Positions 1 to 64,000 of a stretch of DNA of 64,000 bases are shown piece by piece. A program made the translations under genes and the position numbers. Numbering within the stretch: position 1 is the first letter of the stretch; each line of letters starts with the position of its first letter. The notes under the pieces were generated by a model, which searched no databases, was not told the DNA's origin, and saw only the letters and a program-made list of their open reading frames with translations. This stretch comes from Anaerolineae bacterium. Its GTDB lineage: Bacteria > Chloroflexota > Anaerolineae > Anaerolineales > Villigracilaceae. The stretch covers positions 31,248 through 95,247 of the forward strand of contig JAFLCE010000005.1 in assembly GCA_017303655.1 (NCBI GenBank). The letters are read 5' to 3'.

Positions 1-1
1 G

Positions 2-1816
2 CCGGAACGCAAGCCCATCATCGATGAAGCCTTGAAAGCCGTCGAAGTGGTTCAGCGCGACTTCCGCCGTGGTCTGCTCACCGAGCAGGAAAAGAACGAG
101 CGTGAGATCCAGATCTGGCAGGAAACGACTGACAAAGTCGGTGATGCCGTGAAGCGACACATGGATCCCGATGGCAACCTCTCCACCATGGCTACCTCCG
201 GCGCGACGAAGGGTGGGTTCTCCACTATCTCGCAGTTGGCGGGTATGCGTGGTTTGATGGCTGATCCCTCCGGTCGTATCATCCCGATGCCGATCCGTTC
301 GAACTTCCGCGAAGGTCTTACTGCGCAGGAATACTTCATTTCAACACACGGCGCCCGTAAGGGTCTTGCCGATACCGCTCTGCGTACTGCGGATGCCGGT
401 TACCTCACCCGCCGTCTTGTGGATATTGCACAAGACATCATCATCAACGAATACGACTGTGGCACCCACGACGGTGTCTGGATCCGTCGTGCAGATGATG
501 TGGCTGGACAGAAGATGGATAGCCGCATCTACAGTCGCCTCGTTGCGGATCGCATCATTCATCCGCAGACCGGCGAAGTGTTGGCTGAGTACAACGAAGT
601 CATCACACATGATCTGGCTCGCATTATTTCCGAGTCGGGCATTAGCGAAGTCAAACTCCGCTCACCGTTGACCTGTGAACTGACTCACGGTATCTGTGCC
701 AAGTGCTACGGCATTGACCTGGGTCGCGGCAACATGGTAGACCTCGGCTCGGCTGTCGGTATCGTGGCTGCTCAGTCCATCGGTGAACCGGGTACCCAGC
801 TCACACTGCGTACCTTCCACACCGGCGGTGTGGCGTCCTCGGGCGCAACGGACATCACCACAGGTCTCCCACGCGTAGAGGAAATCTTTGAAGCGCGTAA
901 ACAGCCGAAGGGTGAAGCCTCTGTCGCTGAGATCGGCGGCGTGATCCACATCCTTCAATCTGAAAAATATGCCGATATGCGCGAAGTTCATATCGAACAT
1001 TCAGAAATGATCCACGATGAGTACGCCATTCCTGAAGATTGGAAGATCATCGCCAAAGACGAATCTGAAGTGCAGGCTGGCGAGATCCTTGCCACCAAGG
1101 AAAAAGCCACCATCGTTGCCCAGCATGGCGGACGTGTTGCCGTGGAAAAGAAAGACCGCAAGGTGATCGTTTCCTACGAACAGCGTGAAGAATCCATTAT
1201 GGATATCCCCAACACCTCGCGCATCCTCGTTCGCGATGGCACGCATGTGGAAGCAGGCACACCGCTCACCGAAGGTTCACTCAACCCGCATCGCATCCTG
1301 AAAATTCAAGGACGTGACGCCTGCCAGATGTACCTCATGACCGAAGTGCAGAAGGTCTATCGCTCACAGGGTCAGAACATTCACGACAAGCACTTTGAAG
1401 TCATCATCCGCAAGATGTTGAGCAAGGTGCAGGTGACCCGCCCTGGCGATACCAAATATCTGCCCGGCGATGTGGTCGACCGTCTTGAAATCCGCAAAGC
1501 CAATGAGCAGTTGATCGCGGAAGCAAAACAACCGGCTCGCTTCAGTGAAGTGTTGCTCGGTGTTACCAAGGCTTCACTCAGCACCGACTCCTTCCTCTCG
1601 GCTTCGTCCTTCCAACACACCATCAAGGTGTTGGCGAGCGCAGCGATTGGCTCCACGACAGATCCACTCTTTGGTCTCAAGGAGAACGTCATCATCGGTA
1701 AGCTCATCCCGGCAGGTACGGGCTTTATCCACGGGCGCTTTACCATTCCCGGGGAAGAAGCAGCTCCAGCCGCAGACGCTACGGAAGAGCAGCCAGACAC
1801 CACGGTTGGCGACTAA
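2..1816 (+). CDS. rpoC: DNA-directed RNA polymerase subunit beta' (C-terminal part)
   Basis: The frame is open from base 2, so this is the 3' part of a gene that begins outside the window. It encodes the C-terminal third of the beta' subunit, which forms part of the catalytic cleft of RNA polymerase. Landmarks are [16 protein letters not shown], the highly conserved [22 protein letters not shown] segment (about residues 90-112), the [13 protein letters not shown] zinc-binding cysteines with an upstream Cys in EYDCGT, and the trigger-loop region [16 protein letters not shown]. The NADFDGD catalytic aspartates would lie upstream of the window. The protein ends in an acidic Ala/Glu-rich tail. 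A strong terminator follows the TAA, so this is the last gene of the rpoBC transcript. Confidence 0.98.
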
Positions 1817-1829
1817 TCAAGTTAAACGA

Positions 1830-1862
1830 AATGCCCCGAACTTTCATTCGGGGCATTTTTTG
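1830..1862 (+). terminator. Intrinsic terminator after rpoC
   Basis: A perfect 11-bp stem (1830-1840 with 1847-1857, arms aatgccccgaa/ttcggggcatt) has a 6-nt loop and runs into a T-tract. It lies 13 nt after the rpoC stop. Confidence 0.95.
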
Positions 1863-1911
1863 TTTCAAGCTCTGTTGTGGTTGAGCCAACAACAGAGCAG
1901 TAAGATGAATA

Positions 1912-1917
1912 TATAAT
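1912..1917 (+). promoter_or_regulatory. -10 box (TATAAT) just ahead of the 1925 start
   Basis: A perfect TATAAT ends 7 nt before the ATG at 1925. Transcription would then begin at or next to the start codon, giving a leaderless mRNA. No Shine-Dalgarno sequence is visible and no good -35 box is obvious. Confidence 0.5.
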
Positions 1918-1924
1918 CGGGTTT

Positions 1925-2731
1925 ATGAAACGCACATCCCAAAAACCGGAAGGACAGCCCACCCGTGGGAAGACGGCTGATAACCGGTTACGACGAGTCG
2001 ATAACTTTATCCTGCTTTATGAGTCTGCGCTTCTCACACGGACCGATGGACTGTTCTCTGATTCTCTATTTGTGGATCTCGGCTATGGCTTTGACCCGCG
2101 TACTACGCTCGAAAGTGCCGCACGGTTTCGGCGAGTGAACTCAACATTGCCCATCCTCGGTGTGGAGATCGATAAGGAACGGGTGGATGGGGCGCAGCCA
2201 TTTGCTGATGAGCGGACTTTCTTTCGCCTGGGCGGATTCAATTTGCCATTGAGATCAGGCGAACATGTTCGGCTGATTCGTGCTTTCAATGTACTGAGGC
2301 AATATGAAGAAAAAGATTTTGCGCCTGCGTATGAACGCCTCGCCGAGTATGTCTTAACTGACGGTTTGATGATCGAAGGAACGTCTACGCCGTTTGGCAG
2401 CCTTTGGGCGGCGAATCTGGTTCGAAGGGTTGAGCCAGCTCAATGGTCGTTTGAGGCGTTGGTCTTCTCCACTAATTTTCATAGCGGGTTTGATGTGGAA
2501 GAATTCCAGACCATCCTGCCGAAAAATTACATCCATCGTGTGGTGAAGAGTGAACCCATTTTTGATTTCTTTGAAGCATGGAAGCGCTCTGCTGCTGAAA
2601 GTGCGCATGCTAAAACATTTGGGTTGAAGCAATGGTTTGCGGTTGCGGCAGAGGCGTTGGCGCGCAAAGGCTTTGCTGTGGACTTGCATAAAAAATGGCT
2701 GAGCAAGGGATATTTGATCTGGTATCTTTGA
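1925..2731 (+). CDS. Class I SAM-dependent methyltransferase-like protein
   Basis: This 268-residue soluble protein has a Rossmann-type start: FVDLGYGFDPRTT (about residues 50-62) resembles methyltransferase motif I, and LGVEIDKERV (about 79-88) fits the acidic end of strand 2 that binds the SAM ribose. The rest is not diagnostic of a substrate. The start at ATG 1925 is supported by the -10 box directly upstream, which suggests leaderless translation. The gene stands alone between the rpoC terminator and a lipoprotein gene. The methyltransferase fold is inferred from two motifs only. The substrate is unknown. Confidence 0.65.
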   Translation: MKRTSQKPEGQPTRGKTADNRLRRVDNFILLYESALLTRTDGLFSDSLFVDLGYGFDPRTTLESAARFRRVNSTLPILGVEIDKERVDGAQPFADERTFFRLGGFNLPLRSGEHVRLIRAFNVLRQYEEKDFAPAYERLAEYVLTDGLMIEGTSTPFGSLWAANLVRRVEPAQWSFEALVFSTNFHSGFDVEEFQTILPKNYIHRVVKSEPIFDFFEAWKRSAAESAHAKTFGLKQWFAVAAEALARKGFAVDLHKKWLSKGYLIWYL

Positions 2732-2769
2732 ATTTCATGTCATAATTGGGAAGGAAATAGGAGAGCTTC

Positions 2770-3720
2770 ATGCCGCGTTCGAAATCATTTATTCTTGCAA
2801 TTGTCATGCTCACGCTTGCCGCGTTGGCATGTGCCGTGCCCGGTGTTGTGAATACGGATGCTGTTGGAACCACAGCCGCCGAAACGATTGTTGCGGGTCT
2901 GACTCAAAATGTGACGAATACCTTCACCCCGACCAATGCCGCCACGTTGACGATGACCTTTACGCCCACGCTCATCATCCCAACAGGGCGACCTGCAACA
3001 GAAACACAAATACCAGCATCAGTTGAACCTGGGGTTTCGATCTTTGGCACGGCTACCTCCAGCCCAACGACTGGTGCTTTTGAGACCTTTACAGCCACAG
3101 TGGTGGAGATGAGTGTCACTCGCCCCACGAATTGCCGCACAGGTCCGGGCAAGTCCTATGATATTGTGGGAACGTTGTTGGTGGGGAAAACGGTTACTGT
3201 TCTTGGGCGTGACCCCACAGATAATTATTATTACATTCCCAACCCAGATGGGTTAACCGAGTATTGCTGGGTGTGGGGTGAGTATGCAGTCTTTACCGGT
3301 TCTCAATTTGCCATGCCTGCTTTCACGCCGCCCGCCACGCCTACATCGACGGTGACGCCGATCCCTTCGCTTTCGTTCAAGCTCAAAGGCAATGGTATGG
3401 CATCTTGCAGCGGCGCCTGGTGGATGAATATTGAGATCACAAACTTCAGTAAATATACATTTGGGTCGGTCAAGATCGAAATGCAAGATATAACGAAAAA
3501 TGTTTTTCGTGTGGTTGCTTACAATGATTTCCCATCCACCACCGGCTGCGGAAATCTTTCCATTTCAGATAATATTCCTATAGAAGCTTCGGTTGTGGTC
3601 AGCGGACCGAAGTTCGATTACAACCTACGAGATAGTTCTCTGCGTGGATCCATTACCGTCTGCTCCGAAGACGATCTGAAAGGCGTGTGCACGACTATCA
3701 AAGCGCCTTTCAACCCTTAA
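2770..3720 (+). CDS. SH3b-domain lipoprotein
   Basis: This 316-residue secreted protein has a lipobox signal peptide (LTLAALAC, cysteine at about residue 21), so it is probably anchored to the outer face of the membrane. A Thr/Pro/Ala-rich linker follows. An SH3-like bacterial domain lies at about 115-178, with the typical NCRTGPGKSYDIVGTL opening and a CWVWGEY closing segment containing paired cysteines. The C-terminal domain (about 195-316) is of unrecognised type with four cysteines. An AGGAG ribosome binding site lies at about 2759. SH3b domains usually bind cell-wall or surface ligands, so the role here is inferred. The 3' end overlaps the convergent membrane-protein gene by 11 bp. A related lipoprotein lies at 19,525-20,223. 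Confidence 0.85.
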   Translation: MPRSKSFILAIVMLTLAALACAVPGVVNTDAVGTTAAETIVAGLTQNVTNTFTPTNAATLTMTFTPTLIIPTGRPATETQIPASVEPGVSIFGTATSSPTTGAFETFTATVVEMSVTRPTNCRTGPGKSYDIVGTLLVGKTVTVLGRDPTDNYYYIPNPDGLTEYCWVWGEYAVFTGSQFAMPAFTPPATPTSTVTPIPSLSFKLKGNGMASCSGAWWMNIEITNFSKYTFGSVKIEMQDITKNVFRVVAYNDFPSTTGCGNLSISDNIPIEASVVVSGPKFDYNLRDSSLRGSITVCSEDDLKGVCTTIKAPFNP

Positions 3721-4141
3721 TGATTTCTTCTTTCTTTTTGCGGATCAAGAAAAACGGAATCAGGAATAGCGGCAATGAAATGAGCAGTCCGATCAAAATG
3801 CCGCCACCAAAGGAGCCGCCCAGCGCGGCGACGGCATATTCTCCGTTGTCAATGATGTCAGTAGAACCGTCTGGAAAATAGCAGGTGATCTCAACGGTAT
3901 GACCTTGTGTGCCGTTGGGGTCGGAGGTAGTGGGACCGGAAGCACCTTCTTGCAGCGAGGTGCTTTCTGCGCCGGGACAATACATGGCGACGGCGATGCG
4001 TTCGCTAAAGTTGGGGATAACGAATAAACTGGGTCCGATCATGAAGGTGGTGACGAAGAGAATGCCGCTGGAAAGAAGACACAATAGCACCCAGGCAATG
4101 ATGCGCGCAATCCAAACTTCTTTTGATGTATTAAGTTTCAT
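3710..4141 (-). CDS. Two-TM membrane protein of unknown function
   Basis: This 143-residue protein has two hydrophobic spans, at about residues 12-36 and 106-133. Between them is an extracytoplasmic loop with two cysteines (MYCPGAES and ITCYFPDG) that could form a disulfide. The tail is basic (RKKKEE). I do not recognise the family. The small, two-TM, C-loop-C architecture is common among uncharacterised Chloroflexota surface proteins. Its end overlaps the end of the SH3b lipoprotein gene by 11 bp, tail to tail. The ATG at 4141 is followed by a normal basic N-terminus. No operon partner lies upstream. Confidence 0.65.
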   Translation of the reverse strand: MKLNTSKEVWIARIIAWVLLCLLSSGILFVTTFMIGPSLFVIPNFSERIAVAMYCPGAESTSLQEGASGPTTSDPNGTQGHTVEITCYFPDGSTDIIDNGEYAVAALGGSFGGGILIGLLISLPLFLIPFFLIRKKKEEIIKG

Positions 4142-4276
4142 AGGTTACCTCTAATAAGATTGATTGTATGATTTTAGCGACACGAAACAATCACCCAAAG
4201 GGTGGAGGACTTGACGCATCTCTTTTTTGCCCGTAAGATAAGCCCCGCAATAGAACATTAATTCACCATATACTTT

Positions 4277-4343
4277 ACCGCCAAGCACGCTAAGACCGCG
4301 AAGAAGACCATTTCTTCTTTGCGCCATTTGCGGTCTTCGCGGT
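4277..4343. repeat. Nonamer-built inverted repeat element, copy 1
   Basis: The left half reads as 9-nt units ACCGCCAAG, CACGCTAAG, ACCGCGAAG. The right half contains the reverse complement, ending in CTTCGCGGT. The core arms accgcgaaga (4295-4304) and tcttcgcggt (4334-4343) are perfect. The element sits directly before the gyrA ribosome binding site. Related elements are at 16,990-17,049 and 40,713-40,775. Confidence 0.75.
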
Positions 4344-4360
4344 TCAAAAAGGAACTTTTC

Positions 4361-6970
4361 ATGGAACTTGGTATTGTAAAAAAAATAGATATTGATACAG
4401 AGATGCAACAGGCGTACCTCGATTACGCCATGTCGGTCATCGTGTCACGCGCGCTGCCCGATGCCCGCGACGGTATGAAGCCGGTACAGCGCCGCATTTT
4501 GTATGCGATGTATGACATGGGCATCCGTGCGGATACAGCATATAAGAAGTCTGCTCGTATCGTCGGTGAAGTGTTGGGTAAATATCACCCGCATGGTGAC
4601 TCGTCTGTGTATGAGGCGATGGCTCGTCTTGCGCAGGATTTTTCGATGCGCACCATGCTGGTGGATGGACAAGGCAACTTCGGTTCCGTCGATGGTGACC
4701 CGCCTGCTGCCATGCGTTATACCGAGGCGCGATTAACTGCCGCCGCGCTCGACATTTTGACGGACCTCAACAAAAATACAGTGGACTTCACTGCCAACTT
4801 TGACGACACACTGGAAGAACCGAGTGTGTTGCCTGCCGCAATCCCGAATCTTTTAGTCAACGGCGCGACGGGTATCGCTGTGGGTATGGCGACGTCGATC
4901 CCGCCGCATAACTTAAGTGAAGTTGTAGACGCCCTCGTGTTCATGCTCGAACGCTGGGAGAAGCTCGACGACATTGACGTTGAGCAGTTGATGAAGTTCG
5001 TGAAGGGACCGGACTTCCCAACCGGTGGTCTCATCATTGAACAAACCGGCGAAGAAGGCATTGATGCCGCCTATGGTTCCGGTCGCGGACGTGTGATCGT
5101 GCAAGCCAAAGCACATGTCGAAGAGATGGAGCGCGGCAAGAACCGCATCATCGTCTCTGAACTGCCTTATATGGTCAACAAATCCAGTTTGATCGAACGT
5201 ATTGCTGAGCTGGCGCGTGACGGTCACCTCGAAGGTCTTTCCGACCTGCGCGATGAATCCGACCGCCAGGGCATGCGCATCGTCCTCGAACTGACCAAGA
5301 ATGCTGACCCGAATTTCGTTTTGCGTGACCTCTACAAACGCACGCCGATGCAGACGACCTTCAGCATCAACCTGCTGGCGTTGGTGGACGGCGAGCCGCG
5401 TACCTTAACTCTCAAACAGGCACTCCGCGTCTATTTGGAGCACAGGCTCACGGTCATCAAGAGGCGCGCGGAATTTGATCTGGCAAAAGCCAAAGCGCGA
5501 GCCCACATCCTCGAAGGGTATCTCGTCGCTCTTAAGAATTTAGACGAACTGATCGAACTGATCCGCTCCGCTTCTGATGTGGACGTGGCGCGTGGCAAAC
5601 TGATGAAGCGTTACAAACTCTCTGAGTTGCAGGCGAACGCGATCCTCGATATGCAGTTGCGTCGTCTTGCTGCTCTTGAACGCAAGAAGATCGAGACCGA
5701 ATATAAAGAAGTAACCGGGGTCATCAAAGAGTTGACCACGCTCTTGAAGACGCCCAAGATGATGCGCGGTGTGGTGGCGGATGAACTTCAGAAAGTGAAA
5801 GCCGCGTATGGCGATCGTCGCCGCACGCAGATCATCAATGTAAAAGACGGCGCGAAGGGCGGCAAGGCGCTCACCGCCAATGATACGCTTCCGCAGCAAG
5901 TCGTGTGGATCGGTGTGACGGATGATGGTCTCGTCTCGCGCACGCACGATGATAAACAACCTAAACATTCTGGTAACGATGCACCCAGATTCCTGGTGAA
6001 GGCATCCACAACGGATACGATTTTCTTCGTGAGCAAACTCGGTAAAGCCGCCGCAGTTGCCGCGCATTTGATCCCTGAAGCGAGCAAGATGAGTCAGGGC
6101 ATTGCCTATCATAAGGTTTCCCCGTTGAATGATACGGATGCGCTTGCGGCTGTGTTCTCATTGCCTGCCAGCAAATCGTCACTGGGCGAAGAGACTTGTG
6201 TCATTACGATCACGCGCTTCGGTATGATCAAGAAGAGTCTGCTCACCGAATTGCCCGGACCTTCATCGCAGACGTTCGTGTTGGCAAAAGTCAACGAAGG
6301 CGACCGTCTCGGCTGGGTGGGTGTGACGGACGGTAAGAAGAAGGAAATCCTACTGGTAACTGCCAGCGGTAAGGCGATCCGCTTCAAGGAAGATGATGTG
6401 CGCCCGATGGGTCTTGTGGCGGCGGGTGTGAACGGCATGAAGCTCGAAGACAAGGACGAAGTCGTTGGCGCGGAAATTTTGCCTGTTGACGGCGAGATCT
6501 TCCTGTTGACCAATGATGGCAAAGCCAAACGCGTGGACCAGAAAGAATTCCCCGTACAGGGACGCTACGGCAAGGGCGTTGTCGCATGGGATTTGCCGAA
6601 TAAGTCCACTCTCTCTGCGGTTGCAACTGGTAAACCGAATCACGTTCTAACTATTCACATGAGCAAAGGCGCCCCCAAGTCCGCGAGGCTGGATGCGGCG
6701 GCTGTGAGAAAGCGCGCCTCCTCGAAGGGTGATCTAGTCGTTGAAGTGAAACCCGGCGAGACCATCACTGCGATTGCGTTTGGTTGGATGTTGGAGAGTT
6801 ATATCAAGGTGGCAAAAGCGGAAGAGCCGAAAAAGAAAGAAGGCGGAAAACAGAAGGCGGCGAAAGCGCCTGCGAAGAAGTCTGCCAAGCCAGTTACGAA
6901 GACGAAGGCAAAACCGGTGAAGAAGGCATCCAAGCCGGTGAAGAAAGTCCCTGCGAAGAAAAAGAAATAG
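4361..6970 (+). CDS. gyrA: DNA gyrase subunit A (type IIA topoisomerase A subunit) with Lys-rich tail
   Basis: The 869-residue breakage-reunion subunit introduces negative supercoils together with GyrB. The quinolone-region signature [11 protein letters not shown] and the catalytic tyrosine in [10 protein letters not shown] are present. The C-terminal beta-pinwheel contains QGRYGKG (about residues 730-736), a diverged form of the GyrA box QRRGGKG, so a ParC-like decatenase cannot be excluded from sequence alone. After the pinwheel there is an unusual tail of about 55 residues, rich in Lys, Ala and Pro (KKAxKPVKK-type repeats), reminiscent of histone H1. A start at ATG 4361 is preferred over an upstream TTG because AAAAAGGA sits 7 nt before it. 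The gene is flanked by a nonamer repeat and a long hairpin. Confidence 0.93.
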
Positions 6971-6974
6971 TAGT

Positions 6975-7017
6975 TAACAAGACATCCGAAGTCTTTAAGA
7001 TTTCGGATGTCTTGTTA
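6975..7017 (+). terminator. Long perfect hairpin after gyrA
   Basis: A 16-bp perfect stem (6975-6990 with 7002-7017) encloses an 11-nt loop, starting 4 nt after the gyrA stop. It lacks a proper T-run (only ttat follows), so it may be an atypical terminator or an mRNA 3'-end stabiliser. Confidence 0.6.
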
Positions 7018-7181
7018 TATGAGTTGTATAATTGGGTCTTGAAAAACAGCACTGAGTATTAACGCTCACTGGAATTGGGCAAAGAGAAGCTTGGTCATGT
7101 TGAGGTAGATGAAGAGAAGTAAATTAACCATCTCTCTAAAATCACCCAAATTTATAGTTATTTTTAGGACAATTTGTAAAT

Positions 7182-7472
7182 ATGACCCAAGAACCTGAAA
7201 ATAAAATCTATAAAGTAAAAATCCTAGTTTCAGGATTTACGAAAGAACAAGTTACGGAAGGTTTACAAGACCTTTTAGATGAATTCAGGGTTAGACCTTG
7301 GTTGTTTGAGACTGAAGCGTATTTTGACGAGACGAACAATTTGCTTGTAGTTATAGTCGGATATGAAAATGATTTTCGGCTTGAAGAAGGTGCAATAGAT
7401 GAAGTTTCAGATTGCGTTATTGCGACACTGAATTTCAATGAACAGATAAGCTTTAACGTGTCCAGGATATAA
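7182..7472 (+). CDS. Small AT-rich hypothetical protein
   Basis: This 96-residue soluble protein is acidic, with no signal peptide or membrane segment. I do not recognise it. The pattern VKILVSGFTKEQVTEGLQDLLDEFR followed by two LVVIVGYEN / CVIATLNFN strands suggests a small alpha/beta fold. The gene and its flanks are clearly more AT-rich than gyrA, which suggests recent acquisition. The start codon is the first ATG, with only a weak AGGAC about 12 nt upstream. A strong terminator follows at 7551-7590. About 160 nt of AT-rich sequence between the gyrA hairpin and this gene holds no recognisable feature. Confidence 0.55.
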   Translation: MTQEPENKIYKVKILVSGFTKEQVTEGLQDLLDEFRVRPWLFETEAYFDETNNLLVVIVGYENDFRLEEGAIDEVSDCVIATLNFNEQISFNVSRI

Positions 7473-7550
7473 ACACAAGAATCTTTTGTAACTTAAGAGC
7501 AACTTTCTGAATATTGGGTGTAAAGAAAGACTAATTGGATTATTACAAAC

Positions 7551-7590
7551 AAAACGCGGATAGATCAACATCTATCCGCGTTTTTATTTC
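7551..7590. terminator. Bidirectional terminator between convergent genes
   Basis: A perfect 14-bp stem (7551-7564 with 7571-7584, core acgcggataga) encloses a 6-nt loop and has T-rich flanks on both strands. It serves the + gene ending at 7472 and the - gene ending at 7602. Confidence 0.9.
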
Positions 7591-7601
7591 ACATATAGTA
7601 A

Positions 7602-8114
7602 TTACTGAGGCGGCTGAACAATTCCCGAAGAAAATCCGTCTTGCGTCACAAAATCCACAACAAAAACATGGAAGGTGCCATCGCCGCAATCCACGTTCCA
7701 TTCTTCCTGCCAGGAACCTTCAGCATTGGGCTGGGTGATCACAGTGATTTCAGTCGTCTCCGCTTTAGGAGAAGGACAACTCGCTTCTTCGTAGTAGATA
7801 GGAATCTGCAACCACACAAATTCGCGTGCCCGTTCATCTCCCAGCCCGCCTTCTGGTGCTTCGCTAAACGGCGTGAATGGGATTGGGACATTGGGGCTGT
7901 TGGGGTCATCTGGATTTACTGGAATCTCATAGACTTCCTTAACCTCATCGACAACTTCTTTTGCTGCCACATAGGCTTGGTAGCCATAATAACCACCTAC
8001 CCCCGTCACCAGACAGCAACAACCGAGAATAAGTACTCCTACAATAGAAATGATTAAGTTTCGGTTCGAACTTTTATCTTCATGAATAGCAGAATTCTGT
8101 GGGTCAGTGTACAT
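7602..8114 (-). CDS. Single-pass membrane protein with extracytoplasmic domain, unknown function
   Basis: This 170-residue protein has a short polar N-terminus, one hydrophobic segment (about residues 20-45: NLIISIVGVLILGCCCLVTGVGGYYG, with three adjacent cysteines) and an exported C-terminal domain. That domain has two further cysteines (EASCPSPK and WNVDCGDG). No family is recognised. An in-frame TTG two codons upstream is rejected in favour of ATG 8114 because TAGGAG sits 10 nt before the ATG. It is transcribed towards the shared terminator at 7551-7590. The upstream stretch to 8287 is AT-rich and may hold divergent promoters. Confidence 0.65.
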   Translation of the reverse strand: MYTDPQNSAIHEDKSSNRNLIISIVGVLILGCCCLVTGVGGYYGYQAYVAAKEVVDEVKEVYEIPVNPDDPNSPNVPIPFTPFSEAPEGGLGDERAREFVWLQIPIYYEEASCPSPKAETTEITVITQPNAEGSWQEEWNVDCGDGTFHVFVVDFVTQDGFSSGIVQPPQ

Positions 8115-8287
8115 TAGCAATAATCTCCTAAAATAATATTAATATATATTATGCTCAAAAAGTGTAAAAAGCCGAATGCCCCTTTCGTCTTATGTATTTT
8201 GCTATTCTTTCCAACCGAGACGAGAATCCATTCCTTGATTTGCCCAGGGAGAATATAATTATTTACATACCCGGAAAGGAGGATTCC

Positions 8288-8674
8288 ATGGAGTACACCA
8301 TCCAACTCGATGAAGCAGCCGGACTCATTTCTGCACGTGCCGCAGGGGCATGGGAAACAGAAAAAGATAACCTCATGGTAGATCAGCTCCTGCAACTGGT
8401 CGATACAAGCGAGGTTCACAAGATATTGCTGGATATCCGCGAACTTCACTTCGACCTTTCCATCATCCAGATCTTCCAACGTGCCAAAACGATGCGGGAA
8501 AAACGTTTGAAGCAAAACAAAGTCACATCTAAAGTGGCGTTGGTCTATACGCCTGCCGGTCCGAAGCTGGATGCCGACATGAAATTCTTCGAGAACGCCG
8601 CCCGAAATCGGAGCATGCCTTACTGTGTTTTCATCGATATGGAAAAAGCACAGCAATGGCTTCTAGCGGATTAA
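8288..8674 (+). CDS. SpoIIAA-like / STAS-type domain protein
   Basis: This 128-residue cytosolic protein begins with a beta strand (MEYTIQLDEAAGLISARAAG). It then has the pattern VHKILLDIRELHFDLS and SKVALVYTPAGPKLDADMKFFENAA, which resembles the SpoIIAA-like (STAS/Sec14-related) single-domain proteins. Those proteins often act as regulators or lipid/carboxylate-binding modules. No phosphorylatable serine motif is obvious. ATG 8288 is chosen because GGAAAGGAGG lies 5 nt upstream, although the frame stays open further upstream. No partner kinase is adjacent. The assignment rests on the fold pattern only. Confidence 0.6.
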   Translation: MEYTIQLDEAAGLISARAAGAWETEKDNLMVDQLLQLVDTSEVHKILLDIRELHFDLSIIQIFQRAKTMREKRLKQNKVTSKVALVYTPAGPKLDADMKFFENAARNRSMPYCVFIDMEKAQQWLLAD

Positions 8675-8764
8675 GACCCCGCCTCCCCTCAACCCGACGG
8701 TTGACTCTGTTTCATCGAAAGAATCAACCCGCAACAAAACATCATCCGTCCCTGTATTCTCTAC

Positions 8765-9499
8765 ATGAAACTTTTTCGTATTGCTAACCTGATCCGTATC
8801 CTTGCGGCTTGGGCAGTGCTCTCACAGCTTTTCCTTTTGGTGATCTTCACCCTTTTTCTAGGACCGAACTCGCGAGCCGTAATGCTCATGGCAACTGGCT
8901 TGATGGGGCTGTGGATGGTAGTAGGTGGGACGTTGATGTGGATGTTTCGCGAACCCATCCGTGAATGGGTATTGAAGATCAAGTTGAACTGGGGAATTAA
9001 ATTTGTTCTATTCAGCATTCTGCTGGCATTGTCTGAAGAAGCCATCGCCGTGTCCATGACCAACCTTGCGCCGCTCTTTGGGGTTCCGCTTGGCGCGGCG
9101 TACATTACTGCGTCCGCTAATTATTTTGATGTGGTCATCTTTCACAGTGTGGTGGTTTTTATTCCCATGTTCATGGTCTGGGCATTTCTACTCTCGCGCT
9201 GGAGCTTTTCTCACACGTCTATATTCCTGCTCTTTGGCTTGACCGGTTTCCTCTCCGAAGCGATCTTTGCCGGAACCTTCGACCTGGCGCGTGCGCCTTT
9301 CTGGATATTCATTTATGGATTGATGATCTGGCTGCCTGCATACACGTTACCCGCACGCGAACGGGCAAAGCCTCCGCGTTGGTGGATGTATCCGCTCGCG
9401 CTGTTTGCTCCATTTCTTCTTGCAGTTCCTGTCGCGCTTTTGGTCAGCTCCCTGCACCCGATTAGTATTCATTTCCCGCCGATTCTCCCGAATTCTTGA
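8765..9499 (+). CDS. Polytopic membrane protein of unknown function
   Basis: This 244-residue, very hydrophobic protein has about seven predicted membrane spans. A Glu pair within ALSEEAIAVSMTNLAPLFG (about residues 86-104) and FDVVIFHSVVVFIPMF (about 120-135) place an acidic pair and a histidine in membrane segments. This recalls intramembrane enzymes, but the canonical CPBP or rhomboid motifs are not present, so no function is proposed. The gene ends 28 nt before a terminator. There is no signal peptide beyond the first transmembrane helix. Its neighbours are unrelated. Confidence 0.6.
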   Translation: MKLFRIANLIRILAAWAVLSQLFLLVIFTLFLGPNSRAVMLMATGLMGLWMVVGGTLMWMFREPIREWVLKIKLNWGIKFVLFSILLALSEEAIAVSMTNLAPLFGVPLGAAYITASANYFDVVIFHSVVVFIPMFMVWAFLLSRWSFSHTSIFLLFGLTGFLSEAIFAGTFDLARAPFWIFIYGLMIWLPAYTLPARERAKPPRWWMYPLALFAPFLLAVPVALLVSSLHPISIHFPPILPNS

Positions 9500-9526
9500 G
9501 CACTCTCAATATCTGTTCCAAATAAA

Positions 9527-9561
9527 GACGCGGATGGTGTAAAATCCCTCCGCGTTTTTTA
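9527..9561 (+). terminator. Terminator after 8765-9499
   Basis: A 7-bp GC-rich stem (acgcgga 9528-9534 / tccgcgt 9549-9555) is followed by a T6 run. Confidence 0.8.
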
Positions 9562-9598
9562 CTATTTAGCATTTAGATCAAGATGGGAGGTAGAAGTC

Positions 9599-10213
9599 AT
9601 GACACAATACTTCTTTGCGGATGAATCTGGAGATGCCGGTTTGAGCGGACAGGCAAGTTCGTCAAGTCATTTTGTTGTCGCAATGATACAACTGCCTGAA
9701 CGCGCAATCCTTAATCCACTAGTTGAGCTGCGGCGGGAACTAAATTTATCTTCACAATTTGAATTCAAATATCATAAAACAACGAATCTTCAAAAAGACC
9801 GTTTTTTCTCGGAGGCAGTAGAGATCCCATTTCGAGCTAGAGTTGCGATTTTAAATAAAACTTTAATTGGCAGGCAGTTTGAGAACTATTCACCTTCTGA
9901 AATTGTTATTGAATTGATCATTGGTTTGGCGCTTCGGGCAAGCGAATTGGATATTTCAAATGATATCTTGATCGTGGATGGCGCAACTCCGTCTTTTCGA
10001 AAAGACTTGCGTGTTCAGTTTTCTCAACGATGCAAACAAGAGAAAAGACTTCGCCCATTCAAGAACATCATTGGTGCGGATTCCAAGAAGGAAGATGGAT
10101 TGCAGTTAGCTGATATGGTTGCTGGCGCGGCTCGAGTCTATGCAATTGGTAATACAGATCAATACTTTCAAGCCATTTCCCCATGTATCGTTGACCTTTG
10201 GAATCTGCCTTAA
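9599..10213 (+). CDS. DUF3800 family protein
   Basis: This 204-residue cytosolic protein carries the DUF3800 hallmarks: an N-terminal YFFADESGDAG strand (Asp, Glu and Asp close together) and a C-terminal DGLQLADMVAGA motif with further acidic residues. An internal ILIVDGA strand gives a third acidic site. The arrangement is that of an RNase H-like acidic nuclease fold, but activity is unproven for the family. GGGAGG lies 9 nt before the ATG. The gene is more AT-rich than its neighbours. A compact structured element follows directly (10,222-10,279), which matters because conserved RNAs named DUF3800 motifs have been reported near members of this family. Confidence 0.85.
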   Translation: MTQYFFADESGDAGLSGQASSSSHFVVAMIQLPERAILNPLVELRRELNLSSQFEFKYHKTTNLQKDRFFSEAVEIPFRARVAILNKTLIGRQFENYSPSEIVIELIIGLALRASELDISNDILIVDGATPSFRKDLRVQFSQRCKQEKRLRPFKNIIGADSKKEDGLQLADMVAGAARVYAIGNTDQYFQAISPCIVDLWNLP

Positions 10214-10221
10214 ATAAAACA

Positions 10222-10279
10222 CCCCAGACTATTTCCTTTCGGAAAAGACAGCCTCACTTGGCTACCTTATTGTCTGGGG
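10222..10279 (+). ncRNA. Putative three-way-junction RNA next to DUF3800
   Basis: The outer stem is ccccagac (10222-10229) with gtctgggg (10272-10279). It encloses two hairpins: tttcc/ggaaa with a tttc loop (10232-10245) and agcc/ggct with a tcactt loop (10250-10263). It begins 8 nt after the DUF3800 stop and is followed at once by a terminator. The structure is read by eye. Membership in a named DUF3800 RNA class is inference. Confidence 0.5.
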
Positions 10280-10283
10280 CGGG

Positions 10284-10309
10284 TAAAACGGTCAAGCCGT
10301 TTTATTGAT
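10284..10309 (+). terminator. Terminator following the DUF3800 RNA element
   Basis: An 8-bp stem taaaacgg (10284-10291) / ccgtttta (10297-10304) with a tcaag loop is followed by a T-rich sequence. Confidence 0.75.
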
Positions 10310-10402
10310 AACAATATTATAACGCATCTGGCAATCATGGCAAGCGGGTATAATTCCGGGGCGTTTTTACTGAACACGGACTACTGGTAACTCATCACTG
10401 AT

Positions 10403-12442
10403 ATGGCACTCATAACAACGAACAACCTCACCAAATCTTACGGCGCGACCGACATCTTCGCGGGCATTACCATCTCGATTGAGAAGGGCTCGCGGCTGGG
10501 CATTGTCGGTCCGAACGGCGTTGGCAAGACCACGCTCTTACGAATCCTTGCAGGCGAAGATGAAGCTTCGACGGGAACCGTCACCCGCACCCGGGGAGTC
10601 CGAAGCGGATATTTGTCGCAAGAGGCAGATTTCAAAATGTCGGGCACACTCTGGGACGCGTGTTATTCCGTCTTCGATGAGCTCATCCGTCAGCAAAAAG
10701 AATTGCACCGCCTCGAAGAATTGATGGCGACGGATCCAGACGTCATTGAAGAATATGGCAAACTGCAAGAGGAGTTTGAACGGCGCGGCGGCTACACCTA
10801 CGATACGCGCATCAAGCAAGTGCTCACCGGTTTGGGATTCAGCGCCGAGGACTACACCTTGTCTTTGGATCACCTCTCGGGCGGACAGCGCACCCGTGCC
10901 TTTCTCGCACGCCTCCTTCTCTCTAACCCAGACCTGCTCCTGCTCGATGAGCCGACCAATCACCTTGACATTCGCGCCGTGGAGTGGCTCGAAGGGTATT
11001 TGAATCAATGGGAAGGTGCGGCGATCATCGTTTCGCATGACCGTTATTTCTTGGATAAGGTCAGCAATATGATTTTTGAAATGCTGCCCGGCGCGTATGA
11101 GACCTATAACGGAAATTACACCTCCTATTTGAAGCAGCGTGAAGAACGCATTGCGCGCAGGCAGGAAGTGTTCGAAAGTGAAAAAGAAAAATTAAATAAA
11201 GAGATGGAATACATCCGCAAGAATGTGGCGGGGCAGAATGTGTTGCAAGCGAAGGGTAAATTAAAACGTTTGTCGCGCTTGATCCAAGCCATCGAACAGA
11301 TCGGCATGGAAGCCGCGCTCAACCAAAAATGGATTGAAACCGCAGGCGAAGTTTCTGTAACGACATCTATTATGAGTGTGGAAGAAGCCGGTCGTCGCAT
11401 TAATGCATTGCGGTCGCCAGTGCGGACCTTGCCGAATTTGCATCTGCGGCTTGGTTCACAAAAACGTTCGGGCGATCTGGTCGTGCGCACGAAAAATTTA
11501 GAAATTGGTTTCCCTGATAAGTTTTTATTCAAGACGCCTGACATTGAATTGAGACGACAAGACTGCGCCGCATTGATCGGACCGAACGGCGCGGGCAAGT
11601 CTACATTCCTGAAGACCATTCTCGGTCAGTTTGAGCCCTTGGCTGGGGAAGTGGTTCTCGGTTCGAGTCTGCACATCGGCTACTTCGCCCAGGCACATGA
11701 AGGACTCAACCCAGAGAATACTTTGTTGCAAGAGATCGAATCGGTCATGCCGAACTGGCTGCCGGGGCAGATTCGCGATTATTTAGGTAAATACCTATTC
11801 AGCGGCGATGACGTGTATAAGAAAGTGGGCATGCTCTCCGGCGGCGAGCGTGGACGGTTGGCGTTATCGAAGCTCGCGTTGCAAGACACGAATCTCTTGC
11901 TCCTCGACGAACCGACGAACCATCTCGATATCCCCTCGCAGGAAGTCTTGGAAGCTGTGCTTGAAGATTACGAAGGCACGGTCTTGCTCATCACACATGA
12001 CCGGTATCTCGTTGATGCGGTTGCGACTCAAATTTGGGAGATCGATACCGAAGAAGCGCATCTGATCGCGTTCAAGGGCACGTATTCCGAGTTGAGAGCC
12101 GAACGCGAACAGAAGGAATACGAAGCCTTCATGGCGGCGAGAAAACCCGCTACTCGAGATTCGAAAAGCGAGAATCGAGCCTCAACAGCACTTCCGAAAG
12201 AGAATAACGCCGCTCCAAAATCCAAGCAGGCGATCTCGAAAGAAGAAAGAAAAAGGGTTGCGCAATTGCAGGAATTGGAAAATAAGATCGCCGAGTTGGA
12301 AGCTACACTGGCGAATTTAAGCTCGCAGCTTGAGAGTCCCATGGTCAAGCCGGATGAGGTGATTAAGATCGGCAAGGAATACAACCGCGTCCAAGCCGAG
12401 ATGGATGAGAAGCTCGCAGAGTGGGAGCGGATGCAGGGATAA
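10403..12442 (+). CDS. ABC-F family ATPase (ribosome-associated type)
   Basis: This 679-residue protein has two ABC ATPase domains and no membrane segment, the ABC-F architecture. Such proteins act on ribosomes in translation rescue or antibiotic protection. Walker A motifs are GPNGVGKTT (about residues 36-44) and GPNGAGKST (about 393-401). Signatures are LSGGQRTRAF and LSGGERGRLA, and Walker B plus H-switch are LLLDEPTNHLD in both halves. A basic, helical interdomain linker (REERIARRQEVFESEKEKLNKE...) and a C-terminal coiled coil (about 600-679) are present. The low-complexity stretch before the coiled coil (ATRDSKSENRAS) is encoded by a heptamer DNA repeat. No Shine-Dalgarno is seen before ATG 10403. 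The subfamily is not assigned. Confidence 0.92.
   Translation: MALITTNNLTKSYGATDIFAGITISIEKGSRLGIVGPNGVGKTTLLRILAGEDEASTGTVTRTRGVRSGYLSQEADFKMSGTLWDACYSVFDELIRQQKELHRLEELMATDPDVIEEYGKLQEEFERRGGYTYDTRIKQVLTGLGFSAEDYTLSLDHLSGGQRTRAFLARLLLSNPDLLLLDEPTNHLDIRAVEWLEGYLNQWEGAAIIVSHDRYFLDKVSNMIFEMLPGAYETYNGNYTSYLKQREERIARRQEVFESEKEKLNKEMEYIRKNVAGQNVLQAKGKLKRLSRLIQAIEQIGMEAALNQKWIETAGEVSVTTSIMSVEEAGRRINALRSPVRTLPNLHLRLGSQKRSGDLVVRTKNLEIGFPDKFLFKTPDIELRRQDCAALIGPNGAGKSTFLKTILGQFEPLAGEVVLGSSLHIGYFAQAHEGLNPENTLLQEIESVMPNWLPGQIRDYLGKYLFSGDDVYKKVGMLSGGERGRLALSKLALQDTNLLLLDEPTNHLDIPSQEVLEAVLEDYEGTVLLITHDRYLVDAVATQIWEIDTEEAHLIAFKGTYSELRAEREQKEYEAFMAARKPATRDSKSENRASTALPKENNAAPKSKQAISKEERKRVAQLQELENKIAELEATLANLSSQLESPMVKPDEVIKIGKEYNRVQAEMDEKLAEWERMQG
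12151..12180 (+). repeat. Heptamer tract inside the ABC-F gene
   Basis: Four consecutive 7-nt units, TACTCGA GATTCGA AAAGCGA GAATCGA, encode the linker before the C-terminal coiled coil. Confidence 0.7.
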
Positions 12443-12471
12443 CCAAAGGACTTGAAGGAAAGTTAGCCATT

Positions 12472-12915
12472 ATGAAATTTAATTTTGTTCCAACCGAACA
12501 TTTTTTTGATCTTCTATATAATGATGTAGAATTTTGTAATGGAATGGGGAAAGTAATGCTTTCGGCTTCCAAACTTGAAACTAGCCTTCGTAAATTCTTA
12601 AAAACTAAACATATAAAATTCAATCCAAAGGCAACATTAGGGAATTTAGTTACTATTTTGATTGAAAATAATCTCTTAAGCGAAAATGGGCAAATCCACT
12701 TTAAAAACTTAGCTCTTCAACGTAATTATTTAGCACATAATCTTTACGCTTTATTTACCAAAGAAATTGAAGAAACTATTATCATCGGAATAGATGAACT
12801 TACGGCAGAAGATACTGATGTTTTCATTTACCGTGCATATCAATTAGCAGAAGATTTCTTGTTTTTTTCTGAAATTGTTTCTAAAGCTAATATAAACTCT
12901 AATAAGCTTCTTTGA
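12472..12915 (+). CDS. HEPN-like domain protein (putative RNase-type)
   Basis: This 147-residue, all-alpha cytosolic protein is encoded by markedly AT-rich DNA. The segment ALQRNYLAHNLY (about residues 81-92) matches the R-x4-6-H catalytic motif of HEPN ribonucleases (R, four residues, H). It is preceded by KATLGNLVTILIEN, a pattern often seen before that motif. No nucleotidyltransferase (MNT) antitoxin lies beside it. An in-frame start within the ABC-F gene is rejected. ATG 12472 has AAGGAA about 14 nt upstream and no overlap with the ABC-F gene. The HEPN assignment rests on the motif and helical pattern, so it could also be a non-catalytic HEPN relative. Confidence 0.55.
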   Translation: MKFNFVPTEHFFDLLYNDVEFCNGMGKVMLSASKLETSLRKFLKTKHIKFNPKATLGNLVTILIENNLLSENGQIHFKNLALQRNYLAHNLYALFTKEIEETIIIGIDELTAEDTDVFIYRAYQLAEDFLFFSEIVSKANINSNKLL

Positions 12916-12960
12916 ATGGTTTGGCATCACGAGCCAACCCCACACGATCAGAAGGAAAAT

Positions 12961-13620
12961 ATGCCCACCTACATTGACCTCAGCCACACCATCCACGACG
13001 GACTGGTCACCTATAAGGGATTACCCGCCGCCATCGTTTGTGATTATCTCACCCGTGAAGCCTCGCGCGGACGCTACGCGCCCGGCACAGAATTTCACAT
13101 TGGCAAAGTGGAAATGGTGACGAACACCGGCACGTATGTGGATAGTCCCTTTCACCGCTATGAAGACGGTAAAGACTTATCGGAAGTAGAACTTGAAAAG
13201 TTCGTTGACCTCGAAGGCATTGTCATCCGTGCGGATTATCGCAAGGGATTGGCAGTTACGGCGGATGTTTTCAAAGGCAAAGAGATTCGCGGACGGGCTG
13301 TGCTCGTCCACACCGGCTGGGCGGAACATTGGGAAACCGATGCGTATTTTGAGAATCATCCTTTCTTAACCGAAGATGCGGCAATCTACTTGCGCGATAA
13401 TGGCGCCAAGCTCGTCGGCATCGACTCGCATAATATCGACGATACGCGCGGCAATGGCAGACCCGTTCACTCTACGCTTCTTAGAAAAGATATCATCATC
13501 GCCGAGCATTTATGTAATTTGGAAAATGTCCCAGAGGAGGGTTTCTTCTTTACGGCTGCCCCGCCCAAGGTCAAAGGAGCCGGGACCTTCCCCGTCCGTG
13601 CGTTTGCAAAAGTGAAGTGA
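12961..13620 (+). CDS. Cyclase-family (kynurenine formamidase-like) hydrolase
   Basis: This 219-residue cytosolic protein belongs to the metal-dependent cyclase family (PF04199, which includes arylformamidase KynB). The usual metal signature HxGTHxDxPxH appears here as NTGTYVDSPFH (about residues 56-66), so the first two histidines are Asn and Tyr while the Asp and last His remain. As I recall, a subfamily with NTGTYxDxPFHRY exists, so this is probably a subfamily trait and not decay, but the reaction is uncertain. LVGIDSHNIDD later in the protein is also typical of the family. ATG 12961 is preferred over 12916 because AAGGAAAAT immediately precedes it. No kynurenine-pathway neighbour is present. 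Confidence 0.8.
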   Translation: MPTYIDLSHTIHDGLVTYKGLPAAIVCDYLTREASRGRYAPGTEFHIGKVEMVTNTGTYVDSPFHRYEDGKDLSEVELEKFVDLEGIVIRADYRKGLAVTADVFKGKEIRGRAVLVHTGWAEHWETDAYFENHPFLTEDAAIYLRDNGAKLVGIDSHNIDDTRGNGRPVHSTLLRKDIIIAEHLCNLENVPEEGFFFTAAPPKVKGAGTFPVRAFAKVK

Positions 13621-13722
13621 TTTTTTAGAAGTGGGGGAAATATCCACATTACAAATCCCTGTCAATGGGCTGTATTTACTTGCTGTTAATCAGCTTTTCA
13701 AAAATGGTTAAGTGGGCTTTTT

Positions 13723-13728
13723 TATAAT
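13723..13728 (+). promoter_or_regulatory. -10 box for the 13,742 gene
   Basis: A perfect TATAAT lies 13 nt before ATG 13742. This implies a leader of only a few nucleotides and argues against the upstream GTG at 13712. A good -35 box was not found. Confidence 0.5.
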
Positions 13729-13741
13729 CCCATACGACACC

Positions 13742-14728
13742 ATGAAAAACGCATCGGTCCCACATTATTTCAATGTTTTCCCAACCGGCTCCATTCCTGT
13801 GCCAGTTTGCATCGGTGACTTGCCCATGTCGGAATATTCAGTCTCTGAATATATTCGGACAGAGGAAGTCGCTTCGTATATGGCATCCACCCCCATGGTG
13901 CCGGGTGCAATCATCCTGCGCAACCAAAAAGCGATTGGCATCATTCCCCGTCATAAGATGTTCGAACGGCTGGGTCGCCGCTACGGGGTCGAGCTATTCT
14001 TGCGAAAGCCGATCATCGACATGGCACGCGAACTTCAAGCGGAACTCTTTACGCTTAAGAGTCATCTCTCTGTAAATTTAGCAGTTAAACTTGCATTGAG
14101 CCGTGATCAAAATCATATCTATGACCCAGTTGTGGTGGAATTTGAATACGGCAAGCTGCAGCTCCTGGATATGTACGTGCTCTTGTTGAGCCAATCCCAA
14201 CTATCGAACAATCTGAGCGGCGTGGTCAGCTCGCTGAACAACATCGAGATGATGCTGGCAAACGTGAACGCAAATCCGATCAATTCTCTTGACCTCATCA
14301 TGGAGAGTCTTAGTAATGTTGTCCCGTTTCACCATGCTTGTATTCTCCTGCGGTCGCGCACTGATTCAGAGATGATCACACACAAGTTCATTTCCTATCA
14401 GAACGATCCACTTGACCGGAACAGCGTCTATAAATCGGTCTTGAGCATGAACCAACCCATGGTGCTCGAAGATGTGAGAATGGTCCCTGCCTGGTCGAAC
14501 TGGGATACGCCTCAAGATACACGCTCATGGCTGGGTGTCCCCATTACAGAAACTGCCAGCCAGGTCGGATTACTCTCACTTTCCCGCTCAACCTTTTCTC
14601 CTTTCACGAACCATGAAAAAGAGATCGCACTCGTCTTTGCACGCTACATTGATAAATTGCTCGATAACTTTGCCCATCAACTCGCTCGGCGGCGTCACTT
14701 CGAAAAGAAATACATACACGAGCCATAA
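13742..14728 (+). CDS. CBS-like plus GAF domain sensor protein
   Basis: This 328-residue cytosolic protein has an N-terminal half (about residues 15-160) that resembles a CBS-type pair: PGAIILRNQKAIGIIPRHKMFERLGRRYGVELFLRKPI followed by a second copy ending DPVVVEFEYGKLQLLDMYVLL. The arrangement is like that in some CBS-GGDEF signalling proteins. The C-terminal part (about 175-320) is GAF-like (MESLSNVVPFHHACILLRS ... RSWLGVPITETASQVGLLSLSRS). No output enzyme domain is present, so it may modulate a partner. The start follows the -10 box at 13723-13728. A GTG ten codons upstream lies before the likely transcription start. No Shine-Dalgarno is visible. Confidence 0.65.
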   Translation: MKNASVPHYFNVFPTGSIPVPVCIGDLPMSEYSVSEYIRTEEVASYMASTPMVPGAIILRNQKAIGIIPRHKMFERLGRRYGVELFLRKPIIDMARELQAELFTLKSHLSVNLAVKLALSRDQNHIYDPVVVEFEYGKLQLLDMYVLLLSQSQLSNNLSGVVSSLNNIEMMLANVNANPINSLDLIMESLSNVVPFHHACILLRSRTDSEMITHKFISYQNDPLDRNSVYKSVLSMNQPMVLEDVRMVPAWSNWDTPQDTRSWLGVPITETASQVGLLSLSRSTFSPFTNHEKEIALVFARYIDKLLDNFAHQLARRRHFEKKYIHEP

Positions 14729-14867
14729 ACCGACTGGTAACGCTTGGGGGATTAATAATTGAAATTCCAACACACCAAATAGAATCCGGCTTCAGCAGAA
14801 CAGCCCCACCGGTATAATTCAGGGTATCAACTTTATTTCCCAAAGCCATCTCTGGAAGGAATGCCCC

Positions 14868-15350
14868 ATGCCCACCATCATTTTTAATGGAAAAACCTAC
14901 AACCGCCTCGAAGACATGCCCGCTAATGAGCGGCAGGCATTCGAGCAAATGTCTCAAATGTTCATGGATAAGAACGGCAACGGCATTCCAGATTTTCTTG
15001 AAGGTGATCTTGCCAAGAACATTATCACCGCTTCTTCGAGTAGCTTTGCTTACAATGGTAAGACTTATAACAGCCTCGACGAAATGCCCGAAGACATTCG
15101 CAACAAAGTTCACACGGCTTTCAATATGATGTCTGGCATGGGTCTCATTTCAAAGACTGCTTTCAGCAATATGCCTTTCAAGCAAGAACAGCCTGCACCT
15201 TCAAAACCATTCATCGCGCCGGGTAACTCATCCTCTGCCCTCGAAGAAGACCAGGGCTCGAACATTTTCCCATATATCCTTGGTGCAATCGTCTTATGCT
15301 TTGCATTGGTCGTGCTGGCTATTGGGATCTCGTATTTTCTGAATCGATAA
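14868..15350 (+). CDS. Tail-anchored protein with two NGKTY repeats
   Basis: This 160-residue protein has two imperfect repeats, FNGKTYNRLEDMPANERQAFE (starting near residue 5) and YNGKTYNSLDEMPEDIRNKVH (near residue 62). Between them, DKNGNGIPDFLE has the spacing of a calcium-binding EF-hand or dockerin-like loop. One C-terminal membrane span (about 134-157) leaves a very short tail, so the repeats are probably cytosolic unless exported by another route. GGAAGGAAT precedes the ATG. The stop is 1 nt from the start of the phosphodiesterase gene, which implies translational coupling. The function is unknown. Confidence 0.65.
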   Translation: MPTIIFNGKTYNRLEDMPANERQAFEQMSQMFMDKNGNGIPDFLEGDLAKNIITASSSSFAYNGKTYNSLDEMPEDIRNKVHTAFNMMSGMGLISKTAFSNMPFKQEQPAPSKPFIAPGNSSSALEEDQGSNIFPYILGAIVLCFALVVLAIGISYFLNR

Positions 15351-15351
15351 C

Positions 15352-16341
15352 ATGCAGCGATTAAAACTTTACCTCACGTTATGCATCTTCCTAAGCGCAT
15401 GTCAACAGCAGATCATCCCCCTGCCAGCAACGTTAACTCCGACGCATACCGCGCCACCGACTGCCACCTCCACAGCGACTCTTACGCCTGAGCCGTCACT
15501 GACTCCCACACCAACGCCTCTAACTCGCCGAGTCTTGATCCTCTCCATTGATGGTCTCCGCCCCGATGCCATAGCTCTTGCACCCATGCCATATCTCTCA
15601 TCCTTGTTTGCATCCTCGGCATATTCTCTCACCGCGCAGACGATCTATCCCAGTGTCACCCTGCCTGCTCATACCTCCATGCTCAGCGGACAATGTCCCG
15701 ACAAGCACAATGTCAATTGGAACGACTACATGCCTGAGCTTGGTTATGCCCAAGTGACCGATCTTTTCGATATTGCCCATGCCGCCGGAATGCAAACCGC
15801 CATGTTTGTCGGCAAGGAAAAACTTCGTCAGGTAACCGAACCAGCAAGCACCGACATCTTTCAATACATCAACGATCGTGACCTGGTCATTACAGATACG
15901 CTCATTCAAAACTTCCCCGCGGACTTTCGCCTGATGTTCGTGCATTTCCCTACCCCCGATGGGATGGGGCACGAATACGGTTGGCTTTCAGGCGAACAAC
16001 TCAGCGTCATCTTCCGCGCTGACCAGGCTCTTGAAAGACTGATGACCGAGCTGCAAACACGCGGCTTGCTCGCAGAGACTCTAATCATCATCACCGCCGA
16101 TCATGGCGGGCACAGCACCACACACGGCTCTAGCATGCCAGAAGATATGACCATTCCCTGGGTTGCCTATGGGGCAGGGGTTCAACCAGTTTTCTTAACC
16201 TCACCCATCACCACCACCGATACTGCTGCCACTGCTGCATACGCATTGGGCTTGCCCATCCCTGCCGAATGGGATGGTGTGCCGATTTATGAAGCCTTCG
16301 GTCAGCCTGTTATTCAAACTAGTAATGGTTGCACAAAATAA
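15352..16341 (+). CDS. Alkaline phosphatase-superfamily phosphodiesterase lipoprotein
   Basis: This 329-residue exported lipoprotein (lipobox FLSAC, Cys about 16) has a Thr/Pro linker followed by a type I phosphodiesterase / nucleotide pyrophosphatase domain (PF01663). Metal and catalytic residues are visible in order: SIDGLRPD, the nucleophile region YPSVTLPAHTSMLSG (Thr), PTPDGMGHEYG and TADHGGH. The domain hydrolyses phosphodiester bonds of nucleotides or related surface substrates. The true substrate cannot be read from sequence. It is coupled to the preceding NGKTY protein (1-nt gap) and ended by a strong bidirectional terminator. Its length is near the usual 300-400 residues. Confidence 0.85.
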   Translation: MQRLKLYLTLCIFLSACQQQIIPLPATLTPTHTAPPTATSTATLTPEPSLTPTPTPLTRRVLILSIDGLRPDAIALAPMPYLSSLFASSAYSLTAQTIYPSVTLPAHTSMLSGQCPDKHNVNWNDYMPELGYAQVTDLFDIAHAAGMQTAMFVGKEKLRQVTEPASTDIFQYINDRDLVITDTLIQNFPADFRLMFVHFPTPDGMGHEYGWLSGEQLSVIFRADQALERLMTELQTRGLLAETLIIITADHGGHSTTHGSSMPEDMTIPWVAYGAGVQPVFLTSPITTTDTAATAAYALGLPIPAEWDGVPIYEAFGQPVIQTSNGCTK

Positions 16342-16383
16342 AAAAGAAGGGCTGCTAATTATTCAAGCAGCCCTTCTTTTTTA
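16341..16383. terminator. Bidirectional terminator
   Basis: A perfect 16-bp stem (16341-16356 with 16366-16381, core gaagggctgct) has A-rich and T-rich flanks. It separates the convergent genes at 15352-16341 and 16390-16965. Confidence 0.93.
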
Positions 16384-16389
16384 TGCGAG

Positions 16390-16965
16390 TTATGCTGGCG
16401 GCTGAAGATTCCCCACCAATTCCAACTCAGGTGCGATCTTACGCATGGCTAGAATGACATTACCCACATGTTCCCATACATCCACCCCGAATTCTTTGGC
16501 GGCATGTTCCATTTCTTCTCGATTGGTTCCAGCAGCAAAGGCTTTATCTTTCCACTTCTTTTTGACAGAACTGGCTTCCAAATCATACAACGAACGTGAT
16601 GGACGTACCAGCGCCACGGCTGTGATCAGCCCGGTCACTTCATCACAAGCGCAAATGGCTTTGCGGCGCAGGGTATCACGCGGCAGACCCAAATGGTCAG
16701 CATGGCTCAAAATATCTTGGACGATGTCTTCAGGTACGCCGCGCTCACGTAAAATCGGCGCACCGTTTTGTGGATGTCCTTCCAGTGTAGGGTGAATTTC
16801 CCAATCGAAATCGTGTAAAAGACCGATCAAGCCCCAGGCTTCTACATCTTCGCCATATTTTTCAGCGTAGAACCGCATCGCCGCTTCAACGGACAACATG
16901 TGCCGCACCAATCCTTCATTTTTTACATATTCACGTACAAGAGCAAGTGCTTCTTCACGATTCAT
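16390..16965 (-). CDS. HD-domain phosphohydrolase
   Basis: This 191-residue cytosolic protein has an HD motif in GLLHDFDWEIHPTLEGHPQNG (about residues 49-69), with an upstream His in EGLVRHMLSVE and a downstream DILSHADH, as in HDIG-type metal phosphohydrolases. The substrate is unknown; nucleotides or phosphorylated metabolites are usual for such single-domain proteins. ATG 16965 is chosen because GGAG lies 7 nt upstream. The longer open frame would run through the nonamer repeat at 16,990-17,049. It is the third gene of a - strand set with the DUF218 and PhnD-like genes, although the repeat lies between them. Confidence 0.8.
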   Translation of the reverse strand: MNREEALALVREYVKNEGLVRHMLSVEAAMRFYAEKYGEDVEAWGLIGLLHDFDWEIHPTLEGHPQNGAPILRERGVPEDIVQDILSHADHLGLPRDTLRRKAICACDEVTGLITAVALVRPSRSLYDLEASSVKKKWKDKAFAAGTNREEMEHAAKEFGVDVWEHVGNVILAMRKIAPELELVGNLQPPA

Positions 16966-16989
16966 AAAATTCTCCAAAAAAATATTTTT

Positions 16990-17049
16990 ACCACGGAGAG
17001 CACAAAGATCACAGAGTTTTTTCTCAGTGAGCTCGGTGTGCTCTGTGGT
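16990..17049. repeat. Nonamer-built inverted repeat element, copy 2
   Basis: The units ACCACGGAG, AGCACAAAG, ATCACAGAG are followed by a T-rich centre and the opposite-strand units ending CTCTGTGGT. It lies between the DUF218 and HD genes and could form an imperfect hairpin in their mRNA. Confidence 0.75.
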
Positions 17050-17054
17050 AAAGA

Positions 17055-17702
17055 CTAGTTTATAGGTTCCGGTTCGCCCAACACAGGCAACGGCTTTGCG
17101 ATCAACACATCCCATACCGCTTGGACATTGGCAAAAGTTTCACGAAAGTTCCACCAGATCCGCGAACGTTTGAGGAAATAGCGGTTATCCGCCTCCACAC
17201 CCACTGACTCAATGCCGAACCAAGTACAGAGAAATAAAGCTCTCGGCATGTGAAAACTCTGTGTGACCAGGATCGCTTCGTCCACACCAAAGATGTGCTT
17301 GGCACGATAACAAGTGTCGTACGTGCGCCTGCCTGCATAATCTAGCACAATATCATCTTCGGCAACGCCATGCTCCAAAGCATATTGCCGCCCCGCCTCT
17401 GGCTCATTGTATTCAAGATAGCGGTTGTCGCCGCTGACCAGAATTTTATCGGCTTTCCCAGTTAGATACAAATTCACAGCGGTTTGCATTCGGTCACTCA
17501 ACACCGGTCCGGCAGAACCATCGCGCAGCAAGCCCGCCCCAAAGACGATCACAACCCGGGTAGGAGCAACATCTTCCACCGAATATTTCTTCGGGGCAGC
17601 TATGATCCCCATAATGATTCCCGGCAAAGGCAAAATGATGATGCTCAAGCCGCCGATCAACAGTGTTACCCGCCATATCTTTTTAAGTACTTTTTTAACC
17701 AT
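17055..17702 (-). CDS. SanA/YdcF-like DUF218 membrane protein
   Basis: This 215-residue protein has one N-terminal membrane span (about residues 12-36) and a DUF218 (ElyC/SanA/YdcF) domain. VVIVFGAGLLRDGSAGPVLSDRMQTAVNLY and KILVSGDNR (about 50-95) are the family landmarks, and TQSFHMPRALFLC is the conserved C-terminal histidine segment. Relatives affect envelope integrity and peptidoglycan-lipid metabolism; the role here is inferred. It lies 4 nt downstream of the PhnD-like lipoprotein gene, so the two are probably co-transcribed. The stop is 6 nt from the edge of the nonamer repeat. Confidence 0.85.
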   Translation of the reverse strand: MVKKVLKKIWRVTLLIGGLSIIILPLPGIIMGIIAAPKKYSVEDVAPTRVVIVFGAGLLRDGSAGPVLSDRMQTAVNLYLTGKADKILVSGDNRYLEYNEPEAGRQYALEHGVAEDDIVLDYAGRRTYDTCYRAKHIFGVDEAILVTQSFHMPRALFLCTWFGIESVGVEADNRYFLKRSRIWWNFRETFANVQAVWDVLIAKPLPVLGEPEPIN

Positions 17703-17706
17703 AGAA

Positions 17707-18744
17707 CTATTCTATCAAATCTAAAATATCCAGCCCTGAGGCATTCACGTAGCTGATGAACTCTGCATAAGCGGCATCTTCCACTGGCAGCATTTCGTCA
17801 AAGCCATACATGGTTTGCATGGCGGCTTTGCCTTCGGGCGTGGTCATAAAATCGATCAACGCGCGTTGGATGCTGCGCCGCATTTCAAAGGGCAGGTTCG
17901 CAGACATGGAAATATTTTCATACGGAATGATCGCAGGAATGCGCCACGCCACCAGAACACGGTCCATCACATCGGGATAATCCGCTTCGAGGGTGGGGGA
18001 TGTACGGGCATCCACAAAGGTTGCACCAAAATCGCAGATGTCATCCGCGTAGACTCCGCGCACCACATTCGGTTGACCTTCGAGGAAGGCTCCGCCGCGG
18101 GTCTCCACCTCAGCCTGATTCAGCAACCCGAGCGGCACCACATACCCTGACGGTGAGAACTCGTCGCTCCAACAGGGTTTCTTATCTTCAAATTGTTTCA
18201 GTGCACTGACGATGTCCGTGATGTTCTCACCGCGGGCTTCGTCAAAATAAGATGTGAATTCACCTTCACGATTGATCAGGATCTGTGCGCCATAGAACAT
18301 CTCGCCATTGCGGACTCGTGCCAGCAATGCGTTCACCGACTGGTTTTGGTATGCCAATACAAAAGCATAGGGAGATAGCGCCGCAATATTGACATTGCCC
18401 TTTTCCAGAGACACAACTAGGGCTTCTTCTGACGCAGGCGCAACTGTGACCACGCGATACCCCGTCCGCGATTCGAGATAGGCAGCGAGGGTATCTCCAG
18501 CTGCGATGACGGCTTCAGTGGGACGTGGCGAAGGGGCCAGGGCGAGGATCAAGGGATTTTCTTCAGTACCAGGCTCGGGCGTGGAAAGAGGCGCTTGTGT
18601 TGGAGCAAGAGTCGGTGCGAGTGTCGGAGTCGCTGTGGGGGCTCCGAGTGTGATCTGCACCGGAAATGAACATCCAAGCGTAAATAGAAGTGTTAATATA
18701 AGTATGATGTTTTTTGTCTTACAGGTTTGTTTGTTTTCAAGCAT
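17707..18744 (-). CDS. PhnD-like phosphate/phosphonate-binding lipoprotein
   Basis: This 345-residue lipoprotein (lipobox FTLGC, Cys about 25, then a Thr/Pro/Ala-rich linker) carries a periplasmic-type ligand-binding domain of the PhnD family. Landmarks are PSPRPTEAVIAAGDTLAAYLESRTGYRV, EKGNVNIAALSPYAFVLAY and a C-terminal LPFEMRRSIQRALIDFMTTPEGKAAM segment. Such proteins deliver oxyanions to an ABC permease, but no permease or ATPase gene is adjacent. It may instead be a sensor input or use distant partners. It heads a - strand set with the DUF218 and HD genes. A -10-like TATAAT on the + strand at 18756-18761 serves the divergent gene. Confidence 0.82.
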   Translation of the reverse strand: MLENKQTCKTKNIILILTLLFTLGCSFPVQITLGAPTATPTLAPTLAPTQAPLSTPEPGTEENPLILALAPSPRPTEAVIAAGDTLAAYLESRTGYRVVTVAPASEEALVVSLEKGNVNIAALSPYAFVLAYQNQSVNALLARVRNGEMFYGAQILINREGEFTSYFDEARGENITDIVSALKQFEDKKPCWSDEFSPSGYVVPLGLLNQAEVETRGGAFLEGQPNVVRGVYADDICDFGATFVDARTSPTLEADYPDVMDRVLVAWRIPAIIPYENISMSANLPFEMRRSIQRALIDFMTTPEGKAAMQTMYGFDEMLPVEDAAYAEFISYVNASGLDILDLIE

Positions 18745-18782
18745 AATGACCTTGCTATAATAGAACAGTCGAAAGGACGAAC

Positions 18783-19454
18783 ATGAAAAATACCTTTAGC
18801 ACGATTATGTCCATCCTGATTTTAGTTGTACTTGCTGCCGGGGTCTATTTTATCGTACAGACCGTGCGCGATACGGCCGCTTCTGCGGCGCAGCCCTTTG
18901 AGCAGGTGAATCAGGCAAATCAGGCATTGCAAACTCAGGTGGCGCAATTGGCGAACCCCACGCCTACCATCATCCCCGACCCGGTGACGTATATCAATGA
19001 GATCCGGGCATTGGCTCGTCTTGAGACGATCCAATACAGCGTTGAGAAGGTTATCACAGCGGAAGTAGGTCAGGGTACCTTTGGCTTTGCCTTTGGCGAT
19101 AAACTTTTATTCGTGGCACATGGCATCGTGATCGCGGGCATCGATATGGAGAAACTTCAACCCACCGATATGAGCTTTGACGGTACAGTGTTATATGTGA
19201 ATTTACCGCCGACCGAGATTTTTATTGCCACACTTGATAATGAAAAATCGTATGTGTATGACCGCGATACAGGTTTGCTCACCCAAGGGCAGGTGGACCT
19301 GGAAACGCTGGCTCGCCAATCAGCAGAGGATGAGATCCGCAAAGCGGCTTTGGAAGATGGCATTCTCCTTCAGGCGCAGCGTAATGCCGAAGCGTATTTG
19401 ATCAAGTTCTTTAGTGCGCTTGGTTTCAATACAGTGATCTTTCCTGAAGAGTAA
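18783..19454 (+). CDS. DUF4230 family membrane-anchored protein
   Basis: This 223-residue protein has one N-terminal membrane span (about residues 8-28) and an exported DUF4230 domain. Recognisable parts are RLETIQYSVEKVITAE, FGDKLLFVAHGIVIAGIDMEKL and VYDRDTGLLTQGQVDLETLARQSAEDEIRKAALEDGILLQAQRNAE. The family is uncharacterised. AAAGGACG lies 6 nt before the ATG, and a TATAAT at 18756-18761 gives a short leader. A strong terminator follows. Confidence 0.85.
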   Translation: MKNTFSTIMSILILVVLAAGVYFIVQTVRDTAASAAQPFEQVNQANQALQTQVAQLANPTPTIIPDPVTYINEIRALARLETIQYSVEKVITAEVGQGTFGFAFGDKLLFVAHGIVIAGIDMEKLQPTDMSFDGTVLYVNLPPTEIFIATLDNEKSYVYDRDTGLLTQGQVDLETLARQSAEDEIRKAALEDGILLQAQRNAEAYLIKFFSALGFNTVIFPEE

Positions 19455-19475
19455 AAATTTTGTTCCATGAATATC

Positions 19476-19510
19476 AAGACTCGCTCAGAAAGCCTGAGCG
19501 AGTCTTTTAT
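19476..19510 (+). terminator. Terminator after the DUF4230 gene
   Basis: A 13-bp perfect stem aagactcgctcag (19476-19488) / ctgagcgagtctt (19494-19506) is followed by TTTATTTT. Confidence 0.93.
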
Positions 19511-19524
19511 TTTGAAAGAACGCG

Positions 19525-20223
19525 TTAGTTACAAGTGACAGGAAAGTTAACTTGCTCTACCACTTCGTTGGGAGTCAGGATCACGAGTTTGACCCAATAT
19601 TCATTGGGGGCGTTGACCTGGTAAAACTCGTTAATAGCTTGTGTGCCTGCACCCTCGTAGATGAGTGTGCCAACATTTGAGACCGTGCCGTTACTCAATT
19701 CCCACTTCCAGGTGAGCAGGGTGGGTCCATTAGTGGTGACCAGCGCTTCAAAGAAAACAGTCTGCGGGAATTGGTCGCAACTAACGACGATGCGATTGGG
19801 TTCCACGCGCAAGTCTACGTTGGTGACGGTGATGAGCGAGGAGCCGATCACGGGAAGTTGAGCGGCATCGCCCAGGGCTTCTGTCACTTCGGCAGAGACC
19901 CAGCACCGTCCGCCAGGGACGAGCGGATCTTCCACATACCACCACGTGGCGGCATCATTCCGCCCGATGGCGTTGAGGATTTTCCCCTGCTGGATTTCGC
20001 TGATTGTTTCAAACACGGTTCCGGGACCGAACCGACAGTTGATCCGCTCCGCCGAGACTCGAAGTGACACCTCAACCGGAGTGGGCGTTAACGTGACAGG
20101 TGGCAGAGTGGGTGCGGCTAGGGTGGGTGGAACAAGCGTCGGCGTGGGGGGAAGCGGGGTTGCAGGACTGCATGCCCCCATGATGATGGAAATGAGTCCT
20201 GCGAACAGGACAAGGCGATTCAT
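19525..20223 (-). CDS. SH3b-domain lipoprotein
   Basis: This 232-residue exported lipoprotein has the lipobox IIMGAC and a Thr/Pro linker. An SH3-like domain (about residues 52-115: RVSAERINCRFGPGTVFETI ... YVEDPLVPGGRCWVSAE) carries the same paired-cysteine and GPG pattern as the lipoprotein at 2770-3720. The C-terminal domain (about 125-232) has VSCDQFPQTVFFEA and FPVTCN cysteines and looks like a beta-sandwich of unknown type. ATG 20223 is chosen because AGGAGG precedes it. The 240 bp upstream hold a hairpin (aaggcg/cgcctt near 20281-20304), a doubtful 34-codon ORF and the promoter of the BNR gene. Confidence 0.82.
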   Translation of the reverse strand: MNRLVLFAGLISIIMGACSPATPLPPTPTLVPPTLAAPTLPPVTLTPTPVEVSLRVSAERINCRFGPGTVFETISEIQQGKILNAIGRNDAATWWYVEDPLVPGGRCWVSAEVTEALGDAAQLPVIGSSLITVTNVDLRVEPNRIVVSCDQFPQTVFFEALVTTNGPTLLTWKWELSNGTVSNVGTLIYEGAGTQAINEFYQVNAPNEYWVKLVILTPNEVVEQVNFPVTCN

Positions 20224-20398
20224 ATTTCCTCCTTTCAAATTGACGGGATTGCTACATCTCTCCATCGGCGTCGGAGAGAAAAGGCGATCCGTGTGGACCG
20301 CCTTGGGTTATGCGTTATAACAATGAAGAAGTGAATTTGATACGAAAATTAGTACCCAAGGGTGATAGTGAGGCTGTGATCTGCTCTTATTTTACTGC

Positions 20399-20426
20399 TT
20401 GTTTTTCAAAATGAACGTGCTATAAT
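20399..20426 (+). promoter_or_regulatory. Sigma70-type promoter for the BNR-repeat gene
   Basis: TTGTTT (20399-20404), a 16-nt spacer and TATAAT (20421-20426) are followed by a leader of about 35 nt containing GAGAGGAG before ATG 20468. Confidence 0.75.
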
Positions 20427-20467
20427 TATTAGAAAATTTGTTCTTTTATTAATGAGAGGAGAATGTC

Positions 20468-21625
20468 ATGAGCAAACAAGTAAAGGTCTTTGTTGGCACG
20501 ACCAAAGGCGGCTTTGTGTTTACCAGTGATGCTGCGCGTAAAAAATGGCAGATGAGCGATATTCAATTCAAGAGTTGGAATGTGATGCATATGCAATTGG
20601 ATCCGCGCGATCAACGCTTGCATGCGGCGGTCAACCATAATGTGTATGGACCGACCACTCATTATTCCGATGATCTTGGAAAGACTTGGACCCAGGCAAA
20701 GCAAGTGCCTCTGCTTCCACGCGCTTCCCTTTCCGGGCGGCCACCTTCTACAGTGGAAGAGGCATTTCGCACAGAGGGTGGTGAAAGCCTGCAAAGTATT
20801 CCAGAAAAAATGATCAAGGTTTGGAATATCACTCCCGGGCGGGTAGAAGAGCCGGGTGTTTTATACGCGGGGGCACAGCCTGCTTCTTTATTTGTATCAA
20901 GAGATCGCGGCGAGACCTGGCAAATTAACGAAGGTTTCTACGATCATCCGCACCGGGGCACGTTGTTTCCGGGCAATGGCGGTTTTTGTTTGCATACGAT
21001 AATGCTTGACCCTTCCAACTTGAAGCGTATGTATATTGCCATGTCCACCGGAGGTTGTTATCGCACAGATGATGGTGGACAAACTTGGAAGCCGTTCAAT
21101 AAGAACGTCCGCGCAGATTTTAGCCCGGATAAGTTCCCGGAATATGGGCAATGTGTGCATAAGATGGCGATGCATCCCAGCCTGCCGAATTTGCTTTACC
21201 AGCAAAATCACTGCGGCGTGTATCGCAGCGACAATGCCGGAGAAGATTGGATCGATATCGGTGAAGGCAAACTTCCTTCGCGCTTTGGGTTTCCCATTGC
21301 GGTTCATCCTACAGATCCAAAGACCATTTATATTGTGCTCGAAGAAAGCGACGAGTTTCGCATGAGTGTGGATGGAAAATTTGGGGTGTGGCGCAGCCGT
21401 AACGCCGGAGAGACCTGGCAGAGGATTTCAGAAGGTTTGCCGGAACGGGCATATTTGGATGTTTTGCGTGAGGCGATGGCAACCGACTCTTTTGAAGATG
21501 CGGGGATTTACATCGGCTCAAATACGGGACAGTTGTTCTACTCCAGAGATTCTGGTGATCGCTGGGAGCTCTTGGCAGATTTCCTGCCGCCGATTCAATC
21601 GGTAGAGGTGGCTGTGATCGAATGA
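20468..21625 (+). CDS. BNR/sialidase-like beta-propeller protein
   Basis: This 385-residue protein lacks a signal peptide. It contains several Asp-box (BNR) repeats, SxDxGxTW-type: VSRDRGETWQI, RTDDGGQTWKPF, RSDNAGEDWIDI, RSRNAGETWQRI and YSRDSGDRWELL. These indicate a sialidase/sortilin-like beta-propeller. The catalytic residues of true sialidases are not evident, so a binding or glycosyl hydrolase-like role is uncertain. The ribosome binding site GAGAGGAG and a clear promoter support the start. The gene is monocistronic, closed by a hairpin shared with the convergent kinase gene. Confidence 0.82.
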   Translation: MSKQVKVFVGTTKGGFVFTSDAARKKWQMSDIQFKSWNVMHMQLDPRDQRLHAAVNHNVYGPTTHYSDDLGKTWTQAKQVPLLPRASLSGRPPSTVEEAFRTEGGESLQSIPEKMIKVWNITPGRVEEPGVLYAGAQPASLFVSRDRGETWQINEGFYDHPHRGTLFPGNGGFCLHTIMLDPSNLKRMYIAMSTGGCYRTDDGGQTWKPFNKNVRADFSPDKFPEYGQCVHKMAMHPSLPNLLYQQNHCGVYRSDNAGEDWIDIGEGKLPSRFGFPIAVHPTDPKTIYIVLEESDEFRMSVDGKFGVWRSRNAGETWQRISEGLPERAYLDVLREAMATDSFEDAGIYIGSNTGQLFYSRDSGDRWELLADFLPPIQSVEVAVIE

Positions 21626-21631
21626 AAAGAG

Positions 21632-21665
21632 AAAGAGCGAGCCATTTAGGGCTCGCTCTTTTATT
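21632..21665. terminator. Bidirectional terminator
   Basis: A perfect 12-bp stem aaagagcgagcc (21632-21643) / ggctcgctcttt (21650-21661) with loop atttag lies between convergent genes. Confidence 0.92.
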
Positions 21666-24474
21666 TATCGGATACGGCATTGGGCAGGGTGAAGAAGAAG
21701 GTGGTGCCTTTGCCTGGTTCGCTTTCCAACCAGATCCTGCCGCTGTGAAATTCGATGATGCGTTTTACAAGGGCAAGCCCAACGCCGGTGCCTTCGCTAT
21801 CGGGGTCGAGCTTTTCAAAGAGACGGAAGATACGTTCATGATATTCATGTGCAATGCCCATGCCGTTATCGCGGACATAGAAGATGGGCTTGTTCGTTTC
21901 GGGTTCGTATCCTTGCAGACCGATTTCGATGACGGGGTTGGGTTGGTTGCCCATGTATTTGGCGGCGTTGTCGATCAGGTTTTGCAGAACCTCTATCAGA
22001 CGAGGTTTATCTCCATGGATGCTGGGCAGGTTCGGCTGAGTCTGAAGCGTGATGTGTCCCTGTTGGAGCCGCCCGTGGACGATCTCTTCCACTTCTTTTA
22101 TCAGCATTTCAAAAGGCAGATCCTGTTGTTTATTGAGGACACGTCCGATGCGCGAGATTTCCAACAGGTCTTTGAGTAATTTATCCATCCGCAAGGTTGC
22201 CCGGCTGATGCGGGCGTAGTCGTTTTCGAATGCCGCCATGTTGCCTTCGCTGGCGCTTTTTTGTAAATAGCCCAGGAAGCCTTGAATGGTGACGAGTGGT
22301 GAACGCAGGTCGTGTGAGACGGTATAGGTGAAGCGTTCCAGTTCGGCATTTTTATCGCCTAATTCTTCGTTGAGGGTCTTGCGTTCATGCAGTTCATCTT
22401 GCAGGCGCAGATCCATTTGACGACGCTTGACGGCGGCTGACAGCAGGTTTGCGGCAAGGATCAAGGCGCCCACTTCGGCGTTCGACCAGTTGCGCGAGTT
22501 TGTTACATCGTCAAAGCCGATGACGCCCCACCAGGCATCATCGATAAAGATGGGCACATCTAATAAGGCTTGAATCCCAAGCGAGCGCAGGACTTCCATG
22601 CCCTCTTCATCAAGGTGACGTCCATCGCCCATGAAGGGCAGTCCGCGCAGGATGCTTTCTTTCCAAACGGACAACTCATCCTCTTCAAGATTCATTTTGT
22701 AATATTTTGGGTTATTGATGTCGCTGGGTATGTTGGGCGCACTCCATTCATAGGTCATGGACATGAGCGGGGAACCATCTCCATAATGAATGTTTTCGAA
22801 GATATAAGCATGGCTGGCACGAATGGTAGAGCCCAATTGTTCGAGCAGCCGGTCTACTTCCTGTCGCCAGGCTTCTTCGTTCCATTCAGAAGTTTTTAGA
22901 AAGGTATTGGCTGCGGCTGCAACCACTTCCAGAATCGATTCGCTGTCTTTTAATTCGGCTTCGGCGCGCGTCCGTTCGGCAAGCTCGCGTTGGACTTGTT
23001 CGAGCAGGCTTAACTTTTCGATGGTAATGGCAACCTGGGTAGCGATGGTTTCCAGTAATTGGATCTGTTCTTTGGTGTATGCATCTTGTTTTGCAGATTG
23101 AACCGACATGATTCCAATAACACGCTCTTCGATCATGAGCGGTATGCCAACATAAGATCGCAGACCTGCATCCACGACGATCACAATATTATGCTCGCCC
23201 TGTGTTTTGGGGTCGGTTATATCGGGCAGGTACAAAGTCTTTTTGGTGGAGATGACCTCCCAGGTTAGCCCTGGTTTTTCGCGCAGTTTTCGAGGAGGCA
23301 ATTGCAGGTCTTTATCGAGATTTAAGAACAAGGGATAATAAAAATCGTCAGTTTCGAAGTTGTAAAGCCCAATATGGAAGGCATCCAGATCCATGATCTG
23401 TTTTAGTTCTCGCACAAAGGCACGCAGGGCTTCATACAGATTTTTCTCACCTGACAGTGCCGCCCCCAGGCGATAGAGCAGGGCAACTTCTTCGGCACGC
23501 TGGCGCAGGGAGGTTTCGATCCATTTGTTGCCTGAAATATTTTGTACGGCGCCATAAATGCCTGCAAGGCGATTTTGTGTTTCATCCCAAATGGGGTGCG
23601 CATAAATCCGTACCCAGCGCACATCACCATCTTTGCGGATGATGCGGATCTCAGTGATCAACTTGTGGTTGGTCTGCAGTCGTTCAAAGTCCTGTTTATC
23701 GATAAGCAAGTCTTCGGGATGCAAAAGGGATTTCCAGCCTCCCCGAGCATTGAATTCTTCTTCGGTGTAGCCTGTAATGGTTTCAAAGGCGCCACTGATC
23801 CATTGATTGGTTATACTGCCGTCTGGTCCATGTTGAATGGAGAAGACATAATCAGAAATGACAGATGCGACCTGCCGATAGCGCTCTTCGCTGATCTGTG
23901 CCCGAGTGACTAAAGCAGAAAGACTTTTGAATGCCACCTGTAAAGGTATGACCGTAAAAGTAAGGTTGATGAATAATAGGATCCAGGCAGACAGGGGTGG
24001 AAAGCCGAAGAATTGTGCGAATTCAACTCCCATCATCTCGGCAATGACAAAAGCCAGCCCCGTTAATAAACTTATCCCGGCGTAGACATACGCTCCATTT
24101 GCCCCGAAGATGATGCCCGCCACAATGGTCCCTGAAATAAAGAACATGATATCCAGGCTTCGAATCCCTGAAGAAAGGCTAATCATTAAAACGGTCAGGA
24201 TCCAAAAACTCAGCAGTAGGATAATTCCCGCGCTTTGAACCTGACCCCGGCGGTTCAACACCATGCTCAGGGAGGTGGTTGCCAGCCCAGCCAGCATAAA
24301 AATGGAAGAGAAGAATTTCTCATTAAAGAAAAATAGAACAGCCAGCCCGCCTATTAATAGGATGCCTCCCAAAATATATAGATGCAGGGCATTTAGCGCA
24401 CGTGCGCGACGCGTTTTTTCTTCATCGTCAGGAAATGTCGGCGCAGTGAAAAAATTAATGATGTGAGCCCGCAT
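21661..24474 (-). CDS. Membrane PAS-GAF-GAF sensor histidine kinase
   Basis: This 937-residue kinase has a cytoplasmic start, about six membrane spans (residues 30-190), a PAS domain (about 200-315), two GAF domains (about 335-500 and 525-690), a short coiled coil, a HisKA domain with the phospho-acceptor in FTYTVSHDLRSPL, and a HATPase_c domain (LIDNAAKYM, YVRDNGMGI, GTGVGLALVKRII). There is no receiver domain, so a separate response regulator must exist, and none is adjacent. AGGAG lies 8 nt before ATG 24474. The N-terminal 190 residues resemble those of the neighbouring diguanylate cyclase (TxPxFxxxxEKxRxAxxL then a six-TM region), which suggests duplication of a shared sensor module. Confidence 0.92.
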   Translation of the reverse strand: MRAHIINFFTAPTFPDDEEKTRRARALNALHLYILGGILLIGGLAVLFFFNEKFFSSIFMLAGLATTSLSMVLNRRGQVQSAGIILLLSFWILTVLMISLSSGIRSLDIMFFISGTIVAGIIFGANGAYVYAGISLLTGLAFVIAEMMGVEFAQFFGFPPLSAWILLFINLTFTVIPLQVAFKSLSALVTRAQISEERYRQVASVISDYVFSIQHGPDGSITNQWISGAFETITGYTEEEFNARGGWKSLLHPEDLLIDKQDFERLQTNHKLITEIRIIRKDGDVRWVRIYAHPIWDETQNRLAGIYGAVQNISGNKWIETSLRQRAEEVALLYRLGAALSGEKNLYEALRAFVRELKQIMDLDAFHIGLYNFETDDFYYPLFLNLDKDLQLPPRKLREKPGLTWEVISTKKTLYLPDITDPKTQGEHNIVIVVDAGLRSYVGIPLMIEERVIGIMSVQSAKQDAYTKEQIQLLETIATQVAITIEKLSLLEQVQRELAERTRAEAELKDSESILEVVAAAANTFLKTSEWNEEAWRQEVDRLLEQLGSTIRASHAYIFENIHYGDGSPLMSMTYEWSAPNIPSDINNPKYYKMNLEEDELSVWKESILRGLPFMGDGRHLDEEGMEVLRSLGIQALLDVPIFIDDAWWGVIGFDDVTNSRNWSNAEVGALILAANLLSAAVKRRQMDLRLQDELHERKTLNEELGDKNAELERFTYTVSHDLRSPLVTIQGFLGYLQKSASEGNMAAFENDYARISRATLRMDKLLKDLLEISRIGRVLNKQQDLPFEMLIKEVEEIVHGRLQQGHITLQTQPNLPSIHGDKPRLIEVLQNLIDNAAKYMGNQPNPVIEIGLQGYEPETNKPIFYVRDNGMGIAHEYHERIFRLFEKLDPDSEGTGVGLALVKRIIEFHSGRIWLESEPGKGTTFFFTLPNAVSDK

Positions 24475-24589
24475 GAGCGTACTCCTGCCGAGCCCCAGCG
24501 ATGGTGTCTATTTTCATCCCGCTATTTTACCTCTCGTTATGAATGAGAAAATGACAGGTTGGTGGCTAATCAATCGGAAGCTGAAACGA

Positions 24590-25792
24590 CTAGGAAGCAG
24601 AATTCCCATTCTCGGGTTGATAAAAAACGACCTGATTTCTACCGCTTCTTTTCGCCGAATATAAGGCTTCATCGGCTTGCAATATCAATTGGTCAAAGGT
24701 TTCCATGGGTTGATCGGCATCCTTCCCACTCACGCCAATGCTAACCGTAAATAGGATGCGTTCATTCCGGACCTGAACCGGTGAACATTCCAATAATGTT
24801 CGCAGTTGTTCCGCCAAGTTTTTCGCACCGGTTGAGTCAGTTTCGGGCAATAGGAGAATGAATTCTTCTCCGCCATAGCGGGCGGCGATATCTGTTTTTC
24901 GCACATTGTTCGACAACAATGTGCCAATATGAACGAGAACCTGATCGCCAATCACATGCCCAAAAGTATCGTTGATATCTTTGAATAGATCCACATCAAA
25001 GATGATCGCGGACAAAGGTCGTTGATGGCGGATCGCTTTGGCAAATTCATACCCGGCGATCTCAAAAAAGTGACGGCGATTGAACAAACCCGTTAACGGG
25101 TCGGTTCGGGCAAGTTGTTTTAAGCCATCTTCAGCCCGTTGACGTTCCTTGATCTCTTCAGAAAGCTGCACGATAAGTTTCTCTCGGTCCGATTCGATCC
25201 GGGTACGTTCGACCAATTCCATGCGTGCTTTTTCGAGCGCTTTGGTCAATGCCCTCACGAAAAAATACACGATGATCAGCATTAAAATGAAAATCGCTGT
25301 CAGATCGATGGCGATCCGATACGGATCCCCAAAAACTGGGACCAACACCCCGTTTGTTTCCAACGAAGCCAACCACCAAATAGCGGCAATATTAAAAGCC
25401 ATGCAGATCACGGCAAAGTACCAGCCGATCAAAAATCCGGACCCTAGCAGAATCAAAACATACACCACAACGGATACATCTCGCACGCCCCCCAAAGAGC
25501 GGCTGACCACCGTGGTGACGAACCAACAGATCGTGATGAGGACCAAACTAGCTTGATTGATTTTCCCCAGGCGCGTTAGCAATTGCACGGCAATTTGAAA
25601 TAGGACCAAAAGACCCAATGCCCAATTCAACGCTATCTCTGATTCCACCCCGGAGATTAAATTGACCGTAATAAGAGTCAACCCGAAGACTGCCACCATC
25701 AGGGAGCTATAGTGCAAGACGCCCGCTTGCCGCGCTTTTTCGCTTTCTGAAAAAACAGGCGGAGTCAGGAGCTTTCGAAAGAGCTGTTTCAT
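24590..25792 (-). CDS. Membrane diguanylate cyclase (GGDEF)
   Basis: This 400-residue protein has six membrane spans (about residues 28-190), a short coiled coil (about 195-230) and a GGDEF domain beginning RTDPLTGLFNRR. The active-site motif is GGEEF. The RxxD inhibitory I-site is intact five residues before it (RKTDIAARYGGEEF), so it should synthesise cyclic di-GMP and be product-inhibited. It lies on the same strand directly upstream of the histidine kinase gene, with which it shares the N-terminal membrane module. It has its own promoter about 115 nt upstream, and AAGGG precedes the ATG. Confidence 0.93.
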   Translation of the reverse strand: MKQLFRKLLTPPVFSESEKARQAGVLHYSSLMVAVFGLTLITVNLISGVESEIALNWALGLLVLFQIAVQLLTRLGKINQASLVLITICWFVTTVVSRSLGGVRDVSVVVYVLILLGSGFLIGWYFAVICMAFNIAAIWWLASLETNGVLVPVFGDPYRIAIDLTAIFILMLIIVYFFVRALTKALEKARMELVERTRIESDREKLIVQLSEEIKERQRAEDGLKQLARTDPLTGLFNRRHFFEIAGYEFAKAIRHQRPLSAIIFDVDLFKDINDTFGHVIGDQVLVHIGTLLSNNVRKTDIAARYGGEEFILLLPETDSTGAKNLAEQLRTLLECSPVQVRNERILFTVSIGVSGKDADQPMETFDQLILQADEALYSAKRSGRNQVVFYQPENGNSAS

Positions 25793-25907
25793 GCTATGCC
25801 CTTGCCGTTATGAGATGCGCCTGCTGCATCGCCCCAAAATATCCCAGCTGAAACCAATATCCCCGGTACGTACGTGCAACAGTCGGGTTTATGGTCGGCA
25901 TGTTCCA

Positions 25908-25935
25908 ATTATAGAGTGAATCTGAGTGTTTACAA
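25908..25935 (-). promoter_or_regulatory. Promoter for the diguanylate cyclase gene
   Basis: On the - strand, TTGTAA (25935-25930), a 16-nt spacer and TATAAT (25913-25908) give a leader of roughly 110 nt. I looked for a GEMM riboswitch in this leader and did not find one. Confidence 0.65.
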
Positions 25936-25947
25936 CCTTTTAATAAA

Positions 25948-25979
25948 TAGAGTGACCGTTGTTCTCAACGGTCACTCTA
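25948..25979 (-). terminator. Terminator after osmC-like gene
   Basis: A perfect 14-bp stem (25948-25961 with 25966-25979, core agagtgaccgttg) with a 4-nt loop is followed on the - strand by atttatt. Confidence 0.8.
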
Positions 25980-26009
25980 AAAGATGTGGGTGAGTACTCC
26001 ACGTTACTA

Positions 26010-26402
26010 CTAGGCAGTTTCCGATACCTTCGTAAACACCTCGAACTTGGGGGGGTGCTCAAGCGTCTTTTTTACCTTGCACAATTCCGCCGAGCGGACT
26101 AACGCCGCATGATACTGTTCAGGGAAGGTCGGCGGCACCTGGATCTCTAGGTCGATCTTGTCCATCATGCCGGTGGCAGGGTTGGGATGATTGTGTTGAA
26201 CGATACGAATGCCCTCGGTGGGCAGGTTACGCTGCTGGCAGAAGCCCAATACATAAATACCCGCGCAAGTGCCAATAGATGCCAGGAATAACTCGAACGG
26301 CATCGGGGCTGAATCTGTTGTAGGTTGGTCCGTCTGAACGGTGTGACCGCGGAAGTGGGCGTCTACTCGTTGCCCGCCGGGGAAGTCTATGATCATTTCC
26401 AT
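26010..26402 (-). CDS. OsmC/Ohr family protein
   Basis: This 130-residue cytosolic protein has the OsmC-like arrangement: MPFELFLASIGTCAGIYVLGFCQQRNL (about residues 33-59) carries the first cysteine at the helix start plus a second one ten residues later, and RSAELCKVKKTL supplies the C-terminal cysteine. Family members reduce organic hydroperoxides or bind related thiol substrates. The extra cysteine in GFC makes exact sub-classification uncertain. GGAGGA lies 7 nt before ATG 26402, and the longer TTG start is rejected. The upstream 215 bp also hold the divergent promoter of the DUF1232 gene and an atatacgtatat palindrome at about 26530. Confidence 0.85.
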   Translation of the reverse strand: MEMIIDFPGGQRVDAHFRGHTVQTDQPTTDSAPMPFELFLASIGTCAGIYVLGFCQQRNLPTEGIRIVQHNHPNPATGMMDKIDLEIQVPPTFPEQYHAALVRSAELCKVKKTLEHPPKFEVFTKVSETA

Positions 26403-26617
26403 GGGAAGTTCCTCCAAATTTTTTGTGATATAAGTTTGATGCTCGTCCCGCTGAAATGATACAAACTTTCATCGCGTATTTTAGGTGACGTTTGTCATCC
26501 TCCGGTCAATATGCACCAAATCCACCCCATATACGTATATATTCCCGTATGTATAGCGTTCATGGTTCAAATGACAATTCCGAATATAATGAACATACAA
26601 CTCAAAGGAGTATTAAA

Positions 26618-26986
26618 ATGACCGAGAAAAAATCTTCCGATATTATCGTCAACCAACAGGGCGGTGTGGTAAAAAACCTCGTGAATCAGTTTAAGCTGAT
26701 CTTTCGCCTCATTGGTGATAAACGCGTGAGTTTCCTAGCCAAGCTCGTTCCGATGGGCGCCTTCGCCTATTTGCTGATGCCCGCCGACCTCGCCCCCAAC
26801 CTCGTTCTGCCTGTGATCGGTATGGTGGATGATGCCGCCATTCTTTGGCTTGGCTCTTACATCTTCACCGAACTTTGCCCGCCCGAAGTGGTCGATGAAC
26901 ACATGAAAGCCCTGGCTGGCAATATGAAATCCAACGACATCAATGAAGACGTGGTGGATGGCGAAACCACTGAAGTAAAAGAATAA
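26618..26986 (+). CDS. DUF1232 (YkvA-like) protein
   Basis: This 122-residue protein has a polar N-terminus and the DUF1232 segment SFLAKLVPMGAFAYLLMPADLAPNLVLPVIGMVDDAAILWLGSYIF (about residues 35-80). It contains one strongly hydrophobic stretch and the family's YLLxPxDLxPxxxPxxGxxDD pattern. The function of the family is unknown. AAAGGAG lies 8 nt before ATG 26618, so the longer upstream frame is discarded. The tail is acidic. The stop codon directly abuts the ATG of the sugar dehydrogenase gene. Confidence 0.85.
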   Translation: MTEKKSSDIIVNQQGGVVKNLVNQFKLIFRLIGDKRVSFLAKLVPMGAFAYLLMPADLAPNLVLPVIGMVDDAAILWLGSYIFTELCPPEVVDEHMKALAGNMKSNDINEDVVDGETTEVKE

Positions 26987-28219
26987 ATGCGACGACTCCT
27001 CATCCCTTTACTGTTAACTGTCCTTGCTTGTGGAGGAGGGAACGGCATTGCCGGACCGACGATCACGCCTCTCTCTCCAACGGAAGTTGGTTCAGCCCCG
27101 CAGACAGAATCCCCGCCCCAGCCGGATACTACCATTCCGCCGTCAACAGAATTTCCCGCCGCAACCGTCGGTCAATTCCCTGACCCAAGCGGCTTTGCAT
27201 GGACGCCCATCCTCAATGGCTTGGACCGCCCCGTGGACCTGCAATCTTCTTTCGATGGCTCAGGGCGTTTGTTTATTATCGAAAAATACGGCGCGATCCG
27301 CATCTTCAAAGATGGGCAACTGCTCGACCAGCCTCTCTTGAATATCGATGATCGCGTAAACGATGAAAGCAATGAAATGGGTTTGTTGGGGTTGGCATTT
27401 CATCCCAACTTTGAACAAAACGGCTATTTCTACGTCAACTACACCGGTGAGGGCGGACACACCCGCATTTCACGCTTTACAGCAAGTGGTGACAGCGCCG
27501 ACCCAAATAGCGAGCAGGTGCTCATGGTCATAGACCAGCCGTTCCCGAATCACAACGGCGGCGGCGTAGTTTTCGGACCAGACGGATATCTCTACCTAGG
27601 TCTTGGTGACGGTGGCGCAGGCGGTGATCCCTTCAAAAATGGGCAGAACACCAATGCTTTGCTTGGCAAGCTCCTGCGTATCGACGTGAACAACGGCGAC
27701 CCTTATGCCATCCCAGCTGATAATCCCTTTGGGAATGAGGTTTGGGCATATGGTCTTCGCAACCCCTGGCGCTTCTCTTTCGACCGTGCCACTGGCGATC
27801 TTTGGATCGGCGATGTGGGGCAGGGCGAATGGGAAGAAGTGGATTACCTGCCTGCGGGTTCACCGGGCGGCGCGAATTTCGGCTGGAGTATTATGGAAGG
27901 CAGCTACGGCTACGATGGCGAAGCTCAACCGGGTCTATTACTACCCGCCGCGGAATATAGTCACTCCAACCCCTATAGCGGATGTTCCGTTACAGGTGGG
28001 TACGTCTATCGCGGGTCTATGCCCGAATGGAATGGCGTCTATCTGTATGGCGACTATTGCGAAGGGACGGTTTGGGGGTTGATCCTCTCCAATGGTCAGT
28101 GGCAGTCTCAGGTCCTGTTTGAGGCGGGGGTTACCATCACATCCTTTGGTGAAGACGAAGCAGGCGAGTTGTATCTCCTGAGTGATACCGGCAGTGTCTA
28201 CTTGCTGGAGAGAAAATAA
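26987..28219 (+). CDS. PQQ-type glucose/sorbosone dehydrogenase-like lipoprotein
   Basis: This 410-residue exported lipoprotein (lipobox LLTVLAC) has a Pro/Thr linker and a six-bladed propeller of the GSDH family (PF07995). Landmarks are LDRPVDLQSSFDGSGRLFIIEKYGAIRIF, GLLGLAFHPNF, NHNGGGVVFGPDGYLYLGLGDGG and VWAYGLRNPWRFSFD. Relatives oxidise aldoses with PQQ, but many such lipoproteins have no proven activity. HPNF and the DGYLYLGLGDGG calcium/PQQ region are preserved. It starts immediately after the DUF1232 stop (TAAATG), so they are coupled. A GC-rich terminator follows. Confidence 0.88.
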   Translation: MRRLLIPLLLTVLACGGGNGIAGPTITPLSPTEVGSAPQTESPPQPDTTIPPSTEFPAATVGQFPDPSGFAWTPILNGLDRPVDLQSSFDGSGRLFIIEKYGAIRIFKDGQLLDQPLLNIDDRVNDESNEMGLLGLAFHPNFEQNGYFYVNYTGEGGHTRISRFTASGDSADPNSEQVLMVIDQPFPNHNGGGVVFGPDGYLYLGLGDGGAGGDPFKNGQNTNALLGKLLRIDVNNGDPYAIPADNPFGNEVWAYGLRNPWRFSFDRATGDLWIGDVGQGEWEEVDYLPAGSPGGANFGWSIMEGSYGYDGEAQPGLLLPAAEYSHSNPYSGCSVTGGYVYRGSMPEWNGVYLYGDYCEGTVWGLILSNGQWQSQVLFEAGVTITSFGEDEAGELYLLSDTGSVYLLERK

Positions 28220-28264
28220 AGACTTATCACATCTGTAATAGGTGCTTTGTCATTCGAGTTCAGG

Positions 28265-28293
28265 ACGCCTGTCACTAGTGTGGCGGGCGTTTT
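28265..28293 (+). terminator. Terminator after the dehydrogenase gene
   Basis: An 11-bp stem with two G-U pairs, acgcctgtcac (28265-28275) / gtggcgggcgt (28280-28290), is followed by TTTT. Confidence 0.75.
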
Positions 28294-28330
28294 GCATTTA
28301 AACTAGCCTCATTGGAGTCAGGAGGCAGTT

Positions 28331-28552
28331 ATGGCAAAGAAGGTTTGGCAAGTTGAAAAAACCAAGTACTGCGAACGTATGCAGGAAACCATCGCCATTG
28401 AAGTCGAGGTTGTATACCCGGCGGAACAACTGCCCATGCAAGCCCCCCGCATTCAAGCTAGACGCTGTTCAAAAGCATTGGAATGCAATTGCCTCGAACA
28501 CCCCGCCTGCTCGTTGAGCGGAACAAACCCTGACGTTGACCCTGTTGAATAG
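28331..28552 (+). CDS. Small Cys-rich protein
   Basis: This 73-residue cytosolic protein has cysteines at 14, 46, 52, 54 and 60 and a histidine at 57 (CSKALECNCLEHPACS). The clustering suggests binding of a metal or iron-sulfur centre rather than disulfides. The family is not recognised. The ribosome binding site CAGGAGG is strong. The gene is monocistronic between the 28,265 terminator and two small hairpins (28,555-28,568 and 28,609-28,637). Confidence 0.6.
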   Translation: MAKKVWQVEKTKYCERMQETIAIEVEVVYPAEQLPMQAPRIQARRCSKALECNCLEHPACSLSGTNPDVDPVE

Positions 28553-28608
28553 AGCAACCTTACGGTTGTTCATCCAAACTCTCTCTCCTCCCTCTGAGTT
28601 GGTCTAAA

Positions 28609-28637
28609 GGCTACGCCGCGCACTGCGCGGCGTAAGC
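28609..28637. repeat. GC-rich palindrome
   Basis: The 11-1-11 perfect palindrome with core tacgccgcgca is extended by ggc/gcc with one bulged base. No T-run follows. It may be a REP-like element or an mRNA end. Confidence 0.6.
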
Positions 28638-28711
28638 CGTTAAATAGGGTGTGAGTGCTTCATACTTAGACTTTCACTTTTTGGGGCAATCTCTGCTAAG
28701 ATAGCGCGATT

Positions 28712-29320
28712 ATGAACATCCCTTCTATTCTTGGTTTTGTTGGAACGATCATCGGGCTTGTCCGCGCTGTGCCGCAGTTGGTGCGGCTTTTGCGCGCGCG
28801 CGGGGCGTTTGGTGTTTCGGTGGATACGGCTGCGACGAGCAGTATTGTCAGTTTGGGGTGGGCGGTCTATGGATTATTAACGGGTCAGACTTATGTGGTG
28901 TTGGCGACTGGATCTTCAGGCTTGATCTTCGCTGTTATCACAGTGATGGCGCTTCGTTATGGACGCAGCCTACGCGAGTTTCGGGTGGCTCCGCTTTGGT
29001 TGGTGGTCTTGTTGGTTACTGGCTTTGTTTTTGGCACAAATGTTTTAGGGATCGTGCTGGCGTTGAGTGCGTTGGTCTCAAATATTCCCCAAATCCTTGT
29101 TGCGTATCGTGAAGATAATCTAAAAGGCTTATCGCTAGGGACTTGGTTGCTCTCCCTTTCAGATGGCTTGGTATGGGGGACGTATGCTTTGCTCCAGCAA
29201 GATGTTTCGATCATTGCTTCTGGTGCATTTCAATCTATTACAAGTGGATTGATCGTGGCGCGCATTTTGGTTCAACAGTCACATAAAAAAGCCTTGGAAA
29301 GTGAGTTGAATTCAAAGTAG
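28712..29320 (+). CDS. PQ-loop (SWEET/SemiSWEET-like) membrane protein
   Basis: This 202-residue protein has about six or seven membrane spans with two PQ-loop repeats: VGTIIGLVRAVPQLVRLLRARGAFGVS (about residues 9-35) and LVSNIPQILVAYREDNLKGLSLGTWLLSLSDGLVWGTYALL (about 118-160). Each carries the defining Pro-Gln and the kxkss-like downstream segment. This duplication within one chain is like a eukaryotic SWEET rather than the single-repeat bacterial SemiSWEET. The transported solute is unknown. The gene is monocistronic and convergent to modB. Confidence 0.8.
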   Translation: MNIPSILGFVGTIIGLVRAVPQLVRLLRARGAFGVSVDTAATSSIVSLGWAVYGLLTGQTYVVLATGSSGLIFAVITVMALRYGRSLREFRVAPLWLVVLLVTGFVFGTNVLGIVLALSALVSNIPQILVAYREDNLKGLSLGTWLLSLSDGLVWGTYALLQQDVSIIASGAFQSITSGLIVARILVQQSHKKALESELNSK

Positions 29321-29365
29321 AAATTTTCTAAAGTATGTCTCCTGCCTGATGAGGCAAGGGACTTT

Positions 29366-30163
29366 CTACTTGTGCTTTTCTTTCTCAAGCCTTCGGGTGA
29401 TTAGTAGTAAAAGGGTAGAGACTGTAATCAACACAACAGACAAGGAAAGCGCGACGCCAATATTACGCTCAAAGCCAAGATAAATCGCCATGGGCATGGT
29501 TTGGGTCACGCCTTCTAGATTTCCTGCGAACAAAATGGTTGCTCCAAATTCACCGAGGGCGCGTGTCCAAGTTAGGATCGCGCCGCTTATCAAGGCACGC
29601 CCTGCGAGAGGCAGCATGACGGCTGTTAACATCTGCCATTGATTTGCGCCTTCCACGTTGGCGGCTTCTTCGAGTTGCTCATCGATCTCGGCGAAACCGA
29701 TCCGCGCCGAGCGGATGTAAAGTGGTGCAGCCACAAATAATTGAGCAAGTATCACAGCCGCCGTTGTAAAGGGAAGGCTGATGCCGACCTCACCCAGGAT
29801 CGAACCAAAGATTCCACGGCGACCAAAGGCGATCAATAAGGCAAGTCCTGCCACGGACGGCGGCAGGACAATCGGCAGGTCAATGATCAGCTCAATGGCG
29901 GTTTTGGAGCGCATCTTCCAGCGTGCCAGCATGTATGCCAGCGGTGTTCCGAAGAGGATGGCGATCAGGGTGGTGAATGTGCTGGTGATTAAACTCAACC
30001 TCAATGCATTGAGTGCCTGCTCTGAAAATGCGTTCGTGAAAAAATCGTCACTAATGGAGCGGATTAAAACTGCAGAGAGGGGCAATAAAAATAATGCCAG
30101 CATAAAAAAGCTGGGAAGAATAAAAAGCCATATTACGTGTGAAGAACTGATTGATTTTTTCAT
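29366..30163 (-). CDS. modB: Molybdate ABC transporter permease
   Basis: This 265-residue inner-membrane permease has about six spans. The EAA loop that docks the ATPase reads EEAANVEGANQWQMLTAVMLPLAGRALISGAILTWTRALGEFGATILFAGN, which is characteristic of ModB/WtpB-type molybdate/tungstate permeases. It lies about 50 nt downstream of modA. No ModC ATPase gene follows, as the next gene is convergent. The ATPase must therefore be encoded elsewhere or be shared with another importer. Confidence 0.9.
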   Translation of the reverse strand: MKKSISSSHVIWLFILPSFFMLALFLLPLSAVLIRSISDDFFTNAFSEQALNALRLSLITSTFTTLIAILFGTPLAYMLARWKMRSKTAIELIIDLPIVLPPSVAGLALLIAFGRRGIFGSILGEVGISLPFTTAAVILAQLFVAAPLYIRSARIGFAEIDEQLEEAANVEGANQWQMLTAVMLPLAGRALISGAILTWTRALGEFGATILFAGNLEGVTQTMPMAIYLGFERNIGVALSLSVVLITVSTLLLLITRRLEKEKHK

Positions 30164-30212
30164 GATTCAAAAAGTGGCGCAAAGCAGCCATCCTGCCACT
30201 CGTATTTTCTGC

Positions 30213-31004
30213 TTACTGTATGGGACCAAAGCCCCATTTCTCTAGAATGGCTTGTCCTTCTGCCGAAAGGATGTAATCAACGAATACCTGTGCAAGTTCG
30301 GTGTTTTCAGAATTTACCAGCGGGGCAATGGGATATTTGGCGATGACATTTAATTCTGCAGGAATCTCAATGGATTTCAAACCTGGTGCAGCGACTGAAT
30401 CGGAGGTGTACACAATGCCCGCATCCGCTTCGCCCAACTGAACTTTGGCGACAACTTGCTTGACGTTATCTTCGTTGGAAACGACATTTGCCAGCACCGT
30501 GCTCAAGAAGTCGTTTCCGAATGCGGTATCCATCAATGCAAAGGACTCACGCGAATATCTTCCAACGGGGACTTCCTCGGCGGCGAGTACCAGCTTGATG
30601 CCGGGCTTGGCAAGGTCTTCGAGCTTCTCGATGCCAGCAGGGTTGTTTGTAGGAAGGATGACTACCAGTTGATTGGTGAGGAAAATTTGCGGTGTGTTAC
30701 TCGCGATAAAACTGCCAGTGACCAAAGTGTCCATTTCTTTGGCGTTGGCGGAAGCGAATACATCTACCGGCGCGCCTTCTTCGATCTGGGTACGCAGGGT
30801 TTGTGATCCACCGAAGTTGAAGGTAACAGTGACACTGGGGTTGGCGGCTTCAAAGCTCTCGCCAATCTCTGTGAATGCATCGGTCAGGGATGCGGCGGCG
30901 AAGATAGTCAGGGTATGCGAATCAGGCATCGGCGTGGTAGGAGCCGTTTTGCATCCTGTAATGAACAAGACAAATAGAATAAGCAAATGTAGATTGTGTT
31001 TCAT
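30213..31004 (-). CDS. modA: Molybdate-binding lipoprotein
   Basis: This 263-residue exported lipoprotein (lipobox FITGC) is of the ModA family: LTIFAAASLTDAFTEIGESFEAANPSVTVTFNFGGSQTLRTQIEEGAPVDVFASA (from about residue 30) is diagnostic, including the oxyanion-binding AASLTDA and GGSQTL segments. It captures molybdate or tungstate for ModB. ATG 31004 lies 2 nt downstream of the end of the padR-like gene, so translation is probably coupled. The longer frame into padR is rejected because it would remove the signal peptide from the N-terminus. Confidence 0.93.
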   Translation of the reverse strand: MKHNLHLLILFVLFITGCKTAPTTPMPDSHTLTIFAAASLTDAFTEIGESFEAANPSVTVTFNFGGSQTLRTQIEEGAPVDVFASANAKEMDTLVTGSFIASNTPQIFLTNQLVVILPTNNPAGIEKLEDLAKPGIKLVLAAEEVPVGRYSRESFALMDTAFGNDFLSTVLANVVSNEDNVKQVVAKVQLGEADAGIVYTSDSVAAPGLKSIEIPAELNVIAKYPIAPLVNSENTELAQVFVDYILSAEGQAILEKWGFGPIQ

Positions 31005-31006
31005 TT

Positions 31007-31564
31007 TTATTTTCTTGAGAGTTGGAATTGGATTTTTATATCTGACATCCATCGCTGAACCGATTGCATTTGTTGCAGACGAAGGTCAAGACTTAGGCGG
31101 TTGTAGGTTTGTTCGGGCGGGAGGTGCTCAATAAGAGTTTCAAGTTGTTCGATCTTGGTGTCGATCTCTGTTAATTGAGATTGATAAATTTGGGAAAGGA
31201 TTTCAGGGCGGTAGAGCTGGGCAAAATACAGCCGGGTAAGGAATTCCAGGCGGATCGAACGGGCTGTTGTGCTGATGTCCGTTTCGAGCCATGCAAAGAA
31301 GCGTTTGCGTCCACTGGCGGTGATGTGCAGCATTTGGCGGGCCGGGAGTTTCTCTTGCGCAACCACGCGAGCAGAAATATCGCGGCGGGTTTCAAGCCGC
31401 TTCAAAATGGCATAGGCTTGGCTTTGGCTTAAGTGCCAGACCTGACCCAACTCGATAGTGAGTTGTTGATGCAGGTCATAGCCGTGGCTGGGCTTTTCAA
31501 TAAGAAAGCCTAGCAATGCGAATTCGGGGGAGAGGTTGCCCGTGTGATGTTCTTTTTTAGCCAT
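31007..31564 (-). CDS. PadR-family transcriptional regulator
   Basis: This 185-residue protein has an N-terminal winged helix typical of PadR (LSPEFALLGFLIEKPSHGYDLHQQLTIELGQVWHLSQSQAYAILKRLETRRDISAR, residues about 11-66) and a C-terminal helical dimerisation region (about 95-180) ending in a coiled-coil-like segment. It is the first gene of a padR-modA-modB operon, taking the place usually held by ModE. A 31-bp perfect palindrome covers its -10 box and start codon, so autoregulation of the operon is likely. No Shine-Dalgarno precedes the ATG and the predicted leader is about 10 nt. Confidence 0.9.
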   Translation of the reverse strand: MAKKEHHTGNLSPEFALLGFLIEKPSHGYDLHQQLTIELGQVWHLSQSQAYAILKRLETRRDISARVVAQEKLPARQMLHITASGRKRFFAWLETDISTTARSIRLEFLTRLYFAQLYRPEILSQIYQSQLTEIDTKIEQLETLIEHLPPEQTYNRLSLDLRLQQMQSVQRWMSDIKIQFQLSRK

Positions 31565-31591
31565 ATATACTCACTCAGTGAGTATATATGG
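31561..31591. promoter_or_regulatory. 31-bp perfect palindrome, probable PadR operator
   Basis: Two 15-nt arms (ccatatatactcact and its complement) flank one central base. It covers the -10 hexamer and the padR start codon, so a bound dimer would block transcription of the operon. Confidence 0.8.
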
Positions 31592-31609
31592 CTTTATAGA
31601 AATTGACAA
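31581..31609 (-). promoter_or_regulatory. Promoter of the padR-modA-modB operon
   Basis: On the - strand, TTGTCA (31609-31604), a 17-nt spacer and TATACT (31586-31581) form the promoter. The -10 lies inside the palindrome. Confidence 0.75.
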
Positions 31610-31712
31610 GTTGATTTCTCCAAAAATTGTGTTGAATACATGATGGCGGGTACGTGAAATCTTAATAGTGTGTCTACTGTTTAAAAGTAGGTGAGACAAG
31701 CACATTTTTTAT

Positions 31713-31741
31713 TTGACACGCCCCATTGCACATGTTATATA
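31713..31741 (+). promoter_or_regulatory. Sigma70 promoter of the SAM-riboswitch transcript
   Basis: A perfect TTGACA (31713-31718), a 17-nt spacer and TATATA (31736-31741) lie about 25 nt before the aptamer. Confidence 0.85.
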
Positions 31742-31765
31742 TATATCTGAACAATTTACGGATAT

Positions 31766-31957
31766 GCTCATCCAGAGAGGCTGAGGGACCGACCCTTTGA
31801 AGCCTCGGCAACCGATGTAGTTAGATAGTTTGCTAGTCAAATAGTTTGGTGGTCAACCACTACGAAACTATGCAACTACAAAACTACTAAACTAACCACG
31901 GTGCCAACTTCGGCAGTGTAGGGGCGACTTCATGTCGCCCGACTCTGGGAGATGAGA
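31766..31957 (+). ncRNA. SAM-I (S-box) riboswitch aptamer
   Basis: Conserved S-box blocks are present in order: CAGAGAGGCTGAGGGA, CCCTTTGAAGCCTCGGCAACC and GGTGCCAACTTC. A closing P1 stem is formed by ctcatccagag (31767-31777) and ctctgggagatgag (31943-31956). The variable P3 arm is expanded to about 90 nt by a heptamer repeat tract, and the P4 region contains a gggcgac/gtcgccc hairpin repeat. Binding of S-adenosylmethionine should favour the terminator at 31976-32000. The window between padR and the next gene (486 bp) is filled by this element and its promoter. Confidence 0.93.
31818..31897 (+). repeat. Heptamer tract within the riboswitch P3 arm
   Basis: About eleven 7-nt units of TAGTTTG/AACTACA type (for example TAGTTAG ATAGTTT ... 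AACTACA AAACTAC TAAACTA), roughly self-complementary between the two halves. Confidence 0.75.
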
Positions 31958-31975
31958 GATGATATGGTTTCATGT

Positions 31976-32000
31976 CGCCTCTCGCTGAGAGGCGTTTTTA
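31976..32000 (+). terminator. Expression-platform terminator of the SAM riboswitch
   Basis: An 8-bp stem cgcctctc (31976-31983) / gagaggcg (31987-31994) with a 3-nt loop is followed by T5. Confidence 0.9.
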
Positions 32001-32050
32001 TTATGTGCTTTATGTACGTACGAGACCTCGGAGGTCTGTCTGGAGAGAAA

Positions 32051-32389
32051 ATGGAAATCGGCGAAACAATCTATGTAACCACCCGCGAGGAATTCCGCGA
32101 GTGGCTGGAAAAGAATCACAAGAGCTGCAAAGAGATCTGGTTGATCCAGTACAAGAAATTCACTCAGAAGCCGTCCATTCCCTATGCGGATGCGGTGGAG
32201 GAAGCCATCTGTTTTGGCTGGGTGGACGGCTTTGAAAAAGGCATGGACGATGAACGCTACGCCAAACGCTTCACCCCGCGCAGGCAGAAAGCCATTTGGA
32301 CGGACGCCAATATTGAGCGCGCCCGCAAAATGATCGATGAAGGAAAAATGACCGAGGCGGGGCGGACGTTTCTGCCAAAAGGTGTCTAA
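32051..32389 (+). CDS. YdeI-like (YdeI/OmpD-associated) family protein
   Basis: This 112-residue soluble protein corresponds to the N-terminal domain of YdeI-type proteins: IYVTTREEFREWLEKNHKSCKEIWLIQYKKFTQKPSIPYADAVEEAICFGWVDG, then KRFTPRRQKAIWTDANIERARKMIDEGKMTEAG. It is shorter than full YdeI (about 190-200 residues) because the C-terminal domain is absent. GGAGAG lies 5 nt upstream of ATG 32051. An open frame further upstream would run through the riboswitch terminator. It is the first gene after the SAM riboswitch, although nothing links it to methionine. Confidence 0.85.
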   Translation: MEIGETIYVTTREEFREWLEKNHKSCKEIWLIQYKKFTQKPSIPYADAVEEAICFGWVDGFEKGMDDERYAKRFTPRRQKAIWTDANIERARKMIDEGKMTEAGRTFLPKGV

Positions 32390-32391
32390 AC

Positions 32392-32820
32392 GTGCAGGAA
32401 GATATCTTCAACATTCAGAAAGTGATCGCGCACTTTGCAACCAGCTTTGACGTGAAAGACTGGGATGGTTTGCAAGCCTGCTTCACCGAGTCCATTTACA
32501 CGGATTATTCTGACTTACGTGGCACACCTCCACAGACAGTTTCTGCTGCGGATTATGTGAAGTCCCGTCGCGAGTCGCTGGATCATTTGAAACTTCATCA
32601 TCTGGTGAGTAATTACGAAATCGACTTGCCAAATTCAGGCAGTGCCACCTGCCGCGCTTCAATGGTCGTCTGGCGCAAAACAGAGACGGAAGAATTTATC
32701 ACTCATTGCGTCTATAATTTCCAGTTGGTTAAGTTGAACGATAATTGGAAGATCAGTGGCATCACCCAAAAAGTTTTGTGGAATGATGGCAAAACATCCA
32801 TTCATTCGGGTGCAAAGTAG
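32392..32820 (+). CDS. NTF2/SnoaL-like protein
   Basis: This 142-residue protein starts with GTG 2 nt after the YdeI-like stop. It has the helix-then-sheet pattern of NTF2-like folds (IQKVIAHFATSFDVKDWDGLQACFTESIYTDYSDLRG ... WRKTETEEFITHCVYNFQLVKLNDNWKISGITQKVLWNDG). Members serve as small enzymes (dehydratases, isomerases) or ligand-binding domains. The function here is not readable. It is co-transcribed with its neighbours downstream of the SAM riboswitch. Confidence 0.75.
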   Translation: MQEDIFNIQKVIAHFATSFDVKDWDGLQACFTESIYTDYSDLRGTPPQTVSAADYVKSRRESLDHLKLHHLVSNYEIDLPNSGSATCRASMVVWRKTETEEFITHCVYNFQLVKLNDNWKISGITQKVLWNDGKTSIHSGAK

Positions 32821-32821
32821 T

Positions 32822-33256
32822 ATGAACGAAAACATTACCATTTCTCTCGCCACAATAGAAGATGCTCCTGCCATTGCCAAGTTGAACCTGCTCTTCAACG
32901 AAGCGACTGATCCTGCTGATATCATCGCCGCCCGCATGAGCGACCCAGCCTGCGTAGAAACGGTCATCCTCGCAAAAGAGGACGGAAAGACAATTGGCTT
33001 CGCCCTTGTGCGGGTCGTCCCAACAGTGTTATACGCCGACCTCCACGCTGAATTGACCGAGTTATATGTGATGGATGAATATCGTCAGCGCGGCATTGCC
33101 AGTGAGTTGATCGCCTTTGCGGAGCAAGTTGCCTCTCAAAAAGGTGCACGGAGCATCCTCGTCCAAACCGGTGACGATAATTTGCCTGCTTTGGCGCTTT
33201 ATAAAAAGATCGGGTTTGAAGAATACGATCTCACATTGAAAAAGAAACTTTTCTGA
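32822..33256 (+). CDS. GNAT family N-acetyltransferase
   Basis: This 144-residue protein has the GNAT fold signature: ISLATIEDAPAIAKLN at the start, ELTELYVMDEYRQRGIASELIAFAEQVA (acetyl-CoA binding RxxGxA, about residues 79-106), and NLPALALYKKIGFEEYDLTLKKKL at the end. The substrate is unknown. ATG 32822 lies 1 nt after the NTF2-like stop, and a longer frame overlapping that gene is rejected. It is the last of three small genes between the riboswitch and metH. Confidence 0.88.
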   Translation: MNENITISLATIEDAPAIAKLNLLFNEATDPADIIAARMSDPACVETVILAKEDGKTIGFALVRVVPTVLYADLHAELTELYVMDEYRQRGIASELIAFAEQVASQKGARSILVQTGDDNLPALALYKKIGFEEYDLTLKKKLF

Positions 33257-33298
33257 TAAAACTGTTGTAAGAATAAATTGATAAGGAATGAACAATTA

Positions 33299-36200
33299 AT
33301 GAAAAGACAATACACTAACCGCCGTTACCTTGACGCCCTCGAAAAGAAAGTCCTCGTCTTCGATGGCGCGATGGGCACGAGCCTGCAACTGCAAAACCTG
33401 ACCGCCGAACATTTCGGTGGCGAACAATACAACGGATGCAATGATTACCTCGTCATCTCGTATCCCGAAGCCGTGGAAAAAGTCCATCGCTCCTTCATGG
33501 AAGCAGGCGTGGACGTTCTCGAAACCGACACCTTCCGCTCAAATCGTTTGACGATGGTGGAATATAAATTACAAGACCGCATCATCGAGATCAACGTTGC
33601 TGCCGCGAGTCTTGCGCGCAAAGTGGCAGATGAATTTGCCGCGAAGACTGGTCAGCCGCGTTTTGTCGCAGGCTCCATTGGTCCGTCTGGCAAGTTGCCG
33701 TCCACCAATGACCCGGAACTCTCAAACGTCAAATACGATGAACTGATCGATACGTTTTGTGAACAGGCAGTCGGTCTCATTCAAGGCGGTGTGGACCTGC
33801 TACTGATCGAAACGTCGCAAGACATTCTCGAAGTCAAAGCCGCCATCACGGGCATTCACAAAGCTTTCAGCGAAACAAATGTCTACTTGCCGATCCAGGC
33901 TCAGGTCACGTTGGATACGACCGGTCGCATGTTGCTCGGTACCGACATCAACGCATCCCTCACCATCCTCGAAGGCATGGGCATCGACGTCGTCGGTCTC
34001 AACTGCTCCACCGGACCCGAACACATGCGCGAGCCGATCCGCTTCCTCGGAGAAAATTCCACGCTGCCGGTTTCGTGCATTCCGAATGCCGGACTTCCAT
34101 TGAATGTAGATGGTCAAGCCGTTTATCCGCTCGAGCCCGAACCGTATGCCAATGATATGTACGAGTTCGTCACCAAGCACAATATTTCTGTGGTGGGCGG
34201 ATGCTGCGGCACGACGCCTGCTCATCTTAAGCTGCTTGTTGACAAGCTGAATAATCATCCTCACCCCAAGCGACCGGTTCAATCTACGCCTCAGCTTGCC
34301 TCTGCCATGTCAGCCATTGCCATGCGACAGGACCCCGCCCCGACCTTGCTCGGCGAACGCTGTAACGCGCAGGGATCGCGCAAGTTCAAACGCCTGCTGC
34401 TCGAAGAAGATTACGATGGCATCCTCGATATTGCCCGTGAACAAGTTGCAGGCGGCGCGCATGCTCTCGATATTTCCGTCGCCGTCACCGAACGCGCTGA
34501 CGAAGGCGAGCAGATGCGCAAGGTCATCAAGAAATTGCAAATGGGCGTGGACGTTCCGCTCGTGATCGATACCACCGAAGTGGATGTGCTTGAGATCGCT
34601 TTGCAAACCGCGCCAGGACGTTGTTTGATTAACTCCACGCATCTTGAATCAGGTCGAGAGAAAGCCGATAAGATATTCAGTCTTGCCAAAAAATACAATG
34701 CCGCCGTCATCGTTTTGACCATTGATGAGCAAGGCATGGCGAAGACCGCGCAACGTAAATATGAAGTTGCTCAGCGCATTTATGATATCGCTGTCAACGA
34801 CCACGGACTCAAACCCGAAGACCTCGTCTTCGACGACCTGACCTTCACCCTCGCCACCGGCGATGTAGAGTTTGTCGATTCTGCCAAAGAGACCATCGAA
34901 GGCATTCGCCTCATTAAACAAAAGCTGCCCGGTGTGATGACTTCGCTCGGCGTGAGCAACCTCTCCTTTGGTCTTGCCCCGCAAGCTCGTCCGCCATTGA
35001 ATTCCGTCATGTTGTATTACTGCGTGCAAGCAGGCTTGGACATGGCAATTGTCAACGCCGCGCATGTGATGCCCTACGCAGAAATCGGCACCGAAGAACG
35101 CGAACTTTGCGAAGACCTCATCTTCAACCGCCGCGAAGATGCGCTTCAGCGCTTCATTCAACATTTTGAAAATGTTGAAGTCTCAACTGATTCAGGAGTT
35201 GCGGACCCCACCGAAGGTATGACTTCCGAGCAACGTTTGCATTGGAAGATTCTGCATCGCGTCAAGGAAGGTGTTGAAGCCGATATCGATGAGATCATCA
35301 ATCGCGAACCCACTGGCACACGTTCTGCCCGTCATGAAATCGCCGTCCACACCCTCAATAACGTCTTACTCCCCGCCATGAAAGAAGTGGGGGATAAATT
35401 CGGTGCAGGTGAATTGATCCTGCCTTTCGTGCTGCAATCCGCTGAAACGATGAAGAAGACAGTTTCTCATCTTGAAAATTATCTTGAGAAGGTGGAAGGC
35501 GTCACCAAGGGAACGGTTGTCATCGCCACTGTCTATGGTGACGTACATGACATCGGCAAAAATTTAGTGAAGACCATTCTTGCCAACAACGGCTACACTG
35601 TCATTGACCTCGGCAAGCAAGTCCCGGCGGAGACGATCATCACCGAATCGGTGAAAGCCAACGCCACTGCAATTGGTTTATCTGCTTTGCTTGTTTCCAC
35701 CTCCAAGCAGATGCCGCTTATCGTCAACGAAATGCAGCGTCGCGGGCACAAGATCCCGATCCTCGTTGGTGGTGCCGCCATCAACCGCCGCTTCGGTCGC
35801 CGTATTCTTTTCACCGAGGACGGCGAAGCGTACGAACCCGGTGTCTTCTATTGTAAAGATGCCTTCGAAGGCTTGGACACGATGGATGCACTCATCGATC
35901 CCAACCGTAAACCTGCCATGCTTGAACAACTCCGCAAAGATGCGGATATGGAAATGGGACGCGCCTCGCAAACTCCTGACTATCGCAAGACCGAAGGTAC
36001 ACGCTCGAACATCGTCCCTGCGCCGATTGCTGTGCCTGAAAAATTGGGTCAGCGTATCGTCAAAGATATGCCACTTGAAATGGTCTTGAAACATCTCAAT
36101 ATGAACGAGTTATATCGTCTCTCGTGGGGCGCAAAGAATTCTCATGGACCAGAATGGGAAAAGTTAAAGAAAGACTTCGATGCCCGCCTCGCCAAGATGA

Positions 36201-36808
36201 CCAAAGATGCGCTCAAAGATGGCTGGCTCAAACCGCAAGCCGTGTACGGCTACTTTGCCTGTCAAGCCGATGGCGACAGTTTAATCATCTACGATAATGC
36301 GGAAAGCAAAAAAGAAATTGAACGCTTCCATTTTCCACGCCAGCCCTACGACGATCATCTTGCCCTCTCTGATTACTACGCCTCCGTCGAGTCTGGTCAA
36401 ATGGACGTGGTTGCTTTGCAAGTCGTCACCGTGGGTCAGGAAGCTACAGAAAAGTTTGAGAAGCTGCAAGCCGCCAACGATTACACTGAAGCCTACTTCA
36501 TTCACGGTCTCGCCGTTCAAACTGCCGAAGCAACCGCGAACTATCTCCACGAACACATTCGCCGTGAACTCGGTCTCGCAGAGGAGCAAGGCAAACGCTA
36601 CTCGTGGGGCTATCCCGCCATCCCTGAACTCGAAGACCACTTCAAAGTTTTCAAGTTACTGCCTGCTGTAGAATCAGAACTCGGCATGAGCCTTGCCACT
36701 TCCGGTCAGCTAATCCCCGAGCAATCGACTGCTGCGATCATCGTCCACCACAAACAGGCAAAGTATTATTCCGTGGGTGAGAGCCGCGTCGAACAATTAA
36801 TGAAATAA
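33299..36808 (+). CDS. metH: Cobalamin-dependent methionine synthase
   Basis: This 1169-residue, four-module cytosolic enzyme transfers the methyl of 5-methyl-THF via methylcobalamin to homocysteine. The homocysteine domain (residues 1-~320) has DGAMGTSLQ, GLNCSTGP and the zinc motif GGCCGTTP. The pterin-binding domain (about 340-620) has LGERCNAQGSRKFKRLL. The B12 domain has the DxHxxG ligand motif in YGDVHDIGKNLVKT and SALLVSTSKQMP. The C-terminal reactivation domain is present (GKRYSWGYPAIPELEDHFKVF, PEQSTAAIIVHHKQAKYYSV). The start at ATG 33299 follows AAGGA. The gene lies 1.3 kb downstream of the SAM riboswitch with no terminator between, so it is probably the riboswitch's real target. 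The next gene begins 2 nt after its stop. Confidence 0.96.
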   Translation: MKRQYTNRRYLDALEKKVLVFDGAMGTSLQLQNLTAEHFGGEQYNGCNDYLVISYPEAVEKVHRSFMEAGVDVLETDTFRSNRLTMVEYKLQDRIIEINVAAASLARKVADEFAAKTGQPRFVAGSIGPSGKLPSTNDPELSNVKYDELIDTFCEQAVGLIQGGVDLLLIETSQDILEVKAAITGIHKAFSETNVYLPIQAQVTLDTTGRMLLGTDINASLTILEGMGIDVVGLNCSTGPEHMREPIRFLGENSTLPVSCIPNAGLPLNVDGQAVYPLEPEPYANDMYEFVTKHNISVVGGCCGTTPAHLKLLVDKLNNHPHPKRPVQSTPQLASAMSAIAMRQDPAPTLLGERCNAQGSRKFKRLLLEEDYDGILDIAREQVAGGAHALDISVAVTERADEGEQMRKVIKKLQMGVDVPLVIDTTEVDVLEIALQTAPGRCLINSTHLESGREKADKIFSLAKKYNAAVIVLTIDEQGMAKTAQRKYEVAQRIYDIAVNDHGLKPEDLVFDDLTFTLATGDVEFVDSAKETIEGIRLIKQKLPGVMTSLGVSNLSFGLAPQARPPLNSVMLYYCVQAGLDMAIVNAAHVMPYAEIGTEERELCEDLIFNRREDALQRFIQHFENVEVSTDSGVADPTEGMTSEQRLHWKILHRVKEGVEADIDEIINREPTGTRSARHEIAVHTLNNVLLPAMKEVGDKFGAGELILPFVLQSAETMKKTVSHLENYLEKVEGVTKGTVVIATVYGDVHDIGKNLVKTILANNGYTVIDLGKQVPAETIITESVKANATAIGLSALLVSTSKQMPLIVNEMQRRGHKIPILVGGAAINRRFGRRILFTEDGEAYEPGVFYCKDAFEGLDTMDALIDPNRKPAMLEQLRKDADMEMGRASQTPDYRKTEGTRSNIVPAPIAVPEKLGQRIVKDMPLEMVLKHLNMNELYRLSWGAKNSHGPEWEKLKKDFDARLAKMTKDALKDGWLKPQAVYGYFACQADGDSLIIYDNAESKKEIERFHFPRQPYDDHLALSDYYASVESGQMDVVALQVVTVGQEATEKFEKLQAANDYTEAYFIHGLAVQTAEATANYLHEHIRRELGLAEEQGKRYSWGYPAIPELEDHFKVFKLLPAVESELGMSLATSGQLIPEQSTAAIIVHHKQAKYYSVGESRVEQLMK

Positions 36809-36810
36809 CA

Positions 36811-39339
36811 ATGTCCCGTCTGCCCAATACTGAACACCGTCTCTTCGCGCGCTTCCTATACCTCGCCGGGATCGAACTCATCCTCGCCGGTGCATGGACG
36901 CTCGTCATCGCGCTCTCTCAACAGCTTCGAACCACTACCTTGCTTGCAGTTGCAGTGATGATCGTTGGCTTCGTTTGTTTTGCAGCGCCAACTTTCTTGA
37001 AAAAGCAAACAGTAAATATCGTTTCAGTATTGGGCAGCGGAGTTGGTCAAGTCGCCGCACTTGCCATTCCCGTTTTACTCTCTGCATTTCTATTTCTTCG
37101 CACTCCCAGCATCGACGCGTTGAAGATCATCGGTCCAATTCTCGTAACTCTCTGGTTGATCGGTATCGAAGCTCTGTTCTTTTTTCATACACCTCAAAAA
37201 ACCAAGCCAGAACAAATTGCCACGAGCCGTCTCGCACTTCTTTCCATCCTGCTTGGCTATGGCATCCTCTTAATTCCTTCTCATGTTCCATCTTTGTTGG
37301 ATGGCTTTCCTTGGAACACACCTTTGGAATTCATCACTGCGACTCTGATTCTGCCTTTCGCCTTTTTCTTTGGGCGGAGTTTTCTCTCCAAAAAGGCAGT
37401 GACGCTTCTCTTCGCGCTCTTGCTTGTTGCTAAATTTACCCTGAGCCTTTTCCTACCTCAATCCGGTTTGGGCGTTCATGTCTACTTTAGTGAAGAGGCG
37501 CTTGCATCAGATAAATGGGAGCGGACTTATGCCTCATATTTAGATTCATCTTTCAGTGAGGTAGCCCAGCTTCCGTATCGATCTTTCCTTGAATTTCCTA
37601 TTGAATCTATCAACACACATGGCTTTGATAAAAACTTGTTCTGGATGACGATGAAATTCAATGGCGTCATTTCGCTCAACGAAGATGAACGTTTGGTCAT
37701 TATCCTTCAAGGAGCAGAGCAGCGTCAGATCGAACTTGTTGAGATAGCCTCTGGAGAAAGCTTTGAAGTCGCCACCGCCAAGTCTGTAGATGATTTGGAT
37801 AAAGGCACCTTCAGTGACATTCCCTATGTTGGGATTGCTGAATTGAAAGGCTCGCTGCTTTTCTCGAACTATGGCAATGGACGTTTCGAGCCCGTGATCT
37901 TAAGTTCAGATGGTTCCGTCCGTTCAGCCTATTCACAGCTCTGGCTTTCCAAGTCTGCGCTTGATTTTCCAACGTACGCTTTTGGGCTTATCCAAAATCT
38001 GATCGCGCTGCTTTTCTTTGGGTGTATCGTATTTAGCTTATGGGACGGCATATTCACTTTATATCGCTCAGGCAGTATTGATACAGTTGATGCTTACCTT
38101 GCATTGACAGGCTTGGGGTTGTATTACATTGTGGATATTTCCGATAAATCGAATGTCCACCTTTTGCTTCTGCCCATTATTCTTGTGCTTGCCCTTGTCA
38201 AACTATTGGACCTTATTCTGCGCTCACGGGCGTACTCCACCAAGGGATTATTATTCTCATTCGGCTTGCCAATTCTGCTGATGTTCCTCACCTTGGATTT
38301 GCCGAATCTGCAGAGTGTGGTGCTCTTGCCTCAATATCAAGACGTTTCAGATTATCAAATATTGGCGCGTAATATTTATGTGGCAGGCGATACATTCCTA
38401 TTCCAGTCTCCACCCTGGGCATATAAAGTCCTTTATCCCTATGTGATCGGATTGCTGCACATCCTGTTTGGGCAATCCCTTTCAGCGCAGTTCTTCCTCA
38501 ATATTTGGTCTGCGCTATTATCGGTCATACTGACCATTGAGCTTGCTGCGTTCTTCGGCTTGTCAAAGCGATTCTCTTTTGCAGTGGGTAGTGCCTTCCT
38601 TTTGATTATTTCATTGCCAGCTAGTTTTGTATATTTCTTCCGTTTTGGTTTGATCGAACCTCTGGCGATCATGACCTTGCTGCTTGGAGCGCATTTTGCC
38701 AAAGAAGGAAGATTCGGGGCAATGTTCGTCACAGGTGTGATAACGGGCATGTTGCGGCTGAATTTTGCGGGAGCTATTTTCACGTCGATCATATTTCTTG
38801 AGCCCGCCTTGGTTGGCGGGTTCTCTCAGGCTTGGGGTTCTTTTATCAACTGGCTTCGGTTAAGTTGGAAGCGTTGGGTTTCCTATCTTATCGCGATCCC
38901 GTTACCATCTCTGCTGATCGCCTTTGTCTATACCCGCGTCAAGCCTGGTTATACATTGACCCATGAAATGAACGACCAGACTTCGATCGACTCTGTGTTG
39001 ATGAGCCTCACAAGAGTGGTTGTTGGGGGAGACGATGAATTCTTGCGAAATCAGATTCAAAATAATCCGCTGGATCTGGTATTGATCACTCTGCCGATTT
39101 TGCTTGGGTTAGTCGTTGCATTGACTTCACTGATCTATCGCAAAGGTATCTTTGAAAAGATTGATCTGCGTTTGAGTCTGTTCCTGCTCAGCATGCTGCC
39201 GGTATATGCGCTGCTAAAACCGATCGGGTATTTTCCGCGTTACAGTTGGTCATTCCTGCCGCCTTCCTTGATCCTGCTTGGGCTTGTTATACAATTCACG
39301 GTTTTAAGAGATAATAAGGTGTTTCAGGATAACGAATGA
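36811..39339 (+). CDS. Large polytopic membrane protein, glycosyltransferase (GT-C)-like
   Basis: This 842-residue protein has about 18 or more membrane spans and one long exported loop (about residues 215-385). The C-terminal half (from about 510: VVLLPQYQDVSDYQILARNIYVAGDTFLFQSPPWAYKVLYPYVIGLLHILFG) resembles the GT-C glycosyltransferase core, with an acidic DVSDY-type loop after the first core helix. The N-terminal half looks like an added membrane module. It probably uses polyprenyl-linked sugars on the outer face, but no family is certain. The ATG lies 2 nt after the metH stop and its end overlaps the next gene by 4 bp (ATGA). Confidence 0.65.
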   Translation: MSRLPNTEHRLFARFLYLAGIELILAGAWTLVIALSQQLRTTTLLAVAVMIVGFVCFAAPTFLKKQTVNIVSVLGSGVGQVAALAIPVLLSAFLFLRTPSIDALKIIGPILVTLWLIGIEALFFFHTPQKTKPEQIATSRLALLSILLGYGILLIPSHVPSLLDGFPWNTPLEFITATLILPFAFFFGRSFLSKKAVTLLFALLLVAKFTLSLFLPQSGLGVHVYFSEEALASDKWERTYASYLDSSFSEVAQLPYRSFLEFPIESINTHGFDKNLFWMTMKFNGVISLNEDERLVIILQGAEQRQIELVEIASGESFEVATAKSVDDLDKGTFSDIPYVGIAELKGSLLFSNYGNGRFEPVILSSDGSVRSAYSQLWLSKSALDFPTYAFGLIQNLIALLFFGCIVFSLWDGIFTLYRSGSIDTVDAYLALTGLGLYYIVDISDKSNVHLLLLPIILVLALVKLLDLILRSRAYSTKGLLFSFGLPILLMFLTLDLPNLQSVVLLPQYQDVSDYQILARNIYVAGDTFLFQSPPWAYKVLYPYVIGLLHILFGQSLSAQFFLNIWSALLSVILTIELAAFFGLSKRFSFAVGSAFLLIISLPASFVYFFRFGLIEPLAIMTLLLGAHFAKEGRFGAMFVTGVITGMLRLNFAGAIFTSIIFLEPALVGGFSQAWGSFINWLRLSWKRWVSYLIAIPLPSLLIAFVYTRVKPGYTLTHEMNDQTSIDSVLMSLTRVVVGGDDEFLRNQIQNNPLDLVLITLPILLGLVVALTSLIYRKGIFEKIDLRLSLFLLSMLPVYALLKPIGYFPRYSWSFLPPSLILLGLVIQFTVLRDNKVFQDNE

Positions 39340-40703
39340 GACCTGCCTTGAAAAACACACTTCGCGTTTGGGTTGGGATTACGTTCTTCGTAATTGCCAG
39401 CCTTGTTTTAATTTACCTCCGCAATGGCACGGCTGGACTCAACCTCTTCATCCAGGAATGGCCCCTTTCCAATCTTGCTGTGACTCTCGCCTCCACATCC
39501 ATCACATGGCTGTTGGCTGGTGCGTTGTTGTATTTACTTGTCAATGAAAAGATAAACAAAGATAACCTCTGGCTCACGGCTGGATTTTTCCTGGTCATGT
39601 TTGTATACATGCAGATTCTGCGTGAACGCTTCCGTTATGGTGATTATCACTACTATCTCGAAGCCGCCACCGCCCTAGCGAACGGACAACCTCTCCCCGA
39701 CACCTATCTATATCTCCCACTCTGGGCAACCTTGCTTCAATTTATCGTTCCACTCGGCGATCAGGGCGTGATGATTATCCTCTGGCTGGTCAACATCATA
39801 GCCCTTGGCTCTTTTTACTTGTTACTCATTTCTGTTCTTCAACGCTACGGTTTCTCTCATTACCTTGCCATTGTTGTCACCATTCTCTTTCTTCTTATCA
39901 ATACTCCATTGATGCGCACGTTGGGATTTATTCAAGTCAACCTAATGACTCTCGATCTTATTCTTCTCAGCATCCTTGCCTATCCTAAAAACACTTTCCT
40001 GTCCGCTTTGGCGCTTGCACTTGCGGTTCACCTCAAGACCTCCCCAGTTGTGATCGTGCTGGCGTTTCTGCTCCAGTTCAATTGGCGCTGGATTTTCTGG
40101 TTTGCAATCACTTTCCTCGTGATCGGGCTTTTCCCCGTTGCTATGCATGGCACAGATATTTACTTGCAATTCGTGAACAACACAATTGGGCTTGCCCAGA
40201 TTCCCGATACAAATTTCCACGACACTTCCTTTGACTCTTTCTTGCGCTTTCTCAATCCATTCTTCGGCATTCAGATCGCACAAACCCGCCTGATGGCGCT
40301 CGCCGCAAAAGTTCTTTTACTGGCAGTCACACTCTTTACAATGATGCGAAATGTTCACGCTCAATCATTTTCAAAAGAGAATCACATCCTCAATGCAGTT
40401 CCTGCCTTGTTCGTTTTCATGACTCTCGGCTCGCCCATCGTCTGGGACCATCACGGCATTTTCACCACGCTGGCGTTTCTGCTCATGCTCAAACGGTTTC
40501 AATCCCCCGCGCATTGGATGATCTTCCTCGCTGCCTACTTCCTTGAGTTCATGCTGCCCTCTTTTGACTTCTTCCCGTGGTCATATGGTCGCCTCATCGC
40601 GCCGATGATAGTCCTCTGGCTCATGTTCGTAACTTCCAAGAATGATGAGACCTCTCTTTTCGTCATGTCTGCGAACCAATGGCTTGCGAAACTTGCAAAC
40701 TGA
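39336..40703 (+). CDS. GT87-like (DUF2029) membrane glycosyltransferase
   Basis: This 455-residue protein has about 11 membrane spans with GT87-like features: an early RYGDYHYYLEAATALANGQPLPDTYLYLPLWATLL segment (acidic DYHYY and the YLPLW motif), GFIQVNLMTLDLILLS and HLKTSPVVIVLAFLL. In mycobacteria this family adds mannose or arabinose from polyprenyl phosphate donors. The acceptor here is unknown. It starts within the ATGA overlap with the previous gene, implying coupling. A nonamer repeat hairpin follows. Confidence 0.78.
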   Translation: MRPALKNTLRVWVGITFFVIASLVLIYLRNGTAGLNLFIQEWPLSNLAVTLASTSITWLLAGALLYLLVNEKINKDNLWLTAGFFLVMFVYMQILRERFRYGDYHYYLEAATALANGQPLPDTYLYLPLWATLLQFIVPLGDQGVMIILWLVNIIALGSFYLLLISVLQRYGFSHYLAIVVTILFLLINTPLMRTLGFIQVNLMTLDLILLSILAYPKNTFLSALALALAVHLKTSPVVIVLAFLLQFNWRWIFWFAITFLVIGLFPVAMHGTDIYLQFVNNTIGLAQIPDTNFHDTSFDSFLRFLNPFFGIQIAQTRLMALAAKVLLLAVTLFTMMRNVHAQSFSKENHILNAVPALFVFMTLGSPIVWDHHGIFTTLAFLLMLKRFQSPAHWMIFLAAYFLEFMLPSFDFFPWSYGRLIAPMIVLWLMFVTSKNDETSLFVMSANQWLAKLAN

Positions 40704-40712
40704 AAAGACCCG

Positions 40713-40775
40713 ACCACAAAGGAAACAAAGGAGCACAAAGGAAACCATTAAACCTTTGTGTTTAAATTGTTTTAG
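40713..40775. repeat. Nonamer-type repeat element, copy 3, with terminator-like hairpin
   Basis: The CACAAAGGA/AACAAAGGA-type units are followed by an 8-bp hairpin cacaaagg (40734-40741) / cctttgtg (40753-40760) and a T-rich stretch. It may attenuate transcription within the glycosyltransferase cluster. Confidence 0.65.
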
Positions 40776-40781
40776 AAACCC

Positions 40782-42566
40782 ATGAAGAAACACCTGCCCA
40801 CAATCATATTCGCCTGTGTTTTCATTGCGGGCTTGTTTACTTTCGATCACTACGGCGAAAGTTGGGACGATCGCTCGCTCCAAAAATATGCGGACCTCTC
40901 CATGCAAGCCTACATCACCTGGCCCCAACAAGGTTTTGTAGAAGTCGATTCACAGAACCTTGGCTACTATGGTCCGTTCTTTGTGTCGTTTGTCGCGTTG
41001 GGCTCGCAGTTTTTACAGACCTTTCTCCCATATCAACTTCCCGACCTTCGCCATCTGATTTATTTCCTCACCTGGTTCGCTGGCATTCTTGCATTTTATT
41101 CAATTGCAACTCGCTGGTTGAGTCAATTCCCCGCACTCGGTGCAACGCTTTTGTATGTCACCCAACCCCTTCTTTGGGGGCACGTCTTCATCAACCCGAA
41201 AGACACACCATTTCTTGCACTCTTCACCATCAGCCTGGCATTGGGATTCAAGATGATCGACTCAGTACATAGGATTTCTTTCAGACCGTTGGAAGCATCT
41301 CCAAAACGGACTCTCACGCTTCTGACCGCGCTCTGGCTTGTCTCCATCTTCGGGCTTTTCATTTTCACCCAAGCCATTCAAACCTATATCGAAACCCTTG
41401 TCGTCTCTGCACGATCTGGCAATATCAATCTCTTTTTCCTCATCGCCAAGGACATCAACGCTGCCTCAGTAGAAACATACACTCAACGCTACTTTATCCT
41501 CTTCCTCCAACTTCGCGCTTTTTATTTTCTGCTTTCCACCCTCATTCTTCTCGTCACATACCACCGCCTCAATCACCAATTACTAATTATTCTCCGTGTC
41601 ATCCTCCCTGCTGCCCTCCTGCTCGGACTCACCACCTCCACCCGCATTCTCGGACCGTTCGCCGGAGTACTTATCACGTATTATGCATGGCGAAAAATGG
41701 GCAAACAAGCGCTTCCCGCCATTGCCATGTATGCTGTTTTAGCGATGATCACCACATACCTGACCTGGCCCTATTTGTGGATGAATCCCATCGCGCATGT
41801 GTGGGGAAGTTTTATTGAAATGTCCTCCTACCCCTGGCTTGGAGAAGTATTATTCAATAGTGAAAAATATCTGGCAACCGATTTGCCCTACTCTTATTTG
41901 CCAGTGTTATTCGCTATTCAATTTACAGAACCTGTGTGGATTTTGGCGCTGGTCGGGCTGTTCTTTGCCATTCAAGAATGGCGCTCCAATCGCAGCCTGC
42001 TCTTGCTCGTGCTTTTTTGGTTTTTCATTCCGACCCTTTTCTTCATTGCGCGGCGTGTCGTTCTATACGATAATTTCCGGCAGGTCCTCTTTATTCTGCC
42101 GCCCGTCTTCCTGCTTGCAGGCATTGCCTTTGAGAGGATACAGACTGTAAAATGGCAGGCTGTCGTAATGGGATTAAGTCTAATTCCCGGGCTGGTTGGG
42201 ATCATTTCTTTACATCCGTATGAATATATCTACTACAACTCTTTAGTTGGCGGCGTGAAGAATGTTCAGGGACGGTTCGAAACCGATTACTGGCTGACTT
42301 CCTATCGTGAAGCAGCAGAATATTTAAATGAAATCGCCTCCCCGACCGATTTGATATGGGTAGAAGGACCGGGGTATCTCTATTCTGCGTTTGCAGAGAA
42401 TGAAGAGAACGTGTACTCCTGGAGCAGAGAACAAGCGCCTGCACCATTTGACTATATCGTTGTAACCACCCGTTCTAATGCGGATAAAACCAGCTACCCT
42501 GACGCCGGGATCATTTATACGATCGAACGCGATGGCGCTGTGCTGGCTGTGATTAAGAAACCTTGA
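40782..42566 (+). CDS. GT39/ArnT-like membrane glycosyltransferase
   Basis: This 594-residue protein has about 12 membrane spans. The first exported loop contains FDHYGESWDDRSLQKYADLSM, with the acidic pair typical of GT-C catalytic sites. HVFINPKDTPFLALFTISLALGF is a conserved second-loop motif of the protein O-mannosyltransferase/ArnT superfamily. The C-terminal part after about residue 480 is a soluble exported domain (RFETDYWLTSYREAAEYLNEIASPTDLIWVEGPGYLY). Part of a cytosolic or loop segment (HRLNHQLLIILR) is encoded by a heptamer repeat. It stands between the two methionine genes and is probably part of a surface-glycan set. Confidence 0.78.
   Translation: MKKHLPTIIFACVFIAGLFTFDHYGESWDDRSLQKYADLSMQAYITWPQQGFVEVDSQNLGYYGPFFVSFVALGSQFLQTFLPYQLPDLRHLIYFLTWFAGILAFYSIATRWLSQFPALGATLLYVTQPLLWGHVFINPKDTPFLALFTISLALGFKMIDSVHRISFRPLEASPKRTLTLLTALWLVSIFGLFIFTQAIQTYIETLVVSARSGNINLFFLIAKDINAASVETYTQRYFILFLQLRAFYFLLSTLILLVTYHRLNHQLLIILRVILPAALLLGLTTSTRILGPFAGVLITYYAWRKMGKQALPAIAMYAVLAMITTYLTWPYLWMNPIAHVWGSFIEMSSYPWLGEVLFNSEKYLATDLPYSYLPVLFAIQFTEPVWILALVGLFFAIQEWRSNRSLLLLVLFWFFIPTLFFIARRVVLYDNFRQVLFILPPVFLLAGIAFERIQTVKWQAVVMGLSLIPGLVGIISLHPYEYIYYNSLVGGVKNVQGRFETDYWLTSYREAAEYLNEIASPTDLIWVEGPGYLYSAFAENEENVYSWSREQAPAPFDYIVVTTRSNADKTSYPDAGIIYTIERDGAVLAVIKKP
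41571..41595 (+). repeat. Heptamer tract in a glycosyltransferase gene
   Basis: AATCACC AATTACT AATTATT CTCC: in-frame coding, 7-nt period. Confidence 0.55.
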
Positions 42567-42576
42567 AAGAGAAACC

Positions 42577-44418
42577 ATGAACCTACTTGAAAGATTGAAT
42601 CAAAAGACTATCCTAGCTGATGGCGCGATGGGCACCATGCTCCACGCGCGTGGAGTTGGCTTCGACAAATGCTTCGACGAATTAAATCTCACCAATCCCG
42701 TTGCCGTGGCGGACGTACACCGCGAATACATCGAAGCCGGTGCGGAATTAATTATCACCAATACCTTTGGCGCGAACCGCTACAAATTATCCAAGCACGG
42801 TTTGCAGGATGATGTCGCCGAGATCAACCACGCCGGTGTGGAACTTGCCAAACGAGTCGTTGCCGCATCGTTCAAAGATATTTTGATCGCCGGGGATGTC
42901 GGTCCGCTTGGGGTGCGCATCGCTCCCTATGGGCGAGTCAAGCTCGAGGAGGCGCGTGAGGCGTTCGCGGAGCAGGTCAAAGCCTTAGCCAAAGCAGGCG
43001 CGGATGTCATCATCATCGAAACCATGTCTGACCTGTACGAAATTCAAGAAGCAATTCGCGCGGCAAAAGAAAATTCATCGTTGCCCATCATCGCATCCGT
43101 GACCTTCACTCGCGATGATCGTACGCTCTTGGGCGATGACCCTGCAAAAGTTGGACATCGGCTCGTGTCCGCTGGTGCCGATGTGATCGGCGTCAACTGT
43201 TCCGGCGGACCATCGCAACTGTTGCGCATTCTCAAGCAGATGCGACAAGCCGAACCGAGTTCGAAATTCTGGGTCAAGCCGAATGCAGGCTGGCCCGAAC
43301 AAGTCAGCGGACGTATCATGTACCCTGCCGATGCTGATTACTTTGGCGAGTATGCCGTTCAATTCCGAGCGGCTGGCGCGAATATTGTCGGCGGATGCTG
43401 CGGCACGACTCCGCAGCATATTGCGGTGATGAAGAAAGCTCTTGAGTCCACGCCAGCAACACCCGTGGCAGAAATTTCGATTGTGGATGAAGATGAAATT
43501 ACCGCCGAGCCCGCTGAACAGCCCACGCACTTGGCACAACGGCTCGCCAATAAACAATTTACCATTTGTGTCGAAATGGATCCTCCGCGTGGACTTTCGA
43601 CTCATAAACTTCTCGCGGGCGCATCTTTGTTACAAGACTCCGGCGCGGACATTATCAACGTCGCCGATAGTCCGCTGGCGCGCATGCGCATGTCGGCTTG
43701 GGCAGTCTGCGAAGTCGTTCAACGTCAGATCGGTGTGGAAACCACTCTGCATTTCCCAACTCGCGGACGTAACCTCCTGCGCGTACAAGGTGATTTGCTC
43801 GCCGCGCATGCCCTTGGCATTCGCAATGTCTTTGTCGTGATGGGTGACCCAACCTCCATCGGCGATTATCCCGAAGCGACCGACAACTACGATCTCGTCC
43901 CCTCCGGCTTGGTTAAACTCATCAAGCAAGGCTTCAACATGGGCATCGATCATTCCGGCACGAGCATCGGTCAGCCCACCAACTTCTTCGTTGGCTCCGC
44001 GCTCAACCTTTGCCCGCAGGATGTGGAAACCGAAGTCAAGAACTTGCATCGCAAGATCAAAGCCGGTACCGACTTCTTCCTCACGCAACCCATCTATCGC
44101 GCCGATGACGGTCCCAAACTCATTGCCGCCTACGAAGCGAAACACGGCAAGTTCGACAAGCCGATTCTCGCGGGCATCCTGCCGCTCGTCAGCGCCAAAC
44201 ATGCTAACTTCCTGCACAACGAAGTCCCCGGCATCTCCATCCCCGACGAAGCCCGCGCCCGCATTGAATCTGCAGGCGATGGCGGCGCCAAGGTCGGTGT
44301 AGAACTCGCCGTCGAACTGATTCAAAGCATCAAAGGCTGGGCAAGCGGCATTTACATGATGCCCCAATTCCACCGCTACGACCAGGCATCCGAGATCATC
44401 GTGGCTGTTAAGGAATAA
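42577..44418 (+). CDS. Bifunctional homocysteine S-methyltransferase / 5,10-methylene-THF reductase
   Basis: This 613-residue cytosolic fusion has an N-terminal homocysteine methyltransferase domain (residues 1-~290) with DGAMGTMLHARG, GVNCSGGPSQ and the zinc motif GGCCGTTPQH. The C-terminal methylenetetrahydrofolate reductase domain (about 325-610) has FTICVEMDPPRG, NVFVVMGDPTSIGDY, NFFVGSALN, FFLTQPIY and PILAGILPLVSAKHANFLHNEVPG. The architecture is that of B. subtilis YitJ, which is itself SAM-riboswitch controlled. Together with MetH it would make 5-methyl-THF and methionine. It lies 10 nt after a glycosyltransferase gene. A large hairpin repeat follows. Confidence 0.95.
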   Translation: MNLLERLNQKTILADGAMGTMLHARGVGFDKCFDELNLTNPVAVADVHREYIEAGAELIITNTFGANRYKLSKHGLQDDVAEINHAGVELAKRVVAASFKDILIAGDVGPLGVRIAPYGRVKLEEAREAFAEQVKALAKAGADVIIIETMSDLYEIQEAIRAAKENSSLPIIASVTFTRDDRTLLGDDPAKVGHRLVSAGADVIGVNCSGGPSQLLRILKQMRQAEPSSKFWVKPNAGWPEQVSGRIMYPADADYFGEYAVQFRAAGANIVGGCCGTTPQHIAVMKKALESTPATPVAEISIVDEDEITAEPAEQPTHLAQRLANKQFTICVEMDPPRGLSTHKLLAGASLLQDSGADIINVADSPLARMRMSAWAVCEVVQRQIGVETTLHFPTRGRNLLRVQGDLLAAHALGIRNVFVVMGDPTSIGDYPEATDNYDLVPSGLVKLIKQGFNMGIDHSGTSIGQPTNFFVGSALNLCPQDVETEVKNLHRKIKAGTDFFLTQPIYRADDGPKLIAAYEAKHGKFDKPILAGILPLVSAKHANFLHNEVPGISIPDEARARIESAGDGGAKVGVELAVELIQSIKGWASGIYMMPQFHRYDQASEIIVAVKE

Positions 44419-44421
44419 AAT

Positions 44422-44483
44422 GTAGGGGCGACCCGCTCAGCGAAATGAAAGTTACTTCATCAACCCTGAAGGGTCGCCCCTAC
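44422..44483. repeat. GTAGGGGCGAC inverted repeat
   Basis: The 13-bp perfect arms gtaggggcgaccc (44422-44434) and gggtcgcccctac (44471-44483) enclose a 36-nt loop. The 12-mer tgtaggggcgac also occurs inside the SAM riboswitch (31917-31928), which marks it as a dispersed repeat. Confidence 0.8.
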
Positions 44484-44494
44484 GAGATAACTCC

Positions 44495-46387
44495 ATGAAA
44501 TTCTCCCGCATCTTTTTTAGCGCGTTGACAGGTCTCCTCACCAGCCTGATTCTCGCCCTAACCTTTTTCCACTATTCAAATTTCCCCTCGCTGATAGATC
44601 GCCTCTTTCTCGTACTTGTCCCGGCACTCGCCTTTGGCATTCTCTACCACCAAACCTTCCCTGCTATCTCCTCATGGATGCGCAGCATCCGCCCTTTATT
44701 CACTATTCCCTATTACCTAATCTCTTTCTTTATCACCCTCAACTTAACCTACGGCGCCATCGGCTTTCTGCGTGAAGTTCTCCGCACCCCCTTCGGCATG
44801 TTCCTCTTCGCCGTTATCGCCATGACCGTCGGCACAACCCTCGGCTACTTTCTTGTCCAACACGCTGCAGCATCTTTTCGCACTGGCTTTCTCAGCAAAC
44901 CGCTTAACATAATTCTCGCTCTATCCTTGCCCATCTTTTGGGTCGCTCTCATCATCAACGCCTCCCAGTACCCATCTATGTTCGCCATCGAGTACATCCT
45001 CGTCCCCCCAGCATGGATGTCTCTCTTCCTCCTCACCGCCCTCGCCTCATCTATTCTTTCCTTATTCCTCATTACTAATTACTCAACCCTCATCCCTCAC
45101 TATTCACTATTTACTATTCACCAATTACCTGGCATTTACGCTTCTACCTTCTTCTTCCTCATCGAACTCATCATCTCTCGTTCTCTCAACCATCCCGCCC
45201 TCGAAACCAACACCGTCCTCTTCGAAGCCGATGCCGGTCCGTGGATGACCATCCTCGCCAGCCCAGAGAGCGCCCCCATCAATCGCGCCGTGCATCCATT
45301 GAGTCTCATTCTCATCCGCCCGCTGGTGCGATTCGTCTCCGGCTTGATGGGGGAACACTACGCCCTCGGCGGCATGATTGTCGTCTCACTAGTCGCTGCT
45401 GCCTGCGTCTTCATGACCTGGCTCTTCGTCAAGCGCGTTACGAACTCCAGCACCTATGCTTTTATCTTCGCCATCTTCCTCGGCTCGACAGCCACACATC
45501 TGCTCTTCGGCTCACTAGCAGAGAACTATATCTTCGGCGCAGCCGCATTGATATTCTTTTTCCTGCTCATCCAATCCAACGAAACTCGTTTCTCATTCCT
45601 CGTCCCTGCCGGTCTGCTCCTCTTTGGCATCACCATCACCAATATTGCCCAAGGTGGTATCGCCCTCTTTTTCAATAAATTCGGTTTCAAACGGCTATTT
45701 CAATACTCGATCCTCGTCTTCAGCCTCGGCATTCTACTGACCCTTGCAACAAACATCATTTACCCTAAACACATTACTTATTTCTTTGTACCCGAAGATA
45801 TCGCCTTTGAATTCAACTTCGTCAGCCCTGACAACGCGGGTGTTCTATCCGATCCCATCCGCTTATCCGATTCCCAATCCTTTACCCGCAAGTTAAACGT
45901 TGTGTCGCGCTCTGTTCTGCTCTACGGCATCGTCGCACCTGATGTGATCGAATCCGTTTCTGAAAAGCCACCCTTCCCAACCATTGACTTGAAGACGTTC
46001 GATGTCCGTACCGGAGAGCTGGCTTCTTACAAAGGTTTTGCTAATCTTCCCTTGGTGTTATGGCTGGTTTTATTCATTAGCGCCTTTGGAATGTTCGTAA
46101 AGAATATTCAAACATCCAAACATACTCCGCTCATGCTCAGCCTACTCGGCGCACTGGGATTTAATTTCATCATGCATCTGTTCTACGGCACCGAGCTTTT
46201 CCTTTACACATCCTATTGGGTCTATGCCTTCGTGCTTTTCATTGCACTGGCATTATCAGACTTTTCAGAATCCGCTTGGCTTCAATGGGGGCTCGCACTT
46301 ATTGTCTTCGCCTTGATGTTCAATAACTTCAATTTTATATTCAACATCTTCCAAGCTCTTGCCCCTTTCTATGCCGTAGTTCCATAA
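44495..46387 (+). CDS. Polytopic membrane protein (GT-C-like), repeat-containing
   Basis: This 630-residue protein has about 13 membrane spans. The loop after about residue 245 (LFEADAGPWMTILASPESAPINRAVHPLSLILIRPLVR) has acidic and histidine residues in the position of a GT-C active-site loop, so a lipid-linked sugar transferase is plausible but unproven. Two stretches, FTIPYYLISFF and LITNYSTLIPHYSLFTIHQLPG, are encoded by heptamer DNA repeats, evidence that such repeats were inserted in frame in membrane segments. The gene follows the GTAGGGGCGAC hairpin. Confidence 0.65.
   Translation: MKFSRIFFSALTGLLTSLILALTFFHYSNFPSLIDRLFLVLVPALAFGILYHQTFPAISSWMRSIRPLFTIPYYLISFFITLNLTYGAIGFLREVLRTPFGMFLFAVIAMTVGTTLGYFLVQHAAASFRTGFLSKPLNIILALSLPIFWVALIINASQYPSMFAIEYILVPPAWMSLFLLTALASSILSLFLITNYSTLIPHYSLFTIHQLPGIYASTFFFLIELIISRSLNHPALETNTVLFEADAGPWMTILASPESAPINRAVHPLSLILIRPLVRFVSGLMGEHYALGGMIVVSLVAAACVFMTWLFVKRVTNSSTYAFIFAIFLGSTATHLLFGSLAENYIFGAAALIFFFLLIQSNETRFSFLVPAGLLLFGITITNIAQGGIALFFNKFGFKRLFQYSILVFSLGILLTLATNIIYPKHITYFFVPEDIAFEFNFVSPDNAGVLSDPIRLSDSQSFTRKLNVVSRSVLLYGIVAPDVIESVSEKPPFPTIDLKTFDVRTGELASYKGFANLPLVLWLVLFISAFGMFVKNIQTSKHTPLMLSLLGALGFNFIMHLFYGTELFLYTSYWVYAFVLFIALALSDFSESAWLQWGLALIVFALMFNNFNFIFNIFQALAPFYAVVP
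44699..44726 (+). repeat. Heptamer tract (coding)
   Basis: TTCACTA TTCCCTA TTACCTA ATCTCTT inside the 44495 gene. Confidence 0.6.
45071..45129 (+). repeat. Long heptamer tract (coding)
   Basis: Eight 7-nt units (ATTACTA ATTACTC ... ACTATTC ACCAATT) inside the 44495 gene, about residues 193-212. Confidence 0.8.
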
Positions 46388-46402
46388 GACCTGTCAGGTC
46401 TT
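46386..46402. repeat. Short palindrome between membrane genes
   Basis: aagacctg-t-caggtctt is a perfect 8-1-8 palindrome overlapping the stop codon of the 44495 gene. Confidence 0.6.
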
Positions 46403-46421
46403 CTTGCGATAAAATATCTTC

Positions 46422-46847
46422 ATGACGAATATTCGGAAATTCATGCCGCTGATTTTGGCGGTTTTATCCCTTGCGTTTGCTGCCTACCAAGTCGCATTGA
46501 CCATTGCCTCCGGTGAGTGGAGAAACCCGTCAGATGAGATGGTTTCCAAATGGGAGGACCGGCTTCAGGCGTTGCGTGAGGCGTTGCCCTCGGGGCAGAC
46601 TCAGGTTGGGTATGTGGATGATGCCGCACTTAGTGGTGATCCATCTCAATTGGATGGCAATGAATTTCAGTTGATGCAATATTCGCTTGCGCCGGTTGCT
46701 TTGCAAAATGGACTCGAACAGGAGTGGATCATCGGTAATTTTCGCAGTGATGAAAACCTTGAAGGTTGGCTGACCGAACAACTAGGCGTGTATGAACTTC
46801 AGAGCTTTGGGTTTGGGTTGTATCTCATTCATGATGTGGAAAATTAA
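46422..46847 (+). CDS. Membrane-anchored small protein
   Basis: This 141-residue protein has one N-terminal membrane span (about residues 8-28) and an exported domain with a DAALSGDPSQLDGNEFQLMQYSLAPVALQNG core. The family is not recognised. Proteins of this size commonly accompany GT-C membrane proteins, here the gene directly downstream (start codon abuts this stop). No Shine-Dalgarno is seen; a TAAAAT -10-like hexamer ends 6 nt before the ATG, suggesting leaderless translation. Confidence 0.6.
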   Translation: MTNIRKFMPLILAVLSLAFAAYQVALTIASGEWRNPSDEMVSKWEDRLQALREALPSGQTQVGYVDDAALSGDPSQLDGNEFQLMQYSLAPVALQNGLEQEWIIGNFRSDENLEGWLTEQLGVYELQSFGFGLYLIHDVEN

Positions 46848-48203
46848 ATGACCCTGCTGTTGTCTTTCGCTGCCTTGCTCCCGCGCCTTCTGCTTGGATT
46901 TGACATTGTCCATTTGATTTGGAAACCAACAGATGGAAAGTCTTTGCTGATAAAAATCTTTTTATCAGCAGGCGTTGGCTTTGGCATCTCTTCGTTGCTT
47001 AGTTTTATATGGATCTGGGTTGGATTGCCGCTCGCGATCTATGCGATGTTGGAAAGCGCCATTGCCGTTGCGTTGACCATTTGGATGTTTTACAAAAATC
47101 GAATTACCTTACGCCTCGCGACTCCATTTGAGCGGTCTGACCAGATTTGGGGTTTGATCCTCGCTGTGAGTGTTATCGTGTTTGTACTTGAGCTTGCTTT
47201 CTATAGTTTGCAATTCCCACACGGACGTCCCGATGCCTGGATCAACTGGAATGTGGTTGCACGTTTTATATATCTCGGCGGCACAGACTGGCAAGCTACT
47301 TTCTTGCGCCAATTAGATCATCCTGATTATCCACTCTTCATGGCAATGACGAATGCCATTACCTGGGTTTTTCTCGGTGAGCCATCCACTTGGGGACCAA
47401 TCGCTTTCCATTTCACGCTTTCACTTTTCACAGTAGGATTGCTATTCGCCTTCATCAATCTGCTCAGTGATTTCAAACAAGCTTCGCTGGCGGTTGTTTT
47501 GTTTATGGCATTGCCTTTTATAGTTGACCAGGGCATGCGGCAATATGCCGATTTGTTGCTTGCATATCTTATCCTTGGAGCAGGCGGGCTGACTTTGATT
47601 TATCTCCAAACCAAAGAGTTGAACGTTGCGGTTTTGGTGGGTCTGATGGTTGGCTTAGGCGGTTGGGCAAAGAATGAAGGTCTTTCTGCCATTCTGGTTT
47701 TCTCTTTGATCTGGGTTTGGATTTCTTTGAAGAAAGAGGATCGACCCGGGATGCAAAAATATCTAGTAGGGCTTGCATTCCCATTGGTAGTGATTGCTCT
47801 TTTCAAGACATTCCTTGCCCCGGCAAATGACCTGCTCTCTGCATCGGGCAGTGCTGTGGATAAGCTCATGGATGCGGAACGCTACTTGACTATCGCCAGA
47901 GAAGTAGGCACCCTACTGTGGAATGTTGCTGGTACACCCATCCCGTTGTTCGGACTTATAATCTTGGTTGTGTTGTCACTGGGTAGGTCTGCCAAGCAAG
48001 TTCCCGGACTCTCGAAGATCGCGGTAGTGGTCGGGCTTCAATGGTTGCTTTATCTTGGTATCTATCTGATGACTCCACTAGACCTAACCTATCACATCAA
48101 GACCTCGGCAGACCGCTTGCTTTTGCATGTTTTACCCTTAGCTGCCTTATGGCTTTTCCTTTGGTTAAGATCTCCACAAGTACTTTTTTCAAAAGAGAGT
48201 TAA
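46848..48203 (+). CDS. GT-C-like membrane glycosyltransferase
   Basis: This 451-residue protein has about 11 membrane spans. The loop HGRPDAWINWNVVARFIYLGGTDWQATFLRQLDHPDYPLFMAMTNA (about residues 124-170) contains the acidic DAW and DHPDYP motifs expected at the catalytic face. LTYHIKTSADRLLLHVLPLAALWL at the C-terminus is also typical. The donor is probably a polyprenyl-phosphate sugar. The gene is coupled to the 46422 gene, and coaX follows 1 nt after the stop. Confidence 0.72.
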   Translation: MTLLLSFAALLPRLLLGFDIVHLIWKPTDGKSLLIKIFLSAGVGFGISSLLSFIWIWVGLPLAIYAMLESAIAVALTIWMFYKNRITLRLATPFERSDQIWGLILAVSVIVFVLELAFYSLQFPHGRPDAWINWNVVARFIYLGGTDWQATFLRQLDHPDYPLFMAMTNAITWVFLGEPSTWGPIAFHFTLSLFTVGLLFAFINLLSDFKQASLAVVLFMALPFIVDQGMRQYADLLLAYLILGAGGLTLIYLQTKELNVAVLVGLMVGLGGWAKNEGLSAILVFSLIWVWISLKKEDRPGMQKYLVGLAFPLVVIALFKTFLAPANDLLSASGSAVDKLMDAERYLTIAREVGTLLWNVAGTPIPLFGLIILVVLSLGRSAKQVPGLSKIAVVVGLQWLLYLGIYLMTPLDLTYHIKTSADRLLLHVLPLAALWLFLWLRSPQVLFSKES

Positions 48204-48204
48204 T

Positions 48205-48972
48205 ATGCTTCTCACCATCGATATTGGCAATACCAATCTCACACTGGGCTTGTATGAAGGCGACACACTCGGCGCACATTGGCGTCTCGCCACCGACCAT
48301 AACCGCATGCCTGATGAATATGGCTTGCAATTTTTAGGGTTACTGCAAAATGCAGGCAAGACTATTCAAGATATAAAAGGGATTTCACTTGCTTCGGTTG
48401 TCCCACCGCTGACGGGACGTGTGATTCAAGCCTGCCATGAGTATCTCAAACAGGAACCGCTGGTAGTGGATGCAGGTATCAAGACCGGCATCAAAGTTCG
48501 TTATGAAGACCCCAAAGCGGTCGGTGCAGATCGCATCTGTGATGCAGTGGCGGTCATGAAACTCTATGGTGGTCCCGCCTGCGTGGTGGACTTCGGCACC
48601 GCGACCACGTTCAACGCCATCACCAAAGATGGCGAATATCTTGGCGGCGCGATCACGGCTGGAATCAATCTTGCTGCCGAAGCACTTTATACGCGCGCTG
48701 CCAAACTTCCGCGCATTGATCTGCAAGTGCCGCCCTCTGTCATTGGCAGAAACACTGTCCATGCTATGCAGTCAGGTCTACTCTTTGGGTATGTCAGCAT
48801 GGTAGAAGGTATGGTGGCTCGCTTCCGCGCTGAATTGGGCAATGATATGAAAGTCGTTGCAACGGGCGGGCTGGCAGAAGTCGTTGCTAAAGAAACAAAA
48901 GTGATCGACATCATTGCACCCTGGCTCACCCTCGAAGGTCTGCGCTTCATCTGGGAAATTAACGAAAAATAA
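48205..48972 (+). CDS. coaX: Type III pantothenate kinase
   Basis: This 255-residue cytosolic enzyme phosphorylates pantothenate, the first step of coenzyme A synthesis. The type III signatures are all present: the P-loop-like TIDIGNTN at the start, GADRICDAVA (about residues 107-116) and VVDFGTATTFNAI (about 127-139), then GGAITAGI. The length is normal. It overlaps no other gene but begins 1 nt after the membrane gene stop. A perfect palindromic terminator closes the transcript. Confidence 0.95.
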   Translation: MLLTIDIGNTNLTLGLYEGDTLGAHWRLATDHNRMPDEYGLQFLGLLQNAGKTIQDIKGISLASVVPPLTGRVIQACHEYLKQEPLVVDAGIKTGIKVRYEDPKAVGADRICDAVAVMKLYGGPACVVDFGTATTFNAITKDGEYLGGAITAGINLAAEALYTRAAKLPRIDLQVPPSVIGRNTVHAMQSGLLFGYVSMVEGMVARFRAELGNDMKVVATGGLAEVVAKETKVIDIIAPWLTLEGLRFIWEINEK

Positions 48973-48989
48973 ATTTCTTCTCACCATCG

Positions 48990-49020
48990 AGACCCATGAC
49001 ACGTGTCATGGGTCTTTTTC
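48990..49020 (+). terminator. Palindromic terminator after coaX
   Basis: A perfect 26-bp palindrome (agacccatgacac and its complement, 48990-49015) is followed by a T-rich run. Its gacccatgac core recurs in the terminator at 51,550. Confidence 0.88.
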
Positions 49021-49047
49021 TTTTTCTCATGACATATAAATCCAAAA

Positions 49048-49092
49048 GATGATTTTACGCACTCTTTACATTCCGATTGCAGCCATACAATA
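49048..49092 (+). promoter_or_regulatory. 45-bp shared promoter motif, copy 1
   Basis: The pattern is GATGA-N5-C-R-CACTC-N18-CCATAMAATA, with TACAAT as likely -10 (49086-49091). No sigma70 -35 is present. It precedes the YHYH lipoprotein gene. Confidence 0.8.
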
Positions 49093-49122
49093 ACAACATT
49101 AATTCATCAGAGGAGATTTAAC

Positions 49123-50361
49123 ATGAGCAGGAAAAAATTATTCGTATTATTTGTGATCGTCTGTTTGACATTGGCGGCATGCGCGCCTCCTTCTTCGACT
49201 TCAACTGGGTCAGCCCCATTGAGCGATTCTCAGCCCGTAGCCGATTCGTCCAACCCAACCGCCGTGGAAGATTCCACACATGCAAATGATGGTCATTCGC
49301 ACACCTCTGATGTGGACTTGACCAATCTCGAGGTGGGCGATGGGAAATATTCAACCAGTCCTCAGACCGGGTATGTGTATTCGTGTATGACTTCGTTCAA
49401 CGGCGGCGGCGCGACCGGCACCGGCAACTGGATGAATGGCGACGGCACCTGGGATGCGACCAAGAAAGCCGTGGTGGATGGTTCTGTAACCTGGCCCAGT
49501 AGCTTTACAGTTTCACTTCAAGGTGACCAGCGCGTGTTCACCGGTAATGACTTGCCCGATCATCCCACTGGCAACTTCCCCATTGACCCCAGTGACGATG
49601 CCTATGCAGTGGATCGCAACCCGAATTCCATTCAGGAACAGTCCATTACTTTGAGCTTGCCTACCAACCCAACCGCAGCGACACAACCGAATTGTGTGGG
49701 AGGCGAAGTGGGCATCATGCTCTCGGGCGTGGTCATCTTCAGCGCCTTCGATGCAGAGGGACGCGATGCCGTAGCACATGAAGTGCAGGATGGCTGCGAT
49801 GGACATCCGCAGGTCTCTGGCTTCTATCACTATCACAGCCTGAGTGATTGTATTGAAGATACCTCTACAAGCGGACATTCTTCTTTAGTAGGTTATGCTT
49901 TCGACGGCTATGGAATTTATGGCTACTACGGCGAAGACGGCGTGGAAGTGGTTAACGAAGACCTTGACCAATGCCACGGTCACACACATGGGATCGAATG
50001 GGATGGTCAGATGGTGGAGATGTATCACTACCATGCCACGCATGAATTCCCATATGTGGTCGGTTGTTTTCATGGCGAGCCTGCGGTGCGCGCACTTTCT
50101 GCAGGTGAGGGAATGGGTGGTCAGCAAGGTCAGGGACAGGATCAGCCTGCTGGGCAGACTCAGCCCACAGGTCCGGTTGGAGGCGAGCAGACTGGGCAAG
50201 GCCAGCAGCCTCCGCAGGAAGCTATCACCGCCTGCACAAGCTTATCCGCTGGCGCATCCTGCTCGATCAATACTCCAAATGGAGCTGTGACCGGAACCTG
50301 CGGTACGCCTCCGAACTCGACACAATTGGCGTGTATGCCTGCGGGCGGACCTCCTCCCTAA
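49123..50361 (+). CDS. YHYH-domain lipoprotein
   Basis: This 412-residue exported lipoprotein (lipobox LTLAAC) has a Ser/Thr/His linker and a YHYH domain (PF14240-like) showing FYHYHSLSDC and YHYHATHEFPYVVGCFHG (about residues 230-330), with several cysteines and GHTHG. Histidine density suggests metal binding. The family is uncharacterised. A Gly/Gln/Pro-rich linker (about 335-370) leads to a small C-terminal Cys domain (CTSLSAGASCSINTPNGAVTGTCG). AGAGGAGA precedes the ATG. It is the first of three co-regulated lipoprotein genes sharing the 45-bp promoter motif. Confidence 0.88.
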   Translation: MSRKKLFVLFVIVCLTLAACAPPSSTSTGSAPLSDSQPVADSSNPTAVEDSTHANDGHSHTSDVDLTNLEVGDGKYSTSPQTGYVYSCMTSFNGGGATGTGNWMNGDGTWDATKKAVVDGSVTWPSSFTVSLQGDQRVFTGNDLPDHPTGNFPIDPSDDAYAVDRNPNSIQEQSITLSLPTNPTAATQPNCVGGEVGIMLSGVVIFSAFDAEGRDAVAHEVQDGCDGHPQVSGFYHYHSLSDCIEDTSTSGHSSLVGYAFDGYGIYGYYGEDGVEVVNEDLDQCHGHTHGIEWDGQMVEMYHYHATHEFPYVVGCFHGEPAVRALSAGEGMGGQQGQGQDQPAGQTQPTGPVGGEQTGQGQQPPQEAITACTSLSAGASCSINTPNGAVTGTCGTPPNSTQLACMPAGGPPP

Positions 50362-50368
50362 TTATTTC

Positions 50369-50398
50369 AATGGACTGGTGCAAGCCAGTCCATTTTTT
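50369..50398 (+). terminator. Terminator after the YHYH gene
   Basis: A 10-bp stem aatggactgg (50369-50378) / ccagtccatt (50385-50394) is followed by T6. The palindrome catgacgcgtgtcatg (50402-50417) follows directly. Confidence 0.93.
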
Positions 50399-50455
50399 AT
50401 CCATGACGCGTGTCATGCCGGTTTGTGGTTAATTGCATGGGTGTTAAGGATAGAT

Positions 50456-50500
50456 GATGACTGGGCACACTCTCGATAAAGTTCCCGTACCCATAAAATA
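50456..50500 (+). promoter_or_regulatory. 45-bp shared promoter motif, copy 2
   Basis: The same columns and spacing as copy 1: GATGA, C-A-CACTC, N18, CCATAAAATA; -10 TAAAAT at 50494-50499. It precedes the six-repeat lipoprotein gene with a leader of about 115 nt. Confidence 0.78.
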
Positions 50501-50528
50501 CATTCAAGATCGAACGTAAGGAGAGTAC

Positions 50529-50564
50529 ATGGATAAACAAAAGAGACCAACAACACATAACTAA
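50529..50564 (+). CDS. Putative 11-residue leader peptide
   Basis: AAGGAGAG is followed by an ATG and an 11-codon frame (MDKQKRPTTHN) in the leader of the six-repeat lipoprotein gene. A small hairpin (acgaca/tgtcgt, about 50,568-50,583) follows. This arrangement would suit translational or attenuation control, but it could also be chance. Confidence 0.4.
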   Translation: MDKQKRPTTHN

Positions 50565-50616
50565 CCGGACGACAACTTGTCGTAAAAAATCAACCTATGA
50601 ATAAAAAGGAGTTAAC

Positions 50617-51540
50617 ATGAAAAACAAAAAATTCTTACTTGTATCCATCATTGCCCTGCTCGCCATTCTTTTGAGTGCTTGTGCGGGTGCTGTGACTGAA
50701 ACCTCCGCTCAACTTGCGGATGCCCAAAGTGTAAACGCTCCCGCAGCACCCGGCGTTGAAGCCTCGTTGAGCAACACAAATTCCGAACAGAACGCACAGA
50801 ACGGACGGGGTGGGCGCGGTGAACGCGATCTGACCGCCGCGGCAGAAGCGCTCGGCGTGACCGTGGAAGAACTTCAGGCGGCTTTGCAGGCTTCTATCCA
50901 TGCGGATTGCACGAACCTGACCGATCAAGATATGCAGCCCGGTAATCGCGAAGGCTGCCGACCTGACCTGACCGTTGCCGCTGAAACGTTAGGTGTGACG
51001 GTGGAAGAACTCAAAGCCGCATTGGGCGCTGGTGAGCAGGGTGGGCGTGGTGAACGTGACCTGACCGCTGCTGCAGAAGCGCTCGGCATCACCGTCGAAG
51101 AACTTGAACAGGCGATTGTGGATGCAAAACCTGCCGAGTGTGTGGATGGCGAACGTCCTGAAGGTGTGGATTGCCGCCCTGATATGGAAGCCCTGGCTGA
51201 ATCATTGGGTGTGACCGTGGAAGAACTTGAAGCGGTTATCGGTCGCCGTGGTGGACCGGATCTTGCCGCCGCTGCTGAAACCCTCGGTGTGACCGAAGAA
51301 GAATTACAGCAGGCATTGCAAGATGCGAAACCTGCTGAATGTGCAACTGCAGAGGAAGGCGCACCGAAAGACCCGAACTGCCGTCCTGATTTGGATGCCG
51401 TTGCTGAAACCCTCGGCGTGACCACGGAAGAACTTCAGCAGGCGCTCGGCAAACCTGAAGGCGGGCATGGTGGACCCGGTGGACAGAATGGTGGTCAGCC
51501 CCCCGCAGGTGGCGCACCCGCACCGACGACCCAGCCATAA
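50617..51540 (+). CDS. Six-repeat lipoprotein with inter-repeat Cys pairs
   Basis: This 307-residue exported lipoprotein (lipobox LLSAC) contains six helical repeats of about 20 residues with consensus DLxAAAExLGVTVEELQxAL, starting near residues 71, 116, 150, 188, 213 and 255. After repeats 1, 3 and 5 a loop carries a Cys pair (ADC...EGC, AEC...VDC, AEC...PNC), probably disulfides that staple a superhelix. N- and C-terminal parts are low complexity (Gly/Pro-rich end). The repeat is not one I recognise. AAAAGGAG precedes the ATG. The gene lies between the YHYH and peroxidase genes and shares their promoter motif. Confidence 0.8.
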   Translation: MKNKKFLLVSIIALLAILLSACAGAVTETSAQLADAQSVNAPAAPGVEASLSNTNSEQNAQNGRGGRGERDLTAAAEALGVTVEELQAALQASIHADCTNLTDQDMQPGNREGCRPDLTVAAETLGVTVEELKAALGAGEQGGRGERDLTAAAEALGITVEELEQAIVDAKPAECVDGERPEGVDCRPDMEALAESLGVTVEELEAVIGRRGGPDLAAAAETLGVTEEELQQALQDAKPAECATAEEGAPKDPNCRPDLDAVAETLGVTTEELQQALGKPEGGHGGPGGQNGGQPPAGGAPAPTTQP

Positions 51541-51549
51541 CGTAATACC

Positions 51550-51600
51550 AACAACAACCAGACCCATGACAACCGTCATGGGTCTGGTTGTTGTTTAATG
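51550..51600 (+). terminator. Long terminator after the six-repeat gene
   Basis: A perfect 21-bp stem (51550-51570 with 51575-51595) with loop aacc. The stem core is the same gacccatgac/gtcatgggtc as in the coaX terminator. Confidence 0.85.
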
Positions 51601-51616
51601 ATTTTTCTCAACGAAT

Positions 51617-51661
51617 GATGATTTTACACACTCATTATATATTGTTCATATCCATACAATA
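51617..51661 (+). promoter_or_regulatory. 45-bp shared promoter motif, copy 3
   Basis: GATGATTTTAC-A-CACTC, N18, CCATACAATA; the first 17 and last 10 bases match copy 1 at all but one position. -10 TACAAT is at 51655-51660. It precedes the peroxidase gene. Confidence 0.8.
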
Positions 51662-51700
51662 CCTTTAGAAATTTAAATCAAGTTTGCAAAGGAGAATAAT

Positions 51701-53530
51701 ATGAAAATTGCAGCAAACGTTTTATTACTGGCGCTGAGTGTAACTGCCATGGGCTGCCAGGCGGTTCTACCTCAAACGGTGGATGCTTCTATCACCAGCT
51801 CGAACTATGTTTTGAATGACCCGCAACAAGGTGCAATGAATTTAGACGTTGTGCCATTAGATGGTGTTGGCAATAACCTTGCCAACCCGCAGTGGGGCAG
51901 TGTCAATCAGAATCTATTGCGCCTCTCGCCCGCGGATTATGTCGACGGGATCAAAAGTCCCGCCGGGGCTGATCGTCCCAGTCCGCGCCTGGTCAGCAAT
52001 GCATTTTCTGCCAGCCCTGCAGACGGCACCTTGAATGATCGTGACTTCACGGCATTTGTATACGCCTGGGGTCAGTTCCTTGACCATGATATCGGCTTGA
52101 CCGTTTCCGCCGACCCAAAGGAAGCCTTTCCGGTGATCGTCCCGGCGGGCGATGAATGGTTCGATCCGCAAAGCGCAGGTGACATGACCATTTCGTTTTC
52201 ACGCTCACAATATGACCCCGCCACCGGAACCTCGGCGAACAATCCACGTGAGCAAGTCAACATCATTACCGCCTTTGTAGATGGATCGCAGATCTATGGC
52301 GTAGATGCCGCACGTGCTGCCGCCTTGCGTGAGTTTGTCGGTGGACGTATGAAAGTTAGTGACGGAAACCTGCTGCCCTTCAACACAGAAGGCTTTGAAA
52401 ATGCGAACGATGCCCATCGTGTGGATGACACTCAATTATTTTTGGCAGGCGATGTACGTGCCAATGAAAACCCCGAATTGGCATCTCTGCAAATTCTTTT
52501 TGTACGTGAACATAACCGCATTGCTGATGAAGCTGCACGCCGCCATCCCGATTGGACAGATGAAGAACTGTATCAATTTGCGCGCCGCGTTGTGATCGCG
52601 GAACTCCAAAAGATCACCTATGATGAATTCCTGCCCGCCATTCTCGGTGAGAACGCCATGCCTGCTTATCATGGCTATCAAGCCGATGTAAACCCCGGCA
52701 TTGCCACCGAGTTTTCTACAGGGGCGTTCCGCGTGGGTCACAGCATGTTAGGCGAAGATATCGAATTCTTGGATAACGAAGGCGAAGAGATCTTTGACGC
52801 GATGGCGCTGCGCGACTCCTTCTTTAACCCGGTCGTGATCAGCGACACAGACATTGACCCACTCCTGAAATATCTCGCTTCGGATAATGCCCAGGAGATC
52901 GACACCATGGTTGTTGATGACGTCCGCAACTTCCTCTTTGGCGAACCGGGTCAAGGCGGCTTTGACCTCGCCTCTTTGAACATTCAACGTGGACGCGACC
53001 ACGGCGTTGCAGACTACAATACTGTACGTGAAGCGTACGGATTGGAACGAGTCACCAACTTTGAGCAGATCACATCGGACCCGGCATTGCAGGCGAAGCT
53101 CGCCGCGACCTATGGCAGCGTGGATAACATCGATTTATGGATCGGCGGACTGGCAGAAGATCATTTGCCGAACTCGAGCATGGGTGAAACCTTCACAGCC
53201 ATCTTGGTCGATCAGTTCACTCGTCTGCGCGACGGTGACCGTTTCTGGTATCAATCGTCCCTGCCCAATCGTTTGGTACGAGACATTGAAAATACCAGCC
53301 TGGCAGATATTATTCGCCGCAATACCGAGTTGGCCAAGCTTCAAGAGAATGTTTTCTTCTTCAACGAATCCACAGTGATGATCGACTCGTCTATTGAGCA
53401 GCTACAGGAGCAAGGCACTCAACCTCAAGGTAATAATAGCGACCGGGATAATCCTCCGCCCCCGCCTCCGGGACCAAGACCCGATGGCAGACCACCGCGC
53501 GGTCATCGTGACGGCGAAGGACATCCGTAA
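51701..53530 (+). CDS. Animal-type heme peroxidase lipoprotein
   Basis: This 609-residue exported lipoprotein (lipobox TAMGC) has an animal heme peroxidase domain (PF03098): distal histidine in WGQFLDHDI (about residues 122-130), DGSQIYGVD, LFVREHNRIADE, proximal histidine in FRVGHSM and the LNIQRGRDHG motif. It should oxidise halides or organic substrates with hydrogen peroxide at the cell surface. The tail is Pro/Arg/Asp/Gly-rich (PPPPPPGPRPDGRPPRGH). CAAAGGAGA precedes the ATG. It is the third gene of the co-regulated trio. A perfect GC-rich hairpin follows. Confidence 0.92.
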   Translation: MKIAANVLLLALSVTAMGCQAVLPQTVDASITSSNYVLNDPQQGAMNLDVVPLDGVGNNLANPQWGSVNQNLLRLSPADYVDGIKSPAGADRPSPRLVSNAFSASPADGTLNDRDFTAFVYAWGQFLDHDIGLTVSADPKEAFPVIVPAGDEWFDPQSAGDMTISFSRSQYDPATGTSANNPREQVNIITAFVDGSQIYGVDAARAAALREFVGGRMKVSDGNLLPFNTEGFENANDAHRVDDTQLFLAGDVRANENPELASLQILFVREHNRIADEAARRHPDWTDEELYQFARRVVIAELQKITYDEFLPAILGENAMPAYHGYQADVNPGIATEFSTGAFRVGHSMLGEDIEFLDNEGEEIFDAMALRDSFFNPVVISDTDIDPLLKYLASDNAQEIDTMVVDDVRNFLFGEPGQGGFDLASLNIQRGRDHGVADYNTVREAYGLERVTNFEQITSDPALQAKLAATYGSVDNIDLWIGGLAEDHLPNSSMGETFTAILVDQFTRLRDGDRFWYQSSLPNRLVRDIENTSLADIIRRNTELAKLQENVFFFNESTVMIDSSIEQLQEQGTQPQGNNSDRDNPPPPPPGPRPDGRPPRGHRDGEGHP

Positions 53531-53539
53531 CATAAAAAA

Positions 53540-53568
53540 TTCAGTCCGGGGCTAAACCCCGGACTGAA
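53540..53568. terminator. GC-rich hairpin after the peroxidase gene
   Basis: A 12-bp perfect stem ttcagtccgggg / ccccggactgaa with loop ctaaa and no T-run. It may be a dispersed REP-like palindrome serving as transcript end for convergent genes. Confidence 0.65.
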
Positions 53569-53576
53569 CCATGAAA

Positions 53577-54500
53577 TTATTTTCGATCAGCGGTTCGTAG
53601 CAGAATGACACCGAATAAAAGCAGCAAGCTCCCGCCCAACTGTATGCCTGTCATTAACTCACTAAGGAAGAAATAAGACCAAACGGCGGTGAAGACCGGC
53701 TCCAATGTGGCAACTAGATTGGAGATCGTCGGTGAGAGATAGCGGATGCTCAAGGTGTACAAACCAAATCCGCCGAGTGTGGGCGCAACGCCGAGGAAGA
53801 ACAACAAGCCCCAGCCGGGTAGAGAATTGCCCAGCCACATTAAGTTTGAAAGCGCAGGTTGTCTGGTAATGAACAGGTCACTGCCGAGATTGAAGAAGAA
53901 TAAAAAGAATGTGGCGGATGCAAAACTATAAAGCAATGCCGTCCATGAGTCGATGTTCCGGTCTCCGGCGGCTTTGCCTTGCAGGTTGTAGACGGCGAAT
54001 AGCAAGCCAGTGAGCAAGCCGAAGATAATCCCGAGCGGATTTAACTTCCATGCGGCGGGGTCGGCGGCGCCAGCCACTAAAATGGTGCCAATAAAACTAA
54101 GCGCGATGGAAATGATTTTGACCAGATTGAAATGTTCTTTGAAGATCAGATAACTCAGCACAGCCGTCATTGCGGGCGATGAAAAAGCCAACACCGTGGC
54201 AACCGCCGCCCCGTTGTATTGAACCGAAAACGTCCACATCGAATTGAAGATGGCTAGCGAGACTCCGTACAAGACCATGAAACCCCAATGCTTGCGTTCC
54301 AGCGTAAATAATTTTCGGCTGAAGATCAGTAAACCGACGAACATGCCGAACGCTACGAACAAGTCTCGCCAGAAGGCGAGCACCAGCGAGGGCAGCGAGT
54401 AAGTTTTGCTCAAATAACTGATGAGGGGTCCCGTGGTTGACCAGATGATGGTGGCAGTGAGCGCGATGATGAAGCCGCGTGAAGAAGTGGATTTTTGCAT
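53577..54500 (-). CDS. EamA/DMT-family transporter
   Basis: This 307-residue membrane protein has ten predicted spans in two EamA repeats (starting near residue 10 IIALTATIIWSTTGPLISYLSK and near residue 155 LGIIFGLLTGLLFAVYNLQGKAAG). Such drug/metabolite transporters usually export amino acids or other metabolites; the substrate cannot be read. ATG 54500 is chosen because GGAG lies 4 nt upstream; the longer frame would run into the tRNA terminator. The gene sits just downstream of tRNA-Glu on the same strand. Confidence 0.88.
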   Translation of the reverse strand: MQKSTSSRGFIIALTATIIWSTTGPLISYLSKTYSLPSLVLAFWRDLFVAFGMFVGLLIFSRKLFTLERKHWGFMVLYGVSLAIFNSMWTFSVQYNGAAVATVLAFSSPAMTAVLSYLIFKEHFNLVKIISIALSFIGTILVAGAADPAAWKLNPLGIIFGLLTGLLFAVYNLQGKAAGDRNIDSWTALLYSFASATFFLFFFNLGSDLFITRQPALSNLMWLGNSLPGWGLLFFLGVAPTLGGFGLYTLSIRYLSPTISNLVATLEPVFTAVWSYFFLSELMTGIQLGGSLLLLFGVILLRTADRK

Positions 54501-54507
54501 GGGTCTC

Positions 54508-54540
54508 CAAAAAAGAACAGCCATCGAAAAGATGGCTGTT
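54508..54540 (-). terminator. Terminator of the tRNA-Glu gene
   Basis: A perfect 10-bp stem aacagccatc (54516-54525) / gatggctgtt (54531-54540) is followed on the - strand by a T-rich run, directly before the ribosome binding site of the DMT gene. Confidence 0.85.
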
Positions 54541-54542
54541 GG

Positions 54543-54618
54543 TGGTGCCCCCACGGGAATTCGAATCCCGGTTTAGGCCTTGAGAGGGCCTCGTCCTGGG
54601 CCACTAGACGATGGGGGC
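54543..54618 (-). tRNA. tRNA-Glu (CTC anticodon)
   Basis: A complete cloverleaf on the - strand, 73 nt plus encoded CCA. The acceptor starts GCCCCC, the anticodon loop CTCTCAA gives CTC (Glu), and the T-loop is GGTTCGAA-type (GATTCGAATT). Confidence 0.93.
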
Positions 54619-54643
54619 AAAATTAAGAGCGGGCGAGATTGTA

Positions 54644-56626
54644 TCACCCGCGTTTTGAATCGTCAACGAAAACGTGAATTTCCTTCGGTCCATGCACGCC
54701 AATGGTCAGAGTCATCTCGATATCTGCCGTGCGGGAGGGACCCGTGATAAACACAGCGTTCTTGCCCTTGGTCAGTTCAATGGCATCAGGCAAAGAGGAT
54801 AGGATATTTTTGGATTCCAAGACAGCGATATGGACTTCAGGAAGTAATGAGCCAAATAACTCCTCATCCGCCTCTAAAACGGACCCGGTATCTGCCAGCC
54901 CCACCCAAGCCTTTGTTACGCCGACGGTGAGAGTCGGGTCGGGCTCGTGAGTGAAGTCGATGTTTGCTTGGCGCAAGAGAGTTTCATCGAGCACGTCTGG
55001 TTGGAGATATATCTTTTTGATGTTAGTCGATACTAGATATTTGATAATCGATTGGGTTGGATTGCTTGTTTGATAGACATTGCCTGAGAGGGCGATGAGT
55101 TCGGTGGTGAATTGTTCTATTAAGTTGGAAGGTTTGAAAGTTGGAATGTTTATAGGTTGCTCTGCAATCATGCTTTGCAATGGGACTTCCCTATTTACTA
55201 TTTCTGATTTCCTATATCTATCGCGAAATGTCTTGCCTGCAAATCTTGGTAAATCTTTGCTGTAGCCCCAACCGGTGAAGGCGGGCAGGTGCATCCACTG
55301 CGAGCGAGGGGAGAGAAGGTACGTTCCCAGTGAGGCGAATTTTTGAGAGAGGGCAAACAACTTTGGCTGAGTCGCGAGGTGGGTGAAAACCTTCAAGAAA
55401 AATTTCGTAGACCAGGTCAACCCTGCGCCATCTTTCTTCTTTCCTCTTTCTTCACCCGCTTGCCCTGCACGAACACGAGTCAACAGTTTCGGCAGATCAA
55501 TATCTACAGGACAGGCTTCTTTGCACGCGCCACAGAGAGAGGATGCTTGCGCGAGTTGAACATAATTCTCGCCGAGCAGTCCCGGCGAAATGACCGAGCC
55601 GATCGGACCGGGATACGGCGCAATGGCGAGGTCGCGCCCTATGTAAGCATGTCCGCTCAGTTCGCGGAAGACCGGGCAGGCGTTGAGGCACGCGCCGCAG
55701 CGAATGCAGTACAACGATTCTTTTAGCGGCGAGTTGCGGACGCGTGAACGTCCGTTGTCGAGCAGGATGATATGGCGCTGCTGCCCCGGCATGGGCTTGT
55801 GGATCAGTTGGGTATAGACGGTGAGTTTTTGCCCGGTTGCCGAACGCGGCAAAAGCGAAAGCATAAGCGCGAGATCATCGAGATTGGGAACGATGCGCTC
55901 CATGCCCATCAGCGCGATGTGCGTTTTCGGCAAGGTCGTGACCATGCGCCCGTTGCCTTCGTTGGTGACGAGACAGATGCCACCTGTATCCGCCACACCA
56001 AAGTTAACTCCGCTGATGCCGATATCGGCGGTGAGAAAGACTTCACGCAGCACTTTTCTTGCGGTGGCTGTAAGGGTTGGGATATCTTCGGTGTAGGGGA
56101 TGCCAAGCTTTTCATGAAAAAGCTGTGCGACCTGTTCCTTCTTGAGATGTGCCGCCGGTGTGATAATGTGACTCGGTTTTTCTTTCCGCAATTGAACGAT
56201 GTATTCACCCAAGTCGGTTTCAACGACGTTGATGCTGTGCTTTTCGAGTGCGTGATTGAGTTCGATCTCTTCACTGACCATGCTTTTGGATTTGGCGATG
56301 AGGGTGTTTGGTAATTGGTGATTGGTAATTGATTTTTTTATTTCCAAAACGATATTGATGGCTTCCTGGGCATCTTTGGCGCGATGGACGATGATGCCAT
56401 TGGCTTTCGCGTTGGCTGTGAATTTTTTTAAGTATTCGTCGAGACGATCGATCGCATCTGCACGGATGCGGTGGGCGCGCTGCCGCCTTTCGCGCCAGTC
56501 TGGAATGGATTCGAAAGCAACGGCTTTGCCCTTAAGGCGACGTTCGGTATTGTTATCTAATGCGGTTTGGAGAGTTTCGTTTTCAATTGATTGACGGATG
56601 CGTTGGCGAAAGGAATGGTTATTCAT
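54644..56626 (-). CDS. LutB-LutC fusion (lactate utilisation iron-sulfur/LUD protein)
   Basis: This 660-residue protein fuses LutB and LutC, parts of the LutABC L-lactate oxidase. The N-terminal LUD (DUF162) domain (about residues 60-290) contains FLTADIGISGVNFGVADTGGICLVTNEGNGRM. Two 4Fe-4S motifs follow (CIRCGACLNACP and CGACKEACP, about 308-375). The C-terminal LutC-like domain (about 540-655) has GLADTGSVLEADEE and FITGPSRTADIEMTLTIGVHGP. Several stretches (ITNHQLPNTL, YRKSEIVNREV, LVSTNIKKIY) are encoded by heptamer repeats. Its ATG overlaps the stop of the inserted methyltransferase gene (ATGA), so they are coupled. Confidence 0.92.
   Translation of the reverse strand: MNNHSFRQRIRQSIENETLQTALDNNTERRLKGKAVAFESIPDWRERRQRAHRIRADAIDRLDEYLKKFTANAKANGIIVHRAKDAQEAINIVLEIKKSITNHQLPNTLIAKSKSMVSEEIELNHALEKHSINVVETDLGEYIVQLRKEKPSHIITPAAHLKKEQVAQLFHEKLGIPYTEDIPTLTATARKVLREVFLTADIGISGVNFGVADTGGICLVTNEGNGRMVTTLPKTHIALMGMERIVPNLDDLALMLSLLPRSATGQKLTVYTQLIHKPMPGQQRHIILLDNGRSRVRNSPLKESLYCIRCGACLNACPVFRELSGHAYIGRDLAIAPYPGPIGSVISPGLLGENYVQLAQASSLCGACKEACPVDIDLPKLLTRVRAGQAGEERGKKKDGAGLTWSTKFFLKVFTHLATQPKLFALSQKFASLGTYLLSPRSQWMHLPAFTGWGYSKDLPRFAGKTFRDRYRKSEIVNREVPLQSMIAEQPINIPTFKPSNLIEQFTTELIALSGNVYQTSNPTQSIIKYLVSTNIKKIYLQPDVLDETLLRQANIDFTHEPDPTLTVGVTKAWVGLADTGSVLEADEELFGSLLPEVHIAVLESKNILSSLPDAIELTKGKNAVFITGPSRTADIEMTLTIGVHGPKEIHVFVDDSKRG
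55024..55051 (-). repeat. Heptamer tract in lutBC
   Basis: On the + strand: TAGTCGA TACTAGA TATTTGA TAATCGA, in the linker before the LutC-like domain. Confidence 0.6.
55191..55218 (-). repeat. Heptamer tract in lutBC
   Basis: On the + strand: CTATTTA CTATTTC TGATTTC CTATATC, in the region between the ferredoxin and LutC-like parts. Confidence 0.65.
56310..56330 (-). repeat. Heptamer tract in lutBC
   Basis: On the + strand: GGTAATT GGTGATT GGTAATT, encoding the ITNHQLP peptide within the first LUD domain. Confidence 0.75.
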
Positions 56627-57330
56627 GGTTTTGTTCCAATATACAAACCTCTTCCATCCAGACCTTTAGAATCGTGAATAACATTCAGTCCTGCTTTTTG
56701 AAAGGCATTCAAGTAATCTTTTTTATGGAACAGTCCTAATTTATGCGTTTCGACCCGGTGTTCAATACCTTTCTTCGTGCCTATTAAGTAATGAAAGTCT
56801 AAAATCGAAAGCGTACCTTTTTGCGAGCTATAACTCATGCGAGTAATTTTTAGTTCAGGTTGATTGACGTGAAGAGTAAAGACCTTTCCAGGATTCCATT
56901 CATCAGGAGAAAACCAGGGTTCAATAAGTATGACGCCGCCTGAATTGAGATGGTTGGCTAGATTCTTAATGGTTTTATTGAGATTGTTTTTGTTTTGAAC
57001 GTAGCCAATTGAACTAAAGAGAGAAATGATGATATCGTAACTCTTGTTCAGTTTGAAATCGATCATGTTTTCTTGATAAAAACGGATGTTAGGATATTTT
57101 TTACGCGCTACCGATAGGATGTTTTCATCAAGGTCGAGCCCATCCACTTGATAACGCTTACTTAATAGTCCGGCATGATGTCCTGTGCCACAGCCTACAT
57201 CAAGCAGAGATTTGCCTTTGGACTTGATGTGCTTTTTGATGAAAGCTTCCGTTTTCTTTACTTCTTTTGGATAATCTTTTCCAAGAGCGTTGTAGAGTTC
57301 GTCATAGTAATTTGCTGATTGAGAGAACAT
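56623..57330 (-). CDS. Class I SAM-dependent methyltransferase (AT-rich insert in lut operon)
   Basis: This 235-residue soluble protein has clear methyltransferase motifs: LLDVGCGTGHHAGLLSKRYQVDGLDLDENIL (motif I and acidic loop, about residues 40-70) and YDIIISLFSSIGYVQNKNN (motif IV region). The pattern is like that of small-molecule methyltransferases. Lysine- and isoleucine-rich AT codon use contrasts with lutA and lutBC on both sides, indicating acquisition. It starts 6 nt after the lutA stop, where TGAGGG acts as Shine-Dalgarno, and overlaps lutBC by 4 bp. The substrate is unknown. Confidence 0.88.
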   Translation of the reverse strand: MFSQSANYYDELYNALGKDYPKEVKKTEAFIKKHIKSKGKSLLDVGCGTGHHAGLLSKRYQVDGLDLDENILSVARKKYPNIRFYQENMIDFKLNKSYDIIISLFSSIGYVQNKNNLNKTIKNLANHLNSGGVILIEPWFSPDEWNPGKVFTLHVNQPELKITRMSYSSQKGTLSILDFHYLIGTKKGIEHRVETHKLGLFHKKDYLNAFQKAGLNVIHDSKGLDGRGLYIGTKP

Positions 57331-57336
57331 AGACCC

Positions 57337-58065
57337 TCACATTCTGTGATTCAAGATTTCTGCAATATGAACAACTCGTTGGATTTTTCCCTGTCGTTTC
57401 AACCCACCCATAATATGCATCAGGCAGCCCGCATCGGTGACGACAAGTGTGGGCGATTGAGTCGCTTCGAGATTGGATATCTTGCGCTTCAACCACTCCG
57501 CTGATAACTCAGGATGTTCAACAGACATTACGCCGCCGAAACCGCAGCATTCCTGTGCGTTTGGAAGGTCCACCAGTGTTGCGCCTTGAACCTTTTGTAG
57601 CAACAGGCGCGGTTGTCTGTCCACGTTGAGTCCGCGTAGGGTGTGGCAGGAGGGATGATATGTGAGTGAGCCTTTCCAGGTTGCGCCGAGCTCGGTGACG
57701 TTAAGCTTGTCCACCAAATATTCGGTGAATTCGAAGACGCGCTTGCCGAGTACTTCTGCCCGTGGATACCATTCTGCGTCGCCTTCAAAGAGTTCCAAGA
57801 GATTGTGCCTGAAATGATGCGCGCAGGAGCCGGAAGGTGTGACAATGTCTCCGCTTGTTTTTTTGAACAATTTGATCGTATGTTCTGCAACGGCACGTGC
57901 ATCCGCTCGCAGACCGGCGTTGAATTGCGGCTGTCCGCAGCAGGTTTGGTTGGGGGCAAAGTCTACGCTGATGCCGAGGCGGGAGAGAATGTTTACGACA
58001 GATTCACCAGTTTCTGGGAAGAATGAATCGGTTAGACAGGTGATGAAAAGCTGGACGGTGGGCAT
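57337..58065 (-). CDS. lutA: LutA-like (Fe-S)-binding lactate utilisation protein
   Basis: This 242-residue cytosolic protein has two CCG-type domains: NQTCCGQPQFNAG with SGSCAHHF upstream of the middle (about residues 38-87), and YHPSCHTLRG ... AQECCGFGGVMSVEHP plus VTDAGCLMHI (about 135-215). This is the LutA/YkgE pattern, in which cysteines ligate an iron-sulfur or heterodisulfide-like centre. It acts with LutB and LutC in lactate oxidation. ATG 58065 is preferred over TTG 58071: a TATAAT (58077-58072) ends 6 nt before the ATG, predicting a leaderless mRNA. Confidence 0.92.
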   Translation of the reverse strand: MPTVQLFITCLTDSFFPETGESVVNILSRLGISVDFAPNQTCCGQPQFNAGLRADARAVAEHTIKLFKKTSGDIVTPSGSCAHHFRHNLLELFEGDAEWYPRAEVLGKRVFEFTEYLVDKLNVTELGATWKGSLTYHPSCHTLRGLNVDRQPRLLLQKVQGATLVDLPNAQECCGFGGVMSVEHPELSAEWLKRKISNLEATQSPTLVVTDAGCLMHIMGGLKRQGKIQRVVHIAEILNHRM

Positions 58066-58071
58066 GGTCAA

Positions 58072-58077
58072 ATTATA
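58072..58077 (-). promoter_or_regulatory. -10 box for a leaderless lutA transcript
   Basis: TATAAT on the - strand, 6 nt before ATG 58065; no Shine-Dalgarno is possible in the remaining space. Confidence 0.6.
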
Positions 58078-58085
58078 CGACTCGG

Positions 58086-58547
58086 CTATGAATGTGTATC
58101 CGCTTTTTGATTGAATTGTTCATAAAGTGTTATGCCAACATGTGCAGTTGCCAGCCCCAGTAGAATAAACCATCCTGTTTTATGGAGTTCTCCTAATTGA
58201 CGAAACCCGCCTCTACCAATGGCGGAGTTTGGGTCAAGCAAGTATCCGAGCAGGTTTCTTTGATAGGCGATCCATGCGCCCATGCCGAGGACTAAGAATA
58301 TAGAAAGATATAAAGCAAGTTGAATTGAAACGGCGAGTTTGTTTTTAGATGCGGGGGTTGAATGTGTGAATCTCAACAACACGCGTGCGATCATCATAAT
58401 CAACAAAACTGCACCGAGGATCATATGTAAGTTGAGCGGAAGCCCGGGCATATCTTTTTGTTTGGAAAGCAAAGCGGAGGCAACTAGTAGGAAGACTGTC
58501 AGCCAATGTAGTGTCACAACTGCCGGATGATATCGCTTTGTATTCAT
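58086..58547 (-). CDS. Cytochrome b561-like membrane protein
   Basis: This 153-residue protein has four membrane spans. Histidines placed for heme ligation occur in RYHPAVVTLHWLTVFLLV (near residues 7 and 13), LNLHMILGAVLL, ELHKTGWFILLG and ATAHVGITL, as in bacterial cytochrome b561. It would pass electrons between the quinone pool and another carrier. It lies just upstream of lutA on the same strand, which suggests a link to lactate oxidation, though lutA has its own -10. ATG 58547 is chosen over an upstream TTG. No Shine-Dalgarno is evident. Confidence 0.85.
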   Translation of the reverse strand: MNTKRYHPAVVTLHWLTVFLLVASALLSKQKDMPGLPLNLHMILGAVLLIMMIARVLLRFTHSTPASKNKLAVSIQLALYLSIFLVLGMGAWIAYQRNLLGYLLDPNSAIGRGGFRQLGELHKTGWFILLGLATAHVGITLYEQFNQKADTHS

Positions 58548-58561
58548 GCTTAACCAATAAC

Positions 58562-58597
58562 ACAAAACCCCTGAAAGTCACAAGACCTTCAGGGGTT
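58562..58597 (-). terminator. Terminator of leuS
   Basis: A 10-bp stem aacccctgaa (58566-58575) / ttcaggggtt (58588-58597) is followed by TTTTGTG on the - strand. Confidence 0.85.
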
Positions 58598-58599
58598 CG

Positions 58600-58634
58600 A
58601 CTATCAAACTATTTGACTATCAAACTACTAAACT
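58600..58634. repeat. Heptamer tract over the leuS stop codon
   Basis: ACTATCA AACTATT TGACTAT CAAACTA CTAAACT. It covers the leuS stop and last codons and resembles the tract in the SAM riboswitch. Confidence 0.7.
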
Positions 58635-61448
58635 CACCAACTTGCCCTTCACCACGATGACCTTCTTCGGCTCTTTGCCTTCCAATAATTTTTGGACGGC
58701 TTCGCTTGCCATGACCGCTGCCTTGATATCCTCTTCACTGGCATCGGCAGCGACACGAACGCGGTCGCGCACCTTGCCATTGATCTGGACGGGGATCTCG
58801 ACGAAATCATCTTTCGCGGCGGCTTCGTCCACGATGGGGAAGAGCTGGGTGTGAATCGAGTAGGGCTTGCCCATGTGCTCCGTCCACAGTTCTTCGGTAA
58901 TGTGCGGGGCGACAGGAGCCATCATCTTGATATAGATCTCCTGTGCTTCTTTCCACTCGTCCGAACCGGTGGCTCCGGCTTCGCGGGCTTTGTACATCTC
59001 GTTCAGCAATTCCATCAAGCCGGAGACGATGGTGTTGAAATCGAAGTTCTCGAAGTCACGCGTCACACGCTTCAAGGTCTGGTGAACCTTACGGCGTAGA
59101 TTCTTTTTCACTTCGTCAGAGGCAACTCCCGGCGTGGCAGGATCCGTGAACAGGGTCCATGTGCGGCGGATCCAGCGGGCGGTCCCTTCAATGCCGTTCG
59201 AATCCCAAGGTGCGCCTTGCTGCCAGCGGGCAAAGAACATCAAATAAGCGCGCACCGTATCCGCGCCATATTTTTGCACCAATACATCCGGCGCGACCAC
59301 ATTGCCCTTACTCTTCGACATCTTGCTGTTATCTTCCGCCAGCACCATGCCCTGGTTGCGTAACTGCATCGTGGGCTCAGGTCCTTCCGTGATACCCATG
59401 TCACGCAGCGCTTTGTGGAAGAAGCGGAAGTACAACAAGTGCATGTTGGCGTGTTCACTGCCGCCCGTGTAAGTATCAATGGGCATCCAATAGTTATATT
59501 CCGCATCGTCGAAAGGAGCCTTATCGTTATGAGGGCTCAAGTAACGCAGGAAATACCACGACGAACACATGAAGGTATCCATCGTATCGGTTTCGCGCAC
59601 AGCATATCCACCGCAGACCGGGCAGGTGCTGTCTTTCCACGTCGGGTGGAATTTCAACGGGCTTTCACCAGTCGGCTTCCATTGATCGATATCGTCGGGC
59701 AGGGTCACCGGCAGTTGATCGTCTGGCACGGGATTCCAACCATGCGTTTCGCAATGGACCATCGGGATCGGCGCGCCCCAAAAACGCTGACGTGAGATCA
59801 ACCAATCGCGATAACGATAGTTGACGTCCATTTTGCCGATACCCTTTTTCTCCAGATGTTCGATCACAGCTTTGATGGCGGGATTCTTCACGCCCTTATC
59901 GTTCGTGGCGCGTGTGCCGTTGAATTGTCCGCTGTTGATCATGAAGCCTTCGCCCGGGTAAGCGGCTTCCATCGTATCACCGTTCAACTCCATGCTTTCA
60001 GGCTGAATGACCGGGATAACCTTCAGCCCAAACTTGCGCGCAAAGTCAAAGTCGCGTTCATCATGCGCCGGAACCGCCATGATCGCGCCTGTGCCATACG
60101 ACATCAACACATAATCCGCCACCCAGATGGGGATGCGTTCCTCATTGACCGGATTGATGGCATAGCCGCCGGTGAACACGCCGGTCTTTTCTTTATCCCT
60201 CGCCTCGCGCTGGATGTCGGTCTGATTCGCCGCTTGAGCCTTATACTCGCTGACGGCTTGCGCATTCTCCGGCGTGGTGATCTTCTCCACCAACGGATGT
60301 TCCGGCGACATGACCATGAAGGTCGCGCCCCATAACGTATCAGGACGGGTGGTAAAGATCTCAATGGGGTCGCCAGATTCCGTCTTGAAAGTAACAGACG
60401 CGCCTTCACTGCGACCGATCCAATTCGTCTGTAACGTTTTGATGTAATCGGGATAGTCAATGCCATCGAAGACCAACAGTTCATCGGCATATTTTGTTGC
60501 CTTGAAGAACCACTGCTCCAATTCCTTTTTGATCACAGGTGTCCCACAGCGGTCGCAGACGCGATCATCGCCTTTGACTTGTTCACGCGCCAATGTGGTG
60601 TTGTCCTTCGGGCACCAGTCCACGGCAGATTTTTTTCGATATGCCAACCCGTGTTTGAACAACTGGATGAAGAACCACTCCGTCCATTTGTAGTATTCGG
60701 GGTCGGCAGAAACGGCTTCACGCTCCCAATCGAACATGGCGCCCATCGTGCGCATCTGCTTGCGCATCCGCTCGATATTTTGATACGTCCAAATCTTCGG
60801 GTGGATATTATTTTTGATCGCCGCGCCTTCCGCAGGTAAGCCGAATGCGTCGAAGCCCATCGGGAACAGGACGTTATATCCCTGCATGCGTTTGAATCTT
60901 GCGCGTGCATCCGGAGGCGTCATCGAGAACCAGTGACCGATGTGCAAGTCACCACTAGGGTAGGGCAGCATGGTCAATGCATAGTGCTTCGGCTTACTGT
61001 TATCAATGACCGAACGATACAGCTTGTCCGCTTCCCATTTTTCCTGCCATTTCTTCTCAATGTTGCCAGGGTTGTAAGACAGGTCTCTCATTGGTTTCAC
61101 TTCCTTCTTCACAGGTTGGATCGCCTTCGGTTTTGTTTCTTTCACCACGATGGATTTTGGCTTCTCCGTTACAGTCGTGATGGCAGCCTTCGGCGCAGGG
61201 ATGATCGCCTTGGACGTCACCGCTGCTTTCTTCGCCTTGGGCTGGCTCGCCTTCTTGACAGTCTTCCCCTTCGGGGACGATGTTTTTGCCGCAGGCTTTG
61301 TTGCCTTTTTTGCAACCGGTTTGGTCGCTTTCTTTACAGCAGGCTTGGTAACTTTCTTCGGCGTAGGTTTTTTTGTAGTCGGCTTGGTAACTTTTTTAGC
61401 CGCCGATTTCTTTTTTGTTTCTTCTTTCTTCTTTTTCGTCGTAGCCAT
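58620..61448 (-). CDS. leuS: Leucyl-tRNA synthetase with Lys/Ala/Pro-rich N-terminal extension
   Basis: This 942-residue enzyme charges tRNA-Leu. From about residue 120 it is a normal LeuRS: RDLSYNPGNIEKKWQEKWE, the HIGH-type motif in PYPSGDLHIGHWF, an editing domain, WYFLRYLSPHN and KMSKSKGNV. Before this, residues 1-119 are low complexity and basic (KKATKPVAKKATKPAAK-type repeats), like the tail of GyrA and of histone H1. ATG 61448 has AGAGG 6 nt upstream. An internal ATG at 61091, with AAGGAAG in front, could give a short isoform of normal length (823 residues). Control is by the T-box upstream and a terminator downstream. Confidence 0.95.
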   Translation of the reverse strand: MATTKKKKEETKKKSAAKKVTKPTTKKPTPKKVTKPAVKKATKPVAKKATKPAAKTSSPKGKTVKKASQPKAKKAAVTSKAIIPAPKAAITTVTEKPKSIVVKETKPKAIQPVKKEVKPMRDLSYNPGNIEKKWQEKWEADKLYRSVIDNSKPKHYALTMLPYPSGDLHIGHWFSMTPPDARARFKRMQGYNVLFPMGFDAFGLPAEGAAIKNNIHPKIWTYQNIERMRKQMRTMGAMFDWEREAVSADPEYYKWTEWFFIQLFKHGLAYRKKSAVDWCPKDNTTLAREQVKGDDRVCDRCGTPVIKKELEQWFFKATKYADELLVFDGIDYPDYIKTLQTNWIGRSEGASVTFKTESGDPIEIFTTRPDTLWGATFMVMSPEHPLVEKITTPENAQAVSEYKAQAANQTDIQREARDKEKTGVFTGGYAINPVNEERIPIWVADYVLMSYGTGAIMAVPAHDERDFDFARKFGLKVIPVIQPESMELNGDTMEAAYPGEGFMINSGQFNGTRATNDKGVKNPAIKAVIEHLEKKGIGKMDVNYRYRDWLISRQRFWGAPIPMVHCETHGWNPVPDDQLPVTLPDDIDQWKPTGESPLKFHPTWKDSTCPVCGGYAVRETDTMDTFMCSSWYFLRYLSPHNDKAPFDDAEYNYWMPIDTYTGGSEHANMHLLYFRFFHKALRDMGITEGPEPTMQLRNQGMVLAEDNSKMSKSKGNVVAPDVLVQKYGADTVRAYLMFFARWQQGAPWDSNGIEGTARWIRRTWTLFTDPATPGVASDEVKKNLRRKVHQTLKRVTRDFENFDFNTIVSGLMELLNEMYKAREAGATGSDEWKEAQEIYIKMMAPVAPHITEELWTEHMGKPYSIHTQLFPIVDEAAAKDDFVEIPVQINGKVRDRVRVAADASEEDIKAAVMASEAVQKLLEGKEPKKVIVVKGKLVSLVV

Positions 61449-61465
61449 TCTTACCTCTTATAAGT

Positions 61466-61493
61466 TTCAGGTGTCAGGTTTCAAGTATCAGGT
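61466..61493. repeat. Heptamer tract before leuS
   Basis: TTCAGGT GTCAGGT TTCAAGT ATCAGGT, between the small leader ORF and the leuS start. Confidence 0.8.
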
Positions 61494-61509
61494 TATTCAC
61501 CTTGAATAT

Positions 61510-61578
61510 TTACATGGATATAAAAGGAAGCCCCGCAAGTAGTGGACCCTGCTTCCAGAAATTTCGTTTGATGCTCAT
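61510..61578 (-). CDS. Putative 22-residue leader ORF between T-box and leuS
   Basis: A 22-codon frame begins MSIKRNFWKQ and ends PFISM. It has an excellent AAGGAGG 5 nt before its ATG, better than that of leuS. It contains four leucine or isoleucine codons among 22, too few to suggest classical leucine attenuation. It would be translated whenever the T-box antiterminates. Confidence 0.5.
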   Translation of the reverse strand: MSIKRNFWKQGPLLAGLPFISM

Positions 61579-61610
61579 GCGTGCCTCCTTACAAGATCGT
61601 CCATGGTCTT

Positions 61611-61858
61611 AAAACAAAAAACCCTTCATCCACATCAGGGACGAAGAGTTCTCTCCGCGGTACCACCCAGATTCGTTTGAATAAACAAACGCTCTTTGTC
61701 GCTATAACGGGCTCTCCCGGCGCGGACTACTTGATTCACCAGCGCAGTCGCTCTTGCGAGCAGTCAGGCGAGTTCGGTCTAAAGTGTCCCGTGGACACTG
61801 GTGTTGGGCTTCCACCTCACTCTCCCAACTCGCTGACGGGATGACTTACTACTCCTGC
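61611..61858 (-). promoter_or_regulatory. T-box leader controlling leuS
   Basis: On the - strand the leader shows AGTAGTAAG at the 5' end, a stem I with GNUG-type loop (GAGGTGGAAGCCC), the specifier segment GAACTCGCC (CTC, a leucine codon), the conserved T-box GGGTGGTACCGCG (+ strand 61656-61668) and a terminator (61624-61631 with 61639-61646) followed by T6. Uncharged tRNA-Leu should stabilise the antiterminator and turn leuS on. Confidence 0.93.
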
Positions 61859-61873
61859 TTTGACTTTTAATTC

Positions 61874-61892
61874 GGGCGGGATAACCCCGCCC
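61874..61892. repeat. GC-rich hairpin downstream of tRNA-Ala
   Basis: gggcggg / cccgccc with a 5-nt loop (ataac), between the tRNA-Ala pair and the T-box on the same strand. It is a possible REP-like element or tRNA terminator. Confidence 0.6.
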
Positions 61893-61902
61893 TTACATTG
61901 TG

Positions 61903-61975
61903 TGGACCCAGAGGGATTCGAACCCTCGACCTTCTCAATGCCATTGAGACGCGCTCCCAACTGCGCTATGGGCCC
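61903..61975 (-). tRNA. tRNA-Ala (GGC anticodon)
   Basis: A 73-nt cloverleaf on the - strand. The acceptor is GGGCCCA with one G-U pair, the anticodon loop is ATGGCAT (GGC, Ala) and the T-arm is GGTTCGAATCC. CCA is not encoded. Confidence 0.93.
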
Positions 61976-61999
61976 AGATAAATAATTTTCGTTGAACTG

Positions 62000-62072
62000 T
62001 GGACCTGAGGGGATTCGAACCCCTGACCTCCTCAGTGCGATTGAGGCGCGCTCCCAACTGCGCTACAGGCCC
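62000..62072 (-). tRNA. tRNA-Ala (CGC anticodon)
   Basis: A 73-nt cloverleaf on the - strand. The acceptor is GGGCCTG, the anticodon loop is ATCGCAC (CGC, Ala) and the T-arm is GGTTCGAATCC. It lies 24 nt upstream of the GGC tRNA, so the two are probably co-transcribed. Confidence 0.93.
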
Positions 62073-62146
62073 GTCATGTTCAAGGCGACCGCTATTCTAC
62101 CTGAGGGAGGGGGGAATGTCAATAAAGCCGGGAGCTAAAAATGACT

Positions 62147-63400
62147 TTACGAGGCAGGCAGGAGTACCTTAAAGGTCGAACCGCGTCCTTTGCCTTCCGA
62201 CTCAGCCCACACCTTGCCACCTTGTGCTTCAATGATCCCTTTGGCAATGGTCAGCCCAATACCCAAGCCGTTGTAATGACGGGTATTGGGCGGCTCGACC
62301 TGATAGAACTCTTCGAACACCTTTTGTAGTTTATCCACTGGGATGCCCGAGCCCTGGTCTTGCACCCAAACCAGCACCTGACTGCCCTGCGATACGGCTC
62401 CCAGCGTGATCTCACTTTTTTGATGCGAAAAGCGGATGGCATTGTTGAGCAGATTCACCAGCGCCAGCGTGGTCTTTTCGGGGTCGACATTTACAGGGAT
62501 GGATTCTTCTTGAAACGCCAGCACCAGTTGCAGGTCGCGGCGTGCGGCGGTGTACTTGATCTCATCCAGTGCAAAGTTCAGAATATTCTGCACAGGAAGC
62601 TTGACCTTCTTCAATTCCATTTCGTCGGATTGTAGGAGAGTCAGGTTGCTCATTTGATCTAGGAGCGAGTGCATCTGCGATGCCGCAGCCAGCACATGAT
62701 TTACATGGTCTGTGGATTCGCCTTGCGCGCTTTCCTGCAGGAATGTGGCATACCCAAGGATAATGCTTAGCGGCGTACGCAACTCATGCGATGCAAGTGA
62801 AAGGAAATTTGTTTTGATTGAATTGGTAACGCGCACTTTTTCCAACGCCTGTTGCCGGGCTTTGAATAGACGCGCATTGTTGATGGCGATGGCGGCATGC
62901 GCGGCGATCACCGAAAGGACGGCTGAATCCTGTTCATTGAAGTTTCCGTTTTGTTTGTTGACGGCTTCCAAGACACCCATGACCTGATCTTTGATTGGCA
63001 TGGGCACACCGAGCAGGGTTTTGGTTTTAAATTTTATGTGCTCTGAAACGGGGGCGTAATGACGCGGGTCTTGACCGGCATCGTTGAGGATGAGCGGTTT
63101 GTTCGTGCGGAAGATGGTTCCCGCCAGACTGCTATCAATTGGCACGGGGATCTCTGCCAGTTGTGCAGGGTCTGAGCCCGTGGCAGCGGCAAAGAACAGG
63201 CGTGGATTTTTTTCATCGTATAAAAGAATCGACGCGGCTTCACACTCCAGCAGTTCGGTGGCGGTGGCGGTGATGAGCTGAAGCAGTTCATCGAGATCGA
63301 GCGTGGAATTGAGCGTGACGCTTAATTCCACCAGCTTTAGGAGTTGAGAACTCCGCCCCTCCAATTGTGGAAGTTGACCGGTTTTCACTATTTTTGCCAT
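62147..63400 (-). CDS. Cytosolic GAF-domain histidine kinase
   Basis: This 417-residue soluble kinase has a GAF domain (about residues 25-180: LDELLQLITATATELLECEAASILLYDEKNPRLFF ... TKTLLGVPMPIKDQVMGVLEAVNKQNG), a HisKA domain with the phospho-acceptor in FLSLASHELRTPL (about 205), and a HATPase_c domain (LLNNAIRFS, VQDQGSGIP, GLGIGLTIAKGII). It lacks membrane spans, so it senses a cytosolic ligand or redox state. No response regulator is adjacent. TAAGG precedes ATG 63400. Confidence 0.93.
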   Translation of the reverse strand: MAKIVKTGQLPQLEGRSSQLLKLVELSVTLNSTLDLDELLQLITATATELLECEAASILLYDEKNPRLFFAAATGSDPAQLAEIPVPIDSSLAGTIFRTNKPLILNDAGQDPRHYAPVSEHIKFKTKTLLGVPMPIKDQVMGVLEAVNKQNGNFNEQDSAVLSVIAAHAAIAINNARLFKARQQALEKVRVTNSIKTNFLSLASHELRTPLSIILGYATFLQESAQGESTDHVNHVLAAASQMHSLLDQMSNLTLLQSDEMELKKVKLPVQNILNFALDEIKYTAARRDLQLVLAFQEESIPVNVDPEKTTLALVNLLNNAIRFSHQKSEITLGAVSQGSQVLVWVQDQGSGIPVDKLQKVFEEFYQVEPPNTRHYNGLGIGLTIAKGIIEAQGGKVWAESEGKGRGSTFKVLLPAS

Positions 63401-63462
63401 GCCTTAGTGTACAAGGTTTGGTATTTCAATTCAACCCCCATTGGTCATATTCCATTTTCCAC

Positions 63463-63491
63463 TTGACCCTTGCCCATGATGGTTCTACAAT
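63463..63491 (+). promoter_or_regulatory. Sigma70 promoter of glyA
   Basis: TTGACC (63463-63468), a 17-nt spacer and TACAAT (63486-63491) are followed by a leader of about 95 nt. No riboswitch was recognised in it. Confidence 0.8.
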
Positions 63492-63593
63492 TCAATTAGA
63501 CGATAAATAGCCCGCTTCTTTCTTAACTGGAAGTTGGTCCGGCTTCATCAAGCCTTTCTATTCTGATAACTTTTCCCAAACAGGAGATTTACA

Positions 63594-64000
63594 ATGACCG
63601 ATTATTTATTCCGTGGTTCGCTCGAAAAGCTGGATAAGGACGTTTACGAATTAACCCAGCTCGAAGCGGAGCGACAGTATCGCAAGCTCATCATGATCCC
63701 CAGCGAGTCGACGGCGCCGATGGCGGTGCGTGAGGCGTTGATGTCTGCCTTCCAGAACATTTACGCGGAAGGCTACCCCAGCGAAGAATCGCGCTGGATG
63801 AGTGAGGAGGAAATTCTCGATCACCCTCTGCGACTCGCCGACTATCGCCGCAACGGTGACCCACGCTATTACAAGGGCGTGGAATATGCCAACGCCGTGG
63901 AAGCCCTTGCCCGCAAACGCGCCGCGCAAGCTTTCGCCGCGAACGGATTTACTGCAAATGATATTTACGTCAACGTGCAGGCTCTCTCGGGCGGACCTGC
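63594..64000 (+). CDS. glyA: Serine hydroxymethyltransferase (N-terminal part, runs off the window)
   Basis: The first 135 residues of glyA: LEKLDKDVYELTQLEAERQYRKLIMIPSESTAPMAVREALMSAFQNIYAEGYP is followed by RYYKGVEYANAVEALARKRAAQAFA and VNVQALSGGPA, the PLP-enzyme landmarks around the substrate-binding Ser/Glu and folate site. A longer N-terminal insert (RWMSEEEILDHPLRLADYRRNGD) distinguishes it from the common bacterial form. CAGGAGA lies 8 nt before ATG 63594. It supplies methylene-THF for the MTHFR and MetH encoded upstream. The gene continues beyond base 64,000. Confidence 0.93.
   Translation, partial: MTDYLFRGSLEKLDKDVYELTQLEAERQYRKLIMIPSESTAPMAVREALMSAFQNIYAEGYPSEESRWMSEEEILDHPLRLADYRRNGDPRYYKGVEYANAVEALARKRAAQAFAANGFTANDIYVNVQALSGGP

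Follow-up and report, generated by a model that had tools for sequence, protein, structure and literature searches.

What controls three consecutive genes for predicted surface proteins when each is preceded by the same 45-bp block? The question is raised by the window analysed here, a 64,000-nucleotide stretch of an Anaerolineae genome placed in the Villigracilaceae; Ca. Villigracilaceae is a family whose filamentous members abound in wastewater plants. A preliminary description of the window had suggested that the genes form a co-regulated system of their own, possibly served by an activator at the CACTC segment in the absence of a -35 element, and our analysis supports that proposal in that the arrangement recurs in relatives upstream of like genes. 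The three promoters are probably switch sites of one two-component regulator. From sequence comparison we consider it likely that a single NarL/LuxR-family protein controls them together with its own operon, a glycosyltransferase and surface proteins.

Promoter blocks and palindromes in the window

The blocks, at 49048-49092, 50456-50500 and 51617-51661, all read GATGA-N5-C-R-CACTC-N18-CCATAMAATA with zero mismatches, as first reported. The expected number is 0 (100 dinucleotide shuffles of the window). With up to three mismatches allowed, the whole genome (a MAG of 4,605,709 bases in 172 contigs, 93.55% complete with 5.8% contamination) held the pattern exactly three times and its reversed control 0 times. 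The genome-wide check suggested in the preliminary description thus returned only the three copies of the window, not scattered matches. Column conservation assigns -10 elements on the + strand before the YHYH gene (TACAAT, 49086-49091), the six-repeat gene (TAAAAT, 50494-50499) and the peroxidase gene (TACAAT, 51655-51660). The absence of a sigma-70 -35 element was likewise confirmed: within the blocks proper, no + strand pair of the sigma-70 type was called.

The account of the blocks was correct as far as it went, but it overlooked a 16-bp palindrome, CATGAC-N4-GTCATG, that begins 52-54 bp upstream of every block (at 48995, 50402 and 51565). These strandless putative distal operators read CATGACACGTGTCATG (48995-49010), CATGACGCGTGTCATG (50402-50417) and CATGACAACCGTCATG (51565-51580). 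A weak candidate middle operator lies at 50426-50437 (no strand assigned), 22 bp past the distal site, and has support at the level of the group of sites only (register score 0.64 vs a background of 0.24, sd 0.11). The palindrome occurs five times in the genome vs 0.27 expected from the base composition of the window, and the five copies fall in four promoter regions: the three of the window and the gap between a YkcB-type glycosyltransferase gene and a kinase gene, which has two.

Downstream genes and their distribution

The identities given earlier for the downstream genes were borne out. The first encodes a YHYH-family lipoprotein of 412 aa with a C-terminal Cys4 module (49123-50361, +; PF14240, E 2.3e-18, 67.3 bits against a cut-off of 25), whose first YHYH motif is kept in 15/15 aligned sequences and whose second is kept in 14/15. 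The second (50617-51540, +) encodes a lipoprotein whose six LG[VI]T-x-EEL repeats have Cys residues between them. The third encodes an animal-type haem peroxidase of 609 aa (51701-53530, +; PF03098, E 3.4e-162, 541 bits against a cut-off of 25), which contains FLDHDI, VRANENPE and AFRVGH, presumably its haem-ligand segments. That all three are lipoproteins stands for the YHYH and six-repeat proteins, which have normal lipoboxes (LAAC and LSAC), but is less sure for the peroxidase: AMGC around its single Cys (residue 19) was not accepted by the lipobox pattern used. The peroxidase is likely, but not certain, to be a lipoprotein as well.

Two assignments of the six-repeat protein were discarded. 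Only 4 of 19 Pfam HTH-family matches reached the cut-off and no stretch passed alone; the same was true of TIGR02675 (NCBIfam), which scored above its cut-off. We take these scores as sums of short repeats, not domains. AlphaFold2 on 15 YHYH sequences gave a mean pLDDT of 33.6, and the search for solved relatives of YHYH gave no credible one (a single match, E 1.7).

Conservation of the trio, an expectation of the preliminary description, was not found when the families were searched in the genus genomes. Peroxidase orthologues of at least 71% identity were present in 5 of the 37 genus genomes searched, namely its own (G000), G136, G102, G142 and G126, the last split over two contigs; three more of the 37 had only partial matches of 35-41%. 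Among the 57 genus genomes, the six-repeat gene was matched in four (one match of just 51 residues), Lcl_C in seven and YHYH in 20, three of which shared only the tail. A YHYH-peroxidase pair in another family of the order (G158) has no TGAC-N4-GTCA in the 420 bases upstream.

Spacing and register across relatives

Sites, spacing, register, gene associations and conservation were all established by computation. The exact palindrome is present in 42/57 genus genomes (reversed control, 3 genomes), and among the at least 75 sites listed for the genus, 28 sit 34-233 bp upstream of the kinase gene (in one case a 41% paralogue). Alone the palindrome is unspecific: 26 of 43 occurrences in 40 further stretches lie inside a called reading frame, one of these being a doubtful 78-aa frame within a kinase gap. 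At six loci (L129, L145, L131, L139, L147 and L148) its neighbours are different or unclear, L131 (G143) leading to a YkcB-like gene. The palindrome, at up to one mismatch, is absent from 14 of 59 effector upstream regions, and G087 (97% complete) has the promoter block with no palindrome at up to two mismatches and no kinase match.

The combined pattern TGAC-N4-GTCA-N18..48-TGA-N7-CACTC was found in 32/57 genus genomes (51 rows) and 45/152 family genomes (70 rows), the reversed control matching one genome. In 63 of the 70 family rows the palindrome-block spacing is 32-33 or 52-54 (30-60 were allowed; these are related sequences, not independent ones), and 7 of 26 genera are represented at these spacings. 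The other seven rows have other spacings, and one of the eight matching genera (g23) depends solely on such a row. At further loci, and in other genera too, unrelated genes are preceded by the same architecture.

When the proximal block was aligned with the operator the best offset was 0 (score 0.556; next best 0.394), the right half agreeing mainly at CA. As GATGA-N7-CACTC is in register with the palindrome, we read it as a weaker, putative copy of the same operator, centred near -42 and taking the place of a -35 element. In the window these putative proximal operators are 49048-49064, 50456-50472 and 51617-51633 (+), each a degenerate palindrome copy assigned by pattern, spacing and register alignment. 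PhoB/WalR-type 11-bp TTTACA direct repeats were also seen by eye at some copies (YHYH and certain Lcl_C ones), but block 2 and the YkcB promoters lack them, and they were set aside.

A two-component system beside the putative operators

The gap with two palindromes separates the YkcB-type gene from a divergent two-component operon, encoded on another contig (G000:C57) than the window and consisting of a HisKA_3 kinase and a NarL/LuxR-type regulator. At L054 the regulator (Response_reg plus GerE: PF00072, E 1.5e-31; PF00196, E 1.2e-19) adjoins the kinase (HisKA_3 plus HATPase_c: PF07730, E 6e-17; PF02518, E 2.6e-11). The closest solved structure to the regulator is VraR (E 2.8e-49), DesR also matching (E 2.4e-36); those nearest the kinase are DesK and VraS, its catalytic part matching DesK with E 8e-18. 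The best NCBIfam models, all below the cut-offs shown, are MctS for the kinase (126.8 bits against 700) and MadR for the regulator, not LiaS or VraR; the kinase scores 77.3 bits against the LiaS equivalog cut-off of 450. Its N-terminus is mostly hydrophobic (seven hydrophobic windows, three overlapping, which suggests about 5-6 membrane segments), and these windows give no sign of a large outer domain.

Of 31 kinase promoters examined, 29 have the palindrome no more than 110 bp away; in 28 of the 29, TANNNT is positioned as in effector promoters, counting from a site 32 bp past the palindrome. That site has TGA in 25/29, the in-register CA in 28/29 and CAC in only 15/29. The -10 is mostly TAAGAT, whereas effector promoters have TAnAAT. 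The system also lies divergent from a YHYH gene (L207; kinase 69% identical) or an Lcl_C gene (L192 and L196; kinases 48% and 44%, regulators 69% and 71%), in each case with the operator between, and beyond the genus the kinase adjoins the operator, at 60-67% identity, in 10 of 13 fetched loci. Combined pattern and kinase (at least 60% identity) co-occur (29/3/3/22 over 57 genomes; Fisher 1.5e-9, a value that partly counts sites inside the kinase-YkcB gap and comes from related, not independent, genomes). The kinase occurs without the pattern in G117, G031 and G008.

A different transcription factor could instead bind the operators, with the kinase-regulator operon merely one target. This would accommodate the few genomes that have the pattern and no close kinase (G139, G136 and G143, 66-85% complete), but no other fixed neighbour accompanies the operator as often as the two-component system, the annotated recurrent neighbour clusters (a subset of the clusters) include no second regulator, and LiaR is known to have a GAC-N5-GTC site (PMC7191749). 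We regard such a factor as improbable.

An alternative sigma factor, also put forward in the preliminary description, would, if of the ECF type, take CACTC as a -35 and CCATAMAATA as a -10. The fixed spacing, the lack of a sigma-70 -35 and the near-constant CACTC and TA-AAT columns would suit it, although the constancy of these columns, among the highest found, arises partly by construction, since the block was used for picking sites. The -10 is nevertheless of the housekeeping kind (an ordinary TAnAAT, mostly TAAGAT at kinase promoters), no non-housekeeping -10 was found at the usual -35 spacing, and the 21 bp between CACTC and TAnAAT exceed what is usual for an ECF site. The kinase promoters, moreover, keep TGA far more often than CAC, and the helically phased palindromes upstream are left unexplained. 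A sigma factor of this type is very unlikely.

Local duplication of one promoter segment, with no shared regulator, would fit three adjacent blocks of which the first and third have the extra bases GATGATTTTAC in common, but the spacers of block 2 differ throughout and the same architecture recurs at other loci, in other genera and, on the other strand, ahead of the kinase gene; the duplication reading has minimal probability and is largely excluded. Equally negligible and largely excluded is the view that the palindromes are merely terminator stems of upstream genes: copy 1 does lie within the predicted terminator stem of upstream coaX (pantothenate kinase, PF03309) and copy 3 within a long one (51550-51595), but copy 2 is outside its predicted terminator (50369-50394), none was called at the YkcB/kinase pair, and fixed promoter phase is not expected of terminators.

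Glycosyltransferase and Cys4 module

The glycosyltransferase divergent from the two-component operon matches PMT_2 (113 bits, cut-off 26.1) and YkcB_C (77.2 bits, cut-off 27). A GtrA-family gene (PF04138) precedes it in L153 and, by eye, at several other loci. The Cys4 module, 48 residues long and at about residues 363-410 of the YHYH protein, recurs in four protein families of the system: as the C-terminal part of YHYH proteins, Lcl_C proteins and some peroxidases (4 of 5 other peroxidase copies read) and within a predicted outer loop of the GT-C glycosyltransferase. Its predicted structure (pLDDT 83.8) had no Foldseek match (best E 1.1), and no match was found to PDB sequences, to Pfam (two copies) or to plasmids (one copy).

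Discussion

Our best reading is an autoregulated envelope regulon of the LiaSR/VraSR/DesKR kind. LiaSR, VraSR and CesSR of Firmicutes likewise pair a HisKA_3 kinase with a NarL-type regulator. According to PMC7191749, PMC6612188 and PMC4447274, they autoregulate, as we propose here, and use inverted-repeat operators (GAC..GTC for LiaR, 16 bp for CesR), and VraR has one conserved and one less conserved site, the latter requiring phosphorylation-driven dimers. The half-sites found here resemble LiaR ATAcGACtcccgGTCtTAT as given in PMC7191749, although the spacer is 4, not 5 (GAC-N4-GTC, whereas the known operators are GAC-N5-GTC or TCAGHCTnnAGDCTGA). Also unlike those systems, the sites are 32 or 52-54 bp apart, and the proposed regulon takes in a GT-C glycosyltransferase, lipoproteins of the YHYH and Lcl_C families and a peroxidase; inspection by eye recognised no LiaF among the neighbours. 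In pneumococcus and Lactococcus, VraR/LiaR motifs precede the start by 32-34 nt (PMC6560143), slightly nearer than the proximal site here. As for DesKR of Bacillus subtilis, the catalytic part of the kinase is nearest DesK among solved structures, whereas VraR, DevR and NarL are all closer to the regulator than DesR is. DesR binds tandem sites. Unlike in DesKR, no desaturase was recognised among the neighbours here.

The glycosyltransferase shares PMT_2, YkcB_C and a preceding GtrA gene with YkcB/GtrA transmembrane glycosylation systems, but carries the Cys4 module in its predicted outer loop. Such GT-C enzymes modify cell-wall polymers, the function of B. subtilis YkcBC itself being unknown (PMC8035078 and, for the former, PMC5836110). 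Like other bacterial animal-type haem peroxidases the one here has PF03098 (best solved match 8s6c, named lactoperoxidase, E 1.1e-164); it differs in sitting in the proposed regulon. The open-access literature searched gave no account of such a regulon, or of any regulon in these uncultured Chloroflexota, nor of YHYH protein function.

We infer binding at these sites, activation, a phosphorylation switch and the transcription starts as follows. The phosphorylated regulator would first bind the strong palindrome CATGAC-N4-GTCATG and then extend onto the weaker, in-phase asymmetric copy (core TGA-N7-CA), centred about 42 bp before the start, and so bring housekeeping RNA polymerase to a -10 that has no -35. 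It would act in the same way on its own operon, an apparent autoregulation, and on a divergent target, either the YkcB-type gene (which in some species follows a GtrA gene) or a lipoprotein gene. The signal may be the state of the envelope or membrane, consistent with the mostly hydrophobic kinase N-terminus. The output would be a coordinated change of the cell surface through the glycosyltransferase and YHYH or Lcl_C lipoproteins, to which a few species would add the Cys-repeat lipoprotein and haem peroxidase. The system exceeds the trio: it usually comprises the two-component system, the glycosyltransferase of YkcB type and lipoproteins of the YHYH or Lcl_C families.

A more speculative and rather doubtful idea is that Cys4 is a new surface domain marking the clients of one envelope pathway, whose carriers the GT-C enzyme could recognise, cluster with or glycosylate. 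If true, the regulon would be a two-component-controlled builder of a glycosylated, oxidatively cross-linked Chloroflexota surface layer. For uncultured Chloroflexota the analysis yields a candidate regulator together with an operator rule and a list of targets, and it groups YHYH proteins, the Cys4 module and a glycosyltransferase in one probable envelope response.

Candidate palindromic operators upstream of the promoter blocks

The three 45-bp blocks claimed in the preliminary description as promoters of the YHYH, six-repeat and peroxidase genes were exact matches in the window and, rather than being scattered through the genome, were unique in it at up to three mismatches. Promoter prediction found no sigma-70-type pair on the + strand at the blocks, in line with the earlier claim that a sigma70 -35 is absent. 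Across 37 distinct promoters from the window and relatives the constant parts were TGA at positions 3-5, CACTC at 13-17 and TA-AAT at 39-44, letters favored by the picking, which used the block itself (six or fewer mismatches in 20). Missed by the earlier description was a 16-bp palindrome, CATGAC-N4-GTCATG, that starts 53, 54, and 52 bp upstream of blocks 1, 2, and 3, respectively. The whole genome contains five such palindromes versus 0.27 expected from base composition. The remaining two lie 32 bp from each other on contig C57, where they separate a gene encoding a YkcB-type glycosyltransferase from a divergent kinase-regulator operon (locus L054). On the glycosyltransferase side a weak copy of the block (four mismatches) lies 32 and 64 bp after the two palindromes. 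Predicted terminator stems of upstream genes (48989-49016 and 51550-51595) contain two of the three window palindromes, and at these places one sequence likely does two jobs.

Spacing and register of the two sites

We examined 59 regions upstream of effector genes (YkcB, YHYH, Lcl_C, six-repeat, and peroxidase), part of them fetched for having the motif or palindrome, with the YHYH, Lcl_C, six-repeat, and kinase sets additionally sought by protein. The palindrome (at most one mismatch) was present in 45 regions (YkcB 19/28, YHYH 17/17, Lcl_C 5/6, six-repeat 3/3, and peroxidase 1/5) and the proximal block (at most six mismatches) in 38. The palindrome-to-block distances were 32 (three cases), 52 (one), 53 (eight), 54 (25), 64 (one), and 85 bp (one), values that fall near whole helical turns. 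A family-wide scan for the combined pattern, in which spacings of 30-60 were permitted, matched 45 of 152 genomes with 70 rows in total, and the control gave one match. The spacing was 32-33 or 52-54 in 63 rows, 36 in six (five being one repeat in genome G099) and 47 in one. Eight genera carry the pattern, seven of them at the favored spacings. As related sequences are not independent, the binomial values for spacing and for the kinase promoters are only indicative.

The proximal block, which had been defined without knowledge of the palindrome, aligned best with it at offset 0 (score 0.556; next 0.394). A middle site, placed 22 bp past the palindrome in promoters of the 54-bp class, scored 0.64 (background 0.24, sd 0.11). 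We read GATGA-N7-CACTC as a second, weaker operator of the same kind as the palindrome; for a transcription start 7 bp past the -10, the center of this second operator would lie near -42. The earlier proposal that an activator binds the CACTC block is supported.

Kinase promoters

The palindrome (at most one mismatch) was found within 110 bp in 29 of 31 kinase upstream regions, and in 28 of the 29 TANNNT occupies bases 39-44 past the point 32 bp downstream of the palindrome, mostly embedded in TGATAAGAT. In register, the 17-base second site on the kinase side has TGA in 25/29, CA in 28/29, and CAC in 15/29 regions, and reads TCAT, like the palindrome, in 7/29. In the effector second sites, for which the block served as the selection pattern, TGA is present in 38/38 and CAC in 37/38. 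These counts indicate that both promoter types comprise the palindrome, a second site with the core TGA-N7-CA, and a -10 in the same place. Autoregulation of the two-component system appears likely. When kinase start codons are assigned by aligning the regions with L054, 3-6 bp separate the end of the -10 from the start codon in 28/29 regions (e.g., L054 near 6560), and thus the kinase mRNA is probably leaderless.

The two-component system

The L054 kinase has HisKA_3 and HATPase domains preceded by a first half with seven hydrophobic windows, three of them overlapping, and the regulator has receiver and LuxR/GerE domains. The nearest solved structures were, in order, VraR, DevR, NarL, and DesR for the regulator, and DesK and VraS for the kinase. 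As scores stayed below the NCBIfam cut-offs (kinase against seven models, regulator against the 25 listed of 125) with MctS and MadR the best models, respectively, we call the system LiaSR/VraSR/DesKR-like and file it under none of these. The L054 regulator is probably the one that acts on the window promoters.

The LiaR site is described as ATAcGACtcccgGTCtTAT plus a weaker secondary site (PMC7191749), VraR as having one conserved site, R1, and a second, R2, that is less conserved and requires phosphorylation-driven dimers (PMC6612188), and the CesR motif as a 16-bp inverted repeat (PMC4447274). The candidate operator is of the same kind, with a 4-bp spacer and separate sites at helical-phase spacing.

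Related pairs were also seen. A paralogous kinase-regulator pair (L157 5434, G147:C99; kinase 41% identical) has its own upstream CATGAC-N4-GTCATG palindrome, and in L196 the main pair is adjoined by another regulator-kinase pair that is more distant (3568-5198; 41% and 28% identical).

Target genes and their neighborhoods

The genes next after 63 operator occurrences, a number in which overlapping loci and paired palindromes may be counted twice, encode YkcB (28), YHYH (11), Lcl_C (6), peroxidase (2), six-repeat (1), and other proteins (15). The last 15 are several GtrA-like genes preceding YkcB, lipoproteins, or stretches too short to tell. YkcB-type GT-C enzymes with GtrA partners are described as modifying wall polymers, and YkcBC as being of unknown function (PMC8035078, PMC5836110).

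The two-component system has as its divergent neighbor YHYH in L207, Lcl_C in L192 and L196, and YkcB or a GtrA-like gene at many other loci. The kinase adjoins the operator at 10 of 13 loci fetched from other genera, the exceptions being L243 and L247, which are odd-spaced, and L253, which has no kinase within the stretch. Unrelated genes follow the operator in L244 (a lipoprotein without Pfam match) and L253 (an NHL-repeat lipoprotein).

The same chromosomal slot, in the neighborhoods examined, holds either YHYH (L040, L042, L044, L046, and the window) or Lcl_C (L041). The peroxidase gene is preceded by a separate operator in the window and L201; it lacks one where it directly follows YHYH (G136, G126), comes one gene later (G102) or follows Lcl_C (G142). 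Conservation of the trio in relatives did not hold, since the whole trio was found just in the window and in G136 (order six-repeat, YHYH, peroxidase); in G137, YHYH precedes a six-repeat gene of which the contig end leaves just the start.

Other genes were also noted. In two genomes (L129 3987, L145 87) the palindrome precedes, by 27 bp, the gene for a membrane protein of 258-259 aa that by eye resembles part of a CbiQ-type transporter. One cluster of large membrane proteins, often tandem pairs (L043, L045, L048, L051, L054), recurs near two-component/YkcB or Lcl_C loci; the single member tested was weakly PMT_2-like, below cut-off. At L050 10615 and at L052 1653 and 2272, the peroxidase of two species has a PEBP-cluster gene nearby (the L050 copy, when tested, matched PF01161), and L052 adds a second protein of the YHYH cluster, whose RR start is twin-arginine-like by eye.

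A four-Cys module in the effector proteins

A regular expression for PPxxAxx(A)C...C...G[x]C...C.P found 48 distinct copies in the fetched loci, C-terminal in YHYH, Lcl_C, and some peroxidases and internal in YkcB. The module of the L054 YkcB begins at residue 314, in the stretch that separates a hydrophobic segment ending at 245 from one that starts at 403. Four of five other peroxidases examined have the module, which is absent from the window and L050 peroxidases. In the 27 copies aligned, the Cys residues are invariant by construction because the expression requires them; the non-Cys columns average 67% identity. The AlphaFold2 model is a small fold of alpha plus three strands (pLDDT 83.8), and searches gave no match in Pfam (two copies), in the PDB, or, for one copy, in plasmids.

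Distribution

A scan of 84,980 species with a stricter pattern returned 19 stretches: 17 titled Chloroflexota (one of these labeled Herpetosiphon), one titled "uncultured bacterium", and one contig of a Melainabacteria MAG. In this 4.8-kb contig (L204 497, JAPPOW010000062.1) the operator pattern has a spacing of 53 bp and is followed by no matching gene; its presence there may be due to chance, contamination or transfer. Ca. Villigracilaceae is described as a family whose filamentous members are abundant in wastewater plants (PMC10746286). On the sequence comparisons made here, a wider predicted regulon is found across several genera of the family, and the trio is one of its local outputs.
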